Of a DNA stretch of 64,000 bases, positions 1-64,000 are shown piece by piece; the first letter of the stretch is position 1; the number at the start of each line of letters is the position of its first letter. The notes below the pieces were generated by a model. That model made no database searches. It was not told the DNA's origin and was given only the letters and a program-made list of their open reading frames with translations. The stretch spans positions 316,637 to 380,636 of the forward strand of contig JBFMAK010000001.1 in NCBI GenBank assembly GCA_040755695.1. Reading direction: 5' to 3'. The position numbers were made by a program, and so were the translations under genes. This DNA is from Candidatus Diapherotrites archaeon (lineage in GTDB: Archaea > Iainarchaeota > Iainarchaeia > Iainarchaeales > 1-14-0-10-31-34).

Positions 1-644
1 CTTTTTCTTTGCTCATGCCACACTACAGGCAATTCAATAATTTTCATTCCTTTCTTCTGTGCCCTAATCAAGAGTTCTGCGTCCCAGAACCAGCCTCTTG
101 ATAGAGAGGCATCATAGCCTAATTCTTTCACTAATTCAATTAATTTTTTTCTTTTAAATGCCTTTATCCCGCAGTTATGGTCTCTTATTTTTGAATTGAA
201 ATAAAACTGAATGAATTTGTTGTAAAGGAGGCTCATGAGGCGCCTGGAAATCCTCCTTTTTATTCTACTGCCTTTCACATACCTGCTTCCAAGGGCAATG
301 TCTTCTCCTTTCCTTATTTCTTCAACCAGTTCAGGGATGGCACTCAAGCTTTGAATTGAATCAAGGTCCAGAAATACAACTATGTTGCCTTTTGCCTGCA
401 GGAATGATTGCGCAAGATTTTCTCTTCTTGTGGGCCCTTTTTCAAATTCAATTAATTTAATTGCTTTTTTGTTTTTCGCGAATTCCTTTATTATTTTCCT
501 TGAATTATCCTTTGAGTTATCATCAACTACAATCAATTCAAATGACCTAAAACCCTTATTCAGGAAATCATACATCTTGTGCAGGTTCTGCTTAACAGAA
601 CTTTCTCCGTTGTACACAGGCACAAAAAAAGACACTTCAGCCAT
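1..644 (-). CDS. Family 2 glycosyltransferase, dolichyl-phosphate mannosyltransferase-like (C-terminus cut by window edge)
   Basis: I translated this gene directly; it runs off the left edge, so only about 214 N-terminal residues are visible. It starts at an ATG (644) with MAEVSFFVPVYNGE, the first strand of a GT-A fold. A LIVVDDNSKDNS nucleotide-binding loop and a VVFLDLDS DxD-type metal site follow. GSRYVKGSRI and a DHNCGIKAF stretch are typical of dolichol-phosphate mannose/glucose synthases (DPM1/GtrB group). Enzymes of this family move a sugar from a nucleotide donor to a polyprenyl phosphate on the cytoplasmic face of the membrane. The upstream radical SAM gene ends 14 nt before the start on the same strand, so the two are probably co-transcribed. 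The exact sugar and the presence of C-terminal TM helices cannot be seen. Confidence 0.85.
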   Translation of the reverse strand, partial: MAEVSFFVPVYNGESSVKQNLHKMYDFLNKGFRSFELIVVDDNSKDNSRKIIKEFAKNKKAIKLIEFEKGPTRRENLAQSFLQAKGNIVVFLDLDSIQSLSAIPELVEEIRKGEDIALGSRYVKGSRIKRRISRRLMSLLYNKFIQFYFNSKIRDHNCGIKAFKRKKLIELVKELGYDASLSRGWFWDAELLIRAQKKGMKIIELPVVWHEQRK

Positions 645-658
645 TTTTTTTCTTAACC

Positions 659-1642
659 TCAAAAATTCTTGCCAGCCAAATTCATTAAAGCTCCAAGATT
701 CATTGAGCCAATGAAATTGTATTCCATGCAGTTTGCGCTTAGGCAGGAACCGCAATTTAAGCCAGATAACTTTTCAAATGCTTTTTCAAATCCATTTTCA
801 AAAAAGTTTAGTGCATTAAATTTTTCCATTGAATTAAAGCACGGAAAAATGTCTTCGTTGGAGTCAATGTGACAGAACTGCCTTCCAGCAAGGCATTTTA
901 TAGCCTTTGACGAATCAGGCCAGTACAGTAAATGCTTCAGGTACTGCATTGAATTTGCAACCTTTTTTCTTTCAATCTTTGCTTCAATCAATTTTTTTAC
1001 TACATTCTTGTATTCTTTTTCTGATGGTCGGATTTTTTCTGTTTTGCCTGAAAGCCTTGGGTTGTGGTGTAATGGCTGGAATGAAGCCCAGAAATTCAGT
1101 TCTTGGGCTTTTTCAAGAATGAAATCAATTTCATTCAAATTATATTTTGTGAGCGTTGTTACAGTCCATACCTTAATTCCGTTTTCCCTTGCTTTTTTTA
1201 TTGCACCCACCACTTTTTCATAGCATTTAATTCCTCTTTGCATGTCATGGATTTTCTTGCTTCCATCAAGACTCAATACAAGCAAATTCAAATTCTTCAA
1301 CTCATCAATTCTTTTCTCTGCAAGAATTCCATTTGACCCCAGAGTAGTGAAAATTCCTTTCTTGCGCGCAAAATCAATTATTTCTCCAATGTCTTTTCTC
1401 AGCAAGGGCTCGCCCCCAGTAAATCCAATCCTTTTTGTTCCTTTTTTTGAGAGGACTTCAATTACTTCAAGCACTTGCCCTGTACTCAAATCCTTGATTT
1501 TTCTTTCTGGAATATTGCAGTAAATGCATTTGGAATTGCACTTGTTTGTAATTGAAAAGCCTGCATTCAATGGAATTCTGGCCCCAAACAAATTGCATTT
1601 AATTATGCCGCCAAACAAACTTACGCCTTGAACAAACCCCAT
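659..1642 (-). CDS. Radical SAM protein with cysteine-rich C-terminus
   Basis: Radical SAM enzyme of 327 residues with the cluster motif NKCNSKCIYC (C35, C39, C42 from the ATG) and a GFTGGEPLL stretch, the GGEP motif that binds the SAM amino group. The C-terminal third holds more cysteines (KCLAGRQFC, IFPCFN, LNCGSCLSANC), consistent with a SPASM/Twitch-like auxiliary cluster. Members of this branch include peptide and lipid/sugar-modifying enzymes, so the substrate is unknown. It lies directly upstream of the dolichyl-phosphate transferase-like gene on the same strand and next to other glycan genes, so a role in lipid-linked glycan or surface modification is possible. A TTG lies one codon before the ATG at 1642; I prefer the ATG. 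No clear Shine-Dalgarno sequence is seen. Confidence 0.85.
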   Translation of the reverse strand: MGFVQGVSLFGGIIKCNLFGARIPLNAGFSITNKCNSKCIYCNIPERKIKDLSTGQVLEVIEVLSKKGTKRIGFTGGEPLLRKDIGEIIDFARKKGIFTTLGSNGILAEKRIDELKNLNLLVLSLDGSKKIHDMQRGIKCYEKVVGAIKKARENGIKVWTVTTLTKYNLNEIDFILEKAQELNFWASFQPLHHNPRLSGKTEKIRPSEKEYKNVVKKLIEAKIERKKVANSMQYLKHLLYWPDSSKAIKCLAGRQFCHIDSNEDIFPCFNSMEKFNALNFFENGFEKAFEKLSGLNCGSCLSANCMEYNFIGSMNLGALMNLAGKNF

Positions 1643-1702
1643 CAAACCAACTTTTAATGCATCAATTAAATAATTTAGCTAACATTAGAATAAATAGGTT
1701 AT

Positions 1703-2953
1703 ATGCTGGAAAAAGTGCCTAGATTCCAGTTATACTGGAACAAAAAAATCTTTCTTGCAGGACTAAAGACAATTCTTTCAGGTAAAACAATTGAAGGCCC
1801 TAAAATAAAAGAATTCGAGGGAAAATTTTCTCGCTATATTGGAGCAAAATATGCTGTAAGCATTCCTTCAGGAAAGATGGCGTTATATCTTTCAATTAAA
1901 GCCTTAAAATTAGAGAGAGGCTCAGAGATAATTGTGCCCGCATTCACAGTGCCCGAAGTTGTTTCAATGGTTTTGTGCGCTGGGCTAAAGCCTGTTTTTA
2001 TTGACATAGAAAAAGATTCATTTAACATTGACCCCCAAAAAATTGAAGAAAAGATTACAAAAAAAACAAGTGCAATTCTATTAACACACTTATATGGGGA
2101 ACCCGCAGACATCAAAGAAATCCAAAAAATTGCAGTGAGGCATAAGCTGAAAATAATTGAGGACTGCGCGCAGGCCTGCGGGGCAGAATACAATGGAATT
2201 AAAGCAGGGAATTTTGGTGATGCAAGCTATTTCAGTTTTGGTCTAGTAAAAAATCTGAATACTTTGGGTGGCGGAATGGTTTTGAGCAACAACAAAAAAT
2301 TGATTGAAGATATAAGAATGGAAACAAGCAATTTTTCAGAACAAAAAAAATCAATTCTAATAAAAGAATTTTTTACTGCAACAATTTTATGGGTTATGAC
2401 TTCAAGAATCATTTTTTCCATTATTATCTGGCCCTTGCTTAGATTCATTAAAATTTTTAGAAAGAATTCCATGGACAAAGCTTTTGAATTAAAGGAAGAA
2501 GAGCTTTCAGTGAAAGAAATTCTTGAGCATTATAAAAATAAATTTTCTAACTTTCAAGCATTGATTGGATTGCTTCAATTGAATGAGCTGGAAAAAAACA
2601 ATAATAAGAGAATTGAGAACGCAAAAATTTTGATGCGAGAACTGAAAGGAATTAGAATGCTGAAGCTTCCTGAAGAAAGAAAAGGCATTAAAAGCATTTA
2701 TCCATTTCTTGTAGTGAGAGTGCCAACACAAAAAAGGGATTGGTTTGTTGAAGAATTATTTAGGAAAGGAATTGACTGCAGCAAAGGAAACCTTAAGGCA
2801 TGCAATAAAATGCAATTATTCAAGGAATTCAGAGCAAGATGCTCTAATGCAGAAAGCGCAGAAAAAGAAGTTCTTTACATTCCAGTGCATTCAACCCTTA
2901 ATCGGCATGACATGAAATTGATTGCAGAAAAAATAAGGGAAACGATAGAATGA
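1703..2953 (+). CDS. DegT/DnrJ/EryC1/StrS-family PLP aminotransferase
   Basis: PLP-dependent sugar aminotransferase family, 416 residues. The fold-type I landmarks are visible: KYAVSIPSGKMAL near residue 50, EDCAQACGA with the PLP-binding D154, and SFGLVKNLNTLGGG with K183 as the probable Schiff-base lysine. Family members usually aminate NDP-4-keto or 3-keto sugars for O-antigen-like or N-glycan sugars. Some members are dehydratases, but those replace the lysine with histidine, and here it is lysine. A strongly hydrophobic stretch around residues 228-250 (ILWVMTSRIIFSIIIWPLL) is unusual for this soluble family and suggests membrane attachment. The stop overlaps the next start as ATGA (2950-2953), indicating translational coupling with the polytopic membrane protein. 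Confidence 0.85.
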   Translation: MLEKVPRFQLYWNKKIFLAGLKTILSGKTIEGPKIKEFEGKFSRYIGAKYAVSIPSGKMALYLSIKALKLERGSEIIVPAFTVPEVVSMVLCAGLKPVFIDIEKDSFNIDPQKIEEKITKKTSAILLTHLYGEPADIKEIQKIAVRHKLKIIEDCAQACGAEYNGIKAGNFGDASYFSFGLVKNLNTLGGGMVLSNNKKLIEDIRMETSNFSEQKKSILIKEFFTATILWVMTSRIIFSIIIWPLLRFIKIFRKNSMDKAFELKEEELSVKEILEHYKNKFSNFQALIGLLQLNELEKNNNKRIENAKILMRELKGIRMLKLPEERKGIKSIYPFLVVRVPTQKRDWFVEELFRKGIDCSKGNLKACNKMQLFKEFRARCSNAESAEKEVLYIPVHSTLNRHDMKLIAEKIRETIE

Positions 2954-4863
2954 AAATTAAAAAGATTTTTAATAAAGAGCTAAAGTATGAATTGATTGTT
3001 CTTGCAGCCTTTTTGGTTTTAACTGCTTTCATGACTTATCCTTTAATTTTCCGGCTTGACTCTATTTTTTTTATTGATGCTGATTCTACATGGTACACAT
3101 GGAATTTTTGGTTATGGAATAAGTCTATTGTAGAATTGCATGAGAGCCCTTTTCGCACTGACTTTATTTATTACCCCCAGACCATAAGCCTGAGCCAGTC
3201 CGAGCCAAGCCCTCTAAATTCTTTTATTTCTATTCCTTTACAGCATCTTTTCGGGTTGAATGCCTCGCTTAATTTATTGCTTTTGTTTTCTTTTGTTTTG
3301 GCTGGCTTTGGAGCCTATCTTTTGGTTTATTATCTTACTGAAAACAGAATTGCTGGTTTTGTTGCAGGAATAATTTTTGCTTTTGCTCCAACCCATTTCG
3401 TTCAAGTGCTTGCAGGCCAGATAGCAACTGCTTCAATTCAATGGATTCCTTTATTTGTACTGTATTTAATTAAGACTTTTAAAGAAAAGAATTACAGGAA
3501 CGCTGTTTTTGTTGCACTGTTTTTTGCTTTAACCACTTATTCTTCCTGGTATCTTTCAATGTTTCTTGTTTATTTCACTTTGTTTTTCTTTGCTTATAAC
3601 TACTTTTATGAAAGAAATAAATTGCTAGACAAGGATTTAATCAAGCGCTCTGCTTTAATGGTTGGAGTTTCAGCTTTTATTGTCCTGCCATTGTTTTTGC
3701 CTCTAATACCTGAAATAATTGACTCCCTTAATTTCAAAAACTATTTATTTACTTCAGACCACTTCATTCACTCGTCTGATTTAGCGGAATTTTTTATTCC
3801 TTCAGGCTACCCCCCATTTTTTGGTAATACTTCCAGTAATTTTTACAAGAAATTTTTTGGCGAGGAAATTGTATTAAGTGTTTTCATAGGTTTCACTGTA
3901 TTGTCTTTGAGTATTGCTTCTTTATTTAAGGTTGACAGAAAAAAGACTCTTTTTTGGGCCTTTGCTGCTCTGCTTTTTTTTGTTCTGTCTCTTGGTCCAG
4001 TGCTTCAAGTGTTTGGCAATTTAAGCATTTTAGGCTCGAAGCCTATTTACTACAAAAATTTTGTTCAGTCTTTATACGATGGTGAGTCAAGCATATCATA
4101 TAACAGGGAAGTGTTAAAGCAGCCTGGCGTTATTCCCTTGCCTTATGCTTTTTTGGAGGAATTTCCTTTTACTGCTTTGCTTAGGGCTGTACACAGATTT
4201 GCTTTAATGCTTATGCTGTGCTTGAGTGTTTTGGCTGGATTTTTTTGCGCTAGACTGCTTAAAGATGAAAGGAAAATGTTTGGCATTGCAAAAGGCAAAT
4301 TGTTTGTTTTCCTTATTTGTGTTTTTATTTTGTTTGAGTTTTTGGTTATTCAACTTCCAATTCAAAGTTCTATTGTGCCAGAAAAATTTTTAGAGCCTTC
4401 CTTCTTTAAGGAGATTGGCAGTGATAAAGAGAATTATGCTTTAATTGAACTGCCGTACAGTACGATTTATGGTTCAAGATTTTCAAATATTCTTAATAGG
4501 CGGTATAATTATTATCAGACAATTCACGGAAAAAAGATTGTTGGGGGCTTTGCTGACAGGCTGCCTGTAGAACAGGTTAATTATTCAAAGAAATTGCCTT
4601 TCGTGCGCCTACTATTGTATCCTGAATTAATCAATGAAGAGAATATTAATGAATCGCCAGAAATATTGAAGGAATTGAAAATCAAGTACATTGTAATTCA
4701 CGACAAAATATACATTCCGTACAGAAATAAATATATTGATTTGAATAAACTAATAATGCCTGAAGACGTTAGCAAATTGGGAAAAATTCTTGAAAAAAAT
4801 TTCCCTAAAAGCAACTGGAAGCAATACCCTGAAGAGCACATCACAGTAATAAAAGTTTATTAA
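2950..4863 (+). CDS. Polytopic membrane protein, GT-C / PTPS-related-like
   Basis: A 637-residue protein with about 11-13 predicted TM helices and a soluble C-terminal region of roughly 150 residues. The N-terminus has one helix followed by an acidic loop (IDADSTWYTWNFWLW), the layout of GT-C-fold lipid-phosphate-sugar glycosyltransferases, where acidic residues in the first extracytoplasmic loop are catalytic. The overall look resembles the '6-pyruvoyl-tetrahydropterin synthase-related' membrane family (PF10131), whose name is historical and does not imply that reaction. It overlaps the DegT-type aminotransferase by 4 nt, so the two probably act in one glycan pathway. Its stop overlaps that of the convergent radical SAM gene by 4 nt. 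The function is inferred from topology and neighbours; the exact family is uncertain. Confidence 0.6.
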   Translation: MKIKKIFNKELKYELIVLAAFLVLTAFMTYPLIFRLDSIFFIDADSTWYTWNFWLWNKSIVELHESPFRTDFIYYPQTISLSQSEPSPLNSFISIPLQHLFGLNASLNLLLLFSFVLAGFGAYLLVYYLTENRIAGFVAGIIFAFAPTHFVQVLAGQIATASIQWIPLFVLYLIKTFKEKNYRNAVFVALFFALTTYSSWYLSMFLVYFTLFFFAYNYFYERNKLLDKDLIKRSALMVGVSAFIVLPLFLPLIPEIIDSLNFKNYLFTSDHFIHSSDLAEFFIPSGYPPFFGNTSSNFYKKFFGEEIVLSVFIGFTVLSLSIASLFKVDRKKTLFWAFAALLFFVLSLGPVLQVFGNLSILGSKPIYYKNFVQSLYDGESSISYNREVLKQPGVIPLPYAFLEEFPFTALLRAVHRFALMLMLCLSVLAGFFCARLLKDERKMFGIAKGKLFVFLICVFILFEFLVIQLPIQSSIVPEKFLEPSFFKEIGSDKENYALIELPYSTIYGSRFSNILNRRYNYYQTIHGKKIVGGFADRLPVEQVNYSKKLPFVRLLLYPELINEENINESPEILKELKIKYIVIHDKIYIPYRNKYIDLNKLIMPEDVSKLGKILEKNFPKSNWKQYPEEHITVIKVY

Positions 4864-6278
4864 CCAAAAAGATTTCTTTTAACGAGCCTTGCCCCCACAG
4901 TCATCTTTATTTTTAAGTCACTTAAAGACTTTAATCCAAGCAATTGTTTTGCAATAAATTTTGGTTTAAGGTAATGGTTTCTGTAAGCCTTTCGAGCAAA
5001 ATATTCCAGTTCTTTTCTGCTTAAATGAGGGTAAGAAATTATTGCCTGTACTGCAGGGTCAATTGGTTCATAGTCTCTTGATTTTGTGGCAATCCAGCCT
5101 TTCCTTTTTGCCTGGAAATAGAATTCTGTTCCAGGGAAAGGAGAAGCAATGCTGTAAAGCGCATAATTCACATTCAATTTCTCTGCCTCTCTTAAGGTGT
5201 GCTCAATTGTTTCTGTTGTTTCCAAAGGCGTTGCCCCAAATAATATATTTATTTCTGGTTCAATTTTGTATTTCTTCAAAATTTCAATTGCCTTGTAATA
5301 AGATTCAACTTTAATGTCTTTTTTTACAGCATCCAAAATCTTCTGATTGAATGATTCAATGCCCAAATTAATGCACTTGCATCCTGCTTCAGCCATTGCC
5401 TTTGCATTCCTTTCTGTAATCATGTCAGCGCGGGCATAACAATACCACTCCAAACCCAAGTCCTTTATTCCATTGCATATCTCTGAGGTTCTTTTTTCAT
5501 TCCAGACAAACTCATCATCAATTACCGTAACAGACTTAAAGCCTTTTCCTGCAATGTCTTGGAATTCTTTTATTACTCTTTCAACAGGATAAAGCAAAGG
5601 CGAAGGTTTTGTATTAAATTTCTTTTTGTATTCCAGTTCTCGGGCAAAACTCAAAGCATTTGGAACGCAGAAAGTGCACCTGCCAAAACACCCCCTTGAA
5701 GTCAAAATGGTTGTATGAGGCAATTTTGATAATTTTGGATTGAAATAAGGCTTATGGTTGAGTAAGCTTCTGTCAGGAATTGGAAGCACCGAAATATCTT
5801 TTATTTGGAGTGCAGAAAAGTTATGAATTGCCCTTTTTGCTTTTTTTCTTTTCAATGCATTCAGCAAATTAAGCGATGCAATTTCATGTTCTCCTCTTAT
5901 GACAAAAGTATCATCTTTGTCCAGAAAGTTTTTTGGGTTCCAAGTGGGTTGTGTTCCAGTAAAAATGAATTTGGTTTTGGGATTGATTTCCCTGATAATT
6001 TTCCTTGCATTAAAGTCTGTTTTCTCTGAGAGGAATACAGTAAAAAAAATATAAAAATCTGCATTGTTTTCTTCAATGAATTTTTTGAAGTAATTGATTG
6101 AACGGTTCTCAGCTTGCAGGTCCCTTATATTTACTTCAAAGCCTTTTTCTTTAAGCAGGGTCGCAGTTCCAAGCATTGCAATTGGAGGCAGGTAGTACAG
6201 AGAATAATTGCATCCGAAAATCCTTTCAACGCCCTTTTCTCCCTTTCCCGCAGGAGGAATTATAAAAGAGATTTTCAT
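4860..6278 (-). CDS. B12-binding-domain radical SAM protein
   Basis: 472 residues from the ATG at 6278, which overlaps the upstream glycosyltransferase stop as ATGA and is preceded by a GAGG sequence; an upstream in-frame start would add 15 unconserved residues. The N-terminal 150 residues look like the cobalamin-binding Rossmann domain found in this family (PPIAMLGTATLLKEKG, then an RGEHE loop). The radical SAM core starts at SRGCFGRCTFC (C197, C201, C204) and continues with VTVIDDEFVWNEKR and GIESFNQKILD. Proteins of this architecture methylate or rearrange unactivated carbons in lipids, antibiotics and pigments. No B12 DxHxxG motif is evident, so cobalamin binding is uncertain. The operon context suggests modification of a lipid carrier or glycan. 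Confidence 0.85.
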   Translation of the reverse strand: MKISFIIPPAGKGEKGVERIFGCNYSLYYLPPIAMLGTATLLKEKGFEVNIRDLQAENRSINYFKKFIEENNADFYIFFTVFLSEKTDFNARKIIREINPKTKFIFTGTQPTWNPKNFLDKDDTFVIRGEHEIASLNLLNALKRKKAKRAIHNFSALQIKDISVLPIPDRSLLNHKPYFNPKLSKLPHTTILTSRGCFGRCTFCVPNALSFARELEYKKKFNTKPSPLLYPVERVIKEFQDIAGKGFKSVTVIDDEFVWNEKRTSEICNGIKDLGLEWYCYARADMITERNAKAMAEAGCKCINLGIESFNQKILDAVKKDIKVESYYKAIEILKKYKIEPEINILFGATPLETTETIEHTLREAEKLNVNYALYSIASPFPGTEFYFQAKRKGWIATKSRDYEPIDPAVQAIISYPHLSRKELEYFARKAYRNHYLKPKFIAKQLLGLKSLSDLKIKMTVGARLVKRNLFG

Positions 6279-7216
6279 TTTAATGCCCCTCGAATAAAAC
6301 CTAAAGCCCAGCCAAAAACCCAAACAAAAATTAATGAGGAAATAATTAATGGGTTAAGCTTGAATTTGAAATAAGAATAAAGTCCTGCAATAATTAATGC
6401 CATAAATTCTGCTGCAGCAGCATAAAAGAATAAATTAATTGAAAACAAAAGCAACAAAAATAACAGAATCAAGTTCAGTGAAGGAAGAAAGTGGTAGTAT
6501 CTTGCGCTTTTGGGATGCAGTTTAATTAATTGTGTTTTTCCCAAGCTGAAACTGAATGCCTGCCTGAAAAACCTTTTGTAAGAGCCTTTCCTGTAATGCC
6601 ATACAATTGCTTCGGGATTGAAAATTAGCTTGAATCCCTTTTCCCTTATTCTAAAATCTAATTCAGGGTCCTCGTTTGAAATCATTTTTTCATTGAACCC
6701 CTTTAATTCTTTCAGTATTTCCTTCCTATATATTACATTGCATCCAGGGTTGTGCTCAACTTCCTTAATTTTTTTTTCTCTGCTGCCGTATTCTGCTCCC
6801 AAAGAACTTAGGAGTTCAATTGTTTTCCCTATATGCTGAGAAAATTTAGAGTCATCTTTAGGCGTAAGATTTGGGCCACCAACAGAAGCAATTGAATTGT
6901 CTTTAAAGCATGAAATTAATTCTTTAAGCCAGTCCTTTGAGGCAACACAGTCAGCGTCCGTAAAAGCAATGAAGTCTCCTGAAGCCTTTTTTATGCCTAA
7001 ATTTTTTGCAAAGACAATGCCTTTCCTTTTTTCAATGAAAAACTTGTCTGCGTATTTCATTGCAATTTTTTGTGAGCCATCGGTTGAGCCATTGTCTATT
7101 ACAACCAATTCTTTGTCCTTGTATGAATTGCCTTTGACTGATTTGAGGCATTTCTCCAGTGTTTTTTCTTCATTCAGGACAGGCACTATAATTGAAACTT
7201 TTTTCAATGCCACCAC
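6275..7216 (-). CDS. Family 2 glycosyltransferase with C-terminal TM helices
   Basis: GT2 enzyme of 313 residues. VSIIVPVLNEEKTL opens the GT-A fold, VVIDNGSTDGS binds the nucleotide, FTDADC (D87, D89) is the DxD metal site, and NEDPELDFRIREKG supplies the acceptor-side acidic residues. Two or three hydrophobic helices follow from about residue 233, anchoring it to the membrane. The predicted reaction is transfer of a sugar from an NDP donor to a lipid-linked or surface glycan; the sugar is unknown. The start is GTG at 7216; a second GTG directly follows, so the true start may be one codon later. The ATGA overlap with the B12-type radical SAM gene shows coupled translation. A GT4 gene is divergent, 63 nt away. 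Confidence 0.85.
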   Translation of the reverse strand: MVALKKVSIIVPVLNEEKTLEKCLKSVKGNSYKDKELVVIDNGSTDGSQKIAMKYADKFFIEKRKGIVFAKNLGIKKASGDFIAFTDADCVASKDWLKELISCFKDNSIASVGGPNLTPKDDSKFSQHIGKTIELLSSLGAEYGSREKKIKEVEHNPGCNVIYRKEILKELKGFNEKMISNEDPELDFRIREKGFKLIFNPEAIVWHYRKGSYKRFFRQAFSFSLGKTQLIKLHPKSARYYHFLPSLNLILLFLLLLFSINLFFYAAAAEFMALIIAGLYSYFKFKLNPLIISSLIFVWVFGWALGFIRGALK

Positions 7217-7279
7217 TCTAATTATTATAATCAGAATATCATATTAATACATTACGAAAATAATTGGAAGAGGCGTTTT

Positions 7280-8446
7280 ATGAAGGCATTGATTGTTGCG
7301 CCATATTTTCACCCTTACATTGCAGGCGGCATGAAGTATGCATTAGACCAAAGCCTTTGCCTGAAAAAAGCAGGCTTCAAAGTAATTGCAACTGCAGCAG
7401 GCCATAAAAGCAATAAATTCAAGAAAGAAATAATTGAAGGAATAAAGATATACAGGCTTCCAGCGCAATTCAAATTATCAGGCACTCCGCTCAGCCTTGA
7501 ATGGAGGAAAAAACTGAATGAAATAATAGAAAAAGAAAAGCCTGATGTAATAAACGGGCATATTCCAGCGCCATTCATTGCAGACTTGGCTGCAAGAATT
7601 GCAGTAGAAAAAAGAATCCCTTTCATTTTAACTTACCATAATGACATAACAAAAGAGGATTTCTTTGGAAATTTGCTGTCAGAAGGCTATTATTCCATGC
7701 TTGGAAACAAAACCTTAAAAATTTCAAGCAAAATTATTGCCACCTCAGAATACTATGCAAAAAAATCAGTTCACTTGAGAAAATACGTGCACAAAACAGA
7801 ATTTATCCCCCCAGCAGTGGACGAAAAAAAATTTAATTTGAGAGTAAACAGAAACTGGCTTAAAAGAAATTATAAATTAAAAAACAAAAAAATAGTTTTA
7901 TTTGTAGGTTGCCTTGGAAAAGGGTATGAATACAAAGGCCTGAATTATTTAATTGAAGCGATTTCTATGACAAAAAAGGAAATTCCAGAAATAAAATTAA
8001 TTGCTGTTGGAGGCGGAGAAGAAAAACAAAAATATGTTGCATTATGCAGAAAACTTGGAATTGAAAAAGAGGTAATGTTTGCAGGATTTGTTCCTTCAGA
8101 AAAACTGCCTTTATACTATGCGGGAAGCGATGCCTTTGTTCTGCCTTCAATAAACGACAGCGAAGGCTTTGGAATTGTGCTCATAGAAGCAATGGCTTGT
8201 AGGACTCCGGTAATTGGAACAAAGGCAGGAGGCATTCCTGCAGTAATAAAAGATGAAAAGGACGGCTTGATTGTGGAACCTAGAAATCCAGCAGAATTAA
8301 AAAACGCAATAATCAGAATACTTAAAAACAAAAAATTTGCGGGAAAGATTGCATTAAACGGCCATAAAAAAGTTTTTTCTGAATTCAGCCAGAAAAAATT
8401 CTGCAGCAAAATCACAAAAATATTTTTTGGGGCAGTGAAAAAATGA
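7280..8446 (+). CDS. Family 4 glycosyltransferase
   Basis: 388-residue GT-B retaining glycosyltransferase. The N-terminal Rossmann half starts MKALIVAPYFHPYIAGGM with the glycine-rich acceptor loop. The donor half carries KKIVLFVGCLGKG, and the EX7E motif is formed by E295 and E303 in SEGFGIVLIEAMACRTP, followed by AGGIPAVI. The length is normal for the family. It probably adds a hexose or related sugar from a nucleotide sugar to a growing lipid-linked glycan at the cytoplasmic membrane face. The stop overlaps the next start as ATGA (8443-8446), so it is co-translated with a GT-C-like membrane protein, mirroring the DegT/membrane-protein pair at 1.7-4.9 kb. Confidence 0.9.
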   Translation: MKALIVAPYFHPYIAGGMKYALDQSLCLKKAGFKVIATAAGHKSNKFKKEIIEGIKIYRLPAQFKLSGTPLSLEWRKKLNEIIEKEKPDVINGHIPAPFIADLAARIAVEKRIPFILTYHNDITKEDFFGNLLSEGYYSMLGNKTLKISSKIIATSEYYAKKSVHLRKYVHKTEFIPPAVDEKKFNLRVNRNWLKRNYKLKNKKIVLFVGCLGKGYEYKGLNYLIEAISMTKKEIPEIKLIAVGGGEEKQKYVALCRKLGIEKEVMFAGFVPSEKLPLYYAGSDAFVLPSINDSEGFGIVLIEAMACRTPVIGTKAGGIPAVIKDEKDGLIVEPRNPAELKNAIIRILKNKKFAGKIALNGHKKVFSEFSQKKFCSKITKIFFGAVKK

Positions 8447-10077
8447 AGAAAGAGGATTTGAAGATTTTTGGGTTCATCCTCATTTTCACATTAATGATTT
8501 CACTGCTTACAGAGATGACCTCCTCAACAGCCCTCTACAGGGACCCATGGATGTTCAGACAGTTTGATTCCGCAAATTACATATTAGAAAAAAAAGTTTT
8601 TCCTTCAGAGAATTTGCTGCAAAACGAAAAAACCATACTTGAAAAATCTTTTTTTGGGGTGGGTGGAACTGCCTCTTACCCTTATCCAGTAATGCTCATC
8701 TCAAGCCTTTCAATTCTTTCTGACTTGAACACAGAATTCTTCATCAACCATTCTTATTTCCTTCTTTTAATTTTAGGCCTTGTTTATTTTGCGCTTTTCA
8801 GGAAACTTTTTGAAAGGACTGAACTGGCTTTAATCATTTCTGTTTTTGCAATGTTCTTCCCATTTGAACCCCTGTTCTATAAAATTACAGTCCACGGCTG
8901 GATTTTGATTAAAATATTTGGTGCTTTATCAATGCTTTTCCTGGTTTTCATAATAAAGGATTTTGAAGAAAAAAAAATGAGTTTAAGCAAAAGCGCTATT
9001 AGTTTTTTCTTTCTTTTTTATTTTGCCTGGCTGTCACTTCAAGCAGATAAAAGCACTTTTCTCTTGTGTCTTGTGCCAATATTATTTTTTATAATTGCAT
9101 ACTTCTTCCTAAATAAAAAAATTTACAGACAAAAAACAAAAACTAATATTTTTGTTTATGCTGCGGTATTATTCTTTTTGCTGCTTACGCTTTTTTATTC
9201 AATTACTTTAATTGATTTAATCGACGACATAGTGAATAAGGTGACCTTGTTTCATTTGGAGAAACTGCATTTTATCCCAACTTTTATTTCTTCTGTGCTT
9301 CCTTATTCTGAAATTTATTTCACGCATAATCTATCCTATCAAATAATAAGATATGCCTTGCCTGCATTCAGTATAATAATCCTTCTTTTACTTACCCACA
9401 AAAAATTAGTCAAATTTATTTCGGGAAACAAAATAATTAATTCATTCATTTTGTCGCAATTTTTTGCTTCTGTTTTAATTGCTGCAGGCCTTATTTTTTC
9501 TCTGCCTTATGTTTCAAACAGAGGGGCAGCAACAATTGCCTGGTTTCTGTTAATGTTGAGTGCAATTTCAATTTCAGCCATCAAAAACAAGAAAACCAAA
9601 ACCGCAGGCTTCCTTTTATTTTTCTTTTTTGTTTTTTTAATTCCATTTTATTCTTATACCCAGACCTTAGAATACAAATATTATAAATTCAATGAAAGGC
9701 AGGTTTCCTCAATCCAGTGGATTGGAGAAAACCTAAACAATGACGTAAACCTTTACAGCGACTTGAAAATGGCTAAGGCAACAGCGAGCCTTACTAACAT
9801 AGAAGTATTTAATACTCCAACCGAATTAAGGGGGTGGGCTAAACATGAAATAATCCCGATTTTCTACGACCAAAACATCGAAAGCGCCTTAATTAATTTA
9901 AAAAGAGGCCCAGTACAATATATGATTTTAACCAATGACATGACCGAAACAGCTTTCTGGGCTGCAAACCAGCCATTGAAGCCTGCTACAGCCCTTGAAA
10001 AATACAATGAATCAAAAAATTTCTCAAAGGTCTTCGAGAACAGCTACGTGAGAATTTACAAAATCAATTACGGGTGA
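8443..10077 (+). CDS. Polytopic membrane protein, GT-C-like
   Basis: 544 residues with roughly ten TM helices and a soluble C-terminal segment (about residues 415-544). The first helix is followed by an extracytoplasmic loop with TALYRDPWMFRQFDSANYIL, similar in position and acidic content to the catalytic loop of GT-C transferases. The C-terminal part (SIQWIGENLNNDVNLYSD, then AKHEIIPIFYD) resembles the small soluble domain seen in PMT/STT3-like proteins. No family is recognised with certainty. The four-base overlap with the GT4 gene suggests it acts on the same glycan, for example as a polyprenyl-phosphate-sugar-dependent transferase or a flippase-like partner. A 59-nt AT-rich gap separates it from sufS. 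Confidence 0.55.
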   Translation: MKKEDLKIFGFILIFTLMISLLTEMTSSTALYRDPWMFRQFDSANYILEKKVFPSENLLQNEKTILEKSFFGVGGTASYPYPVMLISSLSILSDLNTEFFINHSYFLLLILGLVYFALFRKLFERTELALIISVFAMFFPFEPLFYKITVHGWILIKIFGALSMLFLVFIIKDFEEKKMSLSKSAISFFFLFYFAWLSLQADKSTFLLCLVPILFFIIAYFFLNKKIYRQKTKTNIFVYAAVLFFLLLTLFYSITLIDLIDDIVNKVTLFHLEKLHFIPTFISSVLPYSEIYFTHNLSYQIIRYALPAFSIIILLLLTHKKLVKFISGNKIINSFILSQFFASVLIAAGLIFSLPYVSNRGAATIAWFLLMLSAISISAIKNKKTKTAGFLLFFFFVFLIPFYSYTQTLEYKYYKFNERQVSSIQWIGENLNNDVNLYSDLKMAKATASLTNIEVFNTPTELRGWAKHEIIPIFYDQNIESALINLKRGPVQYMILTNDMTETAFWAANQPLKPATALEKYNESKNFSKVFENSYVRIYKINYG

Positions 10078-10136
10078 AAATAACAAAAAAATATTAATTT
10101 AAATTCAATGCACCAGAAAAATAAAAGGATAAAAAA

Positions 10137-11369
10137 ATGAATTCAGAGAAAGTGCGCAAAGATTTTCCTCTGCTTGAAAGAAGGGTCAATGGAAAGCCAA
10201 TAATATACCTTGACAGTGCTGCCACTACACTCAAGCCAGTTCAGGTAATTGAGGCAATGGACTACTATTACAAGAATGCGAGCGCAAACATTCACAGGGG
10301 AATTCACAAGCTCAGCGAGGAAGCTTCAGAATTATATGAGAAAAGCCATGAGAACATCTCGAAATTCATTGGAGCAAAAAAAGAGGAATTTGTTTTCTAT
10401 AACAATACAACAGAAGCAATAAATTCCGTGATGTACTCGCTCCTCCTGCAAGGCTACTTCAAGGAAGGAGACGAAATTTTGCTTACAGAAATGGAGCACC
10501 ACGCAAACCTTGTGCCTTGGCAGATTCTAAGCAAACACAAGAAACTCAAGCTCAATTTCGTTAAATTAAAGCCTGACTTCACTTTGGACATGCAGGATTT
10601 ACAGAAGAAAATCTCAAAGAAAACAAGATTAGTTGCAGTAGCTCACGCTTCAAATACTGTTGCCTCAATAAATCCAGTGAAAGAAATAGCAAAAACTGCC
10701 CATGACTTCAATGCTTTATGCTTGATTGATGGAGCCCAGAGCGTTCCGCACTTTGAAGTGAACGTAAAAAATTTGGGTTGCGACTTCTTTGCCTTTTCAG
10801 GCCACAAAATGCTTGGGCCTACAGGCTCAGGAGGCCTTTATGCAAGAAAAGAATTACTGGAAGAAATTCCTCCATTCCTTTACGGCGGCTCAATGATCAA
10901 GAGCGTTAAATGGAATGAAAGCTCCTGGAATGAACTGCCCTGGAAGTTCGAGGCAGGAACCCCAAACATTGCGGCCTGCATTGGATTAAGGGCAGCAGTG
11001 GATTACTTGAAGAAGATTGGAATAATGGAAGTCAGAGAGCATGAGAAAGAATTGCTTGACTATGCCTTCAAGAAAATTCAAGAAATTAATTCTGAGAACA
11101 AAATTAAGGTCTACAATCCGATGAATTCAGAAAAACAGGTTGGAGTAATACTCTTTGAAGCAAAAGGCATTGAATGCCATGATTTGGCATTAGCATTGGA
11201 TGAGCACTCAAACATTGCCGTACGCTCGGGAATGCACTGCGCTGAACCCCTTGTATCTTCATTCAATCCAAAAGGATTAGACAGGGCTTCATTTTATTTG
11301 TACAACACAAGAGAAGAAATAGACAAATTCGTTGAAACATTAAAGGAAATAATTGGAACCTTCGGCTAA
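10137..11369 (+). CDS. sufS: Cysteine desulfurase, SufS type
   Basis: 410-residue class V aminotransferase fold. YLDSAATTLKP at the N-terminus, DGAQSVPHFEV, SGHKMLGPTG with the PLP lysine K224, and RSGMHCAEP with the catalytic C368 are all diagnostic of group II (SufS/CsdA) desulfurases, which take sulfur from cysteine as an enzyme-bound persulfide. The length matches the family. SufB, SufC or SufD are not seen in this window, and a separate IscS/IscU pair lies at 42.8-44.4 kb, so this enzyme may serve another sulfur route such as tRNA thiolation or a remote Suf operon. The stop overlaps the convergent YbaK-type gene by 4 nt. Confidence 0.92.
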   Translation: MNSEKVRKDFPLLERRVNGKPIIYLDSAATTLKPVQVIEAMDYYYKNASANIHRGIHKLSEEASELYEKSHENISKFIGAKKEEFVFYNNTTEAINSVMYSLLLQGYFKEGDEILLTEMEHHANLVPWQILSKHKKLKLNFVKLKPDFTLDMQDLQKKISKKTRLVAVAHASNTVASINPVKEIAKTAHDFNALCLIDGAQSVPHFEVNVKNLGCDFFAFSGHKMLGPTGSGGLYARKELLEEIPPFLYGGSMIKSVKWNESSWNELPWKFEAGTPNIAACIGLRAAVDYLKKIGIMEVREHEKELLDYAFKKIQEINSENKIKVYNPMNSEKQVGVILFEAKGIECHDLALALDEHSNIAVRSGMHCAEPLVSSFNPKGLDRASFYLYNTREEIDKFVETLKEIIGTFG

Positions 11370-11815
11370 CTTATTTCTTCAATAAAAATTTTTTCGTTGA
11401 ATTCAATTATCTCTTTCACTGGAATTGAAAGCAGGCAATCCTTCTTGCCTCCGCCGCCGTAAACCAATTCTTTTTCCTCCAATTCTTTATCCAAGAAAAC
11501 TCTTACCCCGTAAACGCTTACAGGGGGAAGTTCTCCTGCTTCATAGCCTGTAACCTCCCTTACCTCTTTTGGTTCAGCAAGCCTCACGCTCTGGGTTTTT
11601 GCTGCCCCGCACAATTTTTTTGTGTCAACCCTTTTGTTTCCTGCCACAATTGCAATTAAAGGCTCTTCACCTGAATCAAAAAACAAGAGGCTTTTAATTA
11701 TCTCAGAGGCTTTAACACCTAAAGCAGCCTCTGCCTCCCTTACAGTTGAAACAGCCTTCTTCAAGGGAATTATCCTTGCCTTGAGGTCGTTGACCTCAAT
11801 AAAGTCTTCAAGCAT
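11366..11815 (-). CDS. YbaK/ProRS-type aminoacyl-tRNA deacylase
   Basis: 149 residues forming one YbaK/INS domain. The family landmarks are IIKSLLFFDSGE (with the conserved lysine), IAIVAGNKRVDTKKL, GYEAGELPPVSV (the GxxxGxxPP loop) and a terminal GGGGKKDCLLSIPVKEI stretch. Such free-standing editing domains hydrolyse mischarged tRNA, typically Cys-tRNAPro (YbaK) or Ala-tRNAPro (ProXp). Which tRNA is corrected here cannot be told from sequence. It is convergent with sufS (4-nt overlap of the two stops) and divergent from the 427-residue membrane protein. Start ATG at 11815. Confidence 0.85.
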   Translation of the reverse strand: MLEDFIEVNDLKARIIPLKKAVSTVREAEAALGVKASEIIKSLLFFDSGEEPLIAIVAGNKRVDTKKLCGAAKTQSVRLAEPKEVREVTGYEAGELPPVSVYGVRVFLDKELEEKELVYGGGGKKDCLLSIPVKEIIEFNEKIFIEEIS

Positions 11816-11842
11816 TGCAATAAAATCATAGGAAAGAATAGG

Positions 11843-11850
11843 TTTAAATA
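11843..11850 (+). promoter_or_regulatory. TATA box of the 427-residue membrane protein gene
   Basis: TTTAAATA lies in the 67-bp divergent spacer, with purine-rich GGAAAGAATAGG just upstream where a BRE would be. Transcription should start near 11875, giving an almost leaderless mRNA for the TTG start at 11883. Confidence 0.45.
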
Positions 11851-11882
11851 TTATTTTTCCGTTAATAATTCGGTGCTTTGAA

Positions 11883-13166
11883 TTGAAGGAGCTTTTTGTG
11901 GTGACATTGATTTTGCTCGCCTTACTTGCAGCCCAATCATTTGCTGCCTACAACAGGACCTTAGGCCTTGAATTCAGGAAAGACCTCTCACTGAAAGAAA
12001 CGATTATAATTGCAGGGGATGAAGGCTCTTTCGCTGAATGGAGCCCTGACTGCAGTCTCCAATTAAAGAATTTCGTTGACGCAAAAATAAGGCTTTACAA
12101 TGAAAGGATAACCCAATTGAATTCAAACAAAGACCTGCCAGCAGAAGAAGTCGAAAAGACAAAAAACAATTACTACAATGCAATGAATGCCCTGATATCC
12201 TTAAAGCAGAACATTAACTGCAGGAAAACAACAAGCAATGGGATAACAACATTAACCTACGCAGAAATAAAAACAAAAAGCATGCTTGACGCATTAAACT
12301 CGATAGAACAAGACTTCAACTCCCAAATTACAGTAAAAGATTTAGGCAGCAACACTATAGAAGCAATATTTTACGTGAAAGAAGATGAATGGATTCCTGA
12401 AACGCAAACTACCATTCTACAGTTAAGCTTTGAAGGCAAACTCAAATCAATCACCCCGCAAAACTACACTCTAAAAAACAAGGCCCTGGAATTTACTGGA
12501 ATGCAATTGACTGAACCTTTCACACTCAACTTTGATTATTCAACCAGCACAGGAGAAAAAGAAGAGCCAGCACAGCAGGCAGGCATAATAGAGCAAATAA
12601 CAGAAACAGTCAATTCATTCTTCAAAAAAGAGACATCAAACCTGATCTACTACGGCGCCATAGGGCTGATAGGATTAATTGTACTAATAATTGTAATTAA
12701 AATAGCCAAGAAATTAGGAAAAAAAATAAGGGAAAAAAGAGAAAAAGAAAAGCTTTCGCCCAAAGAAAAACTTGAAAGAAAAGTGCTTGAAAGAACAACA
12801 CAACCAACAAAACTTAAACCATCAAGGAAGCCTTCAGGCTACATGATGGAAGTAGAAGAAATCGGCTCGGAAAGAGAGGGAACAGAGAGAAAGGCTGAAT
12901 TAGAAGAATTAAGAGAAGAACCGGAAAAAATAGAAGAAACAAGAGAAGAAAAAGAGGTTGCTGAACCCAAAAACAAGGAAGAAAAAGACGTGCAAAGATT
13001 ATATGACGCCCTCAAAGAGCAAAAGGCAGAATTCTCCTATGAAGAAATAAAGCAGGCTATTGTACTGCAAGGCTATCCTGAAAGCACAGCAGAAAAAGTT
13101 GCCAGAAAATTATTCCCTGAAGGCCCCAAAGAAGAAAGAGAAGAAAAAGAGGGAGAGCTCATTTAA
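11883..13166 (+). CDS. Signal-peptide, single-TM protein with charged cytoplasmic tail
   Basis: 427 residues, function unknown. A TTG start gives a signal peptide ([19 protein letters not shown]). An extracytoplasmic domain of about 230 residues follows, then one TM helix near residues 258-280 ([19 protein letters not shown]), a basic stop-transfer [15 protein letters not shown] and a long glutamate/lysine-rich tail. The last 45 residues ([20 protein letters not shown], then [16 protein letters not shown]) look like a small helical domain, perhaps UBA- or wHTH-like. This layout, with an ectodomain joined to a charged internal tail, recurs in the three proteins at 15-20 kb. A GTG at 11898 is an alternative start. 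The 3' end overlaps metK by 8 nt. Confidence 0.75.
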
Positions 13167-14322
13167 GCCCTGCCTCTTTCCTTAGAATTTCAGTCTTATC
13201 TGTCTTCTCCCAAGTGAATTCCTTTTCCTTTCTACCAAAGTGGCCGTAAATAGAGGTCTTCCTGTAGATAGGCCTCCTTAAATTCAATTGCTCTATCATT
13301 CCTGCAGGGTCAAGCCTGAAATGCTTTTTCACTAACTCAAAAATCTTCTTCTGAGAAATCTTTTCTGTCCTGAAAGTGTCAATCATCAAGCTCAAAGGCT
13401 CATGGCCTCCAATCACATAAGACAATTGAACCTCGCATTTCTCTGCAATTCCGGCCTTAACCAAATTCTTTGCAATATACCTCGCCATGTAAGCAGCAGT
13501 CTTGTCCACTTTTGTCGGGTCTTTCCCTGAAAAAGCTCCCCCGCCATGATTGCCAATTCCACCATAAGTGTCGCAGATAATCTTTCTTCCGGTCATTCCA
13601 GAATCAGCCACTGGCCCTCCAACCACAAACCTTCCAGTATTATTAATGTAATACTTTGTTTTTTCGTCAAGATATTTCTTGCAGACAGGCTTAATCACAT
13701 GCTCTTTAATGTCCTCCCTCAACTTCTCTATTTTTACATCAGGGTCGTGCTGTGCTGCAATAACAACAGAATCGATCCTTTTAGGCTTTCCGTCAGAGTA
13801 TTCAGCTGTAACCTGCGTTTTTCCGTCAGGCCTCAAGTAAGATAGAAGGCCTTTTTTTCTGGCTTCAGCCAATTTCATTGCAAGCCTGTGGGCATAAAGG
13901 ATAGGCAAAGGCATTAACTCGGGGGTTTCAGTGCAGGCATAGCCTGACATCATTCCCTGGTCGCCTGCACCCAATTTTTTCTGTGCGCCCTCATTCACTC
14001 CCTGCGCTATATCAGGCGACTGCTCGTGAAGCGAGGTAAGGACTCCGACAGTATTAAAGTCAAAGCCGTACTCAGGCTTGTCATAGCCTATTTCCTTTAT
14101 CACTTTTCTCACAATCTTTCCAACATCAACATAAGTCTTTGTTGTAATCTCTCCCGTCACAATAATAAAGCCCATTCCAACCATTGTCTCACAGGCAACG
14201 CGCGCAAAAGGGTCATCCTTGATTATTTGATCCAGGATTTCATCGCTTATCTGGTCGCACACCTTGTCAGGGTGCCCTTCAGTCATTGCCTCTGAAGTGA
14301 AGAGAAAATTTCCTGTCCTCAA
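13159..14322 (-). CDS. metK: S-adenosylmethionine synthetase, bacterial type
   Basis: 387 residues from a TTG start at 14322 preceded by a good GAGGTGG Shine-Dalgarno sequence; the open frame extends upstream but that part is unconserved. The product makes AdoMet from methionine and ATP. The bacterial/eukaryotic MetK signatures are present: [19 protein letters not shown] at the N-terminus, [17 protein letters not shown], and the [14 protein letters not shown] phosphate loop. Most archaea use the distant archaeal MAT family (COG1812), which lacks these motifs, so this gene was probably acquired from bacteria. It supplies the cofactor used by the radical SAM enzymes and methyltransferases in this window. 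It is divergent from the XRE-CBS regulator with a 115-bp spacer. Confidence 0.95.
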
Positions 14323-14437
14323 TAATACCACCTCATCAAAATCTATGTTTAAAAAAAGAGCATGGATAAGTTTAAAAATATAATTATTGTAATAATTTAA
14401 TATAAAAATATTCCTAAAAGAATAATTTGGTAATAAT

Positions 14438-14989
14438 GTGCTGCCTGAACTAAAGGAATTGAAATTGAAGAGGCTCCGCTTAGGGCTTACACAGCAGGAG
14501 CTCTCAAGGCTTTCTAGTGTATCCCAGTCCTTGATCGCAAAAATCGAGAAGGGCACAACAATTCCAAGCTATGATAATGCCAAAAGGCTTTTTGAAGCTT
14601 TAAGCAAACTGCATGAGCAGAAAAGCCTTGCAGCAAAAGATGCAATGACCAAAAAGATTGTTTTTGTGGGAGAAAACGATTCTGTGGATAAAGCCATTGC
14701 CCTCATAGAAAAGCACGGATTCAGCCAGCTGCCAGTGCTCAAAGACGGAAAATCTGTGGGTTCAGTAACAGAGGAATTGCTACTCAAAAAAATGAATTCC
14801 TTTAAAGGGCATGAATCAAAGCTTAAAGTAAAAGAGATAATGGCAGAATCAATGCCGATAGTCCAGCCTAATACGCCCTTCAACGCAGTGTCAGTCCTCC
14901 TGAATTACAGCAATGGGGTTTTAGTGCAATTCAAGGGCAAAGTCAAGGGCATTATCACCAGAACTGACGTGCTTAAATCCCTTGCTTAA
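14438..14989 (+). CDS. XRE-type HTH regulator with paired CBS domains
   Basis: 183 residues with a GTG start. Residues 5-60 form a helix-turn-helix of the Cro/CI type ([20 protein letters not shown], then [21 protein letters not shown]). Two CBS repeats follow: [20 protein letters not shown] (around residue 66) and [20 protein letters not shown] (around residue 128), each with the usual acidic/hydrophobic pattern. CBS pairs bind adenosyl ligands such as AMP, ATP or SAM. This architecture is common in archaea. Divergent placement from metK makes it a candidate for SAM- or adenylate-responsive control of that gene, which is inference only. The spacer holds AT-rich TATA-like sequences on both strands. 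Confidence 0.88.
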
Positions 14990-15010
14990 TAAAGCTGTTT
15001 CCCCACTAAA

Positions 15011-15029
15011 AAGCGTTATGTTTAAAAAG
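15011..15029 (+). promoter_or_regulatory. Promoter element (AAGCGTTATG plus TATA) of the 15-20 kb operon
   Basis: AAGCGTTATG is followed by TTTAAAAAG, a TATA-like box with an upstream element. The same string occurs before the PPC-domain gene at 50253-50273, and a shortened version at 51207-51220. Transcription would start near 15050, leaving a leader that contains the GGAG ribosome site at 15095-15098. Confidence 0.4.
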
Positions 15030-15105
15030 AATGTTATACCTAATTAGTAATAACAATCTAAGCAATAACGTTAATAAACATATAAACATAATTTGGAGCA
15101 ATGAA

Positions 15106-15912
15106 ATGCAAAAAACCTTCAGATTACTGATTGTTTTTGCGGCCTTGATTTTTGTTTCTTTTGATGCTGCTGCTTTGGCCGTCAAAGATATCCCTAATTA
15201 CATAAACTTCTACCAAGAACCCCAGACAATTTCCTTTACTGTTGAAAACGATTCAGGCTTCACAGAGGAGTTGAATATTGAAATTTCAGCCCCAGTAAGA
15301 AGCGAGGTAATGAATGCACCTGAAGATTTAATGCCTGAAGAAAAAGCCTTAATTCAAATCAAATTCTACCCAGAAAAAAGATTTATTGGCTCAACATACG
15401 AAAGCACTATCACAATAGCATTAGGCGAAATATCAGAAAAAAAGAATCTGACCCTGAAATTCAATGAAAGAAACGAGTGCCCAATAGATTTGAGTGCAAC
15501 ACAGAAAAACAAAACAGTTAATGGAGCAGAAGTAATACAATTAAATGTTTCTATTTCAAGCAATTCAAGTGAAGACCTGACAGTAAAATTTTATGGCATA
15601 AAAGGACTGCCTTCAAATTGGCTCTATGAACCCCAAAACAAAAGCCTTTCAATTGAAGGCAACGCAGAAAAAAGCCTTCTCTTGACTATTTCCCCGAAAA
15701 GCACTTTCACTGGAAGCGCTTTCATAAACTTCAAATGCTTGGGCTTTGAGAAAAGCAAGAAAGTAGACCTTAATTTTTCACAGGCAGGCTTTGCCTCAGG
15801 CCTTGTCACAGCAATTTCAGGCATGCCATGGCTTGACATAATACTCATAATAATTGCAGCCCTGCTTTTGATAGCATTCATTGCAAGGCTTGTGATAAGA
15901 ATAAAAGGATGA
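15106..15912 (+). CDS. Secreted membrane-anchored protein with beta-rich ectodomain
   Basis: 268 residues from the ATG at 15106, chosen because it opens a clean signal peptide (MQKTFRLLIVFAALIFVSF) and has GGAG 7 nt upstream; the longer frame would put 25 polar residues before it. The ectodomain carries two Ig-like/NEW3-type modules: the family hallmark is alternating strands with NDSGFTEELNIEIS and PEKRFIGSTYESTI. One C-terminal TM helix (DIILIIIAALLLIAFIARLV) with a short basic end puts the ectodomain outside. NPS/NES-type sequons suggest N-glycosylation. It is first in a three-gene operon of similar architecture. The function is unknown; surface scaffold or S-layer assembly is plausible. 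Confidence 0.8.
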   Translation: MQKTFRLLIVFAALIFVSFDAAALAVKDIPNYINFYQEPQTISFTVENDSGFTEELNIEISAPVRSEVMNAPEDLMPEEKALIQIKFYPEKRFIGSTYESTITIALGEISEKKNLTLKFNERNECPIDLSATQKNKTVNGAEVIQLNVSISSNSSEDLTVKFYGIKGLPSNWLYEPQNKSLSIEGNAEKSLLLTISPKSTFTGSAFINFKCLGFEKSKKVDLNFSQAGFASGLVTAISGMPWLDIILIIIAALLLIAFIARLVIRIKG

Positions 15913-15940
15913 ACCCCAAAAAAAAACGGAGGGAAAAAAA

Positions 15941-17875
15941 TTGAATAAATCCAGCAAAATAATTTTGTCTTTTGCAGTAATATTATTTATTTCACTGATC
16001 TCAATTAATGCAAGCGCAGGCATTTACGCAGAGAAAAGCACTCTTGCCTTAGAAAAGGACTCGAGCGCAACAGCCTTAATCCACATAAGGAATGACACAG
16101 GGGAAAAGGCGAGAATAGAATTAAAGGCAAGGCCATACAATTCATTCATCTCATACGAATTCTCTTCAAATGGCTTCTCACTAAATCCAGGCGAAGAAAC
16201 CATTACTTCACTCAATTTCTATTCCTCAAATGATGCCCCAACAGGAGAAAACGAGGTAGAAGTAATAGCAAAATATTATGATTATTATGGCAATTACTCA
16301 GTACAGGAAGAAAGCATTTTCCTTAATGTGAACATAATGCCTTCCTACAACACAGAGGTAGAGCAAATAAATGTATCCTACTCAAAGAAGACACTCTGCA
16401 AGGACAGAGAGAACACAATCCAGGTAAGAATAGAAAACAACAGCCCTTACACAAAAGACCTTAGAATTTCAACAGACTCGGAATTATTCCTACCAATTGT
16501 AATGGAAGACAGAATTGAATTAGAAGGACATGAATCCAGATACATTAACATCAAAATAAACCCTTCAGAACAATTAGAAAATGATTCCTACACAATAAAC
16601 CTTTTCGTTGAAACACCTGACACAATAATAAAAAAAGCAATTGAATTCAATTTAACTGACTGCGCAAAAGAAAAAGAAAGATTGTTCGAATTAGAATTCG
16701 AGGGCACATGCACTTCACTTGAAAAAAAGGAGGAGAAAAGAATTTACTTCACAATAAGAAATATTACAAATGAAGAGCAGACAGTAAAGCTCGCTGTGGT
16801 AAGCGACATCCCAACAGAATTAAACCAAAAGCAGTTAGTGCTTGAGCCAAGAGAGGAAAGATACTCTTTCCTCACAGTAAAGCCCGGACAGGACGAAACA
16901 ATTGGCTCCCACACAATAGAATTGCATGCATTTAATGACGAATTCTCAGCCGCTGACACTAAATGCGTTCAAGTGCAGAAGCTCCATTCAATCAAGGCAA
17001 AGCTCATAAAAGACTTCCTTGAAATAGAAAAAGGCACCTCAAAAATCTTTGAAATAGAAATCCAGAATCTGGGGGACTACGACGAGGAATTCTCTGCAAG
17101 AATAAAAGCAAAGCCCTCAGAAGTAAATGTAAACTTCTCGGAAAAAAACTTTGTTGTAGAAAAAAACTCAAAGAAAATCCTTTACGTAAGCATTAATCCT
17201 TTGCCTGAAGCAGAATCCGGAAAACAAAAAATAATAATCTCCTTAAGAGACAGTCAAACAATAAACCTGACCTTAAACTTCAATGTAACAGAAGAATTCA
17301 AGCCAAAAGCAAGGGAAGGCTTCATTGAAATAGAAAGCTATCCCAAAACAATCGAACTGCAAGCAGGAAATACTTCTCAAATCAAATTAAGCATAAGGAA
17401 CATTTCAGGCCAGGACTTGGAGAACATAAAAGTATACCTTGAAGGCCTTCAAGACGAAATTGCAGCAGGAGAACTCAATATAGAGCAATTGACTGACGGA
17501 AAAGCAGTTACAGTATCCTTAAACATTACAGCCCCAGAAGACATTGAAAGCTCTTCCCTCAAGGCAAGAATTACCGCAGAAGGAAAAGACTTCAAGCAGT
17601 CAAAGGAATTCCAGATAAAAGTAAAAGGAAGCAAAGAAAATAATTCAGGGGCAGGAAATAAAACAGCAGCAGGGAATAATACTAAAAAAACCCAAATAAG
17701 CAACCCAATCACCTTCCTGGCGTCTTTTGCGGGCCTCCACCCCTTAAGAAGCCTTTTAGTAGCAGTAATAATAATATTAATTTTATTGGTTTTGGTGCTC
17801 TATTACTCTAAAGGAAAGGGCTCAAAACAAAAAGAATCAACTAAATCGGGGGAATATGAAAATGAGATTGAATAA
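15941..17875 (+). CDS. Large secreted membrane-anchored protein with repeated beta domains
   Basis: 644 residues from a TTG start with a strong GGAGGG ribosome site 7 nt upstream. Signal peptide at residues 1-28 (KIILSFAVILFISLISINASA), then five or so beta-sandwich modules of about 100 residues. They share the pattern of polar strands plus a GxxxxxxxxxNP-like turn (LNPGEETITSLNFYSS, LEPREERYSFLTVKPGQDE, VEKNSKKILYVSINPLPEAE), which is the NEW3/CARDB type of arrangement. A low-complexity Asn/Gly/Thr linker precedes the single TM helix near residue 605 and a basic tail. It overlaps the next gene by 20 nt, so translation is coupled. Probably a cell-envelope adhesion or scaffold protein; no enzyme motif is seen. 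Confidence 0.8.
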   Translation: MNKSSKIILSFAVILFISLISINASAGIYAEKSTLALEKDSSATALIHIRNDTGEKARIELKARPYNSFISYEFSSNGFSLNPGEETITSLNFYSSNDAPTGENEVEVIAKYYDYYGNYSVQEESIFLNVNIMPSYNTEVEQINVSYSKKTLCKDRENTIQVRIENNSPYTKDLRISTDSELFLPIVMEDRIELEGHESRYINIKINPSEQLENDSYTINLFVETPDTIIKKAIEFNLTDCAKEKERLFELEFEGTCTSLEKKEEKRIYFTIRNITNEEQTVKLAVVSDIPTELNQKQLVLEPREERYSFLTVKPGQDETIGSHTIELHAFNDEFSAADTKCVQVQKLHSIKAKLIKDFLEIEKGTSKIFEIEIQNLGDYDEEFSARIKAKPSEVNVNFSEKNFVVEKNSKKILYVSINPLPEAESGKQKIIISLRDSQTINLTLNFNVTEEFKPKAREGFIEIESYPKTIELQAGNTSQIKLSIRNISGQDLENIKVYLEGLQDEIAAGELNIEQLTDGKAVTVSLNITAPEDIESSSLKARITAEGKDFKQSKEFQIKVKGSKENNSGAGNKTAAGNNTKKTQISNPITFLASFAGLHPLRSLLVAVIIILILLVLVLYYSKGKGSKQKESTKSGEYENEIE

Positions 17876-20357
17876 ATACTTCCTGATAGCAGGATTAATT
17901 CTAATAGTAATAGCAATTGCTGGCACAGCAAAAGCCACTACACTAGAAGGGCAATTCAATGCCTCAACCTACCAATGCCAGACAACACAAGAAATATTCA
18001 ATTTATGCAATGACACAGGCGGAACACAAATATACTCAGTTTACACTACAGGCGAACAAAGCGCTTGGATGCAGTTAAGACCCTTAAAGCTTTCCCTCCA
18101 GCCAAATGAATGCGCAGACATTTACGCCTTCATTACCCCTCCATGCTACTCAAATGCAGGCAATTACACAATAGGGGTAGAAGCAAAAGCATCAGACATA
18201 ACAAGAAAAGAATTCAGCCTTTCAGTGCTTCAAGGCCACACCCTAGACTTGAGCATTGACCAAGAAGCAAAAGAAGGCTTCCAATGCGAAAAAAAGAATT
18301 ACTCCTTAAACATAAAAAACACAGGACGCTTTGATGAGAGAGTGAAATTGAGCGTTACAGGAATTCCAAGCGACTGGTTCTTGCTTGACTCAGAGCTTCC
18401 AATAATACTAAAAGGAGAAACAATGCAAGTAAACCTCTCAGTTCAAGCGCCATGCAATGCAGAATTAAAGGAATACAATTTCACTGCAAAAGCAGAAATA
18501 CTGAATTCAGATTTCTCTACTGAAAGAAATCTTTCTTACATAATAAGGAACGGACAGGAAGTATTGGTCTCCCTCCCAGAAAGCATTCAAGCCTGCAAGG
18601 ACGCAGAAACAAAAGGGGAAATAGAAATAAAGAACAATGGAATGCAGGCAGAAAAGCTTTCACTCTCATTAAATGCCCCTAACTGGATAACCTTAAACAC
18701 AAGCACAATCTCATTGAACCCAAATGAAAGCAAGAAAATAGAATTGACATTAAAGGAAAACGACCAGGAAGAGAAAAGCTATGACCTGGAATTTACAGCT
18801 AAATCAAGCAAATTCAATTTATCCTACACAAAAAAGGCTTTAGTTGAATTAAAAGACTGCTATAACATAAAAACACAGGTAATTTCAGCTCCAACAGAAT
18901 CCTGCCTTGAAGAAAAGCCTGAAATAAAATTCAATTTGACCAACACAGGGACAAAGGAAACAGAATTGAAATTAAGCACAGCAGGAGTGCCAGCAGAATT
19001 AAGCAAGAAGGCCTTCATAATCCAGCCAGGAGCAACAGAAGAAATGACTGCATTATTGGACCCAGCAGCATTGAGCGCAGTTGGAGGCATCAAATTCAAA
19101 CTGCTTTTGGACTCAGAGCATTTCCATTCAAGCACTGACACTGAAATAAACTTCTCGAAATGCTACAGCGCAAGCCTTGAATTGCAGGGCCTCAAGCTCT
19201 GCAAGAAGGTATCAGGAATGAATTCCTCAGTAAAATTAACCAACCAAGGAACAAAAAAGCAGTTGTTCTTCATTGACTCAAGCATTGACTGGATAAAGCC
19301 AGAGCAGAAAAGCTTTGAATTAAACTCCGGAGAAAGCAAGGTGATCAACCTGTTCATTGACGTTCCAGAAAAAGCAACAGAGCAAGAATTCACGATAACA
19401 GCAAAATCAGAGCAATTAGAATTAAAGCAAAAAGCAAATATAAGTTACGGAACATTAACGCAATGCTTTAAGGTTGACTTAATTCCATCAGACAAAATTT
19501 TGGACATAAATGCAGGCGAAGGAAAGATAACAACCTTAAAAATAACAAACAAGGGCGTAACAAAACAGAAGGTAAGCATTTCAGTTAAAGACAATGAATG
19601 GACCTACTTCGACCCAAAGCAACTGGAGATACCAAAAGATGAGACAAGAGAGGCATACATCTACTTCAATCCACCTTATGACTTCAAGGAAGACACAGCA
19701 GTAATAGTGCTTAAGGCAGAAACAGACTACGGTTTTGTGACCACAACAGAATTCAAGCTGAACATATTCGGAGGCTCAATTGCATTGACCTTGAACCCGC
19801 AAGAAATAAAAATAGTTGAAGCAAAGATTTCAGGAATAACAGAGGAAAAATTCAGGGAAGTTGAAGTTCTCTTAAGCCTTTCAAACGACACCAATTCGAC
19901 AATAAAAATAATGGACATGAAAGCAAAAGACCTTAACGCATTATTCATTGTAAGCAATCCAGTAGTGAAAAGCAAGTCCTCAATCACGATAAAAATGCAG
20001 TTCACAGCAGACGAGAATGTTGACTTGAACAAGCTTGTGGTTCCAATCACTATTACAACAGACAAGGGAATTTACGTTAAAGAAGTCCCAGTGAAAGTAT
20101 TTGCAGAAAAAGCCAAAGCAAAGGAAGGCAAGAAGGCACAGCCAACAGGCCTCTCAGCATTATTCAAGGACACCCAAAAGCTTTCAATAGTCCTCCTAAT
20201 AATAATCGTGGTACTATTGATTGCATTCATTGCAGTCAAATCCAGAAGCATGGCCTCAAAATCAGGGGAACCAAAAGAAAAAGAGGAAAGCCTTGCGCTG
20301 GAATCCATTAAATCAGCAGTCACAAAAAAGAAAACCAGAAAGAAAAGGAAAAGATAA
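17856..20357 (+). CDS. Very large secreted membrane-anchored protein with repeated beta domains
   Basis: 833 residues. The first ATG (17856) follows GGGGG by only 3 nt; a second ATG at 17862 has better spacing and also opens the signal peptide (NKYFLIAGLILIVIAIAGTA). The ectodomain has at least seven modules of about 100 residues, many starting after a paired cysteine (FQCEKKNYSLNIKNTG, IQACKDAETKGEIEIKNNG, SCLEEKPEIKFNLTNTG, KLCKKVSGMNSSVKLTNQG). These are internal repeats of one domain with the NEW3-type proline/asparagine turn. A C-terminal TM helix (LSIVLLIIIVVLLIAFIAV) is followed by a tail ending in KKKTRKKRKR. The cysteine spacing suggests one disulfide per repeat. Probably an extended surface stalk. 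Confidence 0.82.
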   Translation: MKMRLNKYFLIAGLILIVIAIAGTAKATTLEGQFNASTYQCQTTQEIFNLCNDTGGTQIYSVYTTGEQSAWMQLRPLKLSLQPNECADIYAFITPPCYSNAGNYTIGVEAKASDITRKEFSLSVLQGHTLDLSIDQEAKEGFQCEKKNYSLNIKNTGRFDERVKLSVTGIPSDWFLLDSELPIILKGETMQVNLSVQAPCNAELKEYNFTAKAEILNSDFSTERNLSYIIRNGQEVLVSLPESIQACKDAETKGEIEIKNNGMQAEKLSLSLNAPNWITLNTSTISLNPNESKKIELTLKENDQEEKSYDLEFTAKSSKFNLSYTKKALVELKDCYNIKTQVISAPTESCLEEKPEIKFNLTNTGTKETELKLSTAGVPAELSKKAFIIQPGATEEMTALLDPAALSAVGGIKFKLLLDSEHFHSSTDTEINFSKCYSASLELQGLKLCKKVSGMNSSVKLTNQGTKKQLFFIDSSIDWIKPEQKSFELNSGESKVINLFIDVPEKATEQEFTITAKSEQLELKQKANISYGTLTQCFKVDLIPSDKILDINAGEGKITTLKITNKGVTKQKVSISVKDNEWTYFDPKQLEIPKDETREAYIYFNPPYDFKEDTAVIVLKAETDYGFVTTTEFKLNIFGGSIALTLNPQEIKIVEAKISGITEEKFREVEVLLSLSNDTNSTIKIMDMKAKDLNALFIVSNPVVKSKSSITIKMQFTADENVDLNKLVVPITITTDKGIYVKEVPVKVFAEKAKAKEGKKAQPTGLSALFKDTQKLSIVLLIIIVVLLIAFIAVKSRSMASKSGEPKEKEESLALESIKSAVTKKKTRKKRKR

Positions 20358-20393
20358 TTTTTTTTTTCCTTTCTTTTTCTATTTTTTTCATTT

Positions 20394-21149
20394 TCATTTT
20401 ATCGGGCAGACAAGCCTTGCAATTGAAGGGCTTTCAATTAATAAAGCCTTTTCTTTTTCTTCTAATCCTTCTTCGGGCTTCTCGTGAAGGAACAATAAAA
20501 CCTTTCTTCCGTCAAACACCATGAACCTGTTGTGCTTTACTGAATGCTTTAATGCCACTAAGTCTTTTGCTTTAGCGCTCAATTCCTTTCCTTTAGGGCT
20601 GCAGAGATTAGAGGAAAGCTCCACATTCACTCCCTTCCTCTTCAATGACTTGAATTTGTGCTTGAAGGCCTCAATTTTCTTTAGTGCATTTGCCTCTGAA
20701 GTGGAAATTATAACGCTTTCACTGGCTGAACTCAATGCATTGCCTATTGCCCCGTAAATGTTTCTCCTTCCATGCAATAGCCAGACTCCAGCAGAGCCCA
20801 ACTCTTTCCCTTTTCCTTTTCTTTCCATTGCGCTCTTGCCAATCAATTCCTTTATCCTGCTTAAATCCTCCAGTTCTGACTCAAAATTCTTCTTCCTTAA
20901 TTCGCTGAAATTATTTAATGCCGCATCAGGATTCAATGCCTTGAATTTTAATGGCCTTCCAATGCTAAAGACAACAAAGCCCTTGTTCTTTAATCCAACA
21001 AGGACATCGTATACCCTTGCCCTTGGAATTCCTGCCTCAGAGCTTATCTCTGATGCAGTTGCAGTATTAAGCCCTAACAGGGCACTGTAAGTCTTGGATT
21101 CATATTCGTTCAAGCCTGTTCTCTTAAGCAGACTTATTAGCTCGCTCAT
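20394..21149 (-). CDS. TrmB-family transcriptional regulator
   Basis: 251 residues. The N-terminal winged helix is typical TrmB: LKRTGLNEYESKTYSALLGL, then TASEISSEAGIPRARVYDVLVGLKNKGFV. A helical linker follows, and a PLD-like C-terminal sensor (VIISTSEANALKKIEAFKHK, HNRFMVFDGRKVLLFLH). TrmB proteins in archaea respond to sugars or sugar phosphates, or act as global regulators; the ligand here is unknown. It is convergent with the three-gene surface operon and has the same orientation as the secreted-protein genes downstream. A likely target is the surface block or sugar metabolism, but no operator was identified. Confidence 0.88.
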   Translation of the reverse strand: MSELISLLKRTGLNEYESKTYSALLGLNTATASEISSEAGIPRARVYDVLVGLKNKGFVVFSIGRPLKFKALNPDAALNNFSELRKKNFESELEDLSRIKELIGKSAMERKGKGKELGSAGVWLLHGRRNIYGAIGNALSSASESVIISTSEANALKKIEAFKHKFKSLKRKGVNVELSSNLCSPKGKELSAKAKDLVALKHSVKHNRFMVFDGRKVLLFLHEKPEEGLEEKEKALLIESPSIARLVCPIK

Positions 21150-21242
21150 CCTCTTGCCTCAAAAAAACCCAGAATTCGATTATATATGAGCAGTTTTACT
21201 TTTTAATGCTTTCTATTCAATCAACAAAAAAAAAGAATTTAA

Positions 21243-22925
21243 TTAAGACGCCTTGAATACCCCTGAAACAAACTCCCAGTCAATGCACGCAAGGCACTGC
21301 TCCACAGAAGAACAGGAAACGCACGAAGAAGGGGCAGTAGGCTGCGCCTCTATTGCTTCCTCTTCAATTGTAATTGAGGCTGCCTCACAGCTTGGCTCAA
21401 CATACAATTCCTTTCCTGCCGCAAGCATTAAATCGCATTTTCCGTCTGCAGGATCGCTTTTGTCCATGCAGGAAAAGAACTCAAATTTTATTCCATCCCA
21501 GCCTTTTACTGTGATTGTGTCAGCAGAAGAACTTGCCGTAATATAATACTTGTTTGACTTTAAATCCGAGTAATTTATTGTCTTAGAGCTTGACTCCTTA
21601 AAGCCTGTTAGACTACCTGGAGTGCTTTTTGAAGGCTTATTGTCATTAATTCCAATAAACAACTTCCTGCCTGCCTTTAAGTTCTCAAATTTTATGTCAA
21701 AGTCCCCTTTCTGCAATCCCAAAACCCTGAAAGGATAATTATCTTCAATCTTACAATAATGGTCTCCGGTGCAGGCCTGAGAGACAACCTTTACCTGCAT
21801 GTTTCCTCCAACACTACTGCAGTCAATTTTTTGTGTTGAGGGTATTCCTGTTTCCGGAATACAGCATTTAACTGCTGCAGAGCCAGAACAATAGCCTGAA
21901 ACAGTCTTCCAGTTCTTTCCGTCCTTTTTATCTGAATTCCAGCTATCACAAGTTGAAACATACTGGCAGGAATAATCAGAATAAAGAGCCTTGCACGCTG
22001 TACCAATATACTGTGCATCGCTTGGTTGAGGTGCTGGAGGCTGTTCTTGGGTTGTTGGAGGGGCAGTTGCTGTTTTTGCTGCTTTTATTGAATATGAAAC
22101 TTCAACTGTGTAATTTCCTTTGCTGTCAGGTTTCTCTTCTTTAGGCACAAACCTTATTTTCTGGAGATATTTTGTTTCTGGGTCCTTCCACACATGGAAA
22201 ATGTGCTCAGTGAAGCTTTTCATTGAAACCTTTGCTCCAATTACTGCATCAGTAGATGAGCCCTTGTAAACACCTATGAATACTATTTGGTCACCGCCCA
22301 TTTCATCAATTACTTGTTCAATTTTTAAGTAATAATCCAAGTCATCCAATTTTACTTTTGTTCCATCCTTGTTCAGCTTGACTGTTAATTTGTTATTGAA
22401 CAGGCTTGCTTCAACTTCAGCTACTTTCTGTTGTACTTTGGTTGCTGCAACAGTCTTTCCTAAATCTGTTTTGAGTATTTCAACCTGCATGATAATAATT
22501 TTCTCTGCCTGATCGTAATTTGTGGAAGTTACCTGCAGAATAGTTTGTGAGGTATACCATCCTGTTAAGTAGCATGTGGCAGAACCTTTTCCATTCTCTA
22601 ATAAGACATACAAATTCCAGAAATCAAGTAGTCCTGGATTGCAGGCAAGCTCAATTTTCTTTGTTTTGTTATTAGGATCAGAGTACAAGAACACTTTTAC
22701 GTGCTGGTATTCCACTGGGCCTCTGTACCCTGTTGTATTCCAAGTTTTTTCAAAAAACAGTTCTATTTTTGCGTCATTGTGATTAATGTAATCGCGCTCT
22801 CCTACCTTTAATACGACCTCGTATTTCGTGTCGCTTATTTTATTTACTGAGGATGCGCCTGCAAAATTCATTAATCCAATTAATATGATTGCAGTTAAAA
22901 TCCCCAAAATAATTTTTTTGTTCAT
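21243..22925 (-). CDS. Large secreted cysteine-containing protein
   Basis: 560 residues, family not recognised. A signal peptide (KKIILGILTAIILIGLMNFAG) is followed by a beta-rich domain to about residue 290, then a Thr/Pro/Gln linker (TAPPTTQEQPPAPQPSD) and a cysteine-rich part (CKALYSDYSCQYVSTCDSW, KCCIPETG, CTGDHYCKIEDNYPFRV). A third region and a final tight cluster (SSCVSCSSVEQCLACIDW) follow. There is no C-terminal TM helix, so it may be released or held by other proteins. The disulfide-like clusters imply an oxidising exterior. Its start lies inside the tandem stem-loop leader described separately. Together with the genes at 22987-30396 it forms a same-strand block of secreted proteins. 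Confidence 0.75.
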   Translation of the reverse strand: MNKKIILGILTAIILIGLMNFAGASSVNKISDTKYEVVLKVGERDYINHNDAKIELFFEKTWNTTGYRGPVEYQHVKVFLYSDPNNKTKKIELACNPGLLDFWNLYVLLENGKGSATCYLTGWYTSQTILQVTSTNYDQAEKIIIMQVEILKTDLGKTVAATKVQQKVAEVEASLFNNKLTVKLNKDGTKVKLDDLDYYLKIEQVIDEMGGDQIVFIGVYKGSSTDAVIGAKVSMKSFTEHIFHVWKDPETKYLQKIRFVPKEEKPDSKGNYTVEVSYSIKAAKTATAPPTTQEQPPAPQPSDAQYIGTACKALYSDYSCQYVSTCDSWNSDKKDGKNWKTVSGYCSGSAAVKCCIPETGIPSTQKIDCSSVGGNMQVKVVSQACTGDHYCKIEDNYPFRVLGLQKGDFDIKFENLKAGRKLFIGINDNKPSKSTPGSLTGFKESSSKTINYSDLKSNKYYITASSSADTITVKGWDGIKFEFFSCMDKSDPADGKCDLMLAAGKELYVEPSCEAASITIEEEAIEAQPTAPSSCVSCSSVEQCLACIDWEFVSGVFKAS

Positions 22926-22972
22926 TTAAATTTTCTCCTAAAATTTAAATATTTCAAAACGTTTTTTGAAAT
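22924..22972 (-). promoter_or_regulatory. Tandem stem-loop leader, copy A (Shine-Dalgarno sequence in the loop)
   Basis: Read on the minus strand, the first stem has 9-bp arms ATTTCAAAA/TTTTGAAAT (22964-22972 and 22951-22959) around a 4-nt loop. The second has 11-bp arms ATTTAAATTTT/AAAATTTAAAT (22940-22950 and 22924-22934) with loop AGGAG, the ribosome site, and the arm runs straight into the ATG of the 560-residue protein. A second copy with compensating changes lies at 59616-59664. The layout suggests translational control, but an AT-rich promoter palindrome is an alternative. Confidence 0.6.
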
Positions 22973-22986
22973 CATTTTTTTTCTCC

Positions 22987-23595
22987 TTAACAGTATGCCT
23001 TGAATTCATTGAATGAACCCTTTAAATCGCTTATTTGGGGTGTGCTTGTGCTCATGGTTAGTGCTTTTATTCCTGCTGAAGACGCCTGCCCTGGATTAGA
23101 GGCCGTGAATGAAGCCAATTCCTCATTATAGAAATTTGTTTTGGTGTAACTGTCTTCAATATCTTTCAAAATATTATCAATCTTTGAGGTATTGCTGCAC
23201 ATCTTGTCCGGGTCATAATTCAGTGACTCAAGGAATGCGACGCCATCTAGGACATTCTTTCTTGCAATTGAAGCATCAACCAAATCAATCTCAATTCCCG
23301 CCAATTCATTCAATTTATCAATATCCTCTGTTTTAGTGTAATATGCGAGGCCTACCTTGAAATCAGTTAAATCACCTTTAAGGGAATTAAGCCTTGATTC
23401 CTGTATTGCGCTCAGGGCTGCATCATCATTCAATTCCTTTGCGCTGATGCCGTTATTGCCCCAAATGGCATTCAATTGGGTGACCCCTTCATTAAAGGGG
23501 AGGTTTTTCTCTTCAGGCTGCCTCAAATAATACCAGTAGTAAATTCCGCCCAACACTATCAATACTACAATTATTGCCAGAACAGCTTTATTCAT
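22987..23595 (-). CDS. Signal-anchored extracytoplasmic helical protein
   Basis: 202 residues from the ATG at 23595; a TTG two codons upstream is possible. A TATA-like ATTTAAAAATAA sits about 30 nt upstream, so the message is probably leaderless. One N-terminal TM helix (AVLAIIVVLIVLGGIYYWYY) anchors a mostly alpha-helical ectodomain without a recognised family. Only two cysteines are present, near the C-terminus (KMCSNTSK and the terminal YC). The gene lies 61 nt upstream of the 560-residue secreted protein on the same strand, with the stem-loop leader in the gap. The function is unknown. Confidence 0.7.
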   Translation of the reverse strand: MNKAVLAIIVVLIVLGGIYYWYYLRQPEEKNLPFNEGVTQLNAIWGNNGISAKELNDDAALSAIQESRLNSLKGDLTDFKVGLAYYTKTEDIDKLNELAGIEIDLVDASIARKNVLDGVAFLESLNYDPDKMCSNTSKIDNILKDIEDSYTKTNFYNEELASFTASNPGQASSAGIKALTMSTSTPQISDLKGSFNEFKAYC

Positions 23596-23642
23596 CTGCA
23601 ATCAATCAAAATAATGTTCTTCTTTATTTTTAAATGTTTTTA

Positions 23643-24410
23643 CTAGCGGCTGTTTTTTCTTTGCTTTTTGGGCCATTTTTTTATTGTGTTGAAGCAGTAA
23701 CTGAATTTTGGCAGTTCACCAAAAACAATGTTTCCCAGCTCTTTTGAAAAGTATTTTTGCCTTGCTTTCATTTTTTGCAGTAATGTTTTCCTGGCAAAAT
23801 GCATGTCGTAATACTCTAATTTTTTTTCAATGAGAGCCTCATTAAAAGCAATCCCTTTCTCTTTAACCAAAAAAAACAAGTCATAAAAATCCCTTGCCTT
23901 GTCCCTGCTAAAAATTGCCCTTACCTTTTCTGCCCCGACCTCCTCCAAATCCATGCCCTGAATATGCTTTACAGGCAACTGGTATGCAGGAAAATCAGCT
24001 TTTATAGGCAAAGCCTTTTTTGTGATGGGTTCACGCCTGCTTATTTCAACATACACCCTGCACAAATCAATTTCCCCTGTATTAAGGGGCCCTTTGGCGC
24101 TTATCCTGAAAGATAAACTTCTTTCATTGTCTGCAATTATTTTCAGCTTATTTTCTATTCCAAAAAGTTCTAAGTCTTTTGAAACCGTTTCAGCAGTGTT
24201 ATTTAATCCTTTTTCTGAAACAGTGAAGTCGAGGTCTTCAGAAAACCTTTTCAGGCCGTGAAAAAACCACAAATAGGTTCCTCCCTTGAAAACAACAGGT
24301 TTTTCTGCAATAATTGCAAGAATCAATGCTTGAACGTAATGCTTTTCCTGCTGCCATGGCTTCAGACCATTAATTTTTGCAAGCCTAATTAAAGTTTCCT
24401 TGTCAATCAT
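23643..24410 (-). CDS. AbiEii/AbiGii-type nucleotidyltransferase toxin
   Basis: 255 residues of the nucleotidyltransferase fold used by AbiEii toxins (PF08843). The active-site layout is clear: VFKGGTYLWFFHGL holds the GG-x-x-L loop, followed by RFSEDLDFTVSEKG with the two catalytic aspartates. The later conserved motif DLEEVGAEKVRAIFSRDKARDFYDLFFL is also diagnostic. Toxins of this family transfer nucleotides to tRNA or other targets and block growth. The AbiEi-like antitoxin gene lies 15 nt upstream on the same strand, the normal order for this type IV toxin-antitoxin system, which often gives phage or plasmid defence. All key residues look intact. Confidence 0.88.
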   Translation of the reverse strand: MIDKETLIRLAKINGLKPWQQEKHYVQALILAIIAEKPVVFKGGTYLWFFHGLKRFSEDLDFTVSEKGLNNTAETVSKDLELFGIENKLKIIADNERSLSFRISAKGPLNTGEIDLCRVYVEISRREPITKKALPIKADFPAYQLPVKHIQGMDLEEVGAEKVRAIFSRDKARDFYDLFFLVKEKGIAFNEALIEKKLEYYDMHFARKTLLQKMKARQKYFSKELGNIVFGELPKFSYCFNTIKKWPKKQRKNSR

Positions 24411-24425
24411 TTTCCATCATTTCTT

Positions 24426-24980
24426 TTATTTTTTTGCTGCTCTTCCCTTAAAGGCTTTCAGCAAGCCTTTGACCTTTGAAAAATCCAGTTTTTCAGAATA
24501 TTCAATTAAATCTTTCTTTGCGTACAAGTTAAGGTAAAAGCCATCAACAAATGCTTTCCCAGGCTCTGCAACAAAAACATAACTCTTGCCTTTAAGGTGT
24601 TTCCTGTAACCAAAAAACAAAGAACTTGGAATCTTATGGTAAACAATGCCTAACCCTTCATATTTCAAAGAGTTTTTGGGCGTAACGCATTCAATGTTCC
24701 TTGGAATTTGCTTAATTATACCGTGAAACAAAAGAGCTGAATCAAGAGAAACATAGGAAGGCTCAACCAACTGCGTTGCAATAACATGACTGTCATTTTC
24801 AAACGAAATCACGCCCTTCAAAACCCTGACAGCCAAGCCTTTCTCTACAAGGCGGGAAGAATAAACAGTGGAAATCGCCTTGCTTTTTCCAATGAGATTG
24901 GCGAGCTGTTGGACAGAAAACACAGAGCGGCCTGAACTCCACGCAAGGTCCCTGATCCTGTACAAAGACAGTTCTTTCAC
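24426..24980 (-). CDS. AbiEi-type winged-helix antitoxin
   Basis: 184 residues with a GTG start. The N-terminus is a winged helix (VFSVQQLANLIGKSKAISTV, then RLVEKGLAVRVLKGVISF) and the C-terminal domain has the AbiEi-family pattern EPSYVSLDSALLFHGI, CVTPKNS, YHKIPSSLFFGY. Antitoxins of this family neutralise AbiEii and repress their own operon by binding inverted repeats at the promoter. That matches the 28-bp palindrome just upstream (24991-25018). A TATA-like CTTAAATA at about 25031-25039 precedes it. Together with the toxin gene this is a complete module sitting between two secreted-protein genes, so it was probably inserted there by transfer. Confidence 0.83.
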   Translation of the reverse strand: MKELSLYRIRDLAWSSGRSVFSVQQLANLIGKSKAISTVYSSRLVEKGLAVRVLKGVISFENDSHVIATQLVEPSYVSLDSALLFHGIIKQIPRNIECVTPKNSLKYEGLGIVYHKIPSSLFFGYRKHLKGKSYVFVAEPGKAFVDGFYLNLYAKKDLIEYSEKLDFSKVKGLLKAFKGRAAKK

Positions 24981-24990
24981 TCAACATCAC

Positions 24991-25018
24991 TCCAAAATAA
25001 CAATATTGTTATATTGGA
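24991..25018. promoter_or_regulatory. 28-bp near-perfect palindrome, probable AbiEi operator
   Basis: TCCAAAATAACAAT is followed directly by ATTGTTATATTGGA; 13 of 14 positions pair. It begins 11 bp upstream of the antitoxin start, just downstream of the TATA-like box, where a bound repressor would block transcription. Known AbiEi antitoxins act on inverted repeats at this position. Confidence 0.7.
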
Positions 25019-25123
25019 ATGACAGAACACTATTTAAGCATTTCTTTTCAAGCAGAGCCAAAAACAAAAAAAATAAAAAAAAGAGAAGGAATTGGAATTC
25101 CTTCTTTTAGCCTAATTTTTTTT

Positions 25124-28066
25124 TTAACTGCACAGGAATCCGAAGAATCCCCATGAGGAAGCGTCTTTGGTTGACGTGGTAGAACCTGTTTGCGCATTGA
25201 CTTCTGCTGTCCCGGTTGTTTCTGATCTAATGAATCCAAGGCACGTCTCTTTTACCTTGACTTTTGCCTTGTATTGAACCATCTTGCCTTTCTTTGTCAG
25301 CTCGAATTCATCAGGAATTGAATCAGATACAATCTCTGATTTTTCTGTGAGTTTCATTTTTGCGATTTTTGGTGTAAGGTCAATTTGGGTTACCGTGCCG
25401 TCAACTGCACTGAGTTCTCCGTCGCTTATTTGCACTGAAAGGCTTGTTGTGGCTTGAGTTCCGTCAGCTGAGGCAATTGTTACATTTATTGGATCGCTTG
25501 ACACCTTGATTTTTTCCACTGTTTTCTCAATGGTTTTAACCTGCGCTTCAACTGTATTTGTAGATTTTATGTCCATGTCCACTGGCACTGCGTTGTCTTC
25601 AATTATTGCATTTGCTGTAATTTTTGCTTTAGGCCCTATTTTAATTAATTTAACTCTGTCGTAAGGCCCTAGCTCTGGATTTGCGCATTCTTCTTTGATC
25701 TTGTTTAATCCTGCTCTCACGCACGCCCTGAAATCTTGTGTTTTTGGGTCTGGCTGGATTTCTCTGCAGTCCTCTTTAATGTATGTCGTACCTTTAGAGC
25801 ACATTTCTTGTTTTGTGCTGATGCCGCATTTAGGCCAGTAGCCTGTTGTCTCTCCTGCCATGAATTCCTTGCTTGAAGCAACTGCATCATTGCTGCAGTA
25901 GTATGTCACCCTGTTCACTTTAATTGGGTTTGCTGTTTCTTTGATTTCGCAGGCATCATCTATGTAATAGTCGTTGCCTTTGCTGCACTCGTCTTTTTTG
26001 TTGCTTCCGCAGTTGCCGTTGTAAGAAGGCGCTGAAACCTTGAATGTCTGCACTATTTCGCCTGTTCTGCAGTCAACTATTCTTCTTTTTATATCTTTGA
26101 TGTTCATCATGAGCTGTTTTTTTGTTGGATACATGTCATCTGCCACATACAGTTGCCTTACCGTGTCTGCTCTACCTTCTGTTGCTACCTGATCTTCTAT
26201 GCTACCGTCTTCTGTTGAAGGTGCTTCTGTCAGTTTTGCTTTTGAAACTGCAACCCATCCAAGCATTGGAGCGATTGCTGAAGTTTTACTTGCTTGAGCT
26301 TCCCCTGGCTTTGATGGTGTTACTGCTGGCAGTGAATCTTTTACTATTGCCGGCAATAGCTTTTTGCATTCTTTCATTAGTTCTTCTCTGAGTTTGGCGC
26401 ACTTGTTGGGTTCTGCTATTACTGGATAATGCACATTAAAGAAGGTTTTCTTTTGAACTGTTTGACCGTCAAATGCAAGCGTTGCATCAACATTGTATTT
26501 TCCTTCTGTTGTGAGTGTTGCTGCCGGAATTACGAATTGGTACTTTATTTGTAACAGTGAATTAGATGCTGTTACATTTTCTGTTGTTTCAGGTGTTTGG
26601 GCTTCGCTTGTGAGCTGCGCTACTTCCACGTCTTTTACTATATAGGCTGTTTCTTTTCCTGTTGGGTCAATTAATTTGGCTGAAACAGTTATGTTTTCTG
26701 TGGCTAATGTTTTATCTAAATTTACGACATAAGCTGTCCCTGAAATTAATTGGTCTTTTCCAATTGGCAATATATATTTGTCTGGTATAATGTCGGAAAT
26801 GATTTTAGGCTTTCCTGTTACGCTGAAGACTGAAGACTTTGAGTCCTCCAGCGGGTTTGCTGTATCAGAGTATGTTGCTGTAACCACCATCTTATAGTAT
26901 CCTTTTAGTCCTTCAAAGCTTATTTTAGGATAATAGCAGCTCTGAATGTTAGAGTTTTTGAATGGCAGACCTATTTTAATTGGCGAGACAACACTTATAG
27001 TTGATTTTGTTGTTGCCGCTGCAGTCTGTATCATTCCCTGACCTGATGGCTCCACTGGAATTGGGTCTGATGTCATGCCCCAAGTAGTGCATACCGGCGG
27101 CCCAAGTGCTTTTTCTGCGACCAATGCGTCTGGAGGCAGTGCTGGCATTTCTTCAGCTAATTGAATTACTATCCCGCCTTCTTTTGCAACTTCTTGAGTT
27201 GACTTCATTGTTTGGGCTATAAGCCCAGCATTGTAGAGTGAAGCTTTAACTGAAATTTTTGTTAAATCCAATCCAGATTTCATTGCAAGCAGGGCGTCAA
27301 CAGTTACAGAATAATTTGATGGTATAACCCTTGCTGTCACAAGCTTGAATAATGGTTTTGTAGGAGGATTTGGTGTTATTGGGGTTGGAGGCGTGACAGG
27401 AACCACTGGATTTTCTGGCGAGATTATTGTGAAGACTCTTTTTGTTGAATACTCTGTTTTGATTACGTGCAGGTCAGGCTTCTCTGGGGCAATTTCTGCC
27501 GTGTATGCTACTGGCTCTGTACTGAATTTTTCAGTGAAGTAATTGAATGTCGCTTGATATGTTCCTGGCTCTGCCAAAACCGGCTCTGCTTTTACAAGGG
27601 AACTGGAATAATAGGTTTGACCCCATGTTGCAATAGTTTGTATGGTGTTTGGTTCAATGGAAAGTTTTGTGCTTATGTCATCGCAGCCAACCAGTTGTCT
27701 TACCATATAAGAAACTTCAGTGCAAGTCACATTTGTTGGGAAAGGCTGCTCTTCTGCTGTTTGTGCTATGAGCCCTTGACTGTAATTGAATTTGCATAAC
27801 TTGAATGGTTTGCTGCAACCCTGTACTGTATAGTAAATCCTTTCATTTGAGCCATTGTATACTTTTACTTGAATTTCTTGGCCTGCAAGGTAATTCGGCT
27901 CTAGAACCAGTGAAACAGTCCCTGTAGGAATTGGAGGAGTTATAATGTTTCCGCCGCCCTCTATTGTTTCATTGTTCCCTGGTGCAAGTGCTGCAGTTAC
28001 ACTGCCTGCTGTTAATACTAGAATTAGGCTTACTGTTAAAACCAAAAAGCTTTTTGGTAAATTCAT
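25124..28066 (-). CDS. Very large secreted protein with beta-rich and cysteine-rich regions
   Basis: 980 residues, family not recognised. The start ATG (28066) has GAGGTGA upstream and opens a signal peptide (KSFLVLTVSLILVLTAGS). A proline-rich spacer leads into beta-strand-rich regions up to about residue 540 (SLVLEPNYLAGQEIQVKVYN; a Pro/Thr stretch near residue 215; ASLYNAGLIAQTMKS). A cysteine-rich segment runs from about residue 550 to 800 (CAKLREELMKECKKLLP, CGSNKKDECSKGNDYYIDD, CGISTKQEMCSKGTTYIKED). A further beta-rich C-terminal domain ends with CLGFIRSETTG and a short hydrophobic WGFFGFLCS. There is no TM anchor, so it may be held through partners. Many NxS/T sequons fit N-glycosylation. 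A TATA-like GGTATAAATA lies near 28147-28157. Confidence 0.75.
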   Translation of the reverse strand: MNLPKSFLVLTVSLILVLTAGSVTAALAPGNNETIEGGGNIITPPIPTGTVSLVLEPNYLAGQEIQVKVYNGSNERIYYTVQGCSKPFKLCKFNYSQGLIAQTAEEQPFPTNVTCTEVSYMVRQLVGCDDISTKLSIEPNTIQTIATWGQTYYSSSLVKAEPVLAEPGTYQATFNYFTEKFSTEPVAYTAEIAPEKPDLHVIKTEYSTKRVFTIISPENPVVPVTPPTPITPNPPTKPLFKLVTARVIPSNYSVTVDALLAMKSGLDLTKISVKASLYNAGLIAQTMKSTQEVAKEGGIVIQLAEEMPALPPDALVAEKALGPPVCTTWGMTSDPIPVEPSGQGMIQTAAATTKSTISVVSPIKIGLPFKNSNIQSCYYPKISFEGLKGYYKMVVTATYSDTANPLEDSKSSVFSVTGKPKIISDIIPDKYILPIGKDQLISGTAYVVNLDKTLATENITVSAKLIDPTGKETAYIVKDVEVAQLTSEAQTPETTENVTASNSLLQIKYQFVIPAATLTTEGKYNVDATLAFDGQTVQKKTFFNVHYPVIAEPNKCAKLREELMKECKKLLPAIVKDSLPAVTPSKPGEAQASKTSAIAPMLGWVAVSKAKLTEAPSTEDGSIEDQVATEGRADTVRQLYVADDMYPTKKQLMMNIKDIKRRIVDCRTGEIVQTFKVSAPSYNGNCGSNKKDECSKGNDYYIDDACEIKETANPIKVNRVTYYCSNDAVASSKEFMAGETTGYWPKCGISTKQEMCSKGTTYIKEDCREIQPDPKTQDFRACVRAGLNKIKEECANPELGPYDRVKLIKIGPKAKITANAIIEDNAVPVDMDIKSTNTVEAQVKTIEKTVEKIKVSSDPINVTIASADGTQATTSLSVQISDGELSAVDGTVTQIDLTPKIAKMKLTEKSEIVSDSIPDEFELTKKGKMVQYKAKVKVKETCLGFIRSETTGTAEVNAQTGSTTSTKDASSWGFFGFLCS

Positions 28067-28203
28067 TTGTATTTCACCTCTTTTGTTCGAACTTTTTAAT
28101 AAAAAACAAAAATTGTTTTTATAACAAGAAATAAGTGCGCTCTCATATTTATACCTTATTGTTTAATCTTTTAAATTCAGGAAAAATTCAGGAATAAAAA
28201 GAA

Positions 28204-30396
28204 TTAGAGCTTCATTTCTTGCATTTCATGCTCTTCTTCGTCGTGGTGATGAGTTATAGGATGCCCCGGAGTTTTTCTCACAAGCTTGAATCTCTTGAAA
28301 AGGAAAACAATTGTTGAAATCAAGGTTGCTAAAACAAATGCTGTTCCAATCAATGCAATTACATCAAAGGCCTTGCAGTCCTGCCCGCAGTTCCCTGCTG
28401 TTTCGCCTGCCTCGCAGGCTCCATTGCCGCATTCTGCTGTAATTTTTATTGTTAATTCGTTTTCGAAAGGAATGTCTTTTGAGATTGTTTGATACCCTGC
28501 CTTTGAGACAGTGAATTGCCCTTCATTCTTTGATGCAATAAATTGGGTTTTCCCTTGAGTGTCAGTGAAAAGTATTTTGCCAGCATATCCCACCAATGCA
28601 TTCATCAAAGGCTTTCCCTCCTCGTCTTCAACCTCCAATACAACCTTCTGGTTTTCTGAAATTTTTTGAGGGCTTATTTTTGCAATAATTTTTTTTCCTA
28701 ATTTCACTAGCCCGCAGTCTTGAGGGCAAGAGCTCTTCTCTCCCGTGCCACATACGTCATCACTGCACTTCTCTGCAGGCGCTTTATCCAAAATATTCAG
28801 TTTTGCAGTATACAATTCATATCCCCCTCTTGCCACCTTCAATGAAACAGAGGTTTTTCTGGCAACAAATCCGACAAGACCATTTTCATCAGAAATAACA
28901 GAATTATTGTCATAAGCTGCAGTTGCTCCCTCAACAGGCTCCAATAATTCCAAGTCAAGTATTTTGAGATTGAATTTTTCTCCGTCAACAATTTCTTCTT
29001 CATAGCTTACATAAAACTGCTTTTTTGTCTCTCCGTCGCAGGAAATGCCAGGCAAATTATAGCAGTAGGCATTACAGGTTCCAGCATAATCGCAGAAGTC
29101 TTCAGTGCATGAATCAAAGTCGTCGCATTCCTCGTCAGAACTGCACATTGGCGCAATGCAGAATTCATCACAGCACATCTCTGAAGCACTGCATTCAAAG
29201 CCACCGCAGTATCCTTTCCCTCCAGGAATTCCCCCTGGAACTTCATAGTAAACGCAGTCAGCATTGCAGGAATTAGGCTCAATGCATGTGCCTGTCAGCA
29301 AGCCTTCAATAGTGCAGTCAGCATCAGAAGAACAGAAAGGAAGCCAGCATAATCCATAACAGCATAATTCCCCTGAACTGCATTGAATGTCCTGCGGGCA
29401 GTTAGTGCAGTTCTCACCTAAATCTTCAATTCCGTTCCCGCAAGAAGCACTTGAAGCGTGAACGCACTGCGCGCTACATGTCCCTGTTCCCTGGCAGGAA
29501 TCAGTTGTTGAAGAATCAAGATCATTGCACTCGGAATCCACAGTGCAAGGAGGAGTGAAAGGAGAATTACTGCAGCAGTAGCTTGAACTGATTATTGTGC
29601 CACCGCAATTGCACGAAGATGTTACTTTCCCGTTAGGGCAATTAGCTATTGCAGTATTAGAGCAGTAAGCATTGCATGCCCCGGAATTAATGCAGGTGTC
29701 ATTAGTCAAAGGGTTATTGTCATTGCATTGAGCATTAGAAGAGCACACAGAGATAGTACATGAATTATTGCATAAAATCTGGCCTTGAGGGCAGGATACA
29801 CTGCAAGAACCTGACTGCCATTGGTTTGAACAGCAGTATCCTGTGCTGTATGCAGTGCTTCCGCACAGGCACCTCTGGGTTATTGCACCCTGAGAGCATG
29901 TAGGGCAAATCAAGTCTACTCCAGTGCAGTCCTCATCTATTATATTAGAGCATATTTCTGTTCCGGGCGTAGGACAGCCTGCCCAATTTCCTGCACTGCA
30001 TGTTTCGCTTCCAACAGCGCACGCCCCAAGAAATCTAATAGAACAGCTTTGAGTCAGGCCTTCATCTGTTGAGCCATCGCAGTCATTGTCTTTACTGTCA
30101 CAGATTTCATTTTGGGGTGCAGGGCAGCCACTCCACTGGCCGTCATAGCAGTTTTCTGTCCCTATAGCGCACTCTCCTTTGTATGTTGTACTGCAAGGCC
30201 TTGTTGGAAAACGGCAGGGCGTAGGCTCAGATGTTCCTTGCGCGCTAAAAAAAACTTGAGTGAATGTCTGGCCTGTAGAATTAATTGTTGAAGGCACTGC
30301 GCCAGGAGAATAAATTAAATATATTATGGAAATGACACTCATTGTAAGCAGGATTGTTGGTGTCGCTTGGCCTAATTTGCTGTTCAATACATTCAT
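28204..30396 (-). CDS. Cysteine-rich surface protein with MopE-like metal motif and His-rich tail
   Basis: 730 residues. A TM signal anchor at residues 14-30 is followed by a long extracellular chain of short cysteine-rich units. One, EICDSKDNDCDGSTDEGL, matches the DxDxDG-type MopE/'putative metal-binding' motif, and a CSSDADC-type unit recurs (CSSNAQCND, CSSDADCTIE, CSSDEECDD). CGNGIEDLGENCTNCPQD and CGNGACEAGETAGNCGQDC are CGNG/EAGE-type repeats. Two carboxypeptidase-regulatory-like beta domains (EGATAAYDNNSVISDENGLV; NALVGYAGKILFTDTQGKT) come before a C-terminal TM helix near residue 690. A short cytoplasmic tail contains HPITHHHDEEEHEMQEM. This suggests metal binding on both membrane faces. 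Start ATG with GAGG upstream. Confidence 0.8.
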   Translation of the reverse strand: MNVLNSKLGQATPTILLTMSVISIIYLIYSPGAVPSTINSTGQTFTQVFFSAQGTSEPTPCRFPTRPCSTTYKGECAIGTENCYDGQWSGCPAPQNEICDSKDNDCDGSTDEGLTQSCSIRFLGACAVGSETCSAGNWAGCPTPGTEICSNIIDEDCTGVDLICPTCSQGAITQRCLCGSTAYSTGYCCSNQWQSGSCSVSCPQGQILCNNSCTISVCSSNAQCNDNNPLTNDTCINSGACNAYCSNTAIANCPNGKVTSSCNCGGTIISSSYCCSNSPFTPPCTVDSECNDLDSSTTDSCQGTGTCSAQCVHASSASCGNGIEDLGENCTNCPQDIQCSSGELCCYGLCWLPFCSSDADCTIEGLLTGTCIEPNSCNADCVYYEVPGGIPGGKGYCGGFECSASEMCCDEFCIAPMCSSDEECDDFDSCTEDFCDYAGTCNAYCYNLPGISCDGETKKQFYVSYEEEIVDGEKFNLKILDLELLEPVEGATAAYDNNSVISDENGLVGFVARKTSVSLKVARGGYELYTAKLNILDKAPAEKCSDDVCGTGEKSSCPQDCGLVKLGKKIIAKISPQKISENQKVVLEVEDEEGKPLMNALVGYAGKILFTDTQGKTQFIASKNEGQFTVSKAGYQTISKDIPFENELTIKITAECGNGACEAGETAGNCGQDCKAFDVIALIGTAFVLATLISTIVFLFKRFKLVRKTPGHPITHHHDEEEHEMQEMKL

Positions 30397-30468
30397 TTAA
30401 TACCTCAATAAAATGAACTGCAAAACAACTATTTAAGCTTTTCCAGCAAATAATTTTTTGGAGAGAAA

Positions 30469-30984
30469 ATGAATGTAATTGACGCAATCAAAGGAAGAAG
30501 GTCAGTGCGCGCCTTCAAGCGCAAAGAAATAGAAAAAGAGAAAATTGAATTATTGAAGGAAGCAATAATTTGGGCTCCAAGCGCAGGAAACCTTCAGTCC
30601 AGAAAATTCTATTTTGTTTTCAACAAAAAATTAAAGGAAGAAATTGTTCTTGCAGCCCTTGACCAAGAATTCATTGCACAAGCGCCTTTAGTAATTATAG
30701 CATGCGCTGACTCAAGAATAGAGCAAAGATACGGGCGCAGGGGAACTGAACTTTACAATAAATTGGATGTTGCTGCCTCAGTGCAGAACTTAATGCTTGA
30801 AGCATTCTCTTTAGGCCTTGGAACCTGCTGGGTTGCAGCCTTCAGCGAAGAAAAAATTAAAGGCATTCTGGATTTGCCCAAAAATCTGACTCCACTCACA
30901 ATAATTCCTGTTGGTTACCAAGCAGAAAAGCCTTCAGCGCCGAAAAGAAAAAGCCTAAAAGAATTAATCGAAGAAATCAAGTAA
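30469..30984 (+). CDS. Nitroreductase-family FMN oxidoreductase
   Basis: 171 residues with the short nitroreductase fold. RRSVRAF binds the FMN phosphate, WAPSAGNLQSRKF follows, then DVAASVQNLMLEAFSLGLGTCW, which contacts the flavin, and IIPVGYQ near the end. These enzymes form FMN-containing dimers reducing quinones, nitro compounds or flavins with NAD(P)H; the physiological substrate is unknown. A TTTGGAGAG ribosome site precedes the ATG. It is divergent from the cysteine-rich surface protein, and both strands share one TATA-like region near 30430. A second, related nitroreductase lies at 52489-52983. Confidence 0.88.
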   Translation: MNVIDAIKGRRSVRAFKRKEIEKEKIELLKEAIIWAPSAGNLQSRKFYFVFNKKLKEEIVLAALDQEFIAQAPLVIIACADSRIEQRYGRRGTELYNKLDVAASVQNLMLEAFSLGLGTCWVAAFSEEKIKGILDLPKNLTPLTIIPVGYQAEKPSAPKRKSLKELIEEIK

Positions 30985-30986
30985 TT

Positions 30987-32912
30987 CTACTTATTCTCCC
31001 AAAACAATTTAATATACTTTTCAGGCTCTTCTGTTACAATCTTGCTGAAGTTTTTGGGAAAGCAGCTGCTGTAATTCTTCCACAGGTATCTTTTATCCAA
31101 AAAAACAACAATTCCTTCATCGCTTTCATTCCTTATGACCCTGCCTCCAGCCTGTATTGCACGATTCACTGCAGGATAAATGTAAGCGTAATGCCATCCC
31201 CTCCTAAATTTCTCCTCATAATAGTCAATAAGGCATTTGATCTCCAGATTCATTTCAGCTAAAGGGATTCCTACAATTATAGCGCACAATAACTGGTTTC
31301 CTGGAAGGTCTATTCCTTCAGCATAAGAGCCCTGGGCAGGCGCAAGCAATACAGCGCCAAAGCCGTTTCCTGCATTCCTGAATTTATTGATCAGCTCCTT
31401 TATCTCAAAAGAATTCATTTTCTCTTTCTGCACTAAAATTTCCCTTGAAACCTTCTCCCCCAAAAAAGGCTTCACCTGCTCTATTATCCCAAAAGAAGGA
31501 AAAAAGACAGCAGAATTTCCTGGCACACAATTAACAATCTTTGCTATCTCTTCTGCAATCTTCTGGAATTCCCTGTACTTTCTTTCAGTGTACTTTGTGG
31601 TAACAGAAGGCACAATTAAGTTCATTCTATTCTCTTTAGGGAAAGGGGAAGAATACTCCTTCAGCATTGTCCTCTTTTCTTCTAGCCCCAATAAGTCTGC
31701 ATGCATTTTTGTTGGGAGAAGAGTGCCAGACATTAGAACAACAGAATGCGCCTGAGAAAAAATCCTTGAAGTAACAGTGCTTGAGTCCAAGGCCCTAACT
31801 GAAATAGTGAAAGAGTCTCCTGCCTTGGAGCGCTTGACAATCCTTATATAAGAGGAAAGCTCCAAAGGCCATTTCTCGAAGAAATTAGCCAGAGGAATTA
31901 ACGAGCTCCTGCTTTTCCCTGCTGCCTCCATGAATTCAATGCCTTTCTCCTTTAATTCTCCTGCAAACAATTCACTGCCCCCAGCAACAGAATTCAAAGG
32001 CTTAAGGAAAGAGTCCTTTGAAATCAATGCCTCAAAAGCCTCATCTTTCAGGGAATGCTTTGCAATCCCTTTCACTATCTTTTCTATTTCATGGATTTTT
32101 TCTGCTAACTCCCTGCAGTTCATCTTCTTTAATTCCTCTTCTGCCTTCCTCAAAGAAAAAGTGTTAACGCTTGAAGACATCAGCCTCCTAATCCTTTCCG
32201 AGAGATTATGGGCTTCATCCACTATAATGATTGAGTTCTCCAGTTTCGCCTTGATTTTCGGGAGAATGACTTCCTGAATTGAAGGATTAAACAAATGAAA
32301 GTAATCGCAGATGATTACATTTGAATTCCTTGCTATTTCTATTAATGCCTCGTAAGCGCACAAAGGCCTTAATCCTTTTCTTCCCCTGCAGTTCTCGCAG
32401 TATTCCTTGACTTCATGATGACTCCAAGCAATACTGTAATTCTTCAGCAATTCATCCAAGTGCAGTCTTGCCTTTCTCCTCTGCTCTTGAGTGTAGCCTC
32501 TCGCGTTCCCGAAGAACTCGCATTCCTCTTTCTCCCTCTTTCTCGCGCATATTTCATAGAATCCCTCAAAGTCAGTCCTTGAAAGGATAGGGTCAATGCA
32601 CGCATACCTTCTCCCAATCAAGTCTGCTGCCTTCAAATTCAAATTAAATTTCTTTGCAAGGCCTTGCACTACCTGCAGTGCAATCTCGTGCTGTGAAATT
32701 TTGGGTGTGAGAAAGAAGACCTTCTTGTTTTCCTTCAAGGCAAAATCTATTGCAGGCGAAAGCACTGCATCGCTTTTTCCAATCCCTGTTTCCGCGTGCG
32801 CTACCAAATGCTTTTTCTGTTCAAGCGCAGAATAAACGTCTTGCATCAACTGCTTCTGTCCTTCCCTTGGGTTAGAGAACCTGAAGAACGCCTGCCTCTG
32901 CTTTCCTTCCAT
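30987..32912 (-). CDS. XPD/Rad3-family superfamily 2 DNA helicase
   Basis: 641 residues from ATG 32912. Motif I is AHAETGIGKSDAV, motif II is IIVDEAHNLSERIR (DEAH), and motif VI is QAGGRVIRNESDEG. Between I and II there are conserved cysteines (YACIDP, EICARKREKEECEFF, EYCENCRGRKGLRPLC) where XPD binds a [4Fe-4S] cluster needed for 5'-3' unwinding. It is likely a repair helicase. An in-frame ATG at 32957 is the other candidate start. Each has a TATA-like box about 25-30 nt upstream (TTTTATTAA near 32940 for 32912). I prefer 32912 because the added residues are not family-like. The stop is 2 nt from the convergent nitroreductase stop. Confidence 0.88.
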   Translation of the reverse strand: MEGKQRQAFFRFSNPREGQKQLMQDVYSALEQKKHLVAHAETGIGKSDAVLSPAIDFALKENKKVFFLTPKISQHEIALQVVQGLAKKFNLNLKAADLIGRRYACIDPILSRTDFEGFYEICARKREKEECEFFGNARGYTQEQRRKARLHLDELLKNYSIAWSHHEVKEYCENCRGRKGLRPLCAYEALIEIARNSNVIICDYFHLFNPSIQEVILPKIKAKLENSIIIVDEAHNLSERIRRLMSSSVNTFSLRKAEEELKKMNCRELAEKIHEIEKIVKGIAKHSLKDEAFEALISKDSFLKPLNSVAGGSELFAGELKEKGIEFMEAAGKSRSSLIPLANFFEKWPLELSSYIRIVKRSKAGDSFTISVRALDSSTVTSRIFSQAHSVVLMSGTLLPTKMHADLLGLEEKRTMLKEYSSPFPKENRMNLIVPSVTTKYTERKYREFQKIAEEIAKIVNCVPGNSAVFFPSFGIIEQVKPFLGEKVSREILVQKEKMNSFEIKELINKFRNAGNGFGAVLLAPAQGSYAEGIDLPGNQLLCAIIVGIPLAEMNLEIKCLIDYYEEKFRRGWHYAYIYPAVNRAIQAGGRVIRNESDEGIVVFLDKRYLWKNYSSCFPKNFSKIVTEEPEKYIKLFWENK

Positions 32913-33014
32913 ACAACAATTCTGCCAGCAAGAATTAATAAAAACTTGCCCAAGCATTTCTCCCGTGAAAAACAGGCATTAAATATAAATACTCAGAAAA
33001 CCAATTCTAGTTAT

Positions 33015-33791
33015 ATGCAAGAACAACAGAAGCCAAAAGAAGAAGTATGGAGAGATTTTCACTTGCTGGCATTAAGTCATTTAAATGCACATGAATTATT
33101 CAATTCTGATGGATCTGTTAAGGAAAAAGCGAGAAAAGAGATAAAGAGAAGACTTAATTATGGAAAAAAATTTATTTTACAAAATACAAAAGAAGGAGAC
33201 CTTATTGCATTTGAAGGTCCTGAAAAAGTGACGTTTGATTCCTATAAAAAAGAGTGTTTACCATACTATCAAGAAAAATTTAAAGAAAATGCTGTAAGGA
33301 TGTTAACAAAAAACTGGCGAATACTTAGATTGAATTGGAACTTTTATACTGAGTTGGCTCACTATGCAAAAGTAAATGGGAGAAAAATAATTTCTTTGGA
33401 ATCAGCCCTCCATAAACCTGGTTCAAAATTATCTCAAGTTTACGGCCTTAAAAATATTGAAAAATATGCAAGAGTTAAATACCTTGTAGAATATAGCAGG
33501 GATCTATCTTTTATTAGAAAGATTCAAAAAATCAAGCCAAAAATGGTTGTTGTAGCAAGGAGCCACGGGGTTTTAATAGAAGTTGAGATGCGCCCAAAAG
33601 TTGAATATTTTCCTGAGATGAATCTTATGACTAAAATGTTTAGTTACATGCAAGCAAAAAAGTTACATAATAATTATCTAAAAGAAAAAAGAGAGAGAAG
33701 AACCAGAATAAACGAGGAATTAAAGCGCAAAAAGGAAGTAAGGAAAATAATAAGTCAAATAGCCGCCCTCAAAGCGCGGAAGAGAATCTGA
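33015..33791 (+). CDS. Protein of unknown function, possibly TraB/ChaN-like fold
   Basis: 258 residues from ATG 33015, chosen because a TATA box (TAAATATAAATA near 32980-32990) sits about 30 nt upstream; the open frame also runs back into the helicase, where it is a shadow. Features in order: HLLALSHLNAHELF, EGDLIAFEGPEKVTF, ISLESALHKPG, MVVVARSHGVLIEVEM, then a basic helical tail of about 60 residues ending KARKRI. The spaced His...Glu...His pattern recalls TraB/GumN/ChaN-type domains, which are proposed metalloproteases or heme/iron-related proteins. This is a weak resemblance. Codon use is more AT-rich than in neighbouring genes, hinting at transfer. It precedes a VapBC module. Confidence 0.6.
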   Translation: MQEQQKPKEEVWRDFHLLALSHLNAHELFNSDGSVKEKARKEIKRRLNYGKKFILQNTKEGDLIAFEGPEKVTFDSYKKECLPYYQEKFKENAVRMLTKNWRILRLNWNFYTELAHYAKVNGRKIISLESALHKPGSKLSQVYGLKNIEKYARVKYLVEYSRDLSFIRKIQKIKPKMVVVARSHGVLIEVEMRPKVEYFPEMNLMTKMFSYMQAKKLHNNYLKEKRERRTRINEELKRKKEVRKIISQIAALKARKRI

Positions 33792-33828
33792 ATTCGTCAA
33801 AAAAATCATAAAAAAGACGATAAATTTA

Positions 33829-33849
33829 TTAATAGTATTATGCTATTAA
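33829..33849. promoter_or_regulatory. Inverted repeat at the vapBC promoter, probable operator
   Basis: TTAATAG and CTATTAA are perfect 7-bp arms separated by a 7-bp spacer, ending 17 bp before the antitoxin ATG and overlapping the TATA-like TAAATTTATTAA. RHH-type VapB antitoxins normally bind such repeats to autoregulate. Confidence 0.55.
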
Positions 33850-33866
33850 ATTAATGGTGATGAAAA

Positions 33867-34064
33867 ATGTCTACTTTGACTGTTGAGTTTAGGGGCGTTG
33901 TAGATAATGTTCTTAAATCCCTCGTTGAGAAGGGGTATGCGAGAACGAAGGCCGAAGCAGTAAGATATGCTTTGCTTCATTTAGGAGAGGAGCTGGGCTT
34001 GACCAAAACAAGAATTCATGCAAAAGCCGAAGAGTATGCTTACGCTGAAATAAGGAAGCGATAA
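33867..34064 (+). CDS. vapB: VapB-type antitoxin
   Basis: 65 residues with a ribbon-helix-helix look: the beta-strand TLTVEFRGVVDNVLK is followed by helices VLKSLVEKGYARTKAEAVRYALLHLGEEL. The C-terminal RIHAKAEEYAYAEIRKR tail would wrap the toxin. It is followed after 1 nt by the PIN-domain gene, the usual antitoxin-toxin order. Antitoxins of this kind bind their own promoter as dimers. The inverted repeat upstream fits this. The family call rests on size, predicted fold and partner rather than on a diagnostic motif. Confidence 0.7.
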   Translation: MSTLTVEFRGVVDNVLKSLVEKGYARTKAEAVRYALLHLGEELGLTKTRIHAKAEEYAYAEIRKR

Positions 34065-34065
34065 A

Positions 34066-34449
34066 ATGTATATTGACGCAGACCTTATTTACGCCATAAT
34101 AAAAAAAAGAGACAGGCATGAAGAATTAGCAGAAAAAATTCTTTCAGCAGAAGAAAAATTTTATACTTCTATTGTAACCATGCTTGAATTGGAAATAATT
34201 GTAAAAAGAGAGTTAAGTGATGAATTAAGCATGGCTATTTTGGGTTTAGTTAAGAAAAAAATCCCTAAATTGGTAATTAAAGAATTTGACGCAAAAATAA
34301 TGGAATCAAGCCTTAACCTAAGAAAAAAATATTGTTTAGGGATATTTGACTCAATCCATGCCGCAACAGCCCTTGCAAATGACAAAAGAATTGCCTCAAC
34401 AGACAGAATTTACAATAGGATACCTTCTTTAACTAGAATTTCAAAATAA
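34066..34449 (+). CDS. vapC: VapC-type PIN-domain ribonuclease toxin
   Basis: 127 residues forming a PIN domain. The acidic active-site residues are visible: D4 in MYIDADLIYAII, E41/E43 in VTMLELEIIVK, D104 in YCLGIFDSIHAATAL, and D122 in KRIASTDRIY. These four positions coordinate Mg/Mn for RNA cleavage; VapC toxins usually cut tRNA or rRNA. The start ATG is directly after the antitoxin stop (1 nt gap). All catalytic residues are present, so it is probably active. It is the second of three toxin-antitoxin modules between 23.6 and 36.5 kb. Confidence 0.88.
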   Translation: MYIDADLIYAIIKKRDRHEELAEKILSAEEKFYTSIVTMLELEIIVKRELSDELSMAILGLVKKKIPKLVIKEFDAKIMESSLNLRKKYCLGIFDSIHAATALANDKRIASTDRIYNRIPSLTRISK

Positions 34450-34517
34450 TTCAATGCAGTTCCTTCCCGTGTTAATTTATTAAATACTTTTTCTCCTAGA
34501 ATTTTAATAGTGGGAGA

Positions 34518-35324
34518 ATGGCTGAAGTAAGGCTTGAGAAGGACAAGGCTGCAATTCTATTGGGCAGGACAGAATTTGACAGGCTTGGCTTAAGCGAAAA
34601 AAAAGACTACGAAATAATAAAAGCAAAAGAAGACCTCTTTCTCCTGATAGGAAAGCCTTTGCCAATGCCAAGGGATTCCAGCCTGATAGACAAGCGCTTG
34701 TTCTCTCTCCTTGACAACAGGAAGATTCTCCCAAAAAGAGTGGAAGGGAAATTCGAGAAACTCTTAAGCAAGGAAGAGCTCCAGCGCTTCCAGGAACTCC
34801 TCAAATTAGGTGTAATAGAGAAATTCAGGTTAAGCGAAAAATACAAGAAACCCATTTACAGAATAAAAGAAAAAAAGAAAGAGCAGATGCAGGCTCAAGC
34901 CCAAGCTCAGGCGCAGGCAATCCAATCACAGCAACAAGCCCAACAGCAAGCCCAAACGCAAAAGCCTGTTCAGGCAACAATACCCTCAACTGAACCCAGA
35001 ATAGAAAAAGAAGGCTTTGCAGTAATAAAAAGCGATTTTGATGCAAAGAAGTTCTGCTATGATTATGAAGCAGAAATTAAAGCAAACCAGATTAAAGGCC
35101 TTAAAGGCTTTGACGGAAACCATTACTTCATTAAAGTTCCATTGCTTGAAAGACTAAAGCAGAAAATCCTTTCTGCGTTCAAGCAGAAAAAGAATCTTTC
35201 GCTCAAGGAATTAAGCGATAAAGCCTCTTTAGACCAAAAACTCGCGAAATGCTGCTGTGAATTCTTGAAAGAGGAAGGCGAACTCCTCGAAAAAAGGAAA
35301 GAGCAGTACGAGGCAATCGAGTGA
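34518..35324 (+). CDS. Protein of unknown function with Gln/Ala-rich linker and C-terminal wHTH-like domain
   Basis: 268 residues. The N-terminal 120 residues are mixed alpha/beta (MAEVRLEKDKAAILLGRTEF, RLGLSEKKDYEIIKAKEDLF). A striking linker of about 45 residues (125-170) is made almost only of Gln, Ala and Pro, encoded by caa/cag and gca/gcc repeats. The C-terminal 100 residues (EGFAVIKSDFDAKKFCYDYE, then LKQKILSAFKQKKNLSLKEL with a turn and QKLAKCCCEFLKEEGELLEKRK) look like a winged helix with a CCC cluster in the recognition-helix region. No family is recognised. The function may be DNA- or RNA-binding; nothing nearby fixes it. Confidence 0.6.
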   Translation: MAEVRLEKDKAAILLGRTEFDRLGLSEKKDYEIIKAKEDLFLLIGKPLPMPRDSSLIDKRLFSLLDNRKILPKRVEGKFEKLLSKEELQRFQELLKLGVIEKFRLSEKYKKPIYRIKEKKKEQMQAQAQAQAQAIQSQQQAQQQAQTQKPVQATIPSTEPRIEKEGFAVIKSDFDAKKFCYDYEAEIKANQIKGLKGFDGNHYFIKVPLLERLKQKILSAFKQKKNLSLKELSDKASLDQKLAKCCCEFLKEEGELLEKRKEQYEAIE

Positions 35325-35326
35325 AT

Positions 35327-35941
35327 TCAGCCCTTGATTTTTTCCAATAACTCTAATTTCTTTTTTTTGAATTCCCTCACATTCAAATTCAAGTAATTCA
35401 ATTCCCTGAATCCATTCACAATCTCAATCAATCTCTTTTTGTATTCAACCAAAGAATATTTTTCCAGCAATTCACTGTATTTCTTGAAATCAATTTGGCC
35501 GGACAGCATTAAGTCCATTAAGTCAATCCTGTCCTTCAAGCCTTTCTCGCTGTGCATTCTCTCAATTTCAGCTCCCTGCTTTAAAATCAGCAATATTTCA
35601 GGCCTTACAACCTTAAAGCCCTGAATTTTTGCAGTGAACTTCTTTAATTCCTCCACAGGCAAGGCAAGCTTTGAATAAAAAGGAAGATAAACATCAACAT
35701 CAATTTCTTCAACGAAAAATTCATATTTTCTCAGCCTGTCATTCTTTTTCAATTCATACAATCCTTTGATTTTTTGCAGTTCTTCAATCTCCACAACCAA
35801 ATCAATGTCCTTGGATTTATGGGCATTAACCCACAAGAAGACAGCCCAACCCCCGATAAGCAGGAAATCAAATTTATCCTTCAATTCCTGCAGCACAAGC
35901 CAGCTCTTCTCCGTAAGCAAGCTATTCCAGTAATCCATCAA
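35327..35941 (-). CDS. AbiEii-like nucleotidyltransferase, second module
   Basis: 204 residues. The nucleotidyltransferase active site is FLLIGGWAVFLWVNAHKSKDIDLVVEI (given in parts: FLLIGGWAVFLW, then HKSKDIDLVV), holding GGWAV and the catalytic DxD. VDVYLPFY contributes the third acidic residue. It resembles the AbiEii/'nucleotidyl transferase' group rather than MNT antitoxins, which are shorter. The partner winged-helix gene lies upstream and overlaps by 20 nt, so the two are translated together. It is interpreted as a toxin-antitoxin unit by analogy with the 23.6-25 kb pair, but divergence is high and a housekeeping nucleotidyltransferase role cannot be excluded. Confidence 0.7.
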   Translation of the reverse strand: MMDYWNSLLTEKSWLVLQELKDKFDFLLIGGWAVFLWVNAHKSKDIDLVVEIEELQKIKGLYELKKNDRLRKYEFFVEEIDVDVYLPFYSKLALPVEELKKFTAKIQGFKVVRPEILLILKQGAEIERMHSEKGLKDRIDLMDLMLSGQIDFKKYSELLEKYSLVEYKKRLIEIVNGFRELNYLNLNVREFKKKKLELLEKIKG

Positions 35942-36512
35942 TCTTCGCCTCCAATTCCTTCAGGAAGTCTTTTGCATACCATTCAGGCAGATTCCACAAA
36001 TCCACAAAGGTCTGGGCAATAATTGAAGTATTGCCGTAAGAATCCATTAATTCATCCTTCTGCAAAACAAACAGGTTTGGGTTCCCTTTCCTTTCAGGAA
36101 AACGCCTTTTAATTTCACTTAATTCATCGGCATAAACATAAACCTCAGAATAATCTGCAGGAACGCCCTTGAACCTGAACTTGAATGCAGAGAAAGCCCC
36201 GAACGCAATCCCTGAAGGCATTGCCCTTTCAATCTCCCTCACAGGCTTTTCAACTCTAGTTTCATACACAATATCTTTCCGTAAATCCCTTACTGAAGCC
36301 CAGTAATAAAGAATTTTCTTTGCGTTCACAACAGAAAAATTCCTTGGGTTGACCTTTATTGCATTCATCTTCCTTAAAGGCCTCAAGGCAAAGTTCACAT
36401 TGGAAATAGAAACGCCCAGCCTTCCGGCTAAATCCTTCTGCGTGAAAGAATAATTCTTTTTCTCGAGCACCTGAAACAAGAGCTCCCTGAAAACAAACTC
36501 TGCTTTAAGCAT
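35922..36512 (-). CDS. AbiEi-like winged-helix regulator/antitoxin, second module
   Basis: 196 residues. The first 70 residues form a winged helix (VFRELLFQVLEKKNYSFTQK, DLAGRLGVSISNVNFALRPL, RKMNAIKVNPRNFSVV). The C-terminal two thirds (ILYYWASVRDLRKDIVYETR, MPSGIAFGAFSAFKFRFKG, YSEVYVYADELSEI) resemble the AbiEi C-terminal domain. It is probably both the antitoxin and the repressor of the pair. A perfect 18-bp palindrome lies 34 nt upstream of the ATG (36546-36563). The gene is divergent from the USP-like gene at 36656. The start ATG lacks a clear Shine-Dalgarno sequence; TATA-like ATATTTAAATATT and TTTATATTAG sequences flank the palindrome. Confidence 0.65.
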   Translation of the reverse strand: MLKAEFVFRELLFQVLEKKNYSFTQKDLAGRLGVSISNVNFALRPLRKMNAIKVNPRNFSVVNAKKILYYWASVRDLRKDIVYETRVEKPVREIERAMPSGIAFGAFSAFKFRFKGVPADYSEVYVYADELSEIKRRFPERKGNPNLFVLQKDELMDSYGNTSIIAQTFVDLWNLPEWYAKDFLKELEAKIDGLLE

Positions 36513-36545
36513 AATACAATAATTGAAAGTAATAATATTTAAATA

Positions 36546-36563
36546 TTTCGATTAAAATCGAAA
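36546..36563. promoter_or_regulatory. Perfect 18-bp palindrome, probable operator of the second nucleotidyltransferase module
   Basis: TTTCGATT and AATCGAAA are separated by 2 bp; all 8 pairs match. It lies in the 143-bp divergent spacer, beside TATA-like sequences of the wHTH gene and 93 bp from the USP-like gene, so it could affect either promoter. Confidence 0.6.
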
Positions 36564-36655
36564 CTAATATAAATAAACAGATTAACCTATAGAAACAGCC
36601 TTTTTGTTACCTAAACCCCTTAATTAATTTTTCACGCAATATTGTATTGGTCTGC

Positions 36656-37114
36656 ATGAAGATTCTTCTTCCATTGATTTCAAGGCAGGAGTTCAACGAG
36701 GAATTCTTGGACAAGGCATTAGAGGGCGCAAGGGAGGTAATTCTTCTTCTTGTAATTGACGTGAACGCAATGGCGGGCCAGTTCGGTTTTGCCACCTCAG
36801 AGATAATGCAGGGCACAAAAATCATGCAGAAAGTAAAGGAGATCATAGGCCAGAAAAGAAAGAAATGCTCTGAGATAACTGAATGGGGCGACACAGCAAC
36901 AAAAATAAATAACATTGCAACACTCAATGACGTTGATAAAATAGTTTTAATGAAGCAGAAGGGCGTGTGGTGGAACGAATTAGAGAAAAGGCTAAAAAAG
37001 GAATGCAAGAAAAAACTTGAAGTAATAGAAATAAAGCCCCCAGAAGAAAAAGAAGAAGCAAAAGAAAAAAAAGAAGTAATTGAACCAGTAAAAAAACCTT
37101 TATGGAAAAGATAA
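36656..37114 (+). CDS. Small USP-like alpha/beta protein
   Basis: 152 residues from ATG 36656, with a TATA-like TTAATTAATTTT about 30 nt upstream; a TTG three codons earlier is possible. It begins MKILLPLISRQEFNEEFLDK and continues ALEGAREVILLLVIDV, resembling the first half of the universal-stress-protein fold with a conserved leading strand and helix. The ATP-binding G-x2-G-x9-GS/T motif is not clear, so nucleotide binding is unproved. The last 35 residues are a Lys/Glu-rich tail. It overlaps the aminotransferase start by 13 nt and is probably in one operon with it. Confidence 0.55.
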   Translation: MKILLPLISRQEFNEEFLDKALEGAREVILLLVIDVNAMAGQFGFATSEIMQGTKIMQKVKEIIGQKRKKCSEITEWGDTATKINNIATLNDVDKIVLMKQKGVWWNELEKRLKKECKKKLEVIEIKPPEEKEEAKEKKEVIEPVKKPLWKR

Positions 37115-38295
37115 AAATGGAAAAAATCAGTTCAGCAAAGCGCACAAAAAAAATAAGATACGCCATAAGAGACCTTGTAGTCCTGGCAAGAAAATTCCCT
37201 GACGTAATCTACCTGAATATCGGCGACCCGAACATTTATGATTTCAGGACTCCAGAGCACTTGATTCAGGCTGTATCCAATGCAATGCATGAAAACAAGA
37301 ACGGTTACGCGCCATCTGAAGGAATACCTGAAGCAAGAGAGGCAGTAGCAAAAGAAGCAAGAGAAAACGGAATTCAAATTGAAGCAAAAGACGTTCTAAT
37401 AACAACAGGCGCTTCAGAGGGCATTGAAATGGCTTTGACAGCGCTCCTTGATAAAGGCCAGGAATTCCTTGTTCCATCTCCAGGCTATCCTTTGTATGAT
37501 GCTGTCCTGAATAAAATCCAGGCAAAGCCAGTGAACTATTTCTTGAACGAAGAAAACAAATGGCAGCCTGACGTCGAAGACATTAAAAGCAAGATTACAG
37601 GAAAAACAAGAGGCCTTCTTTTATTGAATCCAAATAACCCTACAGGCTCTGTGTGCGAGAAAGAGACAGTGAAAGCGTTAACTGATTTGGCGCAAGAGAA
37701 AAATTTAGTTCTATTCTCAGATGAAATCTACAATAAGATTGTCTACGAGAAAAAGCATTATTTCACTGCAGGCCTTTCAAACGAGGCTCCTGTCCTAACC
37801 TTCAACGGCTTGAGCAAAGCCTATCTTGTTCCAGGGTGGAGGATTGGCTGGATTGAATTCTTTGACCCGAAAAATATAATTCCAGAATACATTGAAGGCA
37901 TTCACAAGATTGCCCGCGCTAGACTGAGTGCAAACCATCCATTGCAGTACGCAATAAAGCCTGCCTTGGAAGGCAGCCAGGAACACCTGAAAGAAATGAA
38001 TTCTAAATTGAAGGAACGAGCAGAATTCACTTTCAGGAGGCTGAATGAAATTGAAGGCATTTCCTGCGTTAAGCCTGAGGGCGCATTCTATGCTTTTCCA
38101 AGCATTAAAGTAAAGAATGACGAGCAATTTGTGAAGAAGTTCCTGCGCAAAGAAAAAGTTCTTTTAATTCACGGCTCTGGTTTCGGCCAGAAGCCAGGAA
38201 CAGCCCACTTCAGGATTGTGTACCTTCCCTCAATTCCAATCCTAGAAGACGCATTCAACAGGCTCGAAAGATTCATGGGAAAATTGGGAAGATAA
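37102..38295 (+). CDS. Class I/II PLP aminotransferase, AlaAT/AspAT-like
   Basis: 397 residues (392 if the second ATG at 37117 is used). Visible family motifs: YLNIGDPNIYDF, APSEGIPEAREAVA, TTGASEGIEMAL, LLNPNNPTGSV, LFSDEIYNKIVYE, NGLSKAYLVPGWRIGW with the Schiff-base lysine in LSKAY, and a C-terminal HFRIVYLPS with the substrate-carboxylate arginine. It best fits archaeal alanine/aspartate aminotransferases, which transfer the amino group from alanine or aspartate to 2-oxoglutarate. The exact amino acid cannot be decided by eye. It is full length. Confidence 0.88.
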   Translation: MEKIKMEKISSAKRTKKIRYAIRDLVVLARKFPDVIYLNIGDPNIYDFRTPEHLIQAVSNAMHENKNGYAPSEGIPEAREAVAKEARENGIQIEAKDVLITTGASEGIEMALTALLDKGQEFLVPSPGYPLYDAVLNKIQAKPVNYFLNEENKWQPDVEDIKSKITGKTRGLLLLNPNNPTGSVCEKETVKALTDLAQEKNLVLFSDEIYNKIVYEKKHYFTAGLSNEAPVLTFNGLSKAYLVPGWRIGWIEFFDPKNIIPEYIEGIHKIARARLSANHPLQYAIKPALEGSQEHLKEMNSKLKERAEFTFRRLNEIEGISCVKPEGAFYAFPSIKVKNDEQFVKKFLRKEKVLLIHGSGFGQKPGTAHFRIVYLPSIPILEDAFNRLERFMGKLGR

Positions 38296-38300
38296 AATTA

Positions 38301-38597
38301 TTAGATTTCAATAGAACTGTATACAATAATAAGCAAGGCATAATGTATTATACCCAAAGTAAAATATGTAATCATTAGCCAAAAATATTTTTTTATTGAC
38401 TCCTGTTTTCTTTTTGCCCCCAAATAACACTTTACCGACAAATAAAGCAGTATTATTAAAGTAAAAAGAAAAACCAAAAGCAAAAACTTGTCTTTGATTG
38501 AGGCATCAAATAACATAATTCCATTAAAAAATAAACTAATAATACTTAGAATTCCAAAAATAATTGAAAATGTTTTAACACTATCAAAAGAAACCAT
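38301..38597 (-). CDS. Small membrane protein, three TM helices
   Basis: 98 residues, unknown. There are three hydrophobic stretches (SIIFGILSIISLFFNGIMLF; LLLVFLFTLIILLYLSVKCY; LMITYFTLGIIHYALLIIVY) with a charged loop GAKRKQESIKKYFW between helices 2 and 3. It is 21 nt downstream of the NYN-domain gene on the same strand, so it may be co-transcribed. No motif gives a function. It ends 5 nt from the convergent aminotransferase stop. Confidence 0.6.
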   Translation of the reverse strand: MVSFDSVKTFSIIFGILSIISLFFNGIMLFDASIKDKFLLLVFLFTLIILLYLSVKCYLGAKRKQESIKKYFWLMITYFTLGIIHYALLIIVYSSIEI

Positions 38598-38618
38598 ACA
38601 ATTAAATTTAGCTTGGGT

Positions 38619-39158
38619 TTATTGTTTTTTCCATAATAATTTTGCAATTTTTTCTTCGTCAACGACGATTGTTTTATTGCATATTTGGTTTAAGTGAAAG
38701 GATTTAGTTTTAGGGAAGCACACGTTTATTACTTCCTTCCCAAAGTCTTGGGCAGCCTTTATTGCTGGAGCAAAATCTGCATCGCCAGAAACAATTATTG
38801 CAGTATCATAAATATTTGAGTAGGCGTGCGTTACAATATCAACAGCCATTCTTACGTCAACGCCTTTTTCTACCGGAGGGCCTTTAGGCCTTTTCTCCAA
38901 TCTTCCGAGTTTAACTTCAAAACGAGGAATTTTCTGCAGGGCAGAAAAAAACTTTTGCTGTTTTTTGTATTCTTCCGGTTTTTCTTTCTGGTTAACTGGA
39001 ACATTATAATAATATGTTTTAATCAATTTATTTTTTTCAACAAGAAAATCAACAAAAGCAGAAAAATCAATATTTGCTTTGCCAAAATTGTTCAATAAGT
39101 CATGATAAAGATTGCTTCCATCAATAAAAACAACAACTCTCTTCTTCTTCAAAAACAT
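38619..39158 (-). CDS. NYN-domain (LabA/DUF88) putative RNase
   Basis: 180 residues from ATG 39158; the open frame runs 71 codons further upstream, but the extension covers the hairpin and promoter and is not protein-like. The domain starts VVVFIDGSNLYHDLL, with the first catalytic aspartate. KGVDVRMAVDIVTHAYSN supplies another, and IIVSGDADFAPAIKAAQDFG carries the SGDxDF motif. NYN proteins are PIN-like nucleases acting on RNA. The target is unknown. A TATA-like TATTTTTATAC lies near 39238-39250, so a leader containing the UUCG hairpin (39179-39204) is likely. Confidence 0.85.
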   Translation of the reverse strand: MFLKKKRVVVFIDGSNLYHDLLNNFGKANIDFSAFVDFLVEKNKLIKTYYYNVPVNQKEKPEEYKKQQKFFSALQKIPRFEVKLGRLEKRPKGPPVEKGVDVRMAVDIVTHAYSNIYDTAIIVSGDADFAPAIKAAQDFGKEVINVCFPKTKSFHLNQICNKTIVVDEEKIAKLLWKKQ

Positions 39159-39178
39159 GAATAAAACCGGATAAGAAA

Positions 39179-39204
39179 CCTGCCGTTGCCGAAGCAAAGG
39201 CAGG
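39179..39204 (-). other. 26-nt hairpin with cUUCGg tetraloop (trpS terminator or nyn leader element)
   Basis: On the minus strand CCTGCC pairs with GGCAGG, then a T/C mismatch, then TTGC pairs with GCAA around a TTCG loop, closed as C(UUCG)G. TTTCTT follows, like a terminator U-tract. It lies 56 nt past the trpS stop and 21 nt before the NYN start. Confidence 0.6.
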
Positions 39205-39259
39205 GAGATAATACAAAAAGAATAATATGAGAAGAAGTATAAAAATATATTGCCTAAAA

Positions 39260-40348
39260 TCAGCCTTTCACGAATTCTATTTTTTCTTTTTTTGCTTTCT
39301 GAAATTTTTGGTTGAATTCCCACATGAACTTCTTTATTAGTTCTGCTGCACGCTCCTTGTCTTCGCCGCACAAGAGCTTCCCGCTCTTGCAGTCATCATA
39401 AACCTTCTGGAGCTCTTTGTCGTCCTCAATTAGATGCTGTTTGTACATCTCAAAAATAACGCATTTCTCAGGAATTCCTCCAAGCTTTTTCTGCTCTTCA
39501 ATTGAAGCCCTGCCTCCGGTTAAGGCATTCTTTATTTTTTTTGCAGCCTGCTCTGGGGGTTCAGGAATGGAAATAAAGGAATTGGGATTGCTCTTGCTCA
39601 TCTTCATGCTTCCGTCCAAAGCAGGAACAAATTTATGGTATGTTGCAGAAGGGAGAAAGAAATTGAATTCGCTTTTTGTCCTTCTTGCAATGTCCCTGCT
39701 CAAGCGAATGTGCGGGCTCTGGTCAACCCCCACAGGAACAACTCCAGGCATTCTTTCTTTTGCTTGAGGAAATAAAATGTCTCCTGCCTGCGTTAAAGCA
39801 GAAAGAATTCTTGAAGGGTGAATGCCCCCGTAAATTGCCCTGAATTCGTTCAAAGTAACTTTCTGCGAGAAAATAAAGCTCAATTCAGTAACCTTCATGT
39901 TCTCTGACTGGAAATAGAAGAAGGCCTTTTTTGGGTTTAAGCCTAAAGCAATGTATGCAGGAATATAGAATTCCAAAGCCCTTTTCCTTGATTCCTGCAG
40001 TGAAATCCCTCTTGTAGCCTGCACTTCCAGATCAGCAATTAAGGTAAAAGTCCTTGCTCCCTGTGACTGGAAGTATGAGACCATTTCTATCACGCTTTTT
40101 GTTCCAAAATGAATTCTCTCGCTTGAAGGCATTACTCCTGTAAGCTCATAGAAAGGCTTTTTTTCTTTTATTGCAGAAGCTATTTGATCCAAGCCTTGGC
40201 CTGCAAATATTATATGCCTTCTCATGAGCCTGTTGGGGTTGGGGAACTTCTTGAGCATAGCCTCGTCAAATGGTTCAAGACCGAACTCTTTTATGAGCCT
40301 CTCGTAGTCTTCTATTAGAATTGAACCCCAAGGGTCTATGGCAGTCAT
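39260..40348 (-). CDS. trpS: Tryptophanyl-tRNA synthetase
   Basis: 362 residues from ATG 40348, which has AGGTGA six nt upstream; a GTG three codons earlier is less likely. Class I synthetase signatures: PSSERIHFGT (HIGH equivalent) and GSMKMSKSNPNSF (KMSKS loop). The N-terminal FAGQGLDQI and GVMPSSE, plus DLEVQATRGISLQESR, match the archaeal/eukaryal branch of TrpRS. It charges tRNATrp with tryptophan in the cytoplasm. The length is at the short end of archaeal TrpRS, as is common in reduced genomes. It is divergent from endA. Confidence 0.94.
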   Translation of the reverse strand: MTAIDPWGSILIEDYERLIKEFGLEPFDEAMLKKFPNPNRLMRRHIIFAGQGLDQIASAIKEKKPFYELTGVMPSSERIHFGTKSVIEMVSYFQSQGARTFTLIADLEVQATRGISLQESRKRALEFYIPAYIALGLNPKKAFFYFQSENMKVTELSFIFSQKVTLNEFRAIYGGIHPSRILSALTQAGDILFPQAKERMPGVVPVGVDQSPHIRLSRDIARRTKSEFNFFLPSATYHKFVPALDGSMKMSKSNPNSFISIPEPPEQAAKKIKNALTGGRASIEEQKKLGGIPEKCVIFEMYKQHLIEDDKELQKVYDDCKSGKLLCGEDKERAAELIKKFMWEFNQKFQKAKKEKIEFVKG

Positions 40349-40435
40349 TGAAGTCACCTTAATTGCATTAATATTAAATACTCGAATAATGTTTTTTTAA
40401 TTAATTGCATTGAATTGTTTTTATTGGTGAATGAA

Positions 40436-40945
40436 ATGAATCTGCTTACAGGAGAAAAAATCCTCGTAAAAGAAAAAAAACTGAAGGACCAATTAATACA
40501 GAAAGGCTTTGGAGAGAAAAAAGAGTTCGAGTTTGTTCTTGATTTAATTGAAGCCTTTTATTTGCTTGAAAAAGAGAAGATAGAATTAGAGGACTCCAAA
40601 GGCGAAAAGATTGGAGAAAAGGAAATCCTCAAGATAGCAGAAAAAAAAGACAAGGAATTCTACAGGAAGTTCTTAGTGTACAGGGACTTGAGGGAGAGGG
40701 GCTTTGTGGTAAAAACAGGATTCAAGTTCGGTTTCGACTTAAGGGTTTACCCTAGAGGAAAAAAGCCCGGGGAAGAGCACACTCAATGGGTGGTTGCAGT
40801 GAAAAGCCAGAACGACAAAATGAACATGATTGAATTGAGCAGGAAGGTAAGGCTGAGCGGGAACATCAAGACAACCTTGCTGTTTGCAGTAGTTGACTCA
40901 GAGAACGACATCAATTATTACGAGATAAAAAGGCTTGTTCCCTGA
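40436..40945 (+). CDS. endA: tRNA-splicing endonuclease, short EndA type
   Basis: 169 residues from ATG 40436, with GGTGA upstream; TTG and GTG codons upstream are alternatives. It cuts introns out of pre-tRNA at bulge-helix-bulge sites. The N-terminal domain is followed by the catalytic C-terminal domain: DLRVYPRG holds Tyr105, EEHTQWVV holds His115, and GNIKTTLLFAVVD holds Lys145, the three residues of the family triad. The length fits the homotetrameric archaeal EndA. Introns in this genome's tRNAs are therefore expected, though no tRNA gene is in this window. Confidence 0.9.
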   Translation: MNLLTGEKILVKEKKLKDQLIQKGFGEKKEFEFVLDLIEAFYLLEKEKIELEDSKGEKIGEKEILKIAEKKDKEFYRKFLVYRDLRERGFVVKTGFKFGFDLRVYPRGKKPGEEHTQWVVAVKSQNDKMNMIELSRKVRLSGNIKTTLLFAVVDSENDINYYEIKRLVP

Positions 40946-40977
40946 AATTAATTTTAATTAACTGGAATGATTTTTTT

Positions 40978-41217
40978 ATGCGCAGAGGAAAGAGACCTAA
41001 AAGGATTGTTCAAAGCGACTTTTTCGGGAGAGATGTAACCCGTAAAATACCTTCAAGGAAGAGAAGGCTTATTCCTCCTTTAGAGCTTGAAGCAGTAAAG
41101 CTTGCCCGCAAAGGCGTTATTCCTCTTACTGCAAGAAAAGGCAAATTAAAGATTCCGAGAATTGTGGGAGAGCACCTAACAGAACTGCACAAATTGGGCT
41201 TAAACACAAAAAATTAA
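40978..41217 (+). CDS. Small basic protein of unknown function
   Basis: 79 residues, strongly basic (MRRGKRPKRIVQSDFFGRDV, then KIPSRKRRLIPPLELEAVKL). The first 30 residues look disordered and nucleic-acid-binding; the rest may form two helices. No family is recognised. It is 32 nt after endA and 8 nt before the next gene on the same strand, so probably part of an RNA-related operon, which is the only hint to its role. Confidence 0.5.
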   Translation: MRRGKRPKRIVQSDFFGRDVTRKIPSRKRRLIPPLELEAVKLARKGVIPLTARKGKLKIPRIVGEHLTELHKLGLNTKN

Positions 41218-41225
41218 CTGATTTT

Positions 41226-41783
41226 TTGGCCCACAAGAAAGCCCTCAAAAAAGATTCTTACTGGAATACAAGGGAAACCCTGAAAGAGATAGCCAGAATA
41301 AAAGGCATCATGAGACCTGCAATTAAACTGAATTCAAATCAAAGAGAACAGGTAAGGGAAAGGATCAGCAGAATTATTGGATTAATTAACAGGGAAGTTG
41401 AGAATGAGGCAATAAAAGACAAATTCAAAAAAGAAAAAAAAGACAGATTGAAAGACGAAAGAGAATTTGAATTGCAGGAAAAGCACCTGGAAGCCACAGC
41501 AAGAGAAAAACCAGACATTAAAAAATTGCTCGCAGGAAAAGAAAAATTCATTAAAGCAGAAAACATATTGAAAATTCTATCTGATTTAGAGCAAAAGACT
41601 GTTTCAGGGAATTACCCTGAAGAAAATTTCACTGCAGAAGAAAAGGCTGCACTGGAACTGCTTAGAAGGGAAAGAAATCAGATTGAAAGGCAGGGAATGC
41701 CTCAGGTTGACGAAAAACATTTTATCAGGGGCCAGAGGATAAGGTTTCATGACATTTTGAAAATGCTAAAGGAAAAACATTAA
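41226..41783 (+). CDS. Lys/Glu-rich helical protein of unknown function
   Basis: 185 residues with a TTG start at 41226 and no clear ribosome site. Almost every stretch is helical and charged: REQVRERISRIIGLINREVE, KKEKKDRLKDEREFELQEKH, TAEEKAALELLRRERNQIER. A long coiled coil is likely in residues 40-100. No family is recognised. It follows the small basic protein by 8 nt, and both follow endA, so the three genes may form one unit. A role in binding RNA or protein cannot be shown from sequence alone. Confidence 0.55.
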   Translation: MAHKKALKKDSYWNTRETLKEIARIKGIMRPAIKLNSNQREQVRERISRIIGLINREVENEAIKDKFKKEKKDRLKDEREFELQEKHLEATAREKPDIKKLLAGKEKFIKAENILKILSDLEQKTVSGNYPEENFTAEEKAALELLRRERNQIERQGMPQVDEKHFIRGQRIRFHDILKMLKEKH

Positions 41784-41809
41784 ATATTAGTTCGTTCATT
41801 TAATAAGAC

Positions 41810-42442
41810 ATGAAAGCAAAAAACTGGGTTTTAACAGGAATTATTGCCCAGGCCTTGGTTCTGGCCGGATGCACCCAGGTGAATAATGCTCTTAATAATG
41901 CTGCGCCTGGAGAAGGCGGCTTTGTTGACCCGTGCCAGTATGTTTCCTGTGAATCCAAGTGCGATGGCTTCACCTACAAAGGCGGGGGAAACTGCGTTTT
42001 AGGGGAATGCATTTATTCAGTCGAAGAAAAGAATTCCGCTGTATGTGGCTATATTGCAAAACCTGAAGTGAAGATTGAAACCAACCTCAAGTACTGCTCT
42101 TATGACATAACACAAAAGGAATTCACGCTGTATTTAACAATGAAAAATACTGGAGACACAATAGTAAAAAAAGGCAGCATAGTGCAACTGATTTCAAACA
42201 AATTAACTGCACCGCAGATGGCAGTATTGGACGCAAATTATGCTCCAGGAAAAATGCTCTGGGAGACAACCAAATGGACTGTAGGAAACACAGGAGGCAT
42301 AGGGGGCTGGGTATACTATATTCCTGGCGCAGAAAAAGAAATAATTGATTTTACTCTAGTATTCTGCGAGAACATTCAATGCACCCAAGAAAATTGGCTG
42401 GAATTATTCAACGGAGACACCAATTCATGCATTGGTGAATAA
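41810..42442 (+). CDS. Predicted lipoprotein with cysteine-rich N-terminal region
   Basis: 210 residues. The N-terminus is a signal peptide with a lipobox (TGIIAQALVLAGC), so the first mature residue is Cys21, where archaeal lipid attachment is expected. A CQYVSCESKCDGFTYKGGGN unit with disulfide-like cysteines follows. The C-terminal domain (FTLYLTMKNTGDTIVKKGSI) looks like a beta-sandwich with MKNTGDT, as in NEW3/CARDB-type domains. It would sit on the outer face of the cytoplasmic membrane. It is probably leaderless (TATA-like TAAATATTAG 20-30 nt upstream) and is followed after 2 nt by a small TM protein. Confidence 0.78.
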   Translation: MKAKNWVLTGIIAQALVLAGCTQVNNALNNAAPGEGGFVDPCQYVSCESKCDGFTYKGGGNCVLGECIYSVEEKNSAVCGYIAKPEVKIETNLKYCSYDITQKEFTLYLTMKNTGDTIVKKGSIVQLISNKLTAPQMAVLDANYAPGKMLWETTKWTVGNTGGIGGWVYYIPGAEKEIIDFTLVFCENIQCTQENWLELFNGDTNSCIGE

Positions 42443-42444
42443 AA

Positions 42445-42777
42445 ATGGTTTACAACCTGCTGGACACCCTTGTAATGCTTACAAATGTCTTTTTCATTTT
42501 GGGAGGCCTTGCAGCAGGAACACTCATGCTAATTGCGTACAAAAGATTCAAAAAAAACGAATTCTCCAATATAGTGAAATTCTTTGCCCTTGCTGTGATG
42601 CTTACAGTAATGTACAAGATAGCAGAAGTGCTGGACGAATACTACATGTACCATTACTACATCACATTCTTTTTGATGCACTTATTCCTTTTCCTTGCAA
42701 TGCTTGCAAGCGTCTGGACTGCATTCCTGTTGCTCAAGTATTCCAGGCTGCCTCCCTCAAGCCTGCCAGAAGACTAA
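42445..42777 (+). CDS. Small membrane protein, three TM helices
   Basis: 110 residues of unknown function. Three TM segments: TLVMLTNVFFILGGLAAGTL, FFALAVMLTVMYKIAEVLDE (partly charged) and FFLMHLFLFLAMLASVWTAF. A tyrosine/histidine-rich loop (EVLDEYYMYHYYITF) lies between helices 2 and 3. It starts 2 nt after the lipoprotein gene, so the two are translationally linked. The stop overlaps that of the convergent iscU by 4 nt. There is a competing open frame here on the same strand, but it has no family-like content. Confidence 0.65.
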   Translation: MVYNLLDTLVMLTNVFFILGGLAAGTLMLIAYKRFKKNEFSNIVKFFALAVMLTVMYKIAEVLDEYYMYHYYITFFLMHLFLFLAMLASVWTAFLLLKYSRLPPSSLPED

Positions 42778-43172
42778 TTCATTTTTTTCTTGCTCTTATA
42801 ATAATCTTCAATTGCCTTCCTCAAGCCTTCAGCTGAAAGCACAGAGCAATGCATTTTAATTGGAGGCAGTCCTCCTAATTCCTTTGCAATATCCATATTA
42901 GAAATTTTTAATGCTTCATTCAATGTCTTTCCTTTCACCATTTCAGTTATCACAGAAGAAGTAGCCAAAGCTGCAATGCATCCGAACGTCTTCACCTTAA
43001 TGTCCTTCAAAATTTCTTTTCCTTTCTTGTTCTTTCCCACTTTAATGTAAACCTCGAGTACGTCACCACACTGCGGGTTCCCGACCTTTCCAATTCCGTC
43101 AGCATTCTTTATTTCACCCATATTTCTGGGGTGCCTGAAATATTTCATTACCTTTTTTGAGTACAATTCCAT
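42774..43172 (-). CDS. iscU: Fe-S cluster scaffold protein, IscU/NifU-N type
   Basis: 132 residues. Three conserved cysteines in the usual places: C35 in GNPQCGDVLEV, C65 in KTFGCIAALATSS, and C109 in IKMHCSVLSAEGLRKAI. The aspartate after C35 (D37) also matches. IscU receives persulfide from IscS and assembles [2Fe-2S]/[4Fe-4S] clusters for delivery to apo-proteins. It is 16 nt downstream of iscS, in the same operon, with GGAGTTGAATTTAAATG at the start. The cluster users in this window include the radical SAM enzymes, XPD and the Cas4-like nuclease. Confidence 0.95.
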   Translation of the reverse strand: MELYSKKVMKYFRHPRNMGEIKNADGIGKVGNPQCGDVLEVYIKVGKNKKGKEILKDIKVKTFGCIAALATSSVITEMVKGKTLNEALKISNMDIAKELGGLPPIKMHCSVLSAEGLRKAIEDYYKSKKKMN

Positions 43173-43188
43173 TTAAATTCAACTCCAT

Positions 43189-44379
43189 TCAGTGTTTGTG
43201 CCCGAATTCTTCTTTATTGTACTTAACTCCTTTTCTTAATGGGCTGATTTCCCTTAATTTCTTTACATTCTTCTCCAAGCTCTTCACAGTAAAATTCAAT
43301 TCCTTTCTGGTGTTCTCCCTGCCTAAAGTCATCCTGCAGCTCCCGTGAATTATCTCGTGAGGCAATCCAATTGCTTTCAGCACGTGAGAAGGCTCTAAGC
43401 TCTGGGAAGAGCAAGCGCTTCCAGTAGAAACAGCAATGCCATCAAAATTCAGGTAATTCAATAATGCCTCGCCTTCAATGAAAGCAAAAGAAAAATTAGC
43501 ATTACTGCACAGCCTTTTATTGCCTTTAGGTCCATTCAATTTAGAGTCAGGAATCCTCCCTTCAATTTCCTTGATTAAATAATCCCTTAGCCCGGCCATC
43601 TGCTTTACATACTTTTCTTTTGCTAATTCCACAGCCTTTGCAAATCCCACTATTGCAGGAACATTCTCTGTTCCAGCCCTCTTATCGAATTCATGGTGGC
43701 CTCCGAAAACCAGTTTATTGAATGGAGTTCCTTCACTTAAATACATTGCCCCAACCCCTTTGGGTCCGTGAATCTTGTGCGCACTGAAAGAAAGCGCATC
43801 AACATTAATCTTCCTTACATTAATTGGAGCCTTGGTGAAGGATTGCACTGCATCAGAATGGAATAAAACATTTTTTTCTTCACAGATTCTTCCAATCTCT
43901 TTTATGTCCTGAATTGTTCCAATCTCGTTGTTTGCGTGCATTACAGAAACAAGAATTGTGTCCTCTGAAATCTTCTGCTCTAAATCACTCAAATCAATGA
44001 ATCCTTCCCTGTTTACACCCAAATAAGAAACCTTGAATCCTTCTCTTTCTAACTCCCTGCATGTCTCCAGTACAGCCGGGTGTTCAATGCTTGAAGTAAT
44101 TATATGGTTTCCTTTCCTTTTGTGCGCAAAAGCAATTCCCCTTAAAGCCATGTTGTCTGCTTCACTGCCCCCTGAAGTGAAAATTACTTCTTCAGGCAAA
44201 GCCTTGATTTTCTTCGCAATCTTTTCTCTTGCTTCCTCTAATGCTTCCTTTGCTTCTAACCCAAAAGAATGAATGCTTGAAGCATTGCCAAACTTTTTGG
44301 TGAAGTAGGGCAGCATTGCCTTTACAACCAAAGGGTCAACTGGAGTAGTAGCTCCATGGTCTAAGTAAATTCTCTTCAT
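43189..44379 (-). CDS. iscS: Cysteine desulfurase, IscS/NifS type
   Basis: 396 residues. YLDHGATTPVDP opens the protein; NEIGTIQDI, HSDAVQSFTKAPI and SFSAHKIHGPKG with the PLP lysine K202 follow. STGSACSSQSLEPSHVLKAI carries the catalytic C323 on the flexible loop typical of group I desulfurases. The C-terminal GHKH is unusual and may bind metal. The start codon directly follows the stop of the PadR-like regulator, and iscU follows 16 nt later, so this is a three-gene operon. SufS at 10137-11369 is a second, group II, desulfurase. Confidence 0.95.
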   Translation of the reverse strand: MKRIYLDHGATTPVDPLVVKAMLPYFTKKFGNASSIHSFGLEAKEALEEAREKIAKKIKALPEEVIFTSGGSEADNMALRGIAFAHKRKGNHIITSSIEHPAVLETCRELEREGFKVSYLGVNREGFIDLSDLEQKISEDTILVSVMHANNEIGTIQDIKEIGRICEEKNVLFHSDAVQSFTKAPINVRKINVDALSFSAHKIHGPKGVGAMYLSEGTPFNKLVFGGHHEFDKRAGTENVPAIVGFAKAVELAKEKYVKQMAGLRDYLIKEIEGRIPDSKLNGPKGNKRLCSNANFSFAFIEGEALLNYLNFDGIAVSTGSACSSQSLEPSHVLKAIGLPHEIIHGSCRMTLGRENTRKELNFTVKSLEKNVKKLREISPLRKGVKYNKEEFGHKH

Positions 44380-44709
44380 TTATTTTGCCTCACATTTAAT
44401 GCAGCCGTATTTTTTGAAGATATCATCAAACAGTTCCACGAAATCATTGCATGACCCCTTCAGAGCATCCCTTCCTTTTGCTGTAATGCCGTAAACGATC
44501 TTCTCCCTCTTTCCAGCCTTCCTGGCCTTAATGTATTTCCTGTCCTTGAACTTCTTGAGCACAGGAAACAAGGCTCCAGAGGTAATCTTTTTGCCTCTCT
44601 TTTCGCCCAGCACTTTGAGCAGTGAGTAAGCGTGAATGGGCTTTAATGAAATCTGCCATAACACCTGCAGATCCAATACACTTAAATTAGACATATCTGA
44701 CTTAGACAT
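44380..44709 (-). CDS. PadR-like winged-helix regulator with C-terminal cysteine triad
   Basis: 109 residues from the ATG at 44709, chosen because TATA-like TTTAAAAACA lies about 28 nt upstream (leaderless); a TTG at 44748 or an ATG at 44694 are alternatives. The fold is PadR-type: LSVLDLQVLWQISLKPIHAY, then SGALFPVLKKFKDRKYIKAR, then REKIVYGITAKGRDALKG. The last 24 residues hold three cysteines (GSCNDFVELF and YGCIKCEAK; C100, C116, C119 counting from 44748). It is the first gene of the operon with iscS and iscU and abuts iscS. A cluster-binding sensor controlling Fe-S biogenesis is an inference from this arrangement, with SufR as a precedent in a different family. Confidence 0.75.
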   Translation of the reverse strand: MSKSDMSNLSVLDLQVLWQISLKPIHAYSLLKVLGEKRGKKITSGALFPVLKKFKDRKYIKARKAGKREKIVYGITAKGRDALKGSCNDFVELFDDIFKKYGCIKCEAK

Positions 44710-44712
44710 ATC
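44687..44712 (-). repeat. Direct repeat of 11 bp across the PadR-like gene start
   Basis: GATATGTCTAA occurs twice, 15 bp apart (minus strand 44712-44702 and 44697-44687), each containing an in-frame ATG. It could be duplicated start codons, an autoregulatory operator, or both; it encodes the DMS repeats at the N-terminus. Confidence 0.45.
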
Positions 44713-44765
44713 AATAGACTTGGGCAGAAATGTTTTTAAAGCTTTCAATTCCTCTCATTGTTTAA

Positions 44766-45035
44766 ATGGCACCATTGAATAAGGGAAAGAGTTCTGGAAG
44801 GAGAAGAAAGGTTGAAAGTTTGAGGGCCATTATCAGGCGCACTGCAGAGAACAAAATAAATGACCTAAGGCTTAAGCCTTCCAAGACCGCCTTATTTATA
44901 ACTAATTCCACTATGCCCAGATCCATGAAAATTACACTCTTAAAAAAGCTGCTTTTTGAAAGAAGTGGCCTTTCAAGAGGGCAAAGAAAGTACATCCACA
45001 ATACAATCATTTCCCTTAAGAAGCGCGAGCCATAA
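44766..45035 (+). CDS. Small basic protein of unknown function
   Basis: 89 residues, very basic: KGKSSGRRRKVESLRAIIRR, then ENKINDLRLKPSKTALFITN, then RSGLSRGQRKYIHNTIISLK. The N-terminus looks disordered; the rest is probably helical. The size and charge resemble ribosomal or nucleoid proteins, but no family is recognised. It is divergent from the PadR-like gene, with 56 bp between the starts, so the same regulator could affect both. AAATGGC directly follows TTT, an AT-rich start without a ribosome site. Confidence 0.5.
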   Translation: MAPLNKGKSSGRRRKVESLRAIIRRTAENKINDLRLKPSKTALFITNSTMPRSMKITLLKKLLFERSGLSRGQRKYIHNTIISLKKREP

Positions 45036-45047
45036 AAAGTATTGGAA

Positions 45048-45716
45048 TTAAATCTTGTTTTCCGCGCATTCTTTTTCGTACTGGCAGTAATTGCACTGCC
45101 ATTGCATTTTTTCTTTTGTTTTTGCTTCTGGTTCAGGGAGGACATCTTCTAACAGGAACTGGTGGAGTGCCTTTATCCTGTTTATTGCTTCCTGGGCTTT
45201 TTTTTGCTCGTATTTTACTTCGAACGGCCTGCACTGAAGGGTGTTCTTTTCAATGTACAGTATAATGCCGTCTTCTATTTTCTTGTTGTGCAGGTATAAC
45301 TGTAATTGCATTAAGTGGCTTTCTGTTGGCTCGTTTGTCCACTTCAGACCTGCAGTAGACTTTACTTCCACTATGTACTTCTTTCCGTTCAATTTCACTA
45401 GGACTACATCGTCTATTCTGCCTGAGACTGTAATGTCTCCTTCCTTGAACTGGAATGGCGCTTCTGTTTCAATTAATTCAACATGAGGGTTTTTTTCGCT
45501 CTTGATTGCTTCAACGATAAAGCCATGGATTATGTTTCCCATCTCAAACACTTTCATGAGCTCTTTGTCCACTTCTTTTGGGTTCTTGTAGGAGTACCAT
45601 ACCTTCCTGAGGCATGACCCGCACTCTGACGGGTAGTATCTTCCGACCTTCTTCTCCCTAGTCTCCCTCGAAAGATAATTGCTTATGAGCTCATTAAAGT
45701 CAATCATTCCATTCAC
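45048..45716 (-). CDS. Cas4-like RecB-family PD-(D/E)XK nuclease
   Basis: 222 residues with a GTG start and GAGG upstream. The nuclease core motifs are visible: MGNIIHGF (H64), GRIDDVV (D102), IVEVKSTAG (E117 and K119), and HLMQLQLYL (Q137, Y141). Flanking cysteines C32/C35 (ECGSCLRK) and C208, C211, C217 (CNYCQYEKEC) make the pattern for a [4Fe-4S] cluster, as in Cas4, AddB and Dna2-type enzymes. No CRISPR repeats and no cas1/cas2 lie in this window, so it is a solo Cas4-like gene, perhaps used in repair or anti-mobile-element defence. All catalytic residues are intact. Confidence 0.82.
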   Translation of the reverse strand: MNGMIDFNELISNYLSRETREKKVGRYYPSECGSCLRKVWYSYKNPKEVDKELMKVFEMGNIIHGFIVEAIKSEKNPHVELIETEAPFQFKEGDITVSGRIDDVVLVKLNGKKYIVEVKSTAGLKWTNEPTESHLMQLQLYLHNKKIEDGIILYIEKNTLQCRPFEVKYEQKKAQEAINRIKALHQFLLEDVLPEPEAKTKEKMQWQCNYCQYEKECAENKI

Positions 45717-45791
45717 AGCCCCTCATAACAATTATTGCATCCTCACCCCTAAAAGCATTTTCGGTAGTAGGGTGCCTGTGAAAAGAATTGG

Positions 45792-46112
45792 TTAACTTGT
45801 TAATGATTCTTCAATTATTTTCTTTTCTTCCTCAGTAATTTCATACAATTTGTAAGCTAATTCATCAATCTCTTTGTCAGTTCGCTTGATTTCTTCCTCT
45901 ATTTTTGTTCTTTCATTGGTTTTTTTATCCCCCAATTCGTTAAGGCGTTTGTTTAAAGAAAGCATTTTATCTACTAAGCTAATAATTCTTTGTTGGTACT
46001 CAAAACCAATCTTAACTGGCAAATCATTCAAATGATATATTCTTAGATTTTTTCCGTACTCAATTTTATCATCAACAAAATCAAAGCTTTCCCCCAGCAG
46101 TACGCCTAACAC
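45792..46112 (-). pseudogene. C-terminal remnant of a type IIG restriction-modification enzyme
   Basis: 106 residues read from a GTG. The sequence FEYQQRIISLVDKMLSLNKR, the KIEEEIKRTDKEIDELAYKL stretch and LYEITEEEKKIIEES match the extreme C-terminus of Eco57I/TaqI-type methylase-endonucleases, normally the last 100 residues of an 800-1200 residue protein. The preceding specificity, methylase and nuclease parts are missing: upstream sequence on this strand is AT-rich and non-coding. The remaining frame has no stop codon but cannot be a complete enzyme. It indicates a past restriction-modification gene lost by deletion; a short functional derivative is the less likely alternative. Confidence 0.65.
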
Positions 46113-46212
46113 TAACCATACACAAAATAAAACAAAAAAACCCTTAAAAAGGGTTAAGAAAAACTGCTTTCAAGTAAAGCTTATTAACAGGAAAAGAGTT
46201 CTATTAATTGAA

Positions 46213-46443
46213 ATGAAGAGAGAAATAGTAATTGCATTGGCTTGTATTGTGGTAATATTATTAGCGGGTTTGTTGTATTATTCGTTTTTTAATAAATCAA
46301 ATGAAAAAAAGTGCGAAGGACAGATTTATACTAGATTTGGGTGTTATCCTAAATGTGATAATGGTAAATGGAAAGTAGATTGTTATAAGTGTACACAATA
46401 TCCTGATGTTAATTGTATATTAACTGATAGTTATTACGCCTGA
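46213..46443 (+). CDS. Small signal-anchored cysteine-rich protein
   Basis: 76 residues. One N-terminal TM helix (EIVIALACIVVILLAGLLYY) followed by a 45-residue extracytoplasmic part with six cysteines (KKCEGQIYTRFGCYPKCDNG; KVDCYKCTQYPDVNCI). Six cysteines in 40 residues suggest three disulfides or a small metal-binding fold. No family is recognised. Base composition is more AT-rich than the flanking genes. It lies between the restriction-modification remnant and the histone-fold gene, with no operon partner. Confidence 0.6.
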   Translation: MKREIVIALACIVVILLAGLLYYSFFNKSNEKKCEGQIYTRFGCYPKCDNGKWKVDCYKCTQYPDVNCILTDSYYA

Positions 46444-46572
46444 TTTCGCCCCCACCGCAACCTTTTTAAATCCTTCAATTTTAGTGCGGGGAGGCTTTAT
46501 ATTTTGTTTGCTGGAGGAATATTATAGAGCTAATTATGCATTGCAGGTATTAATTTCTTGAGGGGTGGTTTT

Positions 46573-47094
46573 ATGGGAAAAGAGCATAAAAAGGACAGGA
46601 AAGCAGAGAAAACAGAGGAAAAGAAGGTGGAAGAAGAGGCAGAAGCAATGGCAGAAACAGCGCCTGAAGCACTGCCTGAGGTGCCAGAAGAAGAGGAAGA
46701 AGAATTAGGAATAGAACTGCCTTTCCCTAAAGCAACAATAGTGAACATGCTAAGGCAGCACTTAGACAAAGGAAAGCAGATTAAAGGCCAAGTCAAAGTG
46801 GAAATGAACTTATGGCTAGGAAAAATGGTTGAAAGAATAGCAAAAAAAATGAACGACCATCCTTATACTTATGTTGACGGCTCAATGTTCTGGGACGCAA
46901 TAGAATTGTATGAGAACGTAGCAGAAATAGAGAAAGAAAAAGAAAGAATAATAAAAGAACTGGAGTCAATAAAAGCAGCATGCGATGTACTAATAAGCGA
47001 AGTAGACAGAAAGTTCGTCATAAGGAAGACCTTCATGCACGAGCTAAGCAACGAAATAAAAGAAGCCCAAAAAACACAGGAAAAGAAAGAATGA
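46573..47094 (+). CDS. Histone-fold protein with acidic N-terminal and coiled-coil C-terminal extensions
   Basis: 173 residues from ATG 46573, preceded by GGGGTGG as ribosome site. Residues 1-45 are a charged, disordered tail rich in Glu and Ala. Residues about 46-110 (ELPFPKATIVNMLRQHLDKG, then VEMNLWLGKMVERIAKKMND, then YTYVDGSMFWDAIELYENVA) have the short-long-short helix pattern and the ELPxxxI start of archaeal histones. The C-terminal 60 residues (EKEKERIIKELESIKAACDV) form a likely coiled coil. Archaeal histones wrap DNA as dimers or longer multimers; the tails are unusual. The assignment is from pattern only, and some expected basic DNA-binding residues differ. Confidence 0.55.
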   Translation: MGKEHKKDRKAEKTEEKKVEEEAEAMAETAPEALPEVPEEEEEELGIELPFPKATIVNMLRQHLDKGKQIKGQVKVEMNLWLGKMVERIAKKMNDHPYTYVDGSMFWDAIELYENVAEIEKEKERIIKELESIKAACDVLISEVDRKFVIRKTFMHELSNEIKEAQKTQEKKE

Positions 47095-47142
47095 ATTTCC
47101 CAATCCTATTTCTTTTAATTTTTATTCAAGCCCTAAATACTT

Positions 47143-49413
47143 ATGGCAGAATTTGTGTTTCACCCTCTAATAAAAGAGAATTCAATAGAGCAAAGACTAT
47201 ATCAGGAAGTACTGGTGGCAAGAGTACTGGAAAAAGGCAATTCACTTGTGGTAGCCCCTACTGCACTCGGGAAAACCATTGTGGCAGTAATGATTGCAGC
47301 GCATTTACTGCAAAAAAAGCCTGAAGCAAAAGTCCTATTAGTAGCGCCAACAAAGCCTCTGGCAGTACAACACAAAAATTCTTTCACAAAATTCATGAAA
47401 TTAGAAGAAGAAAAAATTGTTCTATTAACGGGCTCAACGCCCTCAAGCAAGAGAGAAGAATTATGGCGGAATGCCTCAATAATTTCAGCTACACCCCAGG
47501 CAATAGAAAACGACTTAATGCAGGGAAAGCTTTCACTCAAAGAAGTCAACCTTATTGTATTCGATGAAGCCCACAGGGCAGTAAGGAATTATTCCTATGT
47601 ATTCTTAGCCCAAAACTACATGAAGCAGGCATTACAGCCCTTAATTCTGGCTTTGACAGCCTCTCCTGGAGGAGAAGAAGAAAGAATACAAGAGGTATGC
47701 AAGAACTTGTTCATCCAGAACATTGAAATAAAATCTGAAGGAGATTCAGACGTAAAGCCTTACACCCACGAAATAGAAAGCGAATGGATCAAGGTAGACC
47801 TTCCAGCAGAATTCTTGGAGATAAAAAAGCTTTTGAGGGGATTCATGAGAGAGCAAATATTATTCTTGAAGAAGTTAGGCTACGCCAAAGGCATTTACCC
47901 TAACATGATGAAGAGGAAGGATTTAATAGAATTGCAGGTGAAGATAAGAAGGGATTTAATTCAGAGAGCAAAAACAAACCCTGCAATCTACATGGCTGCC
48001 TCAAGGTGCGCTGCACTCCTCAAGATTGCCCACGCAGAACTTTTATTAGAAACACAAGGGATTCCTTCACTGCAGGAATACTTTGCTAAAATGCTTTCTG
48101 CCTCGCAGAAGAGCGGAGCAACAAAAGCAGGAAAATATATTCTAGGAAAAGAAGAAATACAGAAGGCAATTGCGTTAACAAGAAGATTGGCTGAAGCAAA
48201 AGTAATTCACCCGAAGGTAGAGAAACTTCAGGAGGTACTCCTTAAACAATTTACAGGGAACTCGGAAAGCAGGGTGATTGTGTTCAACCATTACAGGGAC
48301 TCAGCAAAGTTTCTGGAAAAGCAGCTGAATTCAATTGCATGGATTAAGGCAAAAAGATTTGTGGGACAGGCAATGAAGGAAAGAGACAAGGGAATGAGCC
48401 AGAAAGAGCAGATTCAGGCAATTGCAGACTTAAAGGAAGGGAAATACAATACGCTAATTGCAACTTCGGTTGCAGAAGAAGGCTTGGATATTCCTGCAGT
48501 TGATTTGGTTGTATTCTTTGAGCCTGTGCCTTCAGAGATAAGGGCAATCCAAAGGAGAGGCAGAACAGGAAGGCTTGCAAAAGGAAAGGCAGTAATATTG
48601 ATGGCTAAAAAAACAAGGGATGAAAGCTTTTACTGGAGCGCTGTGAGCAAGGAAAAGAAAATGAAAAAAACATTGCATTCAATGAAGGCTTTTGCGCCAG
48701 AGAAAAGGAAAATGGAAGCCCAGACAACTCTCACGAAATTCGCTGAAGAAGCAAAGAACAAAATAGTAATTTTCGTGGACACAAGAGAGCAGGCCTCGAA
48801 TGCAGTGAGAGAATTAAGCAAGAAAGAGAATGTATTCATTAAAGTAAAGCAATTAGAGCTGGGGGACTATGTTTTAAGTGATCAAGTAATAGTGGAAAGA
48901 AAGACTGTGGAAGACTTCCTGCAGTCAATGATTGACGGAAGGCTCTTCAATCAGCTGGTTGACATGGCTTCAAATTACGAGAAGCCTTTAATGCTCATAG
49001 AAGGAAAACAGGAAGAATTGTATTCTCTGCGGGATATTCACGGGAACGCAATAAAAGGCGCTTTAAGCTCAATTGCTTTGGATTATCATGTCCCAATCAT
49101 TTTCACTAAAGACCTGGAGGAGAGCGTTTCATTCATTTACTTGATTGCAAAAAGAGAGCAATTAGGAAAAGACAGGGACATAAGGCTAAGGATTGGAAGG
49201 AAGGGCTTGACTCAAAGTGAGCTTCAGCAGTTTATTGTGGAGAGCCTTCCATTGATTGGCCCAACAATGGCCAAGAGCCTGCTCAAGCATTTCGGCTCAA
49301 TAAGGAAATTATTCCTTGCGTCAGAAGAAAAGCTGCAGAAAGTAGAGAACATCGGGGAAAAGAAGGCTTCAGAGATAAGGAAAATAGTGGACGCAGAATG
49401 GAAAGAGGACTGA
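47143..49413 (+). CDS. hef: Hef: superfamily 2 helicase fused to an XPF/ERCC4-type nuclease
   Basis: 756 residues, the full Hef architecture. Helicase part: motif I APTALGKTIVAV (K44), motif II IVFDEAHRAV (residues 139-148), motif III LALTASPGG, and motif VI QRRGRTGRL. The nuclease follows near residue 545: IVIFVDTREQASNAV, ELGDYVLSDQ, VIVERKTVEDFLQSM with the ERKxxxD core. Tandem helix-hairpin-helix motifs end the protein (LPLIGPTMAKSLLKHFGSIR, LQKVENIGEKKASEIRKIVD). Hef processes stalled replication forks and is the archaeal counterpart of FANCM/XPF. It is presumably leaderless, with TTTTTATTC about 25-30 nt upstream. Confidence 0.96.
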   Translation: MAEFVFHPLIKENSIEQRLYQEVLVARVLEKGNSLVVAPTALGKTIVAVMIAAHLLQKKPEAKVLLVAPTKPLAVQHKNSFTKFMKLEEEKIVLLTGSTPSSKREELWRNASIISATPQAIENDLMQGKLSLKEVNLIVFDEAHRAVRNYSYVFLAQNYMKQALQPLILALTASPGGEEERIQEVCKNLFIQNIEIKSEGDSDVKPYTHEIESEWIKVDLPAEFLEIKKLLRGFMREQILFLKKLGYAKGIYPNMMKRKDLIELQVKIRRDLIQRAKTNPAIYMAASRCAALLKIAHAELLLETQGIPSLQEYFAKMLSASQKSGATKAGKYILGKEEIQKAIALTRRLAEAKVIHPKVEKLQEVLLKQFTGNSESRVIVFNHYRDSAKFLEKQLNSIAWIKAKRFVGQAMKERDKGMSQKEQIQAIADLKEGKYNTLIATSVAEEGLDIPAVDLVVFFEPVPSEIRAIQRRGRTGRLAKGKAVILMAKKTRDESFYWSAVSKEKKMKKTLHSMKAFAPEKRKMEAQTTLTKFAEEAKNKIVIFVDTREQASNAVRELSKKENVFIKVKQLELGDYVLSDQVIVERKTVEDFLQSMIDGRLFNQLVDMASNYEKPLMLIEGKQEELYSLRDIHGNAIKGALSSIALDYHVPIIFTKDLEESVSFIYLIAKREQLGKDRDIRLRIGRKGLTQSELQQFIVESLPLIGPTMAKSLLKHFGSIRKLFLASEEKLQKVENIGEKKASEIRKIVDAEWKED

Positions 49414-49444
49414 TTTTTATATAACCTGCAACAATTATTATTTC

Positions 49445-50207
49445 ATGGCCTGGACCACAGTCGAAACACCTAACGCTAAATATGTGCTGATTTTCAGCTA
49501 CCATTCAATGATTTCAGAAATACCTATTATTGAGTATGATGCGTTGGTTTTGGAAAGTGGTGGTCTTGCTTCAGTTAAAAAAATAGTAAAAAGCCGTCAA
49601 TATAAAAAATTAATTAATCAAGCGACTCAAAATCAAAAGCAAATCTGGTTAACTGATGCAGAGCCCGCTTTTTTATCATTATTGGAATTAGTGGGGCAGC
49701 GCATAATTAAGTTGCCTGTTACTTCATTAGAGTTACCTTTCATTTTATCTAAAATTCACAAAAAAGAAATAAAACATTCTAAATACTGGGGTATTACAAC
49801 AAAAATACAACTGTTCCCTGGGGTAAAAGGAGTTGCAACTATCAGGAATGCAATAAGTGCAGAAAAATGCGAGTCTTTTTTTAGCACCATTACTTCAAAA
49901 AGAATTGAATAGAAAACCAACTATTGCAATGGTATGGGGCAACCTTCATTTTGGAATAATTGATTTTCTAAAACGCCCGGATAAAAGACACAAGATTTTA
50001 GTTAAAAGCAAACTTGAAAGATGGGTTAAATCAGGGTATTTAGTATCCAGGAGGTTTTGGTTGAACAAAAAAGGAAAAATAGAAAGAATTGAAGAATTCC
50101 CAAAGACCATAAATATTGAAAAACTCAAATTAGAATACCAAGTAAGCCCCCTAAAGAAAAGAAAATTATTGGGCAGAATAAAATTATTCAGAAGAAAGCC
50201 GAAATAA
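49445..50207 (+). pseudogene. TraB/GumN-like gene split by a frameshift in a T7 run
   Basis: Two overlapping frames look like one protein of about 253 residues. Frame one (49445-49912) gives YVLIFSYHSMISEIPIIEYD, then ALVLESGGLASVKKIVKSRQ and TIRNAISAEKCE. Frame two (49857-50207) continues LAPLLQKELNRKPTIAMVWG, then NLHFGIIDFLKRPDKRH and a basic tail. The switch lies in the seven-T run at 49876-49882; removing one T restores a single frame. The His...Glu...His layout (SYHSMISE, LVLESGG, WGNLHFGIID) resembles TraB/GumN-type domains. A homopolymer sequencing error, a genuine pseudogene, or programmed slippage are all possible. AT-rich codon use differs from neighbouring hef. Confidence 0.6.
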
Positions 50208-50252
50208 TAAAATTCGCTTAAACATAATTTTGTTTTTAAATTGTTTTTATGC

Positions 50253-50273
50253 AAGCGTTATGTTTTTAATAAG
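50253..50273 (+). promoter_or_regulatory. Promoter element (AAGCGTTATG plus TATA) before the PPC-domain gene
   Basis: AAGCGTTATG is followed by TTTTTAATAAG, matching the element at 15011-15029. Transcription would begin about 25 nt downstream, leaving a leader of some 35-40 nt ending in GGGCGTGGTGG, the probable ribosome site of the gene at 50337. Confidence 0.4.
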
Positions 50274-50336
50274 AAAGCCAATTATTCTAATTATATTTAT
50301 TCAATTTGAGAAAAAACTTTTTGAGGGCGTGGTGGA

Positions 50337-50702
50337 ATGGCATTACTTAAAATCGAATTCTCTGACGGAGAAGAAATAATTGAAGGCATATTTCAGGCAG
50401 CAAAAGAGCACGACATAGATTATGGAACATTCGATGCAGCAGAAGGAGAACTGAAAGACATAGAATTGATTTCAGACGACTATTCAGAGAACGCAAAATT
50501 TGAGGAACCAATAAAAATCAGGAGCATTTCAGGCAGGGTAGTCAAACAGAAAGACGGATGGGAATGCAACCTTCACGTTTCATTGAACAGGCTTTCAACA
50601 AACAGGCAGTGGATTTCAGGCGAACTAAAGAAAGCCTACGCCAGCAAGGAATTCAAGATAGATGTGGGCGTAAGAGACCTGAAAAAAATTATTGATAAAT
50701 AA
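50337..50702 (+). CDS. PPC/DUF296-domain protein
   Basis: 121 residues. The fold pattern of PPC domains is visible: DGEEIIEGIFQAAKEHDIDY, then GTFDAAEGELKDIELISDDY, a beta-hairpin PIKIRSISGRVVKQKDGWEC, and NLHVSLNR with the conserved histidine, then WISGELKKAYASKEFKIDVG. PPC (plant and prokaryote conserved) proteins form trimers; in plants they join AT-hook DNA-binding proteins, while free-standing prokaryotic forms have no settled role. The ribosome site is GTGGTGG. The next gene, a beta-sandwich protein, starts 37 nt later on the same strand. Confidence 0.72.
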   Translation: MALLKIEFSDGEEIIEGIFQAAKEHDIDYGTFDAAEGELKDIELISDDYSENAKFEEPIKIRSISGRVVKQKDGWECNLHVSLNRLSTNRQWISGELKKAYASKEFKIDVGVRDLKKIIDK

Positions 50703-50739
50703 ATTATTTTCAAAACCTTTGTAGGAGGGGTGAAGTAAT

Positions 50740-51102
50740 ATGGCAGGACTCACAGTCAAAACAAATCTTTTCCCTTACAGGATGCACTTAAAGGAAAAAG
50801 AGCCACTTGAACTGACAATAGAGATAAGGAACGATGACGTCAAGCCGAAACTGGTGTCATTCGAGCTTGAATTGCCAGAGACAGTAGCAATAGACAAGTC
50901 AGGCATGACAAGAATAGTACAGAAGAATTTGGACAGGATGAGCCCAGGGGAAACAAAAAAATTTCTTTACAGTATCTATCCATCAAAAAAAGTTGACACA
51001 GGCCACTGGGGCGGAAAACTGACAGTATCAGAACACTACCAAGACTACAATTACATTCTCAACAACTACAGCAAAGACATCCTGGTAAGAATCATCGAAT
51101 GA
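50740..51102 (+). CDS. Cytoplasmic beta-sandwich protein of unknown function
   Basis: 120 residues, mostly beta strands: LTVKTNLFPYRMHLKEKEPL, ELTIEIRNDDVKPKLVSFEL, KNLDRMSPGETKKFLYSIYP, KLTVSEHYQDYNYILNNYSK. This Ig-like/arrestin-like layout (strand, IRN, LSPGETK turn) is like the NEW3-type domains in the surface proteins at 15-20 kb, but there is no signal peptide. It has GGAGGGGTGA upstream of the ATG. The function is unknown. A hairpin with 11-bp arms lies 6 nt after the stop. Confidence 0.65.
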   Translation: MAGLTVKTNLFPYRMHLKEKEPLELTIEIRNDDVKPKLVSFELELPETVAIDKSGMTRIVQKNLDRMSPGETKKFLYSIYPSKKVDTGHWGGKLTVSEHYQDYNYILNNYSKDILVRIIE

Positions 51103-51108
51103 CTAAGC

Positions 51109-51134
51109 CTTTTCTTTTTCCCGAAAAAGAAAAG
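51109..51134. terminator. Perfect 11-bp inverted repeat after the beta-sandwich gene, possible terminator
   Basis: CTTTTCTTTTT and AAAAAGAAAAG are separated by CCCG, starting 7 nt after the stop codon. The loop and arms would form a hairpin ending in AAG rather than a U-tract. A second imperfect repeat (CCAGTCC/GGGCTGG, 51138-51166) follows. Archaea mostly terminate at T-runs, so this is tentative. Confidence 0.4.
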
Positions 51135-51309
51135 TCTCCAGTCCATCCAAAAGAAAAAGGGCTGGCAGTATATCCAAAAGAAAAGAAAAAAGTCAATTAA
51201 TCAAAAAAGCGTTATTTTGATTTGAATAATATTGATTCTGATAATTTAAACTGAAGATTAATTGATTTTTTGCCTTCTATTTTTTAATTTTTTCTTTTGT
51301 TGCTTTGTT

Positions 51310-52047
51310 ATGTCTGGATACATTTTAGGCGAGAGAAAAACATTTGAAATTTTTATAAGAACCCAGAAAATTTTGCGAGAAGGTTCTTTTCCAATAATGA
51401 GAATATTTGAAAACGAAGAAATAAAATTTTGGCTGAAAACAGCAAGAAAATATGCGGGCAAAAAAGACAAAATAATAGAAATAGGCTGTGGCGGCGGAAG
51501 AATACTTAAAGAACTAATGAAAGCAGGGTTTAATGCATCAGGATTTGATAATAACATTTTGTTTGTGAATCATTGCAAAAAGCACAGCTTAAATGTATTT
51601 TACTTAGATGCAACAAAAAAAGCCCCAAAAAAACATAAATTCAAATACAAGATTGCCGGAATTGCCCTTAATACACTATTCAATTTTCAGGAAAAAACAA
51701 GAAAGAAATGGGCTCTGCATGCATGCAATTTGCTGGAAAAAGACGGTCTGCTAATTATTAATGCTTATTCTGACAACAATTTTTCCAGAAAAAATATTGG
51801 TGAAAGAATAAAATTTTATGAAGCAGTTTTAGCCCCACCAAAAAATTATTATGTTGAATTCTTTGATAATGGCAGAGAAAGAGGGATAAGGCTTTGCAAC
51901 CCGAATGGAAAAGAAAAATTTTTCTCTCGCTGGATTACCCGAAATGAATTAGTAAAAGAAATAAAAACATGGAAATGCTTCAAGATTAAATTAATCAAGC
52001 TAATGAAATGTAGGATAGGACGGAATGTTTTGCTTGCAAAAAAATGA
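51310..52047 (+). CDS. SAM-dependent methyltransferase, class I
   Basis: 245 residues from ATG 51310; the open frame extends 16 hydrophobic codons upstream (LLFFNFFFCCFV), which I reject because a T-rich promoter sits there. Motif I is IIEIGCGGGRILKEL, and ASGFDNNILFVNHC supplies motif II with the acidic ribose ligand. FYLDATKKAP and IAGIALNTLFNFQEKTRKKW cover motifs III-IV. The substrate is unknown; the C-terminal half has no family signature. It is 12 nt before the next gene on the same strand and uses more A/T at third positions than the surrounding housekeeping genes. Confidence 0.82.
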   Translation: MSGYILGERKTFEIFIRTQKILREGSFPIMRIFENEEIKFWLKTARKYAGKKDKIIEIGCGGGRILKELMKAGFNASGFDNNILFVNHCKKHSLNVFYLDATKKAPKKHKFKYKIAGIALNTLFNFQEKTRKKWALHACNLLEKDGLLIINAYSDNNFSRKNIGERIKFYEAVLAPPKNYYVEFFDNGRERGIRLCNPNGKEKFFSRWITRNELVKEIKTWKCFKIKLIKLMKCRIGRNVLLAKK

Positions 52048-52059
52048 AAGGGTGGAAAA

Positions 52060-52488
52060 ATGGTAAAATATAATGGTGCTTTTTTTGGGTTGTATGAAAA
52101 TCTGTTCCTTGTAATAAAAAAAGAATGCGGTGAAAAGAAAGCACTGAAATTATTCACTAAAATAATGGTTAAGGGACTGAAAAAAGCTTATGATAAAATG
52201 GGATTCAAAAAAGGAAAACCAGAAGATTTTGTGAAAGTTGTTGGCGCAAGAGATAAAGGGGTTGGCTTAAAGGTAAGGTTCCCAAAAATAACACAAAAAG
52301 AAATAGTTTACCAATTTTATACAGATCCTTTCCCCAACTTAAAAGGTAAGGTAAGCCCTGAAAAACTTGATGCAGCCTACATGCAGTTTAAAGTAAATTA
52401 TTTGCTTGGAAACAATTGGCAGTACAAGACAAGAAAGCACATCTGGAAAGGAGACAATTGCACAGAGCATTTAATAACAAAAAAATAA
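52060..52488 (+). CDS. Possible L-2-amino-thiazoline-4-carboxylate hydrolase-like protein
   Basis: 142 residues. The N-terminal helices (GLYENLFLVIKKECGEKKAL, then LFTKIMVKGLKKAYDKMGFK) are followed by a small mixed domain with YQFYTDPFPNLKG and KHIWKGDNCTEHLI. This resembles the family named after the ATC hydrolase of Pseudomonas (PF14196), which in archaea has no known substrate. The match is by eye and weak. It follows the methyltransferase by 12 nt and has GGGTGG upstream, so it is probably co-transcribed with it. The stop directly abuts the convergent nitroreductase stop. Confidence 0.5.
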   Translation: MVKYNGAFFGLYENLFLVIKKECGEKKALKLFTKIMVKGLKKAYDKMGFKKGKPEDFVKVVGARDKGVGLKVRFPKITQKEIVYQFYTDPFPNLKGKVSPEKLDAAYMQFKVNYLLGNNWQYKTRKHIWKGDNCTEHLITKK

Positions 52489-52983
52489 TTACCATTTCTC
52501 TTTGTGGATTCTCTTTTTGCTGAAGTCAGAGTTAATGTGAGGCAGAGGCTTTGCTTCAGGGAAGCCGACTGGAATGATGTTAACCAGAGTGAAATTTGAG
52601 GGAATGCCGAGCAATTCTCTTATGCTGGCCTTTCTTTCCTCGCGCACGTTCTTCCACACTGTGCCCAAGCCTAAAGCTGTCGCCTGAAGGAAGATGTTCT
52701 GCGAGGCAAGCGAAAGGTCCTGGAAAGCCTGGTTTGTCTTTGTTGTGTCTGTTACAGCAACAATAAGTACAGGAGCATTCTTAATGAATTCCTGCCCTAA
52801 AATATCAAACAACTTGTTTTTGGTTTCCTGGCTCCTTATTACAATGAATTCTGCTGCCCTGTTATTCCTTGAGGTATGGGCAAACTGTGCTGCCTTAATT
52901 AATTCCTCAATTAGTTTTTCAGGAACTTCATCAGGCTTGAATTCCCTCACGCTACGCCTGTTAATGATTTCTTTGAGGACCAT
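52489..52983 (-). CDS. Nitroreductase-family FMN oxidoreductase, second copy
   Basis: 164 residues, same fold as the nitroreductase at 30469-30984 but clearly diverged. MVLKEIINRRSVREFKPDEV binds FMN; AAQFAHTSRNNRAAEFIV, QDLSLASQNIFLQATALGLG and NIIPVGFPEAKPLP follow. A family member without sequence cues to its substrate. The start ATG is preceded by a purine-poor, A/T-rich leader, so translation is probably leaderless. It sits between the methyltransferase pair and ftsZ without operon partners on its strand. Confidence 0.87.
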   Translation of the reverse strand: MVLKEIINRRSVREFKPDEVPEKLIEELIKAAQFAHTSRNNRAAEFIVIRSQETKNKLFDILGQEFIKNAPVLIVAVTDTTKTNQAFQDLSLASQNIFLQATALGLGTVWKNVREERKASIRELLGIPSNFTLVNIIPVGFPEAKPLPHINSDFSKKRIHKEKW

Positions 52984-53062
52984 ATAGTATTATTTAAAAA
53001 AGAAACAAAATAAAAAAGAATTAGAAAAATAAAAGAAAAAAAATGAGAAAAAGTTTTCTCAT

Positions 53063-54148
53063 TCAAACGTAGCCTAAGCCTAGTTCGTGCTTGTCTCTTG
53101 GCGATCTTGCGTAAGAGGTCATTTCCTCTGGCTCAAAGCCTTTAATGTAAGGGCTGTGAACTCCAGTGAAAATTGCTATTACTTCTAATTTATTGCTGTA
53201 GGTTGGGTCAACCCTTGCGCCCCATATTACTGTTGCCTTAGGGTCAATGTTTTCTGTGAGCAATTCCCCTACACCATTTGCTTCGCCTAAAGTTAATTCC
53301 ATTCCGCCCGAAATGTGAATCAATGCGCCTGAAGCACCTGAAATGTCAACGTCAAGCAAGGCATTCTTTAATGTGTCTTCAACTGCTTCTTCAACCTTGT
53401 TCACTGAAGAGCTTTCACCGACAGCAATAACGCTTAAACCATGATTTGTCATTATTGCCCTGACATCAGCGAAATCCAAGTTAATCAATGAAGGCTGAGT
53501 TATTGTTTCTGTTATTCCCCTCACTGCCCTTGCCGTTACCTCGTCTGCGACCTTGAATGCGTCCTGCACTGGAAGGTTTGGAACCAATTCTACAAGCCTG
53601 TTGTTGTCTATTACAATAACTGTGTCTGAAACTTTAGCCAGGGACTTAAGGCCGTCCTCTGCTTTCACTAATCTTGCTTTCTCTAAAGCGAATGGATAGG
53701 TTACCATTGCGATTACTATTGCGCCCTGCTCTTTTGCTATTTCAGCAATAATTGGCGCTGCGCCTGTTCCTGTGCCTCCACCCATTCCAGCTGAAACAAA
53801 AAGCATGTCTACACCGCTTAATGCTTCCTCTAAAGCCTGCCTTGATACTTCAGCAGCCTTTGCGCCTACCTCAGGATATCCTCCTGCTCCAAGGCCTCTT
53901 GTAACGCTCTTTCCAATCAAGATTTTTGTTATTTCATCGTTGATTATTGCCAGATGCTGTTTGTCTGTGTTGACTGCAATCAATTGAGCTCCTGAAACGC
54001 CCATGTTAGCCAGCCTGTTCACTGTATTGCAGCCTGCTCCTCCTGCTCCTATTACCATAATTTTTGGTGCACCGAATTCTTCGAGCCTCTCCTTTGTTTC
54101 AGTTGAAGTTTTCTTCGAAGAAATAGCGCTTTCCATGATAGATTTCAT
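53063..54148 (-). CDS. ftsZ: Cell division protein FtsZ
   Basis: 361 residues. The tubulin signature GGGTGTG spans residues 123-129 in [37 protein letters not shown] binds GTP, and the T7 loop [15 protein letters not shown] carries the GTPase-activating aspartate. The C-terminus ends [11 protein letters not shown], a short tail of the kind that binds membrane tethers (SepF in archaea). FtsZ forms the mid-cell ring. The ATG at 54148 follows a GGGGTGA ribosome site. Upstream lies a 316-bp intergenic region with an unusual repeat array (54294-54441). It is the only ftsZ in this window; archaea often have two. Confidence 0.96.
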
Positions 54149-54293
54149 TTGATTTCACCCCGATTTTTTTTTTAAATTGAATTTTTTTTTATCAAAATAA
54201 AAAATTGATTTAATAATAAGAAAACACAAACTGCTTAAAAACATATATCAAAAAAAAGCATGAAAAAAATGGAAAAAAGCAGAAAATGCGAGG

Positions 54294-54441
54294 TTATACA
54301 TAAGAAATTTTTATGTTTAAGAGAAATTTATGTAGAATATTATATAGAAAAAAAATTTTTGCCAAAAGAAAAAGAGGTTATGTAGAAGAAATAAAATTTT
54401 TTGTTTCAAAGAAAAATGAAGTTATGTAGCATATTATGTAG
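54294..54441. repeat. TTATGTAG repeat array upstream of ftsZ
   Basis: Within the 316-bp gene-free region (54149-54464), TTATGTAG occurs at 54328, 54378, 54422 and 54434, with variants TTATATAG at 54340, TTATGTTT at 54311 and TTATACATAA at 54294. Two pairs (54328/54340 and 54422/54434) share the same 12-bp spacing, so TTATGTAGNATATTATRTAG occurs twice, 94 bp apart. Between the array and ftsZ are AT-rich TATA-like sequences (54170-54240). The spacing suggests cooperative binding of a dimer. Confidence 0.6.
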
Positions 54442-54464
54442 TTTTTTTTGTTGTGTAATTCGCT

Positions 54465-55865
54465 TTAATTTGAGTATTTTATTATTCGGCTTCCACCATT
54501 ATCGAAAACATTTTCCACATTCGTGCAATTTTTTGCTTCAAGGATTCCGTTCAAGAAATCGCCTGAACTTAAAGCATTGTTCGGCACATAGAAGTAATTT
54601 ATATTGAATTTCTTTGTTTCTCTCTCTATTTTATTGCAGTCGCTTGAGCTTATCAATGCCTTCATTGCATTATTCCTTTCCTCTAATTCTGGAGCGAATT
54701 CAAAATAGCCGTCAATTACAGCTCTTCTTTGGGTGTAATATGTAATCGGGTGTCCTCTGTCCCAGATGCTCATAATGTTCGCGTCTTTTGCAGTGAATTG
54801 CTTTGCCCAGTTAAGAGAGGCAATCTCTTTTTGGTTAAGCAAGCCTCCCCCGGGCTGAGCCCAGTAAAACAAGGTCAGGACAGAGAGAATTAACAGCAGA
54901 ACATAAAGAATTTTCTTGTATTCTTTTACTTTTCCTTCAATCCAGCGAAAGCCTAAAGCAGAAATTATTGCTACGGGGAATGCAACAAAAAGGCCAAGCC
55001 TCACTCCAACCATAACGTAAAGGAAAGAGAAGGCAAACCATAAAAGCAAAAACAAGTGCTTTCTGATGTTCACCAATCCAATCATCAAAAAAATCCATGC
55101 AATATTGAAGAAATAAAAGAATTCAAGCATTAAAGGCTTCTGCATCTCGCTTGACTCCATTGAAACCTTTGAAACATACAGGCTTATTGGATAAGGAGAA
55201 TTCATTAGCCATAGCAAAAATATGAGAACCATCAATTCAATTATTAAAAAAACTTTGATGAAAGAGAATTGTATTCTTTTGAATTTTGAGACAAAAGCCC
55301 ACACAATCAAAAACAGAATCAAATATATTGAGGAGAGAGGGTGCAGTAGAATTTGCGCTGAAGCAATGAATGCTGCAGGCAGGAATCTCTTGCTGTAAAT
55401 CAAGTAAATTATTGCAGGCACCAAAAGCAATGCCAAGCCATCAGGCCTTGTGTCTCCACTTGACCTGAACATGTGGAAGATCATTGTAGCAAGAAAAAAA
55501 GCAGAAAACAAAGCAATTTTTTCGTCCTTGAAAATCTTTCTTGCAAAAACAAATGCAAGCAGCACTCCAATCAATCCAAAGATTACTGGAAGAATTCTCA
55601 CGCTGTAAAAAGGCCTTAGCCCAGAGAGAATAGAGAAAGATGCATTCATTGCATGATAGAATGGAGCATAATGATAGAATCTTCCCTGCAATGAGAGCTC
55701 ATCATACTTTGGAACGCCTTTCTCCTGGATGAACTGCTCTGTCATCCTCATGTGAAAATAAGTGTCAGGCTCCCCGAAAGCATTTATTGGAAAAGAAGCA
55801 GTCCTCAGAATTAATGCCAGAATTAAAACCAGAAACAATGCAATCCAAATTCTCTCTTTCCTCAT
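54465..55865 (-). CDS. Compact STT3/AglB-like oligosaccharyltransferase candidate
   Basis: 466 residues with about ten TM helices. After the first helix comes NAFGEPDTYFHMRMTEQF, close to the catalytic D/ExD motif plus YHxR of STT3. The C-terminal segment has SIWDRGHPITYYTQRRAVID, resembling the WWDYG region with its following histidine (W-D-x-G-H-x-I). Such enzymes transfer a lipid-linked glycan to Asn in NxS/T. The protein is far shorter than typical AglB (800-950 residues) and lacks a large C-terminal globular domain. It would fit the many secreted proteins here and the glycan genes at 1-10 kb. Alternatively it is a PMT-like GT-C enzyme. Confidence 0.65.
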   Translation of the reverse strand: MRKERIWIALFLVLILALILRTASFPINAFGEPDTYFHMRMTEQFIQEKGVPKYDELSLQGRFYHYAPFYHAMNASFSILSGLRPFYSVRILPVIFGLIGVLLAFVFARKIFKDEKIALFSAFFLATMIFHMFRSSGDTRPDGLALLLVPAIIYLIYSKRFLPAAFIASAQILLHPLSSIYLILFLIVWAFVSKFKRIQFSFIKVFLIIELMVLIFLLWLMNSPYPISLYVSKVSMESSEMQKPLMLEFFYFFNIAWIFLMIGLVNIRKHLFLLLWFAFSFLYVMVGVRLGLFVAFPVAIISALGFRWIEGKVKEYKKILYVLLLILSVLTLFYWAQPGGGLLNQKEIASLNWAKQFTAKDANIMSIWDRGHPITYYTQRRAVIDGYFEFAPELEERNNAMKALISSSDCNKIERETKKFNINYFYVPNNALSSGDFLNGILEAKNCTNVENVFDNGGSRIIKYSN

Positions 55866-55997
55866 TTCTTTTTACCTTTGAGATTAGCTTTTTAATGATT
55901 TCCTATTGCATAATTATTTTCTATTGATGCTAAAAAGATTGTTTTATCTATAATCTTATAAAACTGATTCAAAGAAAGCAAAAGGAGAATGAAGAAA

Positions 55998-56450
55998 ATG
56001 GTTCAATGGCACATGAAATCAGAGAGAAAGCCTTCAGGAGGCAAGAGAAGAACAATGAGGAGATGCGACAAAAAGCTTGCCTGGAGGGGAGGCCCATTCA
56101 CTGAAACAGGCATAGCAGACTCAGAGGAAGAACAGGACATAACAACCCTCAAAACAAAAGGTGGAAGCAGTAAAACAAAGACGCACAAGGCCTTTTACGC
56201 TAATGTCTTTGTCCCTGAACAGAAGAAAAGCATTAAGTGCAAGGTCCTGAACACCACTGAAAACAAGGCAAACAAGCAGTTCGCAAGAAGGAATCTTCTC
56301 ACAAAAGGCAGCCTGATTGAGATTGAATTAGAGGGCAAGACCCAGAAGGCAAGGGTTAGCTCAAGGCCAGGCCAGACAGGAACATTGAATGCAGTGCTTT
56401 TAGGTCAAGAAACAGGGAAAACCCAGGAAACGCAGGAAAAGCCTGCATAA
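55998..56450 (+). CDS. rps8e: 30S ribosomal protein eS8
   Basis: 150 residues from ATG 55998, chosen because GGAG lies 10 nt upstream; the ATG at 55989 is too close to it. MVQWHMKSERKPSGGKRRTM matches the eS8 N-terminus (W-x-x-x-SxRKPSGGxR). It continues GGSSKTKTHKAFYANVFVPE and NKQFARRNLLTKGSLIEIEL, and ends with ARVSSRPGQTGTLNAVLL, the S8e C-terminal signature. It is part of the archaeal/eukaryal small subunit. The C-terminus has a 14-residue Gln/Thr/Lys extension. It lies on the same strand as tfb and about 195 bp upstream, with tfb having its own promoter. Confidence 0.95.
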   Translation: MVQWHMKSERKPSGGKRRTMRRCDKKLAWRGGPFTETGIADSEEEQDITTLKTKGGSSKTKTHKAFYANVFVPEQKKSIKCKVLNTTENKANKQFARRNLLTKGSLIEIELEGKTQKARVSSRPGQTGTLNAVLLGQETGKTQETQEKPA

Positions 56451-56472
56451 GAAGGAAGATTAACCCAAAAGA

Positions 56473-56480
56473 TTTATATA
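56473..56480 (+). promoter_or_regulatory. TATA box of tfb, with a long leader
   Basis: TTTATATA, preceded by CCCAAAAGA. With a start about 25 nt downstream, the tfb message would carry a leader of about 140 nt, far longer than those of other genes here, ending in the ribosome site AGGTGA at 56633-56638. No tRNA or known riboswitch is recognisable in it. Confidence 0.55.
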
Positions 56481-56644
56481 TGTCTTAAGCAGCTATTATT
56501 ATAGAGGCACTACATTTTAGAGCTTATTTTATAAAACTTTCTAAGAACCAAAAATTCGTCAAATGTAGGAATTTTATGTTTCGCTGTAATTGTTTTTTTG
56601 GTTTGGTTTTGAATTGAATAAACGCAAGAGTAGGTGATAATTTA

Positions 56645-57553
56645 ATGGCAAAACTCGTATGTCCTGAATGTAAGAGCACTAAGGTTGTAAGAGACTCAGA
56701 GAAAGGAGAACTTATATGCCAGAAGTGCGGTCTAATAATAGAAGAGGATTCAATTGACTTAGGAAAGGAATGGAGGTCTTTTGACTCAGACCAATTCGAG
56801 GAAAGGGCAAGAACAGGAAGCCCAATGAAGTACGTCAAATTAAACAAAGGCCTTGTAACAATGATTGACAGGAGGGGAACAGACCTGAGAGGAAACAAGC
56901 TGAGCACTAAAAGCAGAGCGCAGATGTACAGGCTCATTAAATGGCATAAAAGGGCTTCAATAAGCAGCTCAATGCAGAGAAATCTTTCAATTGCTTTAAC
57001 TGAACTGAGAAGGGTTGCATCTTACTTGAACATCCCTGAATCACTTGTAGAAGCTGCTGCTTTGCTGTACAGGAAGACAGTAAAGAAAGGCTTGATTAGA
57101 GGAAGATTAATTGAGGCAGTTGTTGCTGCTGTACTGTACACAGTATGCAGAACCTATCATGTTCCTAGAACTTTGAATGAAATGGCTGAAGCCTCTGGCC
57201 TGACAAAAAAGGAGATAGGGAGGACTTACAGGTTTTTGGTGAGGGAATTAAAATTGGATGTGCCTTTGACTAATCCAATCCATTACATTCCAAGGTTTGC
57301 CTCTGAACTCAATCTTTCAGGTGAAGTCCAAGAGGAAGGCAGGAAGATTCTTGAAGAAGCAATAAGCAATGGTTTAATAAGCGGCAGAGGACCAACAGGA
57401 GTTGCTGCTGCAGCAGTGTACATTGCAGGCCTGCTTAAAGGAGAAAGGAGAACACAAAAGGAAGTTGCAAATGTTGCAGGCGTAACAGAGGTCACAATCC
57501 GGAACAGGTACAGGGAACTAAAGAAAAGACTAAACATCGAAGTAGTAGCTTAA
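56645..57553 (+). CDS. tfb: Transcription initiation factor B (TFB)
   Basis: 302 residues. The N-terminal zinc ribbon is CPECKSTKVVRDSEKGELIC with CQKCG, followed by the B-reader/linker (IDLGKEWRSFDSDQFEERAR, then TGSPMKY). Two cyclin folds follow: RRVASYLNIPESLVEAAALL, LYRKTVKKGLIRGRLIEAVV and RTYHVPRTLNEMAEASGLTK in the first; LDVPLTNPIHYIPRFASELN, SNGLISGRGPTGVAAAAVYI and AGLLKGERRTQKEVANVAGV in the second. It bridges TBP-bound promoter DNA and RNA polymerase. Full length and intact. This is the strongest single proof that the genome is archaeal. Confidence 0.97.
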   Translation: MAKLVCPECKSTKVVRDSEKGELICQKCGLIIEEDSIDLGKEWRSFDSDQFEERARTGSPMKYVKLNKGLVTMIDRRGTDLRGNKLSTKSRAQMYRLIKWHKRASISSSMQRNLSIALTELRRVASYLNIPESLVEAAALLYRKTVKKGLIRGRLIEAVVAAVLYTVCRTYHVPRTLNEMAEASGLTKKEIGRTYRFLVRELKLDVPLTNPIHYIPRFASELNLSGEVQEEGRKILEEAISNGLISGRGPTGVAAAAVYIAGLLKGERRTQKEVANVAGVTEVTIRNRYRELKKRLNIEVVA

Positions 57554-57607
57554 AGGCGCTGCTTCCCTCTTTTTCTTTTTTTTTATTTTAATTTTGTTGG
57601 ATTTGCC

Positions 57608-58000
57608 TCATAAAAGGCCGACTGACTTCAAGTCTTTTTTGACTCCTTTCACGCAGTCGAATCTGTTTATTTCTTTTGGTTTAATCCATTCGTATTTTAC
57701 GTGTTCCCTGTCAATTTTTGCCTTATTGGAATTGACTGAGACAAGGAATGGGGCTACAACCCATCTGCCCCATTTGTCTGTCACCTCAAAAATTTTTCCT
57801 GCTTTCACGATCTTTCCTTTCATTCCTGTTTCTTCTTTCACTTCCCTTAGAACAGCTTTTTCTGCTGTTTCTTTTTCTTTTATGGAGCCAGAAACAGGCT
57901 GCCATTTGTTTGGAGAAAAACGCCTGTCTTTGTTTCTCTTTAAAAGTAAAATTTTGTCTTTAAATTTTACTATACCAATTGCAGCAATATAGGTGGCCAA
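57608..58000 (-). CDS. NUDIX hydrolase
   Basis: 130 residues with a TTG start at 58000, 6 nt after the rpiA stop. The Nudix box is complete: GSIKEKETAEKAVLREVKEE plus TGM, matching Gx5Ex7REUxEExGU. The N-terminal GIVKFKDKILLLKRN and the W-rich DKWGRWVVAPFLV after the box are typical. Nudix enzymes hydrolyse nucleoside diphosphates linked to another group, such as 8-oxo-dGTP, ADP-ribose or NDP-sugars. The substrate is unknown, but its place after PGI, the ROK kinase and RpiA hints at a sugar-nucleotide or redox-nucleotide substrate. It is last in that operon. Confidence 0.88.
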   Translation of the reverse strand: MATYIAAIGIVKFKDKILLLKRNKDRRFSPNKWQPVSGSIKEKETAEKAVLREVKEETGMKGKIVKAGKIFEVTDKWGRWVVAPFLVSVNSNKAKIDREHVKYEWIKPKEINRFDCVKGVKKDLKSVGLL

Positions 58001-58006
58001 TTTTTT

Positions 58007-58681
58007 TCACTTCAGTAATTTTGCTCTTTTGTCTGTGCCGATTATTACAGTGCATTTCTTGGAGAAGATGCCGTTGGCTTTTACTCCCAGAATTGAGTCT
58101 AATTGTTTTTCTGTTTTTGCAGGATTGCTTAAAGGCTTGTGGAATTTCAGGCGCATGATGTAATTCTTGTTCTCGCTTATCTTTGGAGAGCAGTTGTCTG
58201 TCGCCTGTTCCACTTCAGCGTCAAATTTAAGCAGTTCATCTAATACCTCATGCAATGCTTCAGGCTCAACCTCAAGCAATACTTCTTTATCCAATACTTT
58301 TGACACCTTGCTTTCGTCCACCATTATAATTAATTTTTCTGCCTTATAATCAACCTCTTTTTCTCTTAAAAAAGCAAAGCCGCCCATTCCTTTCAGCAGA
58401 TTCTTTTTGCTGTCAACCTGGTCTGCGCCGTCAAATGCTGCATCGATCTTTTCCACTGAACTTAAAGGCACTACTTTCAGGCCAAATCCTTTTGCCATTG
58501 CGTCAATCTTGTTCGAGGTTACAACGCAGGTAAGGCCCAATTTCTCTTTCTTGTTTCTTTCTGCGAGGATTTTCACAAACCATTCTGCTGTACTTCCAGT
58601 GCCTAATCCTATTATCATGCCTTTCTTCACTGATTTCACTGCCTCTCTTGCTGAATTTTCTTTCTGTTTCTCTTTATCCAT
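58007..58681 (-). CDS. rpiA: Ribose-5-phosphate isomerase A
   Basis: 224 residues, the usual size for RpiA. IIGLGTGSTAEWFVKIL binds the phosphate; DAAFDGADQVDSKKN holds the catalytic aspartates; GMGGFAFLREKEVDYKAEKL follows, with the catalytic glutamate in the REK segment. It interconverts ribose-5-phosphate and ribulose-5-phosphate for nucleotide synthesis. The ATG uses GAGGTGA, which is also the stop region of the upstream ROK kinase (6 nt gap), so translation is coupled. With PGI and the kinase it links hexose phosphate to pentose phosphate. Confidence 0.95.
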   Translation of the reverse strand: MDKEKQKENSAREAVKSVKKGMIIGLGTGSTAEWFVKILAERNKKEKLGLTCVVTSNKIDAMAKGFGLKVVPLSSVEKIDAAFDGADQVDSKKNLLKGMGGFAFLREKEVDYKAEKLIIMVDESKVSKVLDKEVLLEVEPEALHEVLDELLKFDAEVEQATDNCSPKISENKNYIMRLKFHKPLSNPAKTEKQLDSILGVKANGIFSKKCTVIIGTDKRAKLLK

Positions 58682-58687
58682 TTAAAT

Positions 58688-59617
58688 TCACCTCTTTTCA
58701 AATACAATCAACCCTGCTCCAATCAGTCCTGCCTTGCCTCCAAATCTTGCCTTGAGCACTTTTGCTTTTTTTGCAGGGTTCCTGAATGCCCTTTTCTTCA
58801 TTTCCTTTATTCCTTCCCTCACCAGAATTTTTGAGTTTGAAAGGCCTCCGCCTAATACTATTGCGTCAGGGTTCAGGGCATTGACAATGTTCGCTAACCC
58901 TATTCCCAAATACTGGCCTTCAATTTTCATTATTTCCATTGCGCTCCTGTCCCCTTTTCTTGCAGAGTCATCCACTTTTTTTGGGGTCAAAGGCCATAAT
59001 TTCTTCATTAAAGTTTTCCTGTTTGAATTCAAAGCGAATTCCGCTCTCCTCATTATTGCTCTAATGCTTAAGTATTCCTCCCAGCAGCCAGAGTTCCCGC
59101 AAGGGCATTTAGGGCCATTAAAATTTATTACAGTGTGGCCTAATTCTCCTGCTGTTCCACTTGCCCCAGAATAAATTTTTTTGTTTAATATTATTCCCGA
59201 ACCTATTCCAGTGCCTAAAGTGATGCCCACAACGAAATTGTATTTTCTTGCTGAACCTTTCATTGCTTCAGCGTAAGCCATCAGGTTAGCGTCATTTTCC
59301 AATACAGCCAGTTTCCTGAATTTTTTTTGGAGGAAGTTTTTCAGATTGAAGCCGTTCAGCGAGGGAAGGTGGGCGCTTTTAATTATTATGCCTTTCTTTT
59401 GGTTTATGCCCCCAGCAAAGCCTATTCCTATTCCTTCAATTTTCTTGTTTTTTGGCATTACAAGAGAAATGCATTGCACCAAGTTCTTCAGTACGGCATT
59501 CTTTCCTGCGCTTGCATTGGTTTCAGTTGAATTGAATGCAATGATTTTTTCATTCCTGTCTATTAATGCAGAGCGAATTGAACTGCCTCCTAAATCAACG
59601 CCTATTGAATAATTCAT
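58688..59617 (-). CDS. ROK-family sugar kinase, probable glucokinase
   Basis: 309 residues. SIGVDLGGSSIRSALIDRNE is the N-terminal ATP/phosphate loop; GIGIGFAGGINQKKG and LENDANLMAYAEA include the sugar-binding E-N-D. FVVGITLGTGIGSGII is the second phosphate motif. The ROK zinc signature is CPCGNSGCWEEYLS, complete with three cysteines and the histidine in GELGHTVI. ROK enzymes phosphorylate glucose, N-acetylglucosamine or N-acetylmannosamine; glucokinase is favoured here because the PGI gene is directly upstream. The start lies inside copy B of the tandem stem-loop leader, so expression may be controlled at translation. Confidence 0.9.
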   Translation of the reverse strand: MNYSIGVDLGGSSIRSALIDRNEKIIAFNSTETNASAGKNAVLKNLVQCISLVMPKNKKIEGIGIGFAGGINQKKGIIIKSAHLPSLNGFNLKNFLQKKFRKLAVLENDANLMAYAEAMKGSARKYNFVVGITLGTGIGSGIILNKKIYSGASGTAGELGHTVINFNGPKCPCGNSGCWEEYLSIRAIMRRAEFALNSNRKTLMKKLWPLTPKKVDDSARKGDRSAMEIMKIEGQYLGIGLANIVNALNPDAIVLGGGLSNSKILVREGIKEMKKRAFRNPAKKAKVLKARFGGKAGLIGAGLIVFEKR

Positions 59618-59664
59618 TTAAATTTTCCTCTTAAAATTTAAATATTTCAAGCTTTGCTTGAAAT
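59616..59664 (-). promoter_or_regulatory. Tandem stem-loop leader, copy B (Shine-Dalgarno sequence in the loop)
   Basis: On the minus strand, stem 1 is ATTTCAAGC/GCTTGAAAT (59656-59664 and 59644-59652) with a 3-nt AAA loop. Stem 2 is ATTTAAATTTT/AAAATTTAAAT (59633-59643 and 59616-59626), whose loop AAGAGG is the ribosome site of the ROK kinase. The PGI stop codon touches the 5' arm. Relative to copy A the stem-1 arm changes AA/TT to GC/GC, a compensating pair of changes. Confidence 0.6.
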
Positions 59665-60884
59665 CATTTTTTTTGCTCCTTGAATTTTTTTCTGTACTCG
59701 AAGGAAATCCTCTTGCTTTCCTCTACTTGGGGCTGGTCAAAAGGGTTGACCTTGCGCAGGACAGCAGAATAGAACGCAAAGTACTGCAGTAAGGCAATTA
59801 ATTCTCCTGCAGAGAATTCATTCACTGAATCAATTGATAGAATAACAGAGGGGATTCCATGCTTTGTTGCATCCTCTGAAGTGCCCTTGAACTCGAATTC
59901 TAATGACTTAAAGTAAGGCACTCCATTCAATTCCCCTATTGTTCCGTCTCTCAGCTTGATTTTCTTTAATTCTTCTGGCACTGAAACCCTGTTTTTTTCG
60001 TCTTCCTGCCTTTCAATTCTAATGAACAGGCCAGCAATATTTTTTCTGCCTCCAAAAAACCTTTGGTTTGTGTGATGCTGTGATTCTGGCGCCAGGTAAC
60101 CAAAAACTGTCAGGCCTTTTCCTTCTTTTGCAAATGTTTCATGAATCAATTGAATGATTAAAGGCAGGAATGCTGTAATCCTTGCCGAATAAACTGGAAT
60201 GAATAATTCAGTGAAGCCTTTCTGCTCTAATTCGTACAATGCTGCACTTAATTTCAGCGCGGGATTTCTTTCAATCGGAATCGAGGGAGAGCATTTATTG
60301 TACATTTCCCTTGCGCCCTCCAAGATTTTTTCTGCTTTGATTCCAAAAAGCATTGCAGGAATAAAAGCATAAGAGCTTGTTCCTGCAAACCTGTCGCATA
60401 ACTTCGGGGCAGGAAAGAATGGAATCTTTTTTTTCCTTGCAATTTCAATTAATGCCCCTGTATCCGGGAGGGTGATAATTAATTTTTTGTATTCCTTGAA
60501 GTAAAGCATTATTTCTATTACTCCAATGTTCACGCCTGAACTGCTTATGACCAAGACAAGGGAGTCTTTTTTGCTGTACTTTGCTTTCACTTCGTTCAGG
60601 AAGTCTGGCTCCATTGTGCAGATTATCTCCAAATTCTTTTCTGTCCTGTCTTTTGCTAGGACCCCATAGAATGCCTTGAAGGAATTAATGCTGCCTCCAT
60701 TTCCAACCAAAATTATGTTCTTGTATTTCATGAAAGGCTTTAATTTTTTTTCCAGTGCAGTGAAGTCTGTTTCCTGCGATGCAAAAGAAGGCTTTCCAAG
60801 CATTCTTATTTCAGCCAGTTTTTCCCTCAGATTGGAGAAATCCCTCTCTGTTACAGTCGAATGCTCAAGCCTTAATTCAATCAT
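59664..60884 (-). CDS. pgi: Glucose-6-phosphate isomerase, short PGI type
   Basis: 406 residues from the ATG at 60884; a TTG two codons earlier is possible. The enzyme isomerises glucose-6-phosphate and fructose-6-phosphate. SIS motifs are visible: ILVGNGGSINSFKAFYG and LVISSSGVNIGVIEIM. The PGI signature near the C-terminus, VNPFDQPQVEESKRISFEYR, includes the catalytic lysine region. AGTSSYAFIPAMLFGI and PESQHHTNQRFFGG match the archaeal/bacterial short PGI (about 400 residues). The length is normal for this type. The stop codon lies at the 5' edge of the stem-loop leader of the ROK kinase. It probably starts the operon pgi-ROK-rpiA-nudix. Confidence 0.92.
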   Translation of the reverse strand: MIELRLEHSTVTERDFSNLREKLAEIRMLGKPSFASQETDFTALEKKLKPFMKYKNIILVGNGGSINSFKAFYGVLAKDRTEKNLEIICTMEPDFLNEVKAKYSKKDSLVLVISSSGVNIGVIEIMLYFKEYKKLIITLPDTGALIEIARKKKIPFFPAPKLCDRFAGTSSYAFIPAMLFGIKAEKILEGAREMYNKCSPSIPIERNPALKLSAALYELEQKGFTELFIPVYSARITAFLPLIIQLIHETFAKEGKGLTVFGYLAPESQHHTNQRFFGGRKNIAGLFIRIERQEDEKNRVSVPEELKKIKLRDGTIGELNGVPYFKSLEFEFKGTSEDATKHGIPSVILSIDSVNEFSAGELIALLQYFAFYSAVLRKVNPFDQPQVEESKRISFEYRKKFKEQKK

Positions 60885-60929
60885 TCTCAAAAACCAGAAA
60901 ATAAAAAGGGCGAAACAAAATAAAAGGCT

Positions 60930-61775
60930 TTACTTTTTGCCCTTCAATATTGCCGGGTAAGCTTCAATCAATTCTGATGCAATGAACGAATTTCCTTTTT
61001 CCTTGAATGCTGTTTCGCCTGCTTTTCCGTTCAGGAAGGCTGCAGCGCACGCTGAATCAAAGGAGGAATTCTTCTGTGCAGCAAATCCTGCGCATAGGCC
61101 TGCCAGTGTGTCTCCTGTTCCTGCCACTGCCATCCTTGGATTGCCTGTTGAATTCAGTTTCAATTGGGATGGAGAGGCAATGATGTCAATCCTTCCTTTG
61201 AGAAGAATAATGCAATTGAATTTTCTTGCTGTATCTTTCACCAGCTCAATCTTCTGCTCCAATTCTTTTGGTAATGCAGAACTAAAGCATAATTCAAATT
61301 CTTTTGAGTGGGGCGTGAGAAGAAATTCATTCAATTTCAGTCCAGAGCAGACCTTTATTGCGTCTGCGTCCAGAATCAAGGGCTTAGGGCATTCCTGAAT
61401 GAATTCGCGGGCGAAATCCACTGCTTCTTCGTTTAATGTCAGGCCATTGCCTAAAAGCACTGCATCAGCCTGTTCTGTAAGTTCTAATGCTTTTTCTACT
61501 GCGCTTGAATCAAAGTAATTTCCCTTGAATTTAATTGATATAAGGTCAGGGCTCAAATTGTTGACTGCAAGAGCTGCCTTTTCAGGGGCAAAAATTCTTA
61601 CTAGGTCGACCCCGCTCCTTAGAGCGCTCATTCCTGCAAGGTAAAGCGAGCCAGAATAATCAATTGAGCCCCCAATTATCAGCACTACACCATTCTCTCC
61701 CTTGTGCGCTTCAGGGTCTCTCCTTTTCAGGCACTTCCTTAAATCCAAGACTGAAACAAAAGAATTCTCTTTCAT
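60930..61775 (-). CDS. nnrD: ADP/ATP-dependent NAD(P)H-hydrate dehydratase
   Basis: 281 residues of the ribokinase-like dehydratase domain alone. VVLIIGGSIDYSGSLYLAGM binds the nucleotide, SALRSGVDLVRIFAPEKAA and PLILDADAIKV follow, and NPRMAVAGTGDTLAGLCAGF is the catalytic GTGD signature. It repairs hydrated NAD(P)H. The epimerase domain (NnrE) that is often fused at the N-terminus is absent here and would have to be encoded elsewhere. It is on the same strand as pgi and 45 nt upstream, but a TATA-like CTTTTTATTTT lies in between, so pgi can be expressed separately. Confidence 0.92.
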   Translation of the reverse strand: MKENSFVSVLDLRKCLKRRDPEAHKGENGVVLIIGGSIDYSGSLYLAGMSALRSGVDLVRIFAPEKAALAVNNLSPDLISIKFKGNYFDSSAVEKALELTEQADAVLLGNGLTLNEEAVDFAREFIQECPKPLILDADAIKVCSGLKLNEFLLTPHSKEFELCFSSALPKELEQKIELVKDTARKFNCIILLKGRIDIIASPSQLKLNSTGNPRMAVAGTGDTLAGLCAGFAAQKNSSFDSACAAAFLNGKAGETAFKEKGNSFIASELIEAYPAILKGKK

Positions 61776-61823
61776 GCATAACAGGAAAGAGCAAAGTTTT
61801 TATAAGGAATTAGAAAAAATGAG

Positions 61824-62516
61824 TCAAATTTTTTTGTCATTGATTAATTCTATTATCATTTTAGGGAAAATTTTGCTTTCTGCTTTTCTTAGCCTTTCAT
61901 GGAAAGTTCTCCTTGGAATGCCTGTTATTTCGGCCAGATCATTTAAGGTTGCTTTTTTGGGCCATTCGTAATAGCCGTGAGCCAATGCATGCTTTAATGC
62001 AGTCAATTGCTTTTCTGTAAGCTGTCCAGAATCTGTTTCTGTTTTTAATTTTTTTATTTTTAGAATCTTTACTTCTCCGAATTCTTCTAATTCGCTTAGC
62101 AATCTTTTCAGATTTTTTGGGTTAGTTGAAATGAGAGAATGAATTTCAAAACCTTCTGTTACCTCTACAGGTTTATCATAAATTGCTCCTTTTTTAAGCA
62201 ACCGGTCATTAATAGAAGATAATGCATTAACCCTTATCAAGGCGAGATTTTCAAGACCTCTTCTATTAATGATTTCCACTTTATTTACATTTGGAAATCT
62301 TTTGAGGTAAGAAAAATAATTTTCTAATGCTGTCTTGCTTGGGCCATTGACTTTCCAGAATAATTGGTAATTAATCCTGTTCTTTTTTGCGCTTAAAACA
62401 TTGATATTGCTTACCTGCTCTAATTTTATTTCAGGAAATTTTCTTGTTGTTTCACTGGCAAAGCAGTCCTGATGGAATACAGCAATATCTGCAAGCTTAA
62501 AATTTCCTTTTCCCAT
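61824..62516 (-). CDS. HTH_10 (bacterio-opsin activator type) regulator
   Basis: 230 residues. The C-terminal DNA-binding part is the HTH_10/Bat type: LTEKQLTALKHALAHGYYEW, PKKATLNDLAEITGIPRRTF, HERLRKAESKIFPKMI. The N-terminal 170 residues form a mixed sensor domain of unknown ligand, with an ordered FKLADIAVFHQDCFASE start. Such regulators are common in archaea and activate or repress one nearby gene. This one is divergent from the small peptide and radical SAM/SPASM genes, with a palindrome GACATATGTC in the spacer, so it is the likely regulator of that cassette. A TATA-like TATATATAA lies about 25 nt upstream of its start. Confidence 0.88.
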   Translation of the reverse strand: MGKGNFKLADIAVFHQDCFASETTRKFPEIKLEQVSNINVLSAKKNRINYQLFWKVNGPSKTALENYFSYLKRFPNVNKVEIINRRGLENLALIRVNALSSINDRLLKKGAIYDKPVEVTEGFEIHSLISTNPKNLKRLLSELEEFGEVKILKIKKLKTETDSGQLTEKQLTALKHALAHGYYEWPKKATLNDLAEITGIPRRTFHERLRKAESKIFPKMIIELINDKKI

Positions 62517-62552
62517 ACAAATATCCTGTTTTTGTTATATATAATCCTTTTG

Positions 62553-62562
62553 GACATATGTC
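62553..62562. promoter_or_regulatory. 10-bp palindrome in the divergent spacer, possible operator
   Basis: GACATATGTC is perfectly palindromic, 37 bp from the HTH_10 start and 53 bp from the peptide start, next to the TATA-like sequence of the regulator. It is short, so chance occurrence is not excluded. Confidence 0.35.
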
Positions 62563-62614
62563 ACTATTCTGCATTTCTATTACTTAAGTTGGAATTATTT
62601 AGGAGGAATAAAAA

Positions 62615-62767
62615 ATGAAGGCTTTGTGTTTAGCTAAAGTAATTTTAGAAAAAAGATCAGTCAATGAAGTTGAAAATAGTGATGAAATATTGAGCAATAT
62701 CGCCGATAGTCACTCACTTAGAGGAAAAAATGGGGCTCTACAGGAATCTTGCCTCGGTTTTTTTTAG
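62615..62767 (+). CDS. 50-residue peptide, candidate RiPP precursor
   Basis: A 50-codon frame with the best Shine-Dalgarno sequence in the window (AGGAGG at 62601-62606, 8 nt before the ATG). The peptide reads MKALCLAKVILEKRSVNEVE, then NSDEILSNIADSHSL and a C-terminal RGKNGALQESCLGFF; the last 15 residues have one cysteine (C46). The charged middle (EVENSDEIL) could be a leader and the polar/aromatic end a core. It lies 35 nt upstream of the radical SAM/SPASM gene and divergent from the HTH_10 regulator, the usual precursor-maturase order. It has no similarity I recognise. Alternatives are a leader peptide that regulates the enzyme, or a small protein with another role. Confidence 0.55.
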   Translation: MKALCLAKVILEKRSVNEVENSDEILSNIADSHSLRGKNGALQESCLGFF

Positions 62768-62802
62768 TCGCCAATTAAAATTTTAATCAGTTGAAAATTG
62801 CA

Positions 62803-63825
62803 ATGATTGAAAAGCTTGTTATAGGTTATCTGATAACAAATTATTCCTGCAACAATAAATGCGAGTGGTGTTATGCCGCTCCAGCTGGATTCAATAAAAA
62901 AGAAATGGATTTAACCACTGCAAAAAATTCTTTAAAATTGATGAAAAGCGTTGGAATTAATTTTGTTGGTCTGTGCGGTGGAGACTCAACTTTATACAGT
63001 CATTTATTTGAGGTGCTTCTTTACGCTAAAAAATTAGGGCAAAAAGTTAATATTTATACGAATGGAAGAAAACTGGCTGAAAATGAATTTGTTTTGAAAT
63101 TAAAGGAAGCAGGAATAAACAGGGTTAATTTTTCAGTTCAGAGCTCTTCAGCTAAATTCCATGATGAAATGGTGCAAGTAAAAGGGGCTTTTAATGAAAC
63201 GGTTAAAGGAATCGAAAACTGCTTTCAAGAGGGAATTCCTTTAACCGTCCAGACAGTTGTTTGTCATACAAAATTTAAGATTTATAAAGAAATAATGGAT
63301 AAATTTTCTTATTCTGATCCTTGTTATGTTTTTTACAGGGAAATCCCGAAGGTAAACAAAAATTTGTTTAATGCAAAAGTGCTATCAAACAAAAAAACAG
63401 TTGAAATACTCAGGAAAATTGGAATATATGCAATTAAGAAAGATTACACTTTTGAACTGTTTTCGAGAATGCCTTTGTGCTGGTTTGATTCCAAAGATTT
63501 AGAATTATTTAAGGGAAAACTTTATGCCCATTGCCACATCCTATCTGGTCAAAATCTTGTAGTGGATGTTAATGGCAAAGTACTGCCCTGCCCTATATGG
63601 GTTGGTTGCCATTCAATGAATTTAATTAAAGGAAAAAAATTTACTTCAAAAAAAGAATTTTTAAGGCAGTGGAATGAAGGCTCACCAGTTAAACTCAGAA
63701 AAAAACTTCTGTACAAGCCATCAAACAATTGCATTGATTGCAAGTTTTGGGGCAAAGAATGCACTGCTGGCTGCCCATTAATTCCATTAGAATTGCCGGC
63801 AAAAAATCAGCAGCAAATTAACTGA
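62803..63825 (+). CDS. Radical SAM/SPASM peptide-modifying enzyme candidate
   Basis: 340 residues from the ATG at 62803, with TATA-like TTAAAATTTT about 25 nt upstream; the TTG at 62791 is an alternative. The core cluster motif is CNNKCEWC (C16, C20, C23). GLCGGDSTLY replaces the usual GGEP with GGD. A C-terminal SPASM domain is clear: C244, then G258-x4-C263, then CIDCKFWGKECTAGC (C310, C313, C320, C324), enough for auxiliary [4Fe-4S] clusters. SPASM enzymes such as AlbA and PqqE act on ribosomal peptides or on amino-acid side chains. The adjacent 50-residue peptide makes it a RiPP maturase candidate; tRNA or metabolite modification cannot be excluded. Confidence 0.85.
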   Translation: MIEKLVIGYLITNYSCNNKCEWCYAAPAGFNKKEMDLTTAKNSLKLMKSVGINFVGLCGGDSTLYSHLFEVLLYAKKLGQKVNIYTNGRKLAENEFVLKLKEAGINRVNFSVQSSSAKFHDEMVQVKGAFNETVKGIENCFQEGIPLTVQTVVCHTKFKIYKEIMDKFSYSDPCYVFYREIPKVNKNLFNAKVLSNKKTVEILRKIGIYAIKKDYTFELFSRMPLCWFDSKDLELFKGKLYAHCHILSGQNLVVDVNGKVLPCPIWVGCHSMNLIKGKKFTSKKEFLRQWNEGSPVKLRKKLLYKPSNNCIDCKFWGKECTAGCPLIPLELPAKNQQQIN

Positions 63826-63849
63826 AAATAATCGATGGTAAGCTTTTGC

Positions 63850-63862
63850 CCTTATCATAAGG
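63850..63862. promoter_or_regulatory. 13-nt palindrome upstream of the last gene
   Basis: CCTTAT, C, ATAAGG: perfect arms just upstream of the TATA-like TTTAAATAAA of the signal-anchored gene. It could be a BRE-proximal operator or a weak hairpin ending the radical SAM transcript. Confidence 0.3.
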
Positions 63863-63909
63863 TTATCTTTAAATAAATGAAGTATTTTCATATTAACGGT
63901 GAATTTAAA

Positions 63910-64000
63910 ATGGACTTGAAATTTGCTTTAGGAATAATATTTGTACTGGTTGTCTTGGGTTTTGGGTTTTTTTATTTGGATAACCAGCCTTCAGAAACAG
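63910..64000 (+). CDS. N-terminus of a signal-anchored protein (cut by window edge)
   Basis: Only 30 codons are visible: MDLKFALGIIFVLVVLGFGF then FYLDNQPSET, a classical uncleaved signal anchor with one TM helix and the start of an extracytoplasmic part. The start ATG has GGTGA upstream (63899-63903), and TATA-like TTTAAATAAA lies near 63870. It is on the same strand as the radical SAM/SPASM gene, 84 bp downstream, but seems to have its own promoter. What it does cannot be judged from this fragment. Confidence 0.6.
   Translation, partial: MDLKFALGIIFVLVVLGFGFFYLDNQPSET

What the first reader, a model, noticed from the sequence alone, without database searches (positions are those of the whole stretch)
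62516..63825. RiPP-like cassette: small peptide, radical SAM/SPASM enzyme and divergent HTH_10 regulator
Seen: a 50-codon frame with an AGGAGG site, one C-terminal cysteine (C46), and a radical SAM/SPASM gene 35 nt later with intact CxxxCxxC and SPASM cysteines; a HTH_10 regulator is divergent with a GACATATGTC palindrome between. Known: SPASM enzymes often mature ribosomal peptides, with the precursor directly upstream. Inference: a new peptide-modification system in an archaeon, where RiPPs of this type are poorly described. The GGD in place of GGEP in the enzyme is a further peculiarity.
Basis: partly seen in the sequence, partly recalled or inferred. Interest (0 to 1): 0.75.

Follow-up and report, generated by a model that had tools for sequence, protein, structure and literature searches.

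The report
Archaeal radical-SAM modified peptide cassette
A small-genome archaeon carries a tiny gene whose protein ends in Glu-Ser-Cys-Leu-Gly directly before a radical SAM enzyme, and the same peptide-plus-enzyme pair recurs in two other archaeal phyla, so it is very probably an undescribed family of enzyme-modified ribosomal peptides.

Summary
The 50-codon frame is a real gene. The enzyme has orthologs in two other archaeal phyla (38-50% identity). Wherever the upstream DNA is present (3 of 3 further clade A genomes), a 41-72 aa ORF sits directly before it and carries the same [E/Q]-S-C-[L/M]-[G/S] motif: SESCLGLCVE twice, and three tandem 11-residue repeats plus a degenerate fourth in an Aenigmatarchaeota genome. 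Blind searches among small ORFs rank the right ORFs first, and the motif codons differ synonymously. A sister clade of the enzyme (99/95 support) sits behind Asp-Cys-rich 58-66 aa peptides, followed by an HExxH protein (possible leader peptidase). No precursor matches Pfam or NCBIfam. Corrections: GGD occurs in this genome only (the others have GGEP). The GACATATGTC palindrome is the HTH_10 regulator's own conserved site, found beside relatives that face unrelated genes; other clade A members have an Lrp/AsnC regulator there, so HTH_10 is a local partner. Best reading: the C-terminal Cys of a precursor is modified by the SPASM-type enzyme, perhaps as a thioether to a nearby acidic residue (inferred; chemistry, cleavage and role unknown). 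rSAM RiPPs in DPANN archaea have been predicted in bulk; I found none characterised.

The parts
61824..62516 (-). HTH_10 (Bat-type) transcription regulator, 230 aa, divergent from the peptide gene
   Evidence: Pfam PF04967 E 1e-20; only PF04967 match in the genome; homologs at 31-39% identity in the phylum face other genes
62552..62563 (.). Probable HTH_10 operator GGACATATGTCA (palindrome GACATATGTC at 62553-62562)
   Evidence: 1 match in window, 0.02 expected; same site within 2 mismatches of TGACATATGTCA next to 6 of the 7 closest HTH_10 homologs, background 0.045 per kb
62601..62606 (+). Shine-Dalgarno AGGAGG of the peptide gene
   Evidence: sequence; SD-like G-rich stretches also precede the orthologous peptides
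62615..62767 (+). Candidate precursor peptide, 50 aa: MKALCLAKVILEKRSVNEVENSDEILSNIADSHSLRGKNGALQESCLGFF
   Evidence: first of 457 small window ORFs when searched with the L038 peptide, and the reverse search ranks the L038 upstream ORF first of 84; alignments A3, A6
62744..62758 (+). Core motif E44-S45-C46-L47-G48
   Evidence: invariant ESCL in all four clade A precursors; [EQ]SC[LM][GS] in 2 of 2196 background small ORFs, one of them this one
62803..63825 (+). Radical SAM/SPASM-type maturase, 340 aa from ATG (344 aa from TTG 62791)
   Evidence: Pfam; orthologs L038, L049, L024/L039, L025/L040; clade A 100/99
62848..62871 (+). CxxxCxxC motif (C16, C20, C23) for the SAM-binding 4Fe-4S cluster
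   Evidence: invariant in the seven homologs that cover it
62977..62985 (+). GGD in place of the usual GGE of the SAM-binding GGEP motif
   Evidence: the six other homologs that cover it have GGEP
63478..63774 (+). Auxiliary-cluster cysteines: C226 (RMPLCW), C244-X13-G-X4-C263, C310-X2-C313-X6-C320-X3-C324
   Evidence: C226, C244, C263, C310, C320, C324 invariant in all eight; C313 in clade A

Best explanation
A compact RiPP-type cassette. The HTH_10 regulator, bound at GACATATGTC, controls its own gene and/or the divergent peptide-enzyme operon. The 50-aa peptide is a precursor: an N-terminal leader (weakly resembling the EELRKRRS stretch of its orthologs) and a C-terminal core (QESCLGFF). 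The radical SAM/SPASM-type enzyme binds the precursor without an RRE domain of its own and uses a 5'-deoxyadenosyl radical, with auxiliary Fe-S clusters in the C-terminal domain, to modify the core at the conserved Cys. The likeliest product is a thioether between that Cys and a nearby residue; Glu or Gln stands at -2 of every clade A motif Cys, and Asp at -1 of most clade B Cys. Shown: real conserved peptide gene, enzyme family, co-conservation. Inferred: that the peptide is the substrate (very likely), thioether chemistry (open), control by HTH_10 (likely). Unknown: leader removal, export, biological role.
For: Orthologs with an upstream motif-bearing peptide in three further genomes of two other phyla; blind mutual ranking; purifying selection on the peptide, L038 vs L049 dN 0.29 with dS saturated, the last 10 codons differing only synonymously; tandem multiplication of the core motif in L024/L039; sister clade B with Asp-Cys-rich peptides plus an HExxH protein in 3 of 3; A+B support 99/95; nearest solved structures are RiPP maturases, SkfB by sequence and SuiB by fold; the L024 enzyme aligns end to end with the PapB ranthipeptide maturase model NF047865, E 6.7e-19, below cut-off; operator conservation.
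Against: No biochemistry or expression data. No peptidase, exporter or RRE/PqqD beside the cassette in the window. Leader similarity between window and L038 is weak (33% identity; 36 of 5000 shuffles score as high), and window versus L024 overall is not significant; the link rests on motif and synteny. The GGD change in the SAM-binding motif could lower activity. No NCBIfam equivalog reaches its cut-off.
Confidence: 0.85

Rival explanations
1. The small ORF is a regulatory leader peptide (uORF) whose Cys-containing end controls translation of the enzyme gene; the enzyme acts on something else.
For: It is short, directly upstream, and the conserved motif stands close to the stop codon in three of four genomes; the enzyme start lacks an obvious SD.
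Against: In L024/L039 the motif is repeated in tandem and the first copy is followed by some 40 further residues; clade B peptides are longer and Cys-rich with quite different ends; the RNA between the genes has no unusual fold (z +1.5).
Confidence: 0.06
2. A cofactor-type pathway (as in PQQ or mycofactocin): the peptide end is cross-linked and cut out to give a small redox cofactor.
For: Short C-terminal core, enzyme without RRE, no exporter nearby; NCBIfam gives weak full-length similarity of some homologs to mycofactocin, PQQ and W_rSAM maturases.
Against: No PqqD-like protein or evident cofactor-using dehydrogenase in the flanks read; tandem cores in L024 and Cys-rich cores in clade B do not look like a single excised unit.
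Confidence: 0.12
3. The enzyme does modify the peptide but makes a non-thioether change at the Ser-Cys pair (epimerisation, formylglycine-type oxidation, C-C bond), so the product is not a ranthi- or sactipeptide. (A variant of the best explanation, not exclusive of it.)
For: No acceptor at the CX3D spacing of PapB substrates; the fixed residues are Glu/Gln, Ser, Cys and a hydrophobic one; radical SAM RiPP chemistry is diverse (PMC8326336).
Against: Clade B cores are packed with Cys beside Asp, which would suit thioether formation; seven Cys are available for auxiliary clusters.
Confidence: 0.35

Closest known systems
PapB / freyrasin ranthipeptides (NF047865; PMC9413430, PMC8326336)
   Same: rSAM with SPASM domain of about 330-350 aa, precursor gene nearby, Cys near acidic residues in the core; the L024 enzyme aligns end to end with the PapB model
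   Different: Far below the family cut-off (68 vs 340 bits); no CX3D repeats; archaeal; chemistry unknown
His-Xaa-Ser maturase HxsC (TIGR03977)
   Same: Best NCBIfam match of the L038 enzyme (5.7e-25); peptide-linked rSAM
   Different: Below cut-off (87.8 vs 267.9), matches only the N-terminal half; no His-Xaa-Ser repeats and no HxsB partner here
SkfB and SuiB, solved RiPP maturases
   Same: Best sequence match in the PDB is SkfB, best fold match SuiB
   Different: Both carry an N-terminal RRE domain, absent here (CxxxCxxC begins at residue 16); 16-19% identity; model confidence only moderate (pLDDT 68.7)
Asp-Cys rSAM peptide clusters 59 and 115 of the TvgB mapping study (PMC9062424)
   Same: Repeated Asp-Cys in the precursor resembles clade B
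   Different: Their cassettes include a recombinase or several rSAM genes and hydrolases; no ESCLG type described there; the organisms were not checked
AhbD/NirJ haem enzymes (TIGR04545, TIGR04055)
   Same: Best NCBIfam hits of the window enzyme, N-terminal half
   Different: 87 bits vs cut-off 500; the 370-474 aa archaeal rSAM proteins of the G089 phylum used as comparison rows form a separate group in the tree

Membership tests
RiPP (ribosomally made, enzyme-modified peptide) system | Short precursor gene next to a modifying enzyme, conserved together | tested here: met
   3 of 3 further clade A genomes with upstream DNA and 3 of 3 clade B
RiPP (ribosomally made, enzyme-modified peptide) system | Leader plus core with conserved core motif | tested here: met
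   ESCL invariant, EEL[R/K]-like leader in three of four; leader match of the window peptide is weak
RiPP (ribosomally made, enzyme-modified peptide) system | Demonstrated modification and leader removal | not testable with these tools
   needs biochemistry
Radical SAM / SPASM enzymes | CxxxCxxC radical SAM core | tested here: met
   PF04055 E 3.9e-23; C16, C20, C23
Radical SAM / SPASM enzymes | SPASM Cys pattern CX9-15GX4C ... CX2CX5CX3C ... C (from own knowledge) | tested here: inconclusive
   C244-X13-G-X4-C263 and C310-X2-C313-X6-C320-X3-C324 present, last Cys absent, extra C226; PF13186 hit only for homologs and below its cut-off
PapB ranthipeptide maturase family (NF047865) | Score over the family cut-off | tested here: not met
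   window enzyme: not among the 25 best matches shown; L024 68 bits vs 340
Ranthipeptide / sactipeptide | Cys thioether to a carbon of the peptide | not testable with these tools
   needs MS/MS and NMR
RiPP maturase with RRE | RRE domain fused or adjacent (PqqD-like) | tested here: not met
   no N-terminal extension, no PqqD-like gene seen in the flanks; the rest of the genome was not searched for one
HTH_10 (Bat) regulators | PF04967 over cut-off | tested here: met
   73.7 bits vs 23.1

The most novel reading that the evidence does not exclude
A new archaeal RiPP family with two core types (Glu-Ser-Cys-Leu-Gly and Asp-Cys-rich) made by one enzyme lineage across at least three archaeal phyla of small-genome organisms, with a cross-link at Glu-x-Cys / Asp-Cys not seen in known thioether peptides, serving as an intercellular signal or weapon between these archaea and their hosts or neighbours.
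Probability: 0.2. Interest if true: 0.82.

Novelty: new variant of a known kind. Interest (0 to 1): 0.62.

Why it matters
The recent papers found report lanthipeptides as the experimentally confirmed archaeal RiPPs, while rSAM-modified RiPPs in archaea, DPANN included, exist only as bulk predictions (PMC12144867). This gives a concrete, minimal two-gene family with defined precursors, a core motif to test, a natural multi-core variant, and a sister clade with a candidate peptidase. It makes the question whether small-genome archaea make modified peptides directly testable with one enzyme and one peptide.

Tried and rejected
Single-sequence scans of genome contigs and viral contigs found no relative, nor did viral scans with alignments. 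The own phylum (87 genomes) has no ortholog, only partial matches at 29-39%. The 19 matches in the phylum of G089 are mostly 430-510 aa frames; those put in the tree fall outside the clade. Phyla of G087, G088 and G092 gave nothing at the cut-offs used. Plasmid and phage matches are about 23-28% identical, generic rSAM. No unusual RNA fold between the genes, no bacterial-type promoter or terminator signal above chance. HTH_10 as a defining part of the family was rejected. A peptide-profile search of the four genomes found no second copy, but is circular for the known ones.

Full report
What is there. At the right end of the window lies a divergent pair of units: an HTH_10 regulator (61824-62516, minus) and, on the plus strand, a 50-codon ORF (62615-62767) followed after 35 nt by a radical SAM gene (62803-63825). 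Pfam confirms HTH_10 and Radical_SAM. The stretch 61824-63825 has 32.7% GC against 38.0% for the window, in the lowest 0.4% of 2-kb windows, which fits joint acquisition. The contig is 581 kb long, so a stray-contig artefact is unlikely.

Is the peptide a gene? Length alone is weak evidence: 2.1% of shuffled gaps hold such an ORF. Orthologs decide it. The first appeared in the phylum of G090: L022/L024 (39% over the full length) and a contig-end fragment L023/L025. A genome-contig scan then named them as Aenigmatarchaeota and added a Nanoarchaeia genome, L038 (48%). The phylum of L038 gave L049 and three more distant enzymes, L050-L052. Every clade A locus with upstream DNA has an ORF directly before the enzyme: L038 MKKMNAVGFAEELRKRRSAKTAEIPETDLEKKNLFSESCLGLCVE, L049 MNTLEFVKELKDRRSIKAEAPKFNLEKKGGLSESCLGLCVE, L024 MNKLEHLVEELRKNSLANPATETEKTFEESCMSLGTAFRESCLSMGDAFRQSCLSLGDSFKEICQNVDRNKK.

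Controls. The L038 peptide compared blindly with 457 small ORFs of the window ranks the 62615 ORF first; the window peptide against 84 small ORFs of L038 ranks the upstream ORF first; L038 against L024 likewise. The margins for the window peptide are small (36 against 32 and 31), and window against L024 is not significant overall, so the case rests on motif, position and repeated co-occurrence. The motif [EQ]SC[LM][GS] occurs in 2 of 2196 background small ORFs, one of them this one. Between L038 and L049 the peptide shows 15 identical, 11 synonymous and 15 nonsynonymous codons, dN 0.29 with dS saturated; the ten C-terminal codons differ only synonymously.

The wider family. The enzymes form clade A (window, L038, L049, L024; 100/99) and clade B (L050-L052; 100/99), united at 99/95 and apart from the other archaeal rSAM proteins sampled. 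Clade B precursors are 58-66 aa with Asp-Cys-rich ends, for example ...YSDCDCIDCGDCDCDDCPI, and each operon continues with a roughly 220-aa protein holding HExxH, a candidate leader peptidase that has no match above a Pfam or NCBIfam cut-off. None of the precursors matches either library. In clade A, Glu or Gln stands at -2 of every motif Cys; in clade B, Asp or Glu precedes most Cys. That is the basis for guessing a Cys-acid thioether, and it remains a guess.

The enzyme. Nine cysteines are invariant wherever covered: the three of CxxxCxxC and C226, C244, C263, C310, C320, C324; C313 is kept in clade A. The pattern is SPASM-like with CX6C in place of CX5C, without the last Cys and with an extra one in RMPLCW. 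The nearest solved sequence is SkfB and the nearest fold SuiB, both RiPP maturases, though the model is only moderate (pLDDT 68.7, with the C-terminal domain poorly predicted). No RRE domain precedes the barrel. The GGD is found only in the window enzyme; all others that cover it have GGEP.

The regulator. HTH_10 homologs in the phylum (31-39% identity) face different genes: another rSAM gene, membrane proteins, a predicted substrate-binding protein. Six of the seven closest carry a TGACATATGTCA-like site just upstream; the background rate is 0.045 per kb. The palindrome is thus most likely the regulator's own site. In the three clade A relatives a double-domain Lrp/AsnC protein takes the divergent position.

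Distribution. Clade A or B members: 1 of 87 genomes in the own phylum, 2 of 156 in the G090 phylum, 5 of 371 in the L038 phylum; none at the cut-offs used in the phyla of G087, G088 or G092, and no clade member recognised in that of G089, with different queries and cut-offs. This is a rare, patchy, possibly mobile trait of small archaeal genomes.

Literature. Archaeal rSAM RiPP clusters are predicted by antiSMASH in DPANN and other groups; lanthipeptides are the ones reported as confirmed (PMC12144867). A mapping study lists Asp-Cys precursor peptides of unknown chemistry (PMC9062424). No paper found in the library describes this family; most subscription papers are not held.

Noticed in passing
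L065 2365-18751 and L066 1750-7815 (G048 contig C9, a relative in the same order): About 32 kb with at least ten radical SAM genes around a His-Xaa-Ser repeat protein: HxsB over its NCBIfam cut-off (445 vs 370 bits) and HxsA4 over its cut-off (58 vs 55). An HXS-type peptide system in a small-genome archaeon.
   Followed up: partly
L054 2177-3424 (G067): A close HTH_10 homolog with a perfect TGACATATGTCA site faces a different 415-aa radical SAM gene, so this regulator type is found beside rSAM genes twice.
   Followed up: no
L055, L058, L059, L060: Other HTH_10 homologs face a recurring pair of small membrane protein genes (about 57 and 120 aa) behind a similar site; function unknown.
   Followed up: no
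L050 4911-5576(-), L051 6822-7460, L052 6828-7499: HExxH protein of about 220 aa after each clade B enzyme, no match above a Pfam or NCBIfam cut-off.
   Followed up: partly
L003 (G000:C1:264224-264490): Another rSAM-like reading frame in the window's genome holds an in-frame TAG inside the match: possible broken gene or assembly error.
   Followed up: no
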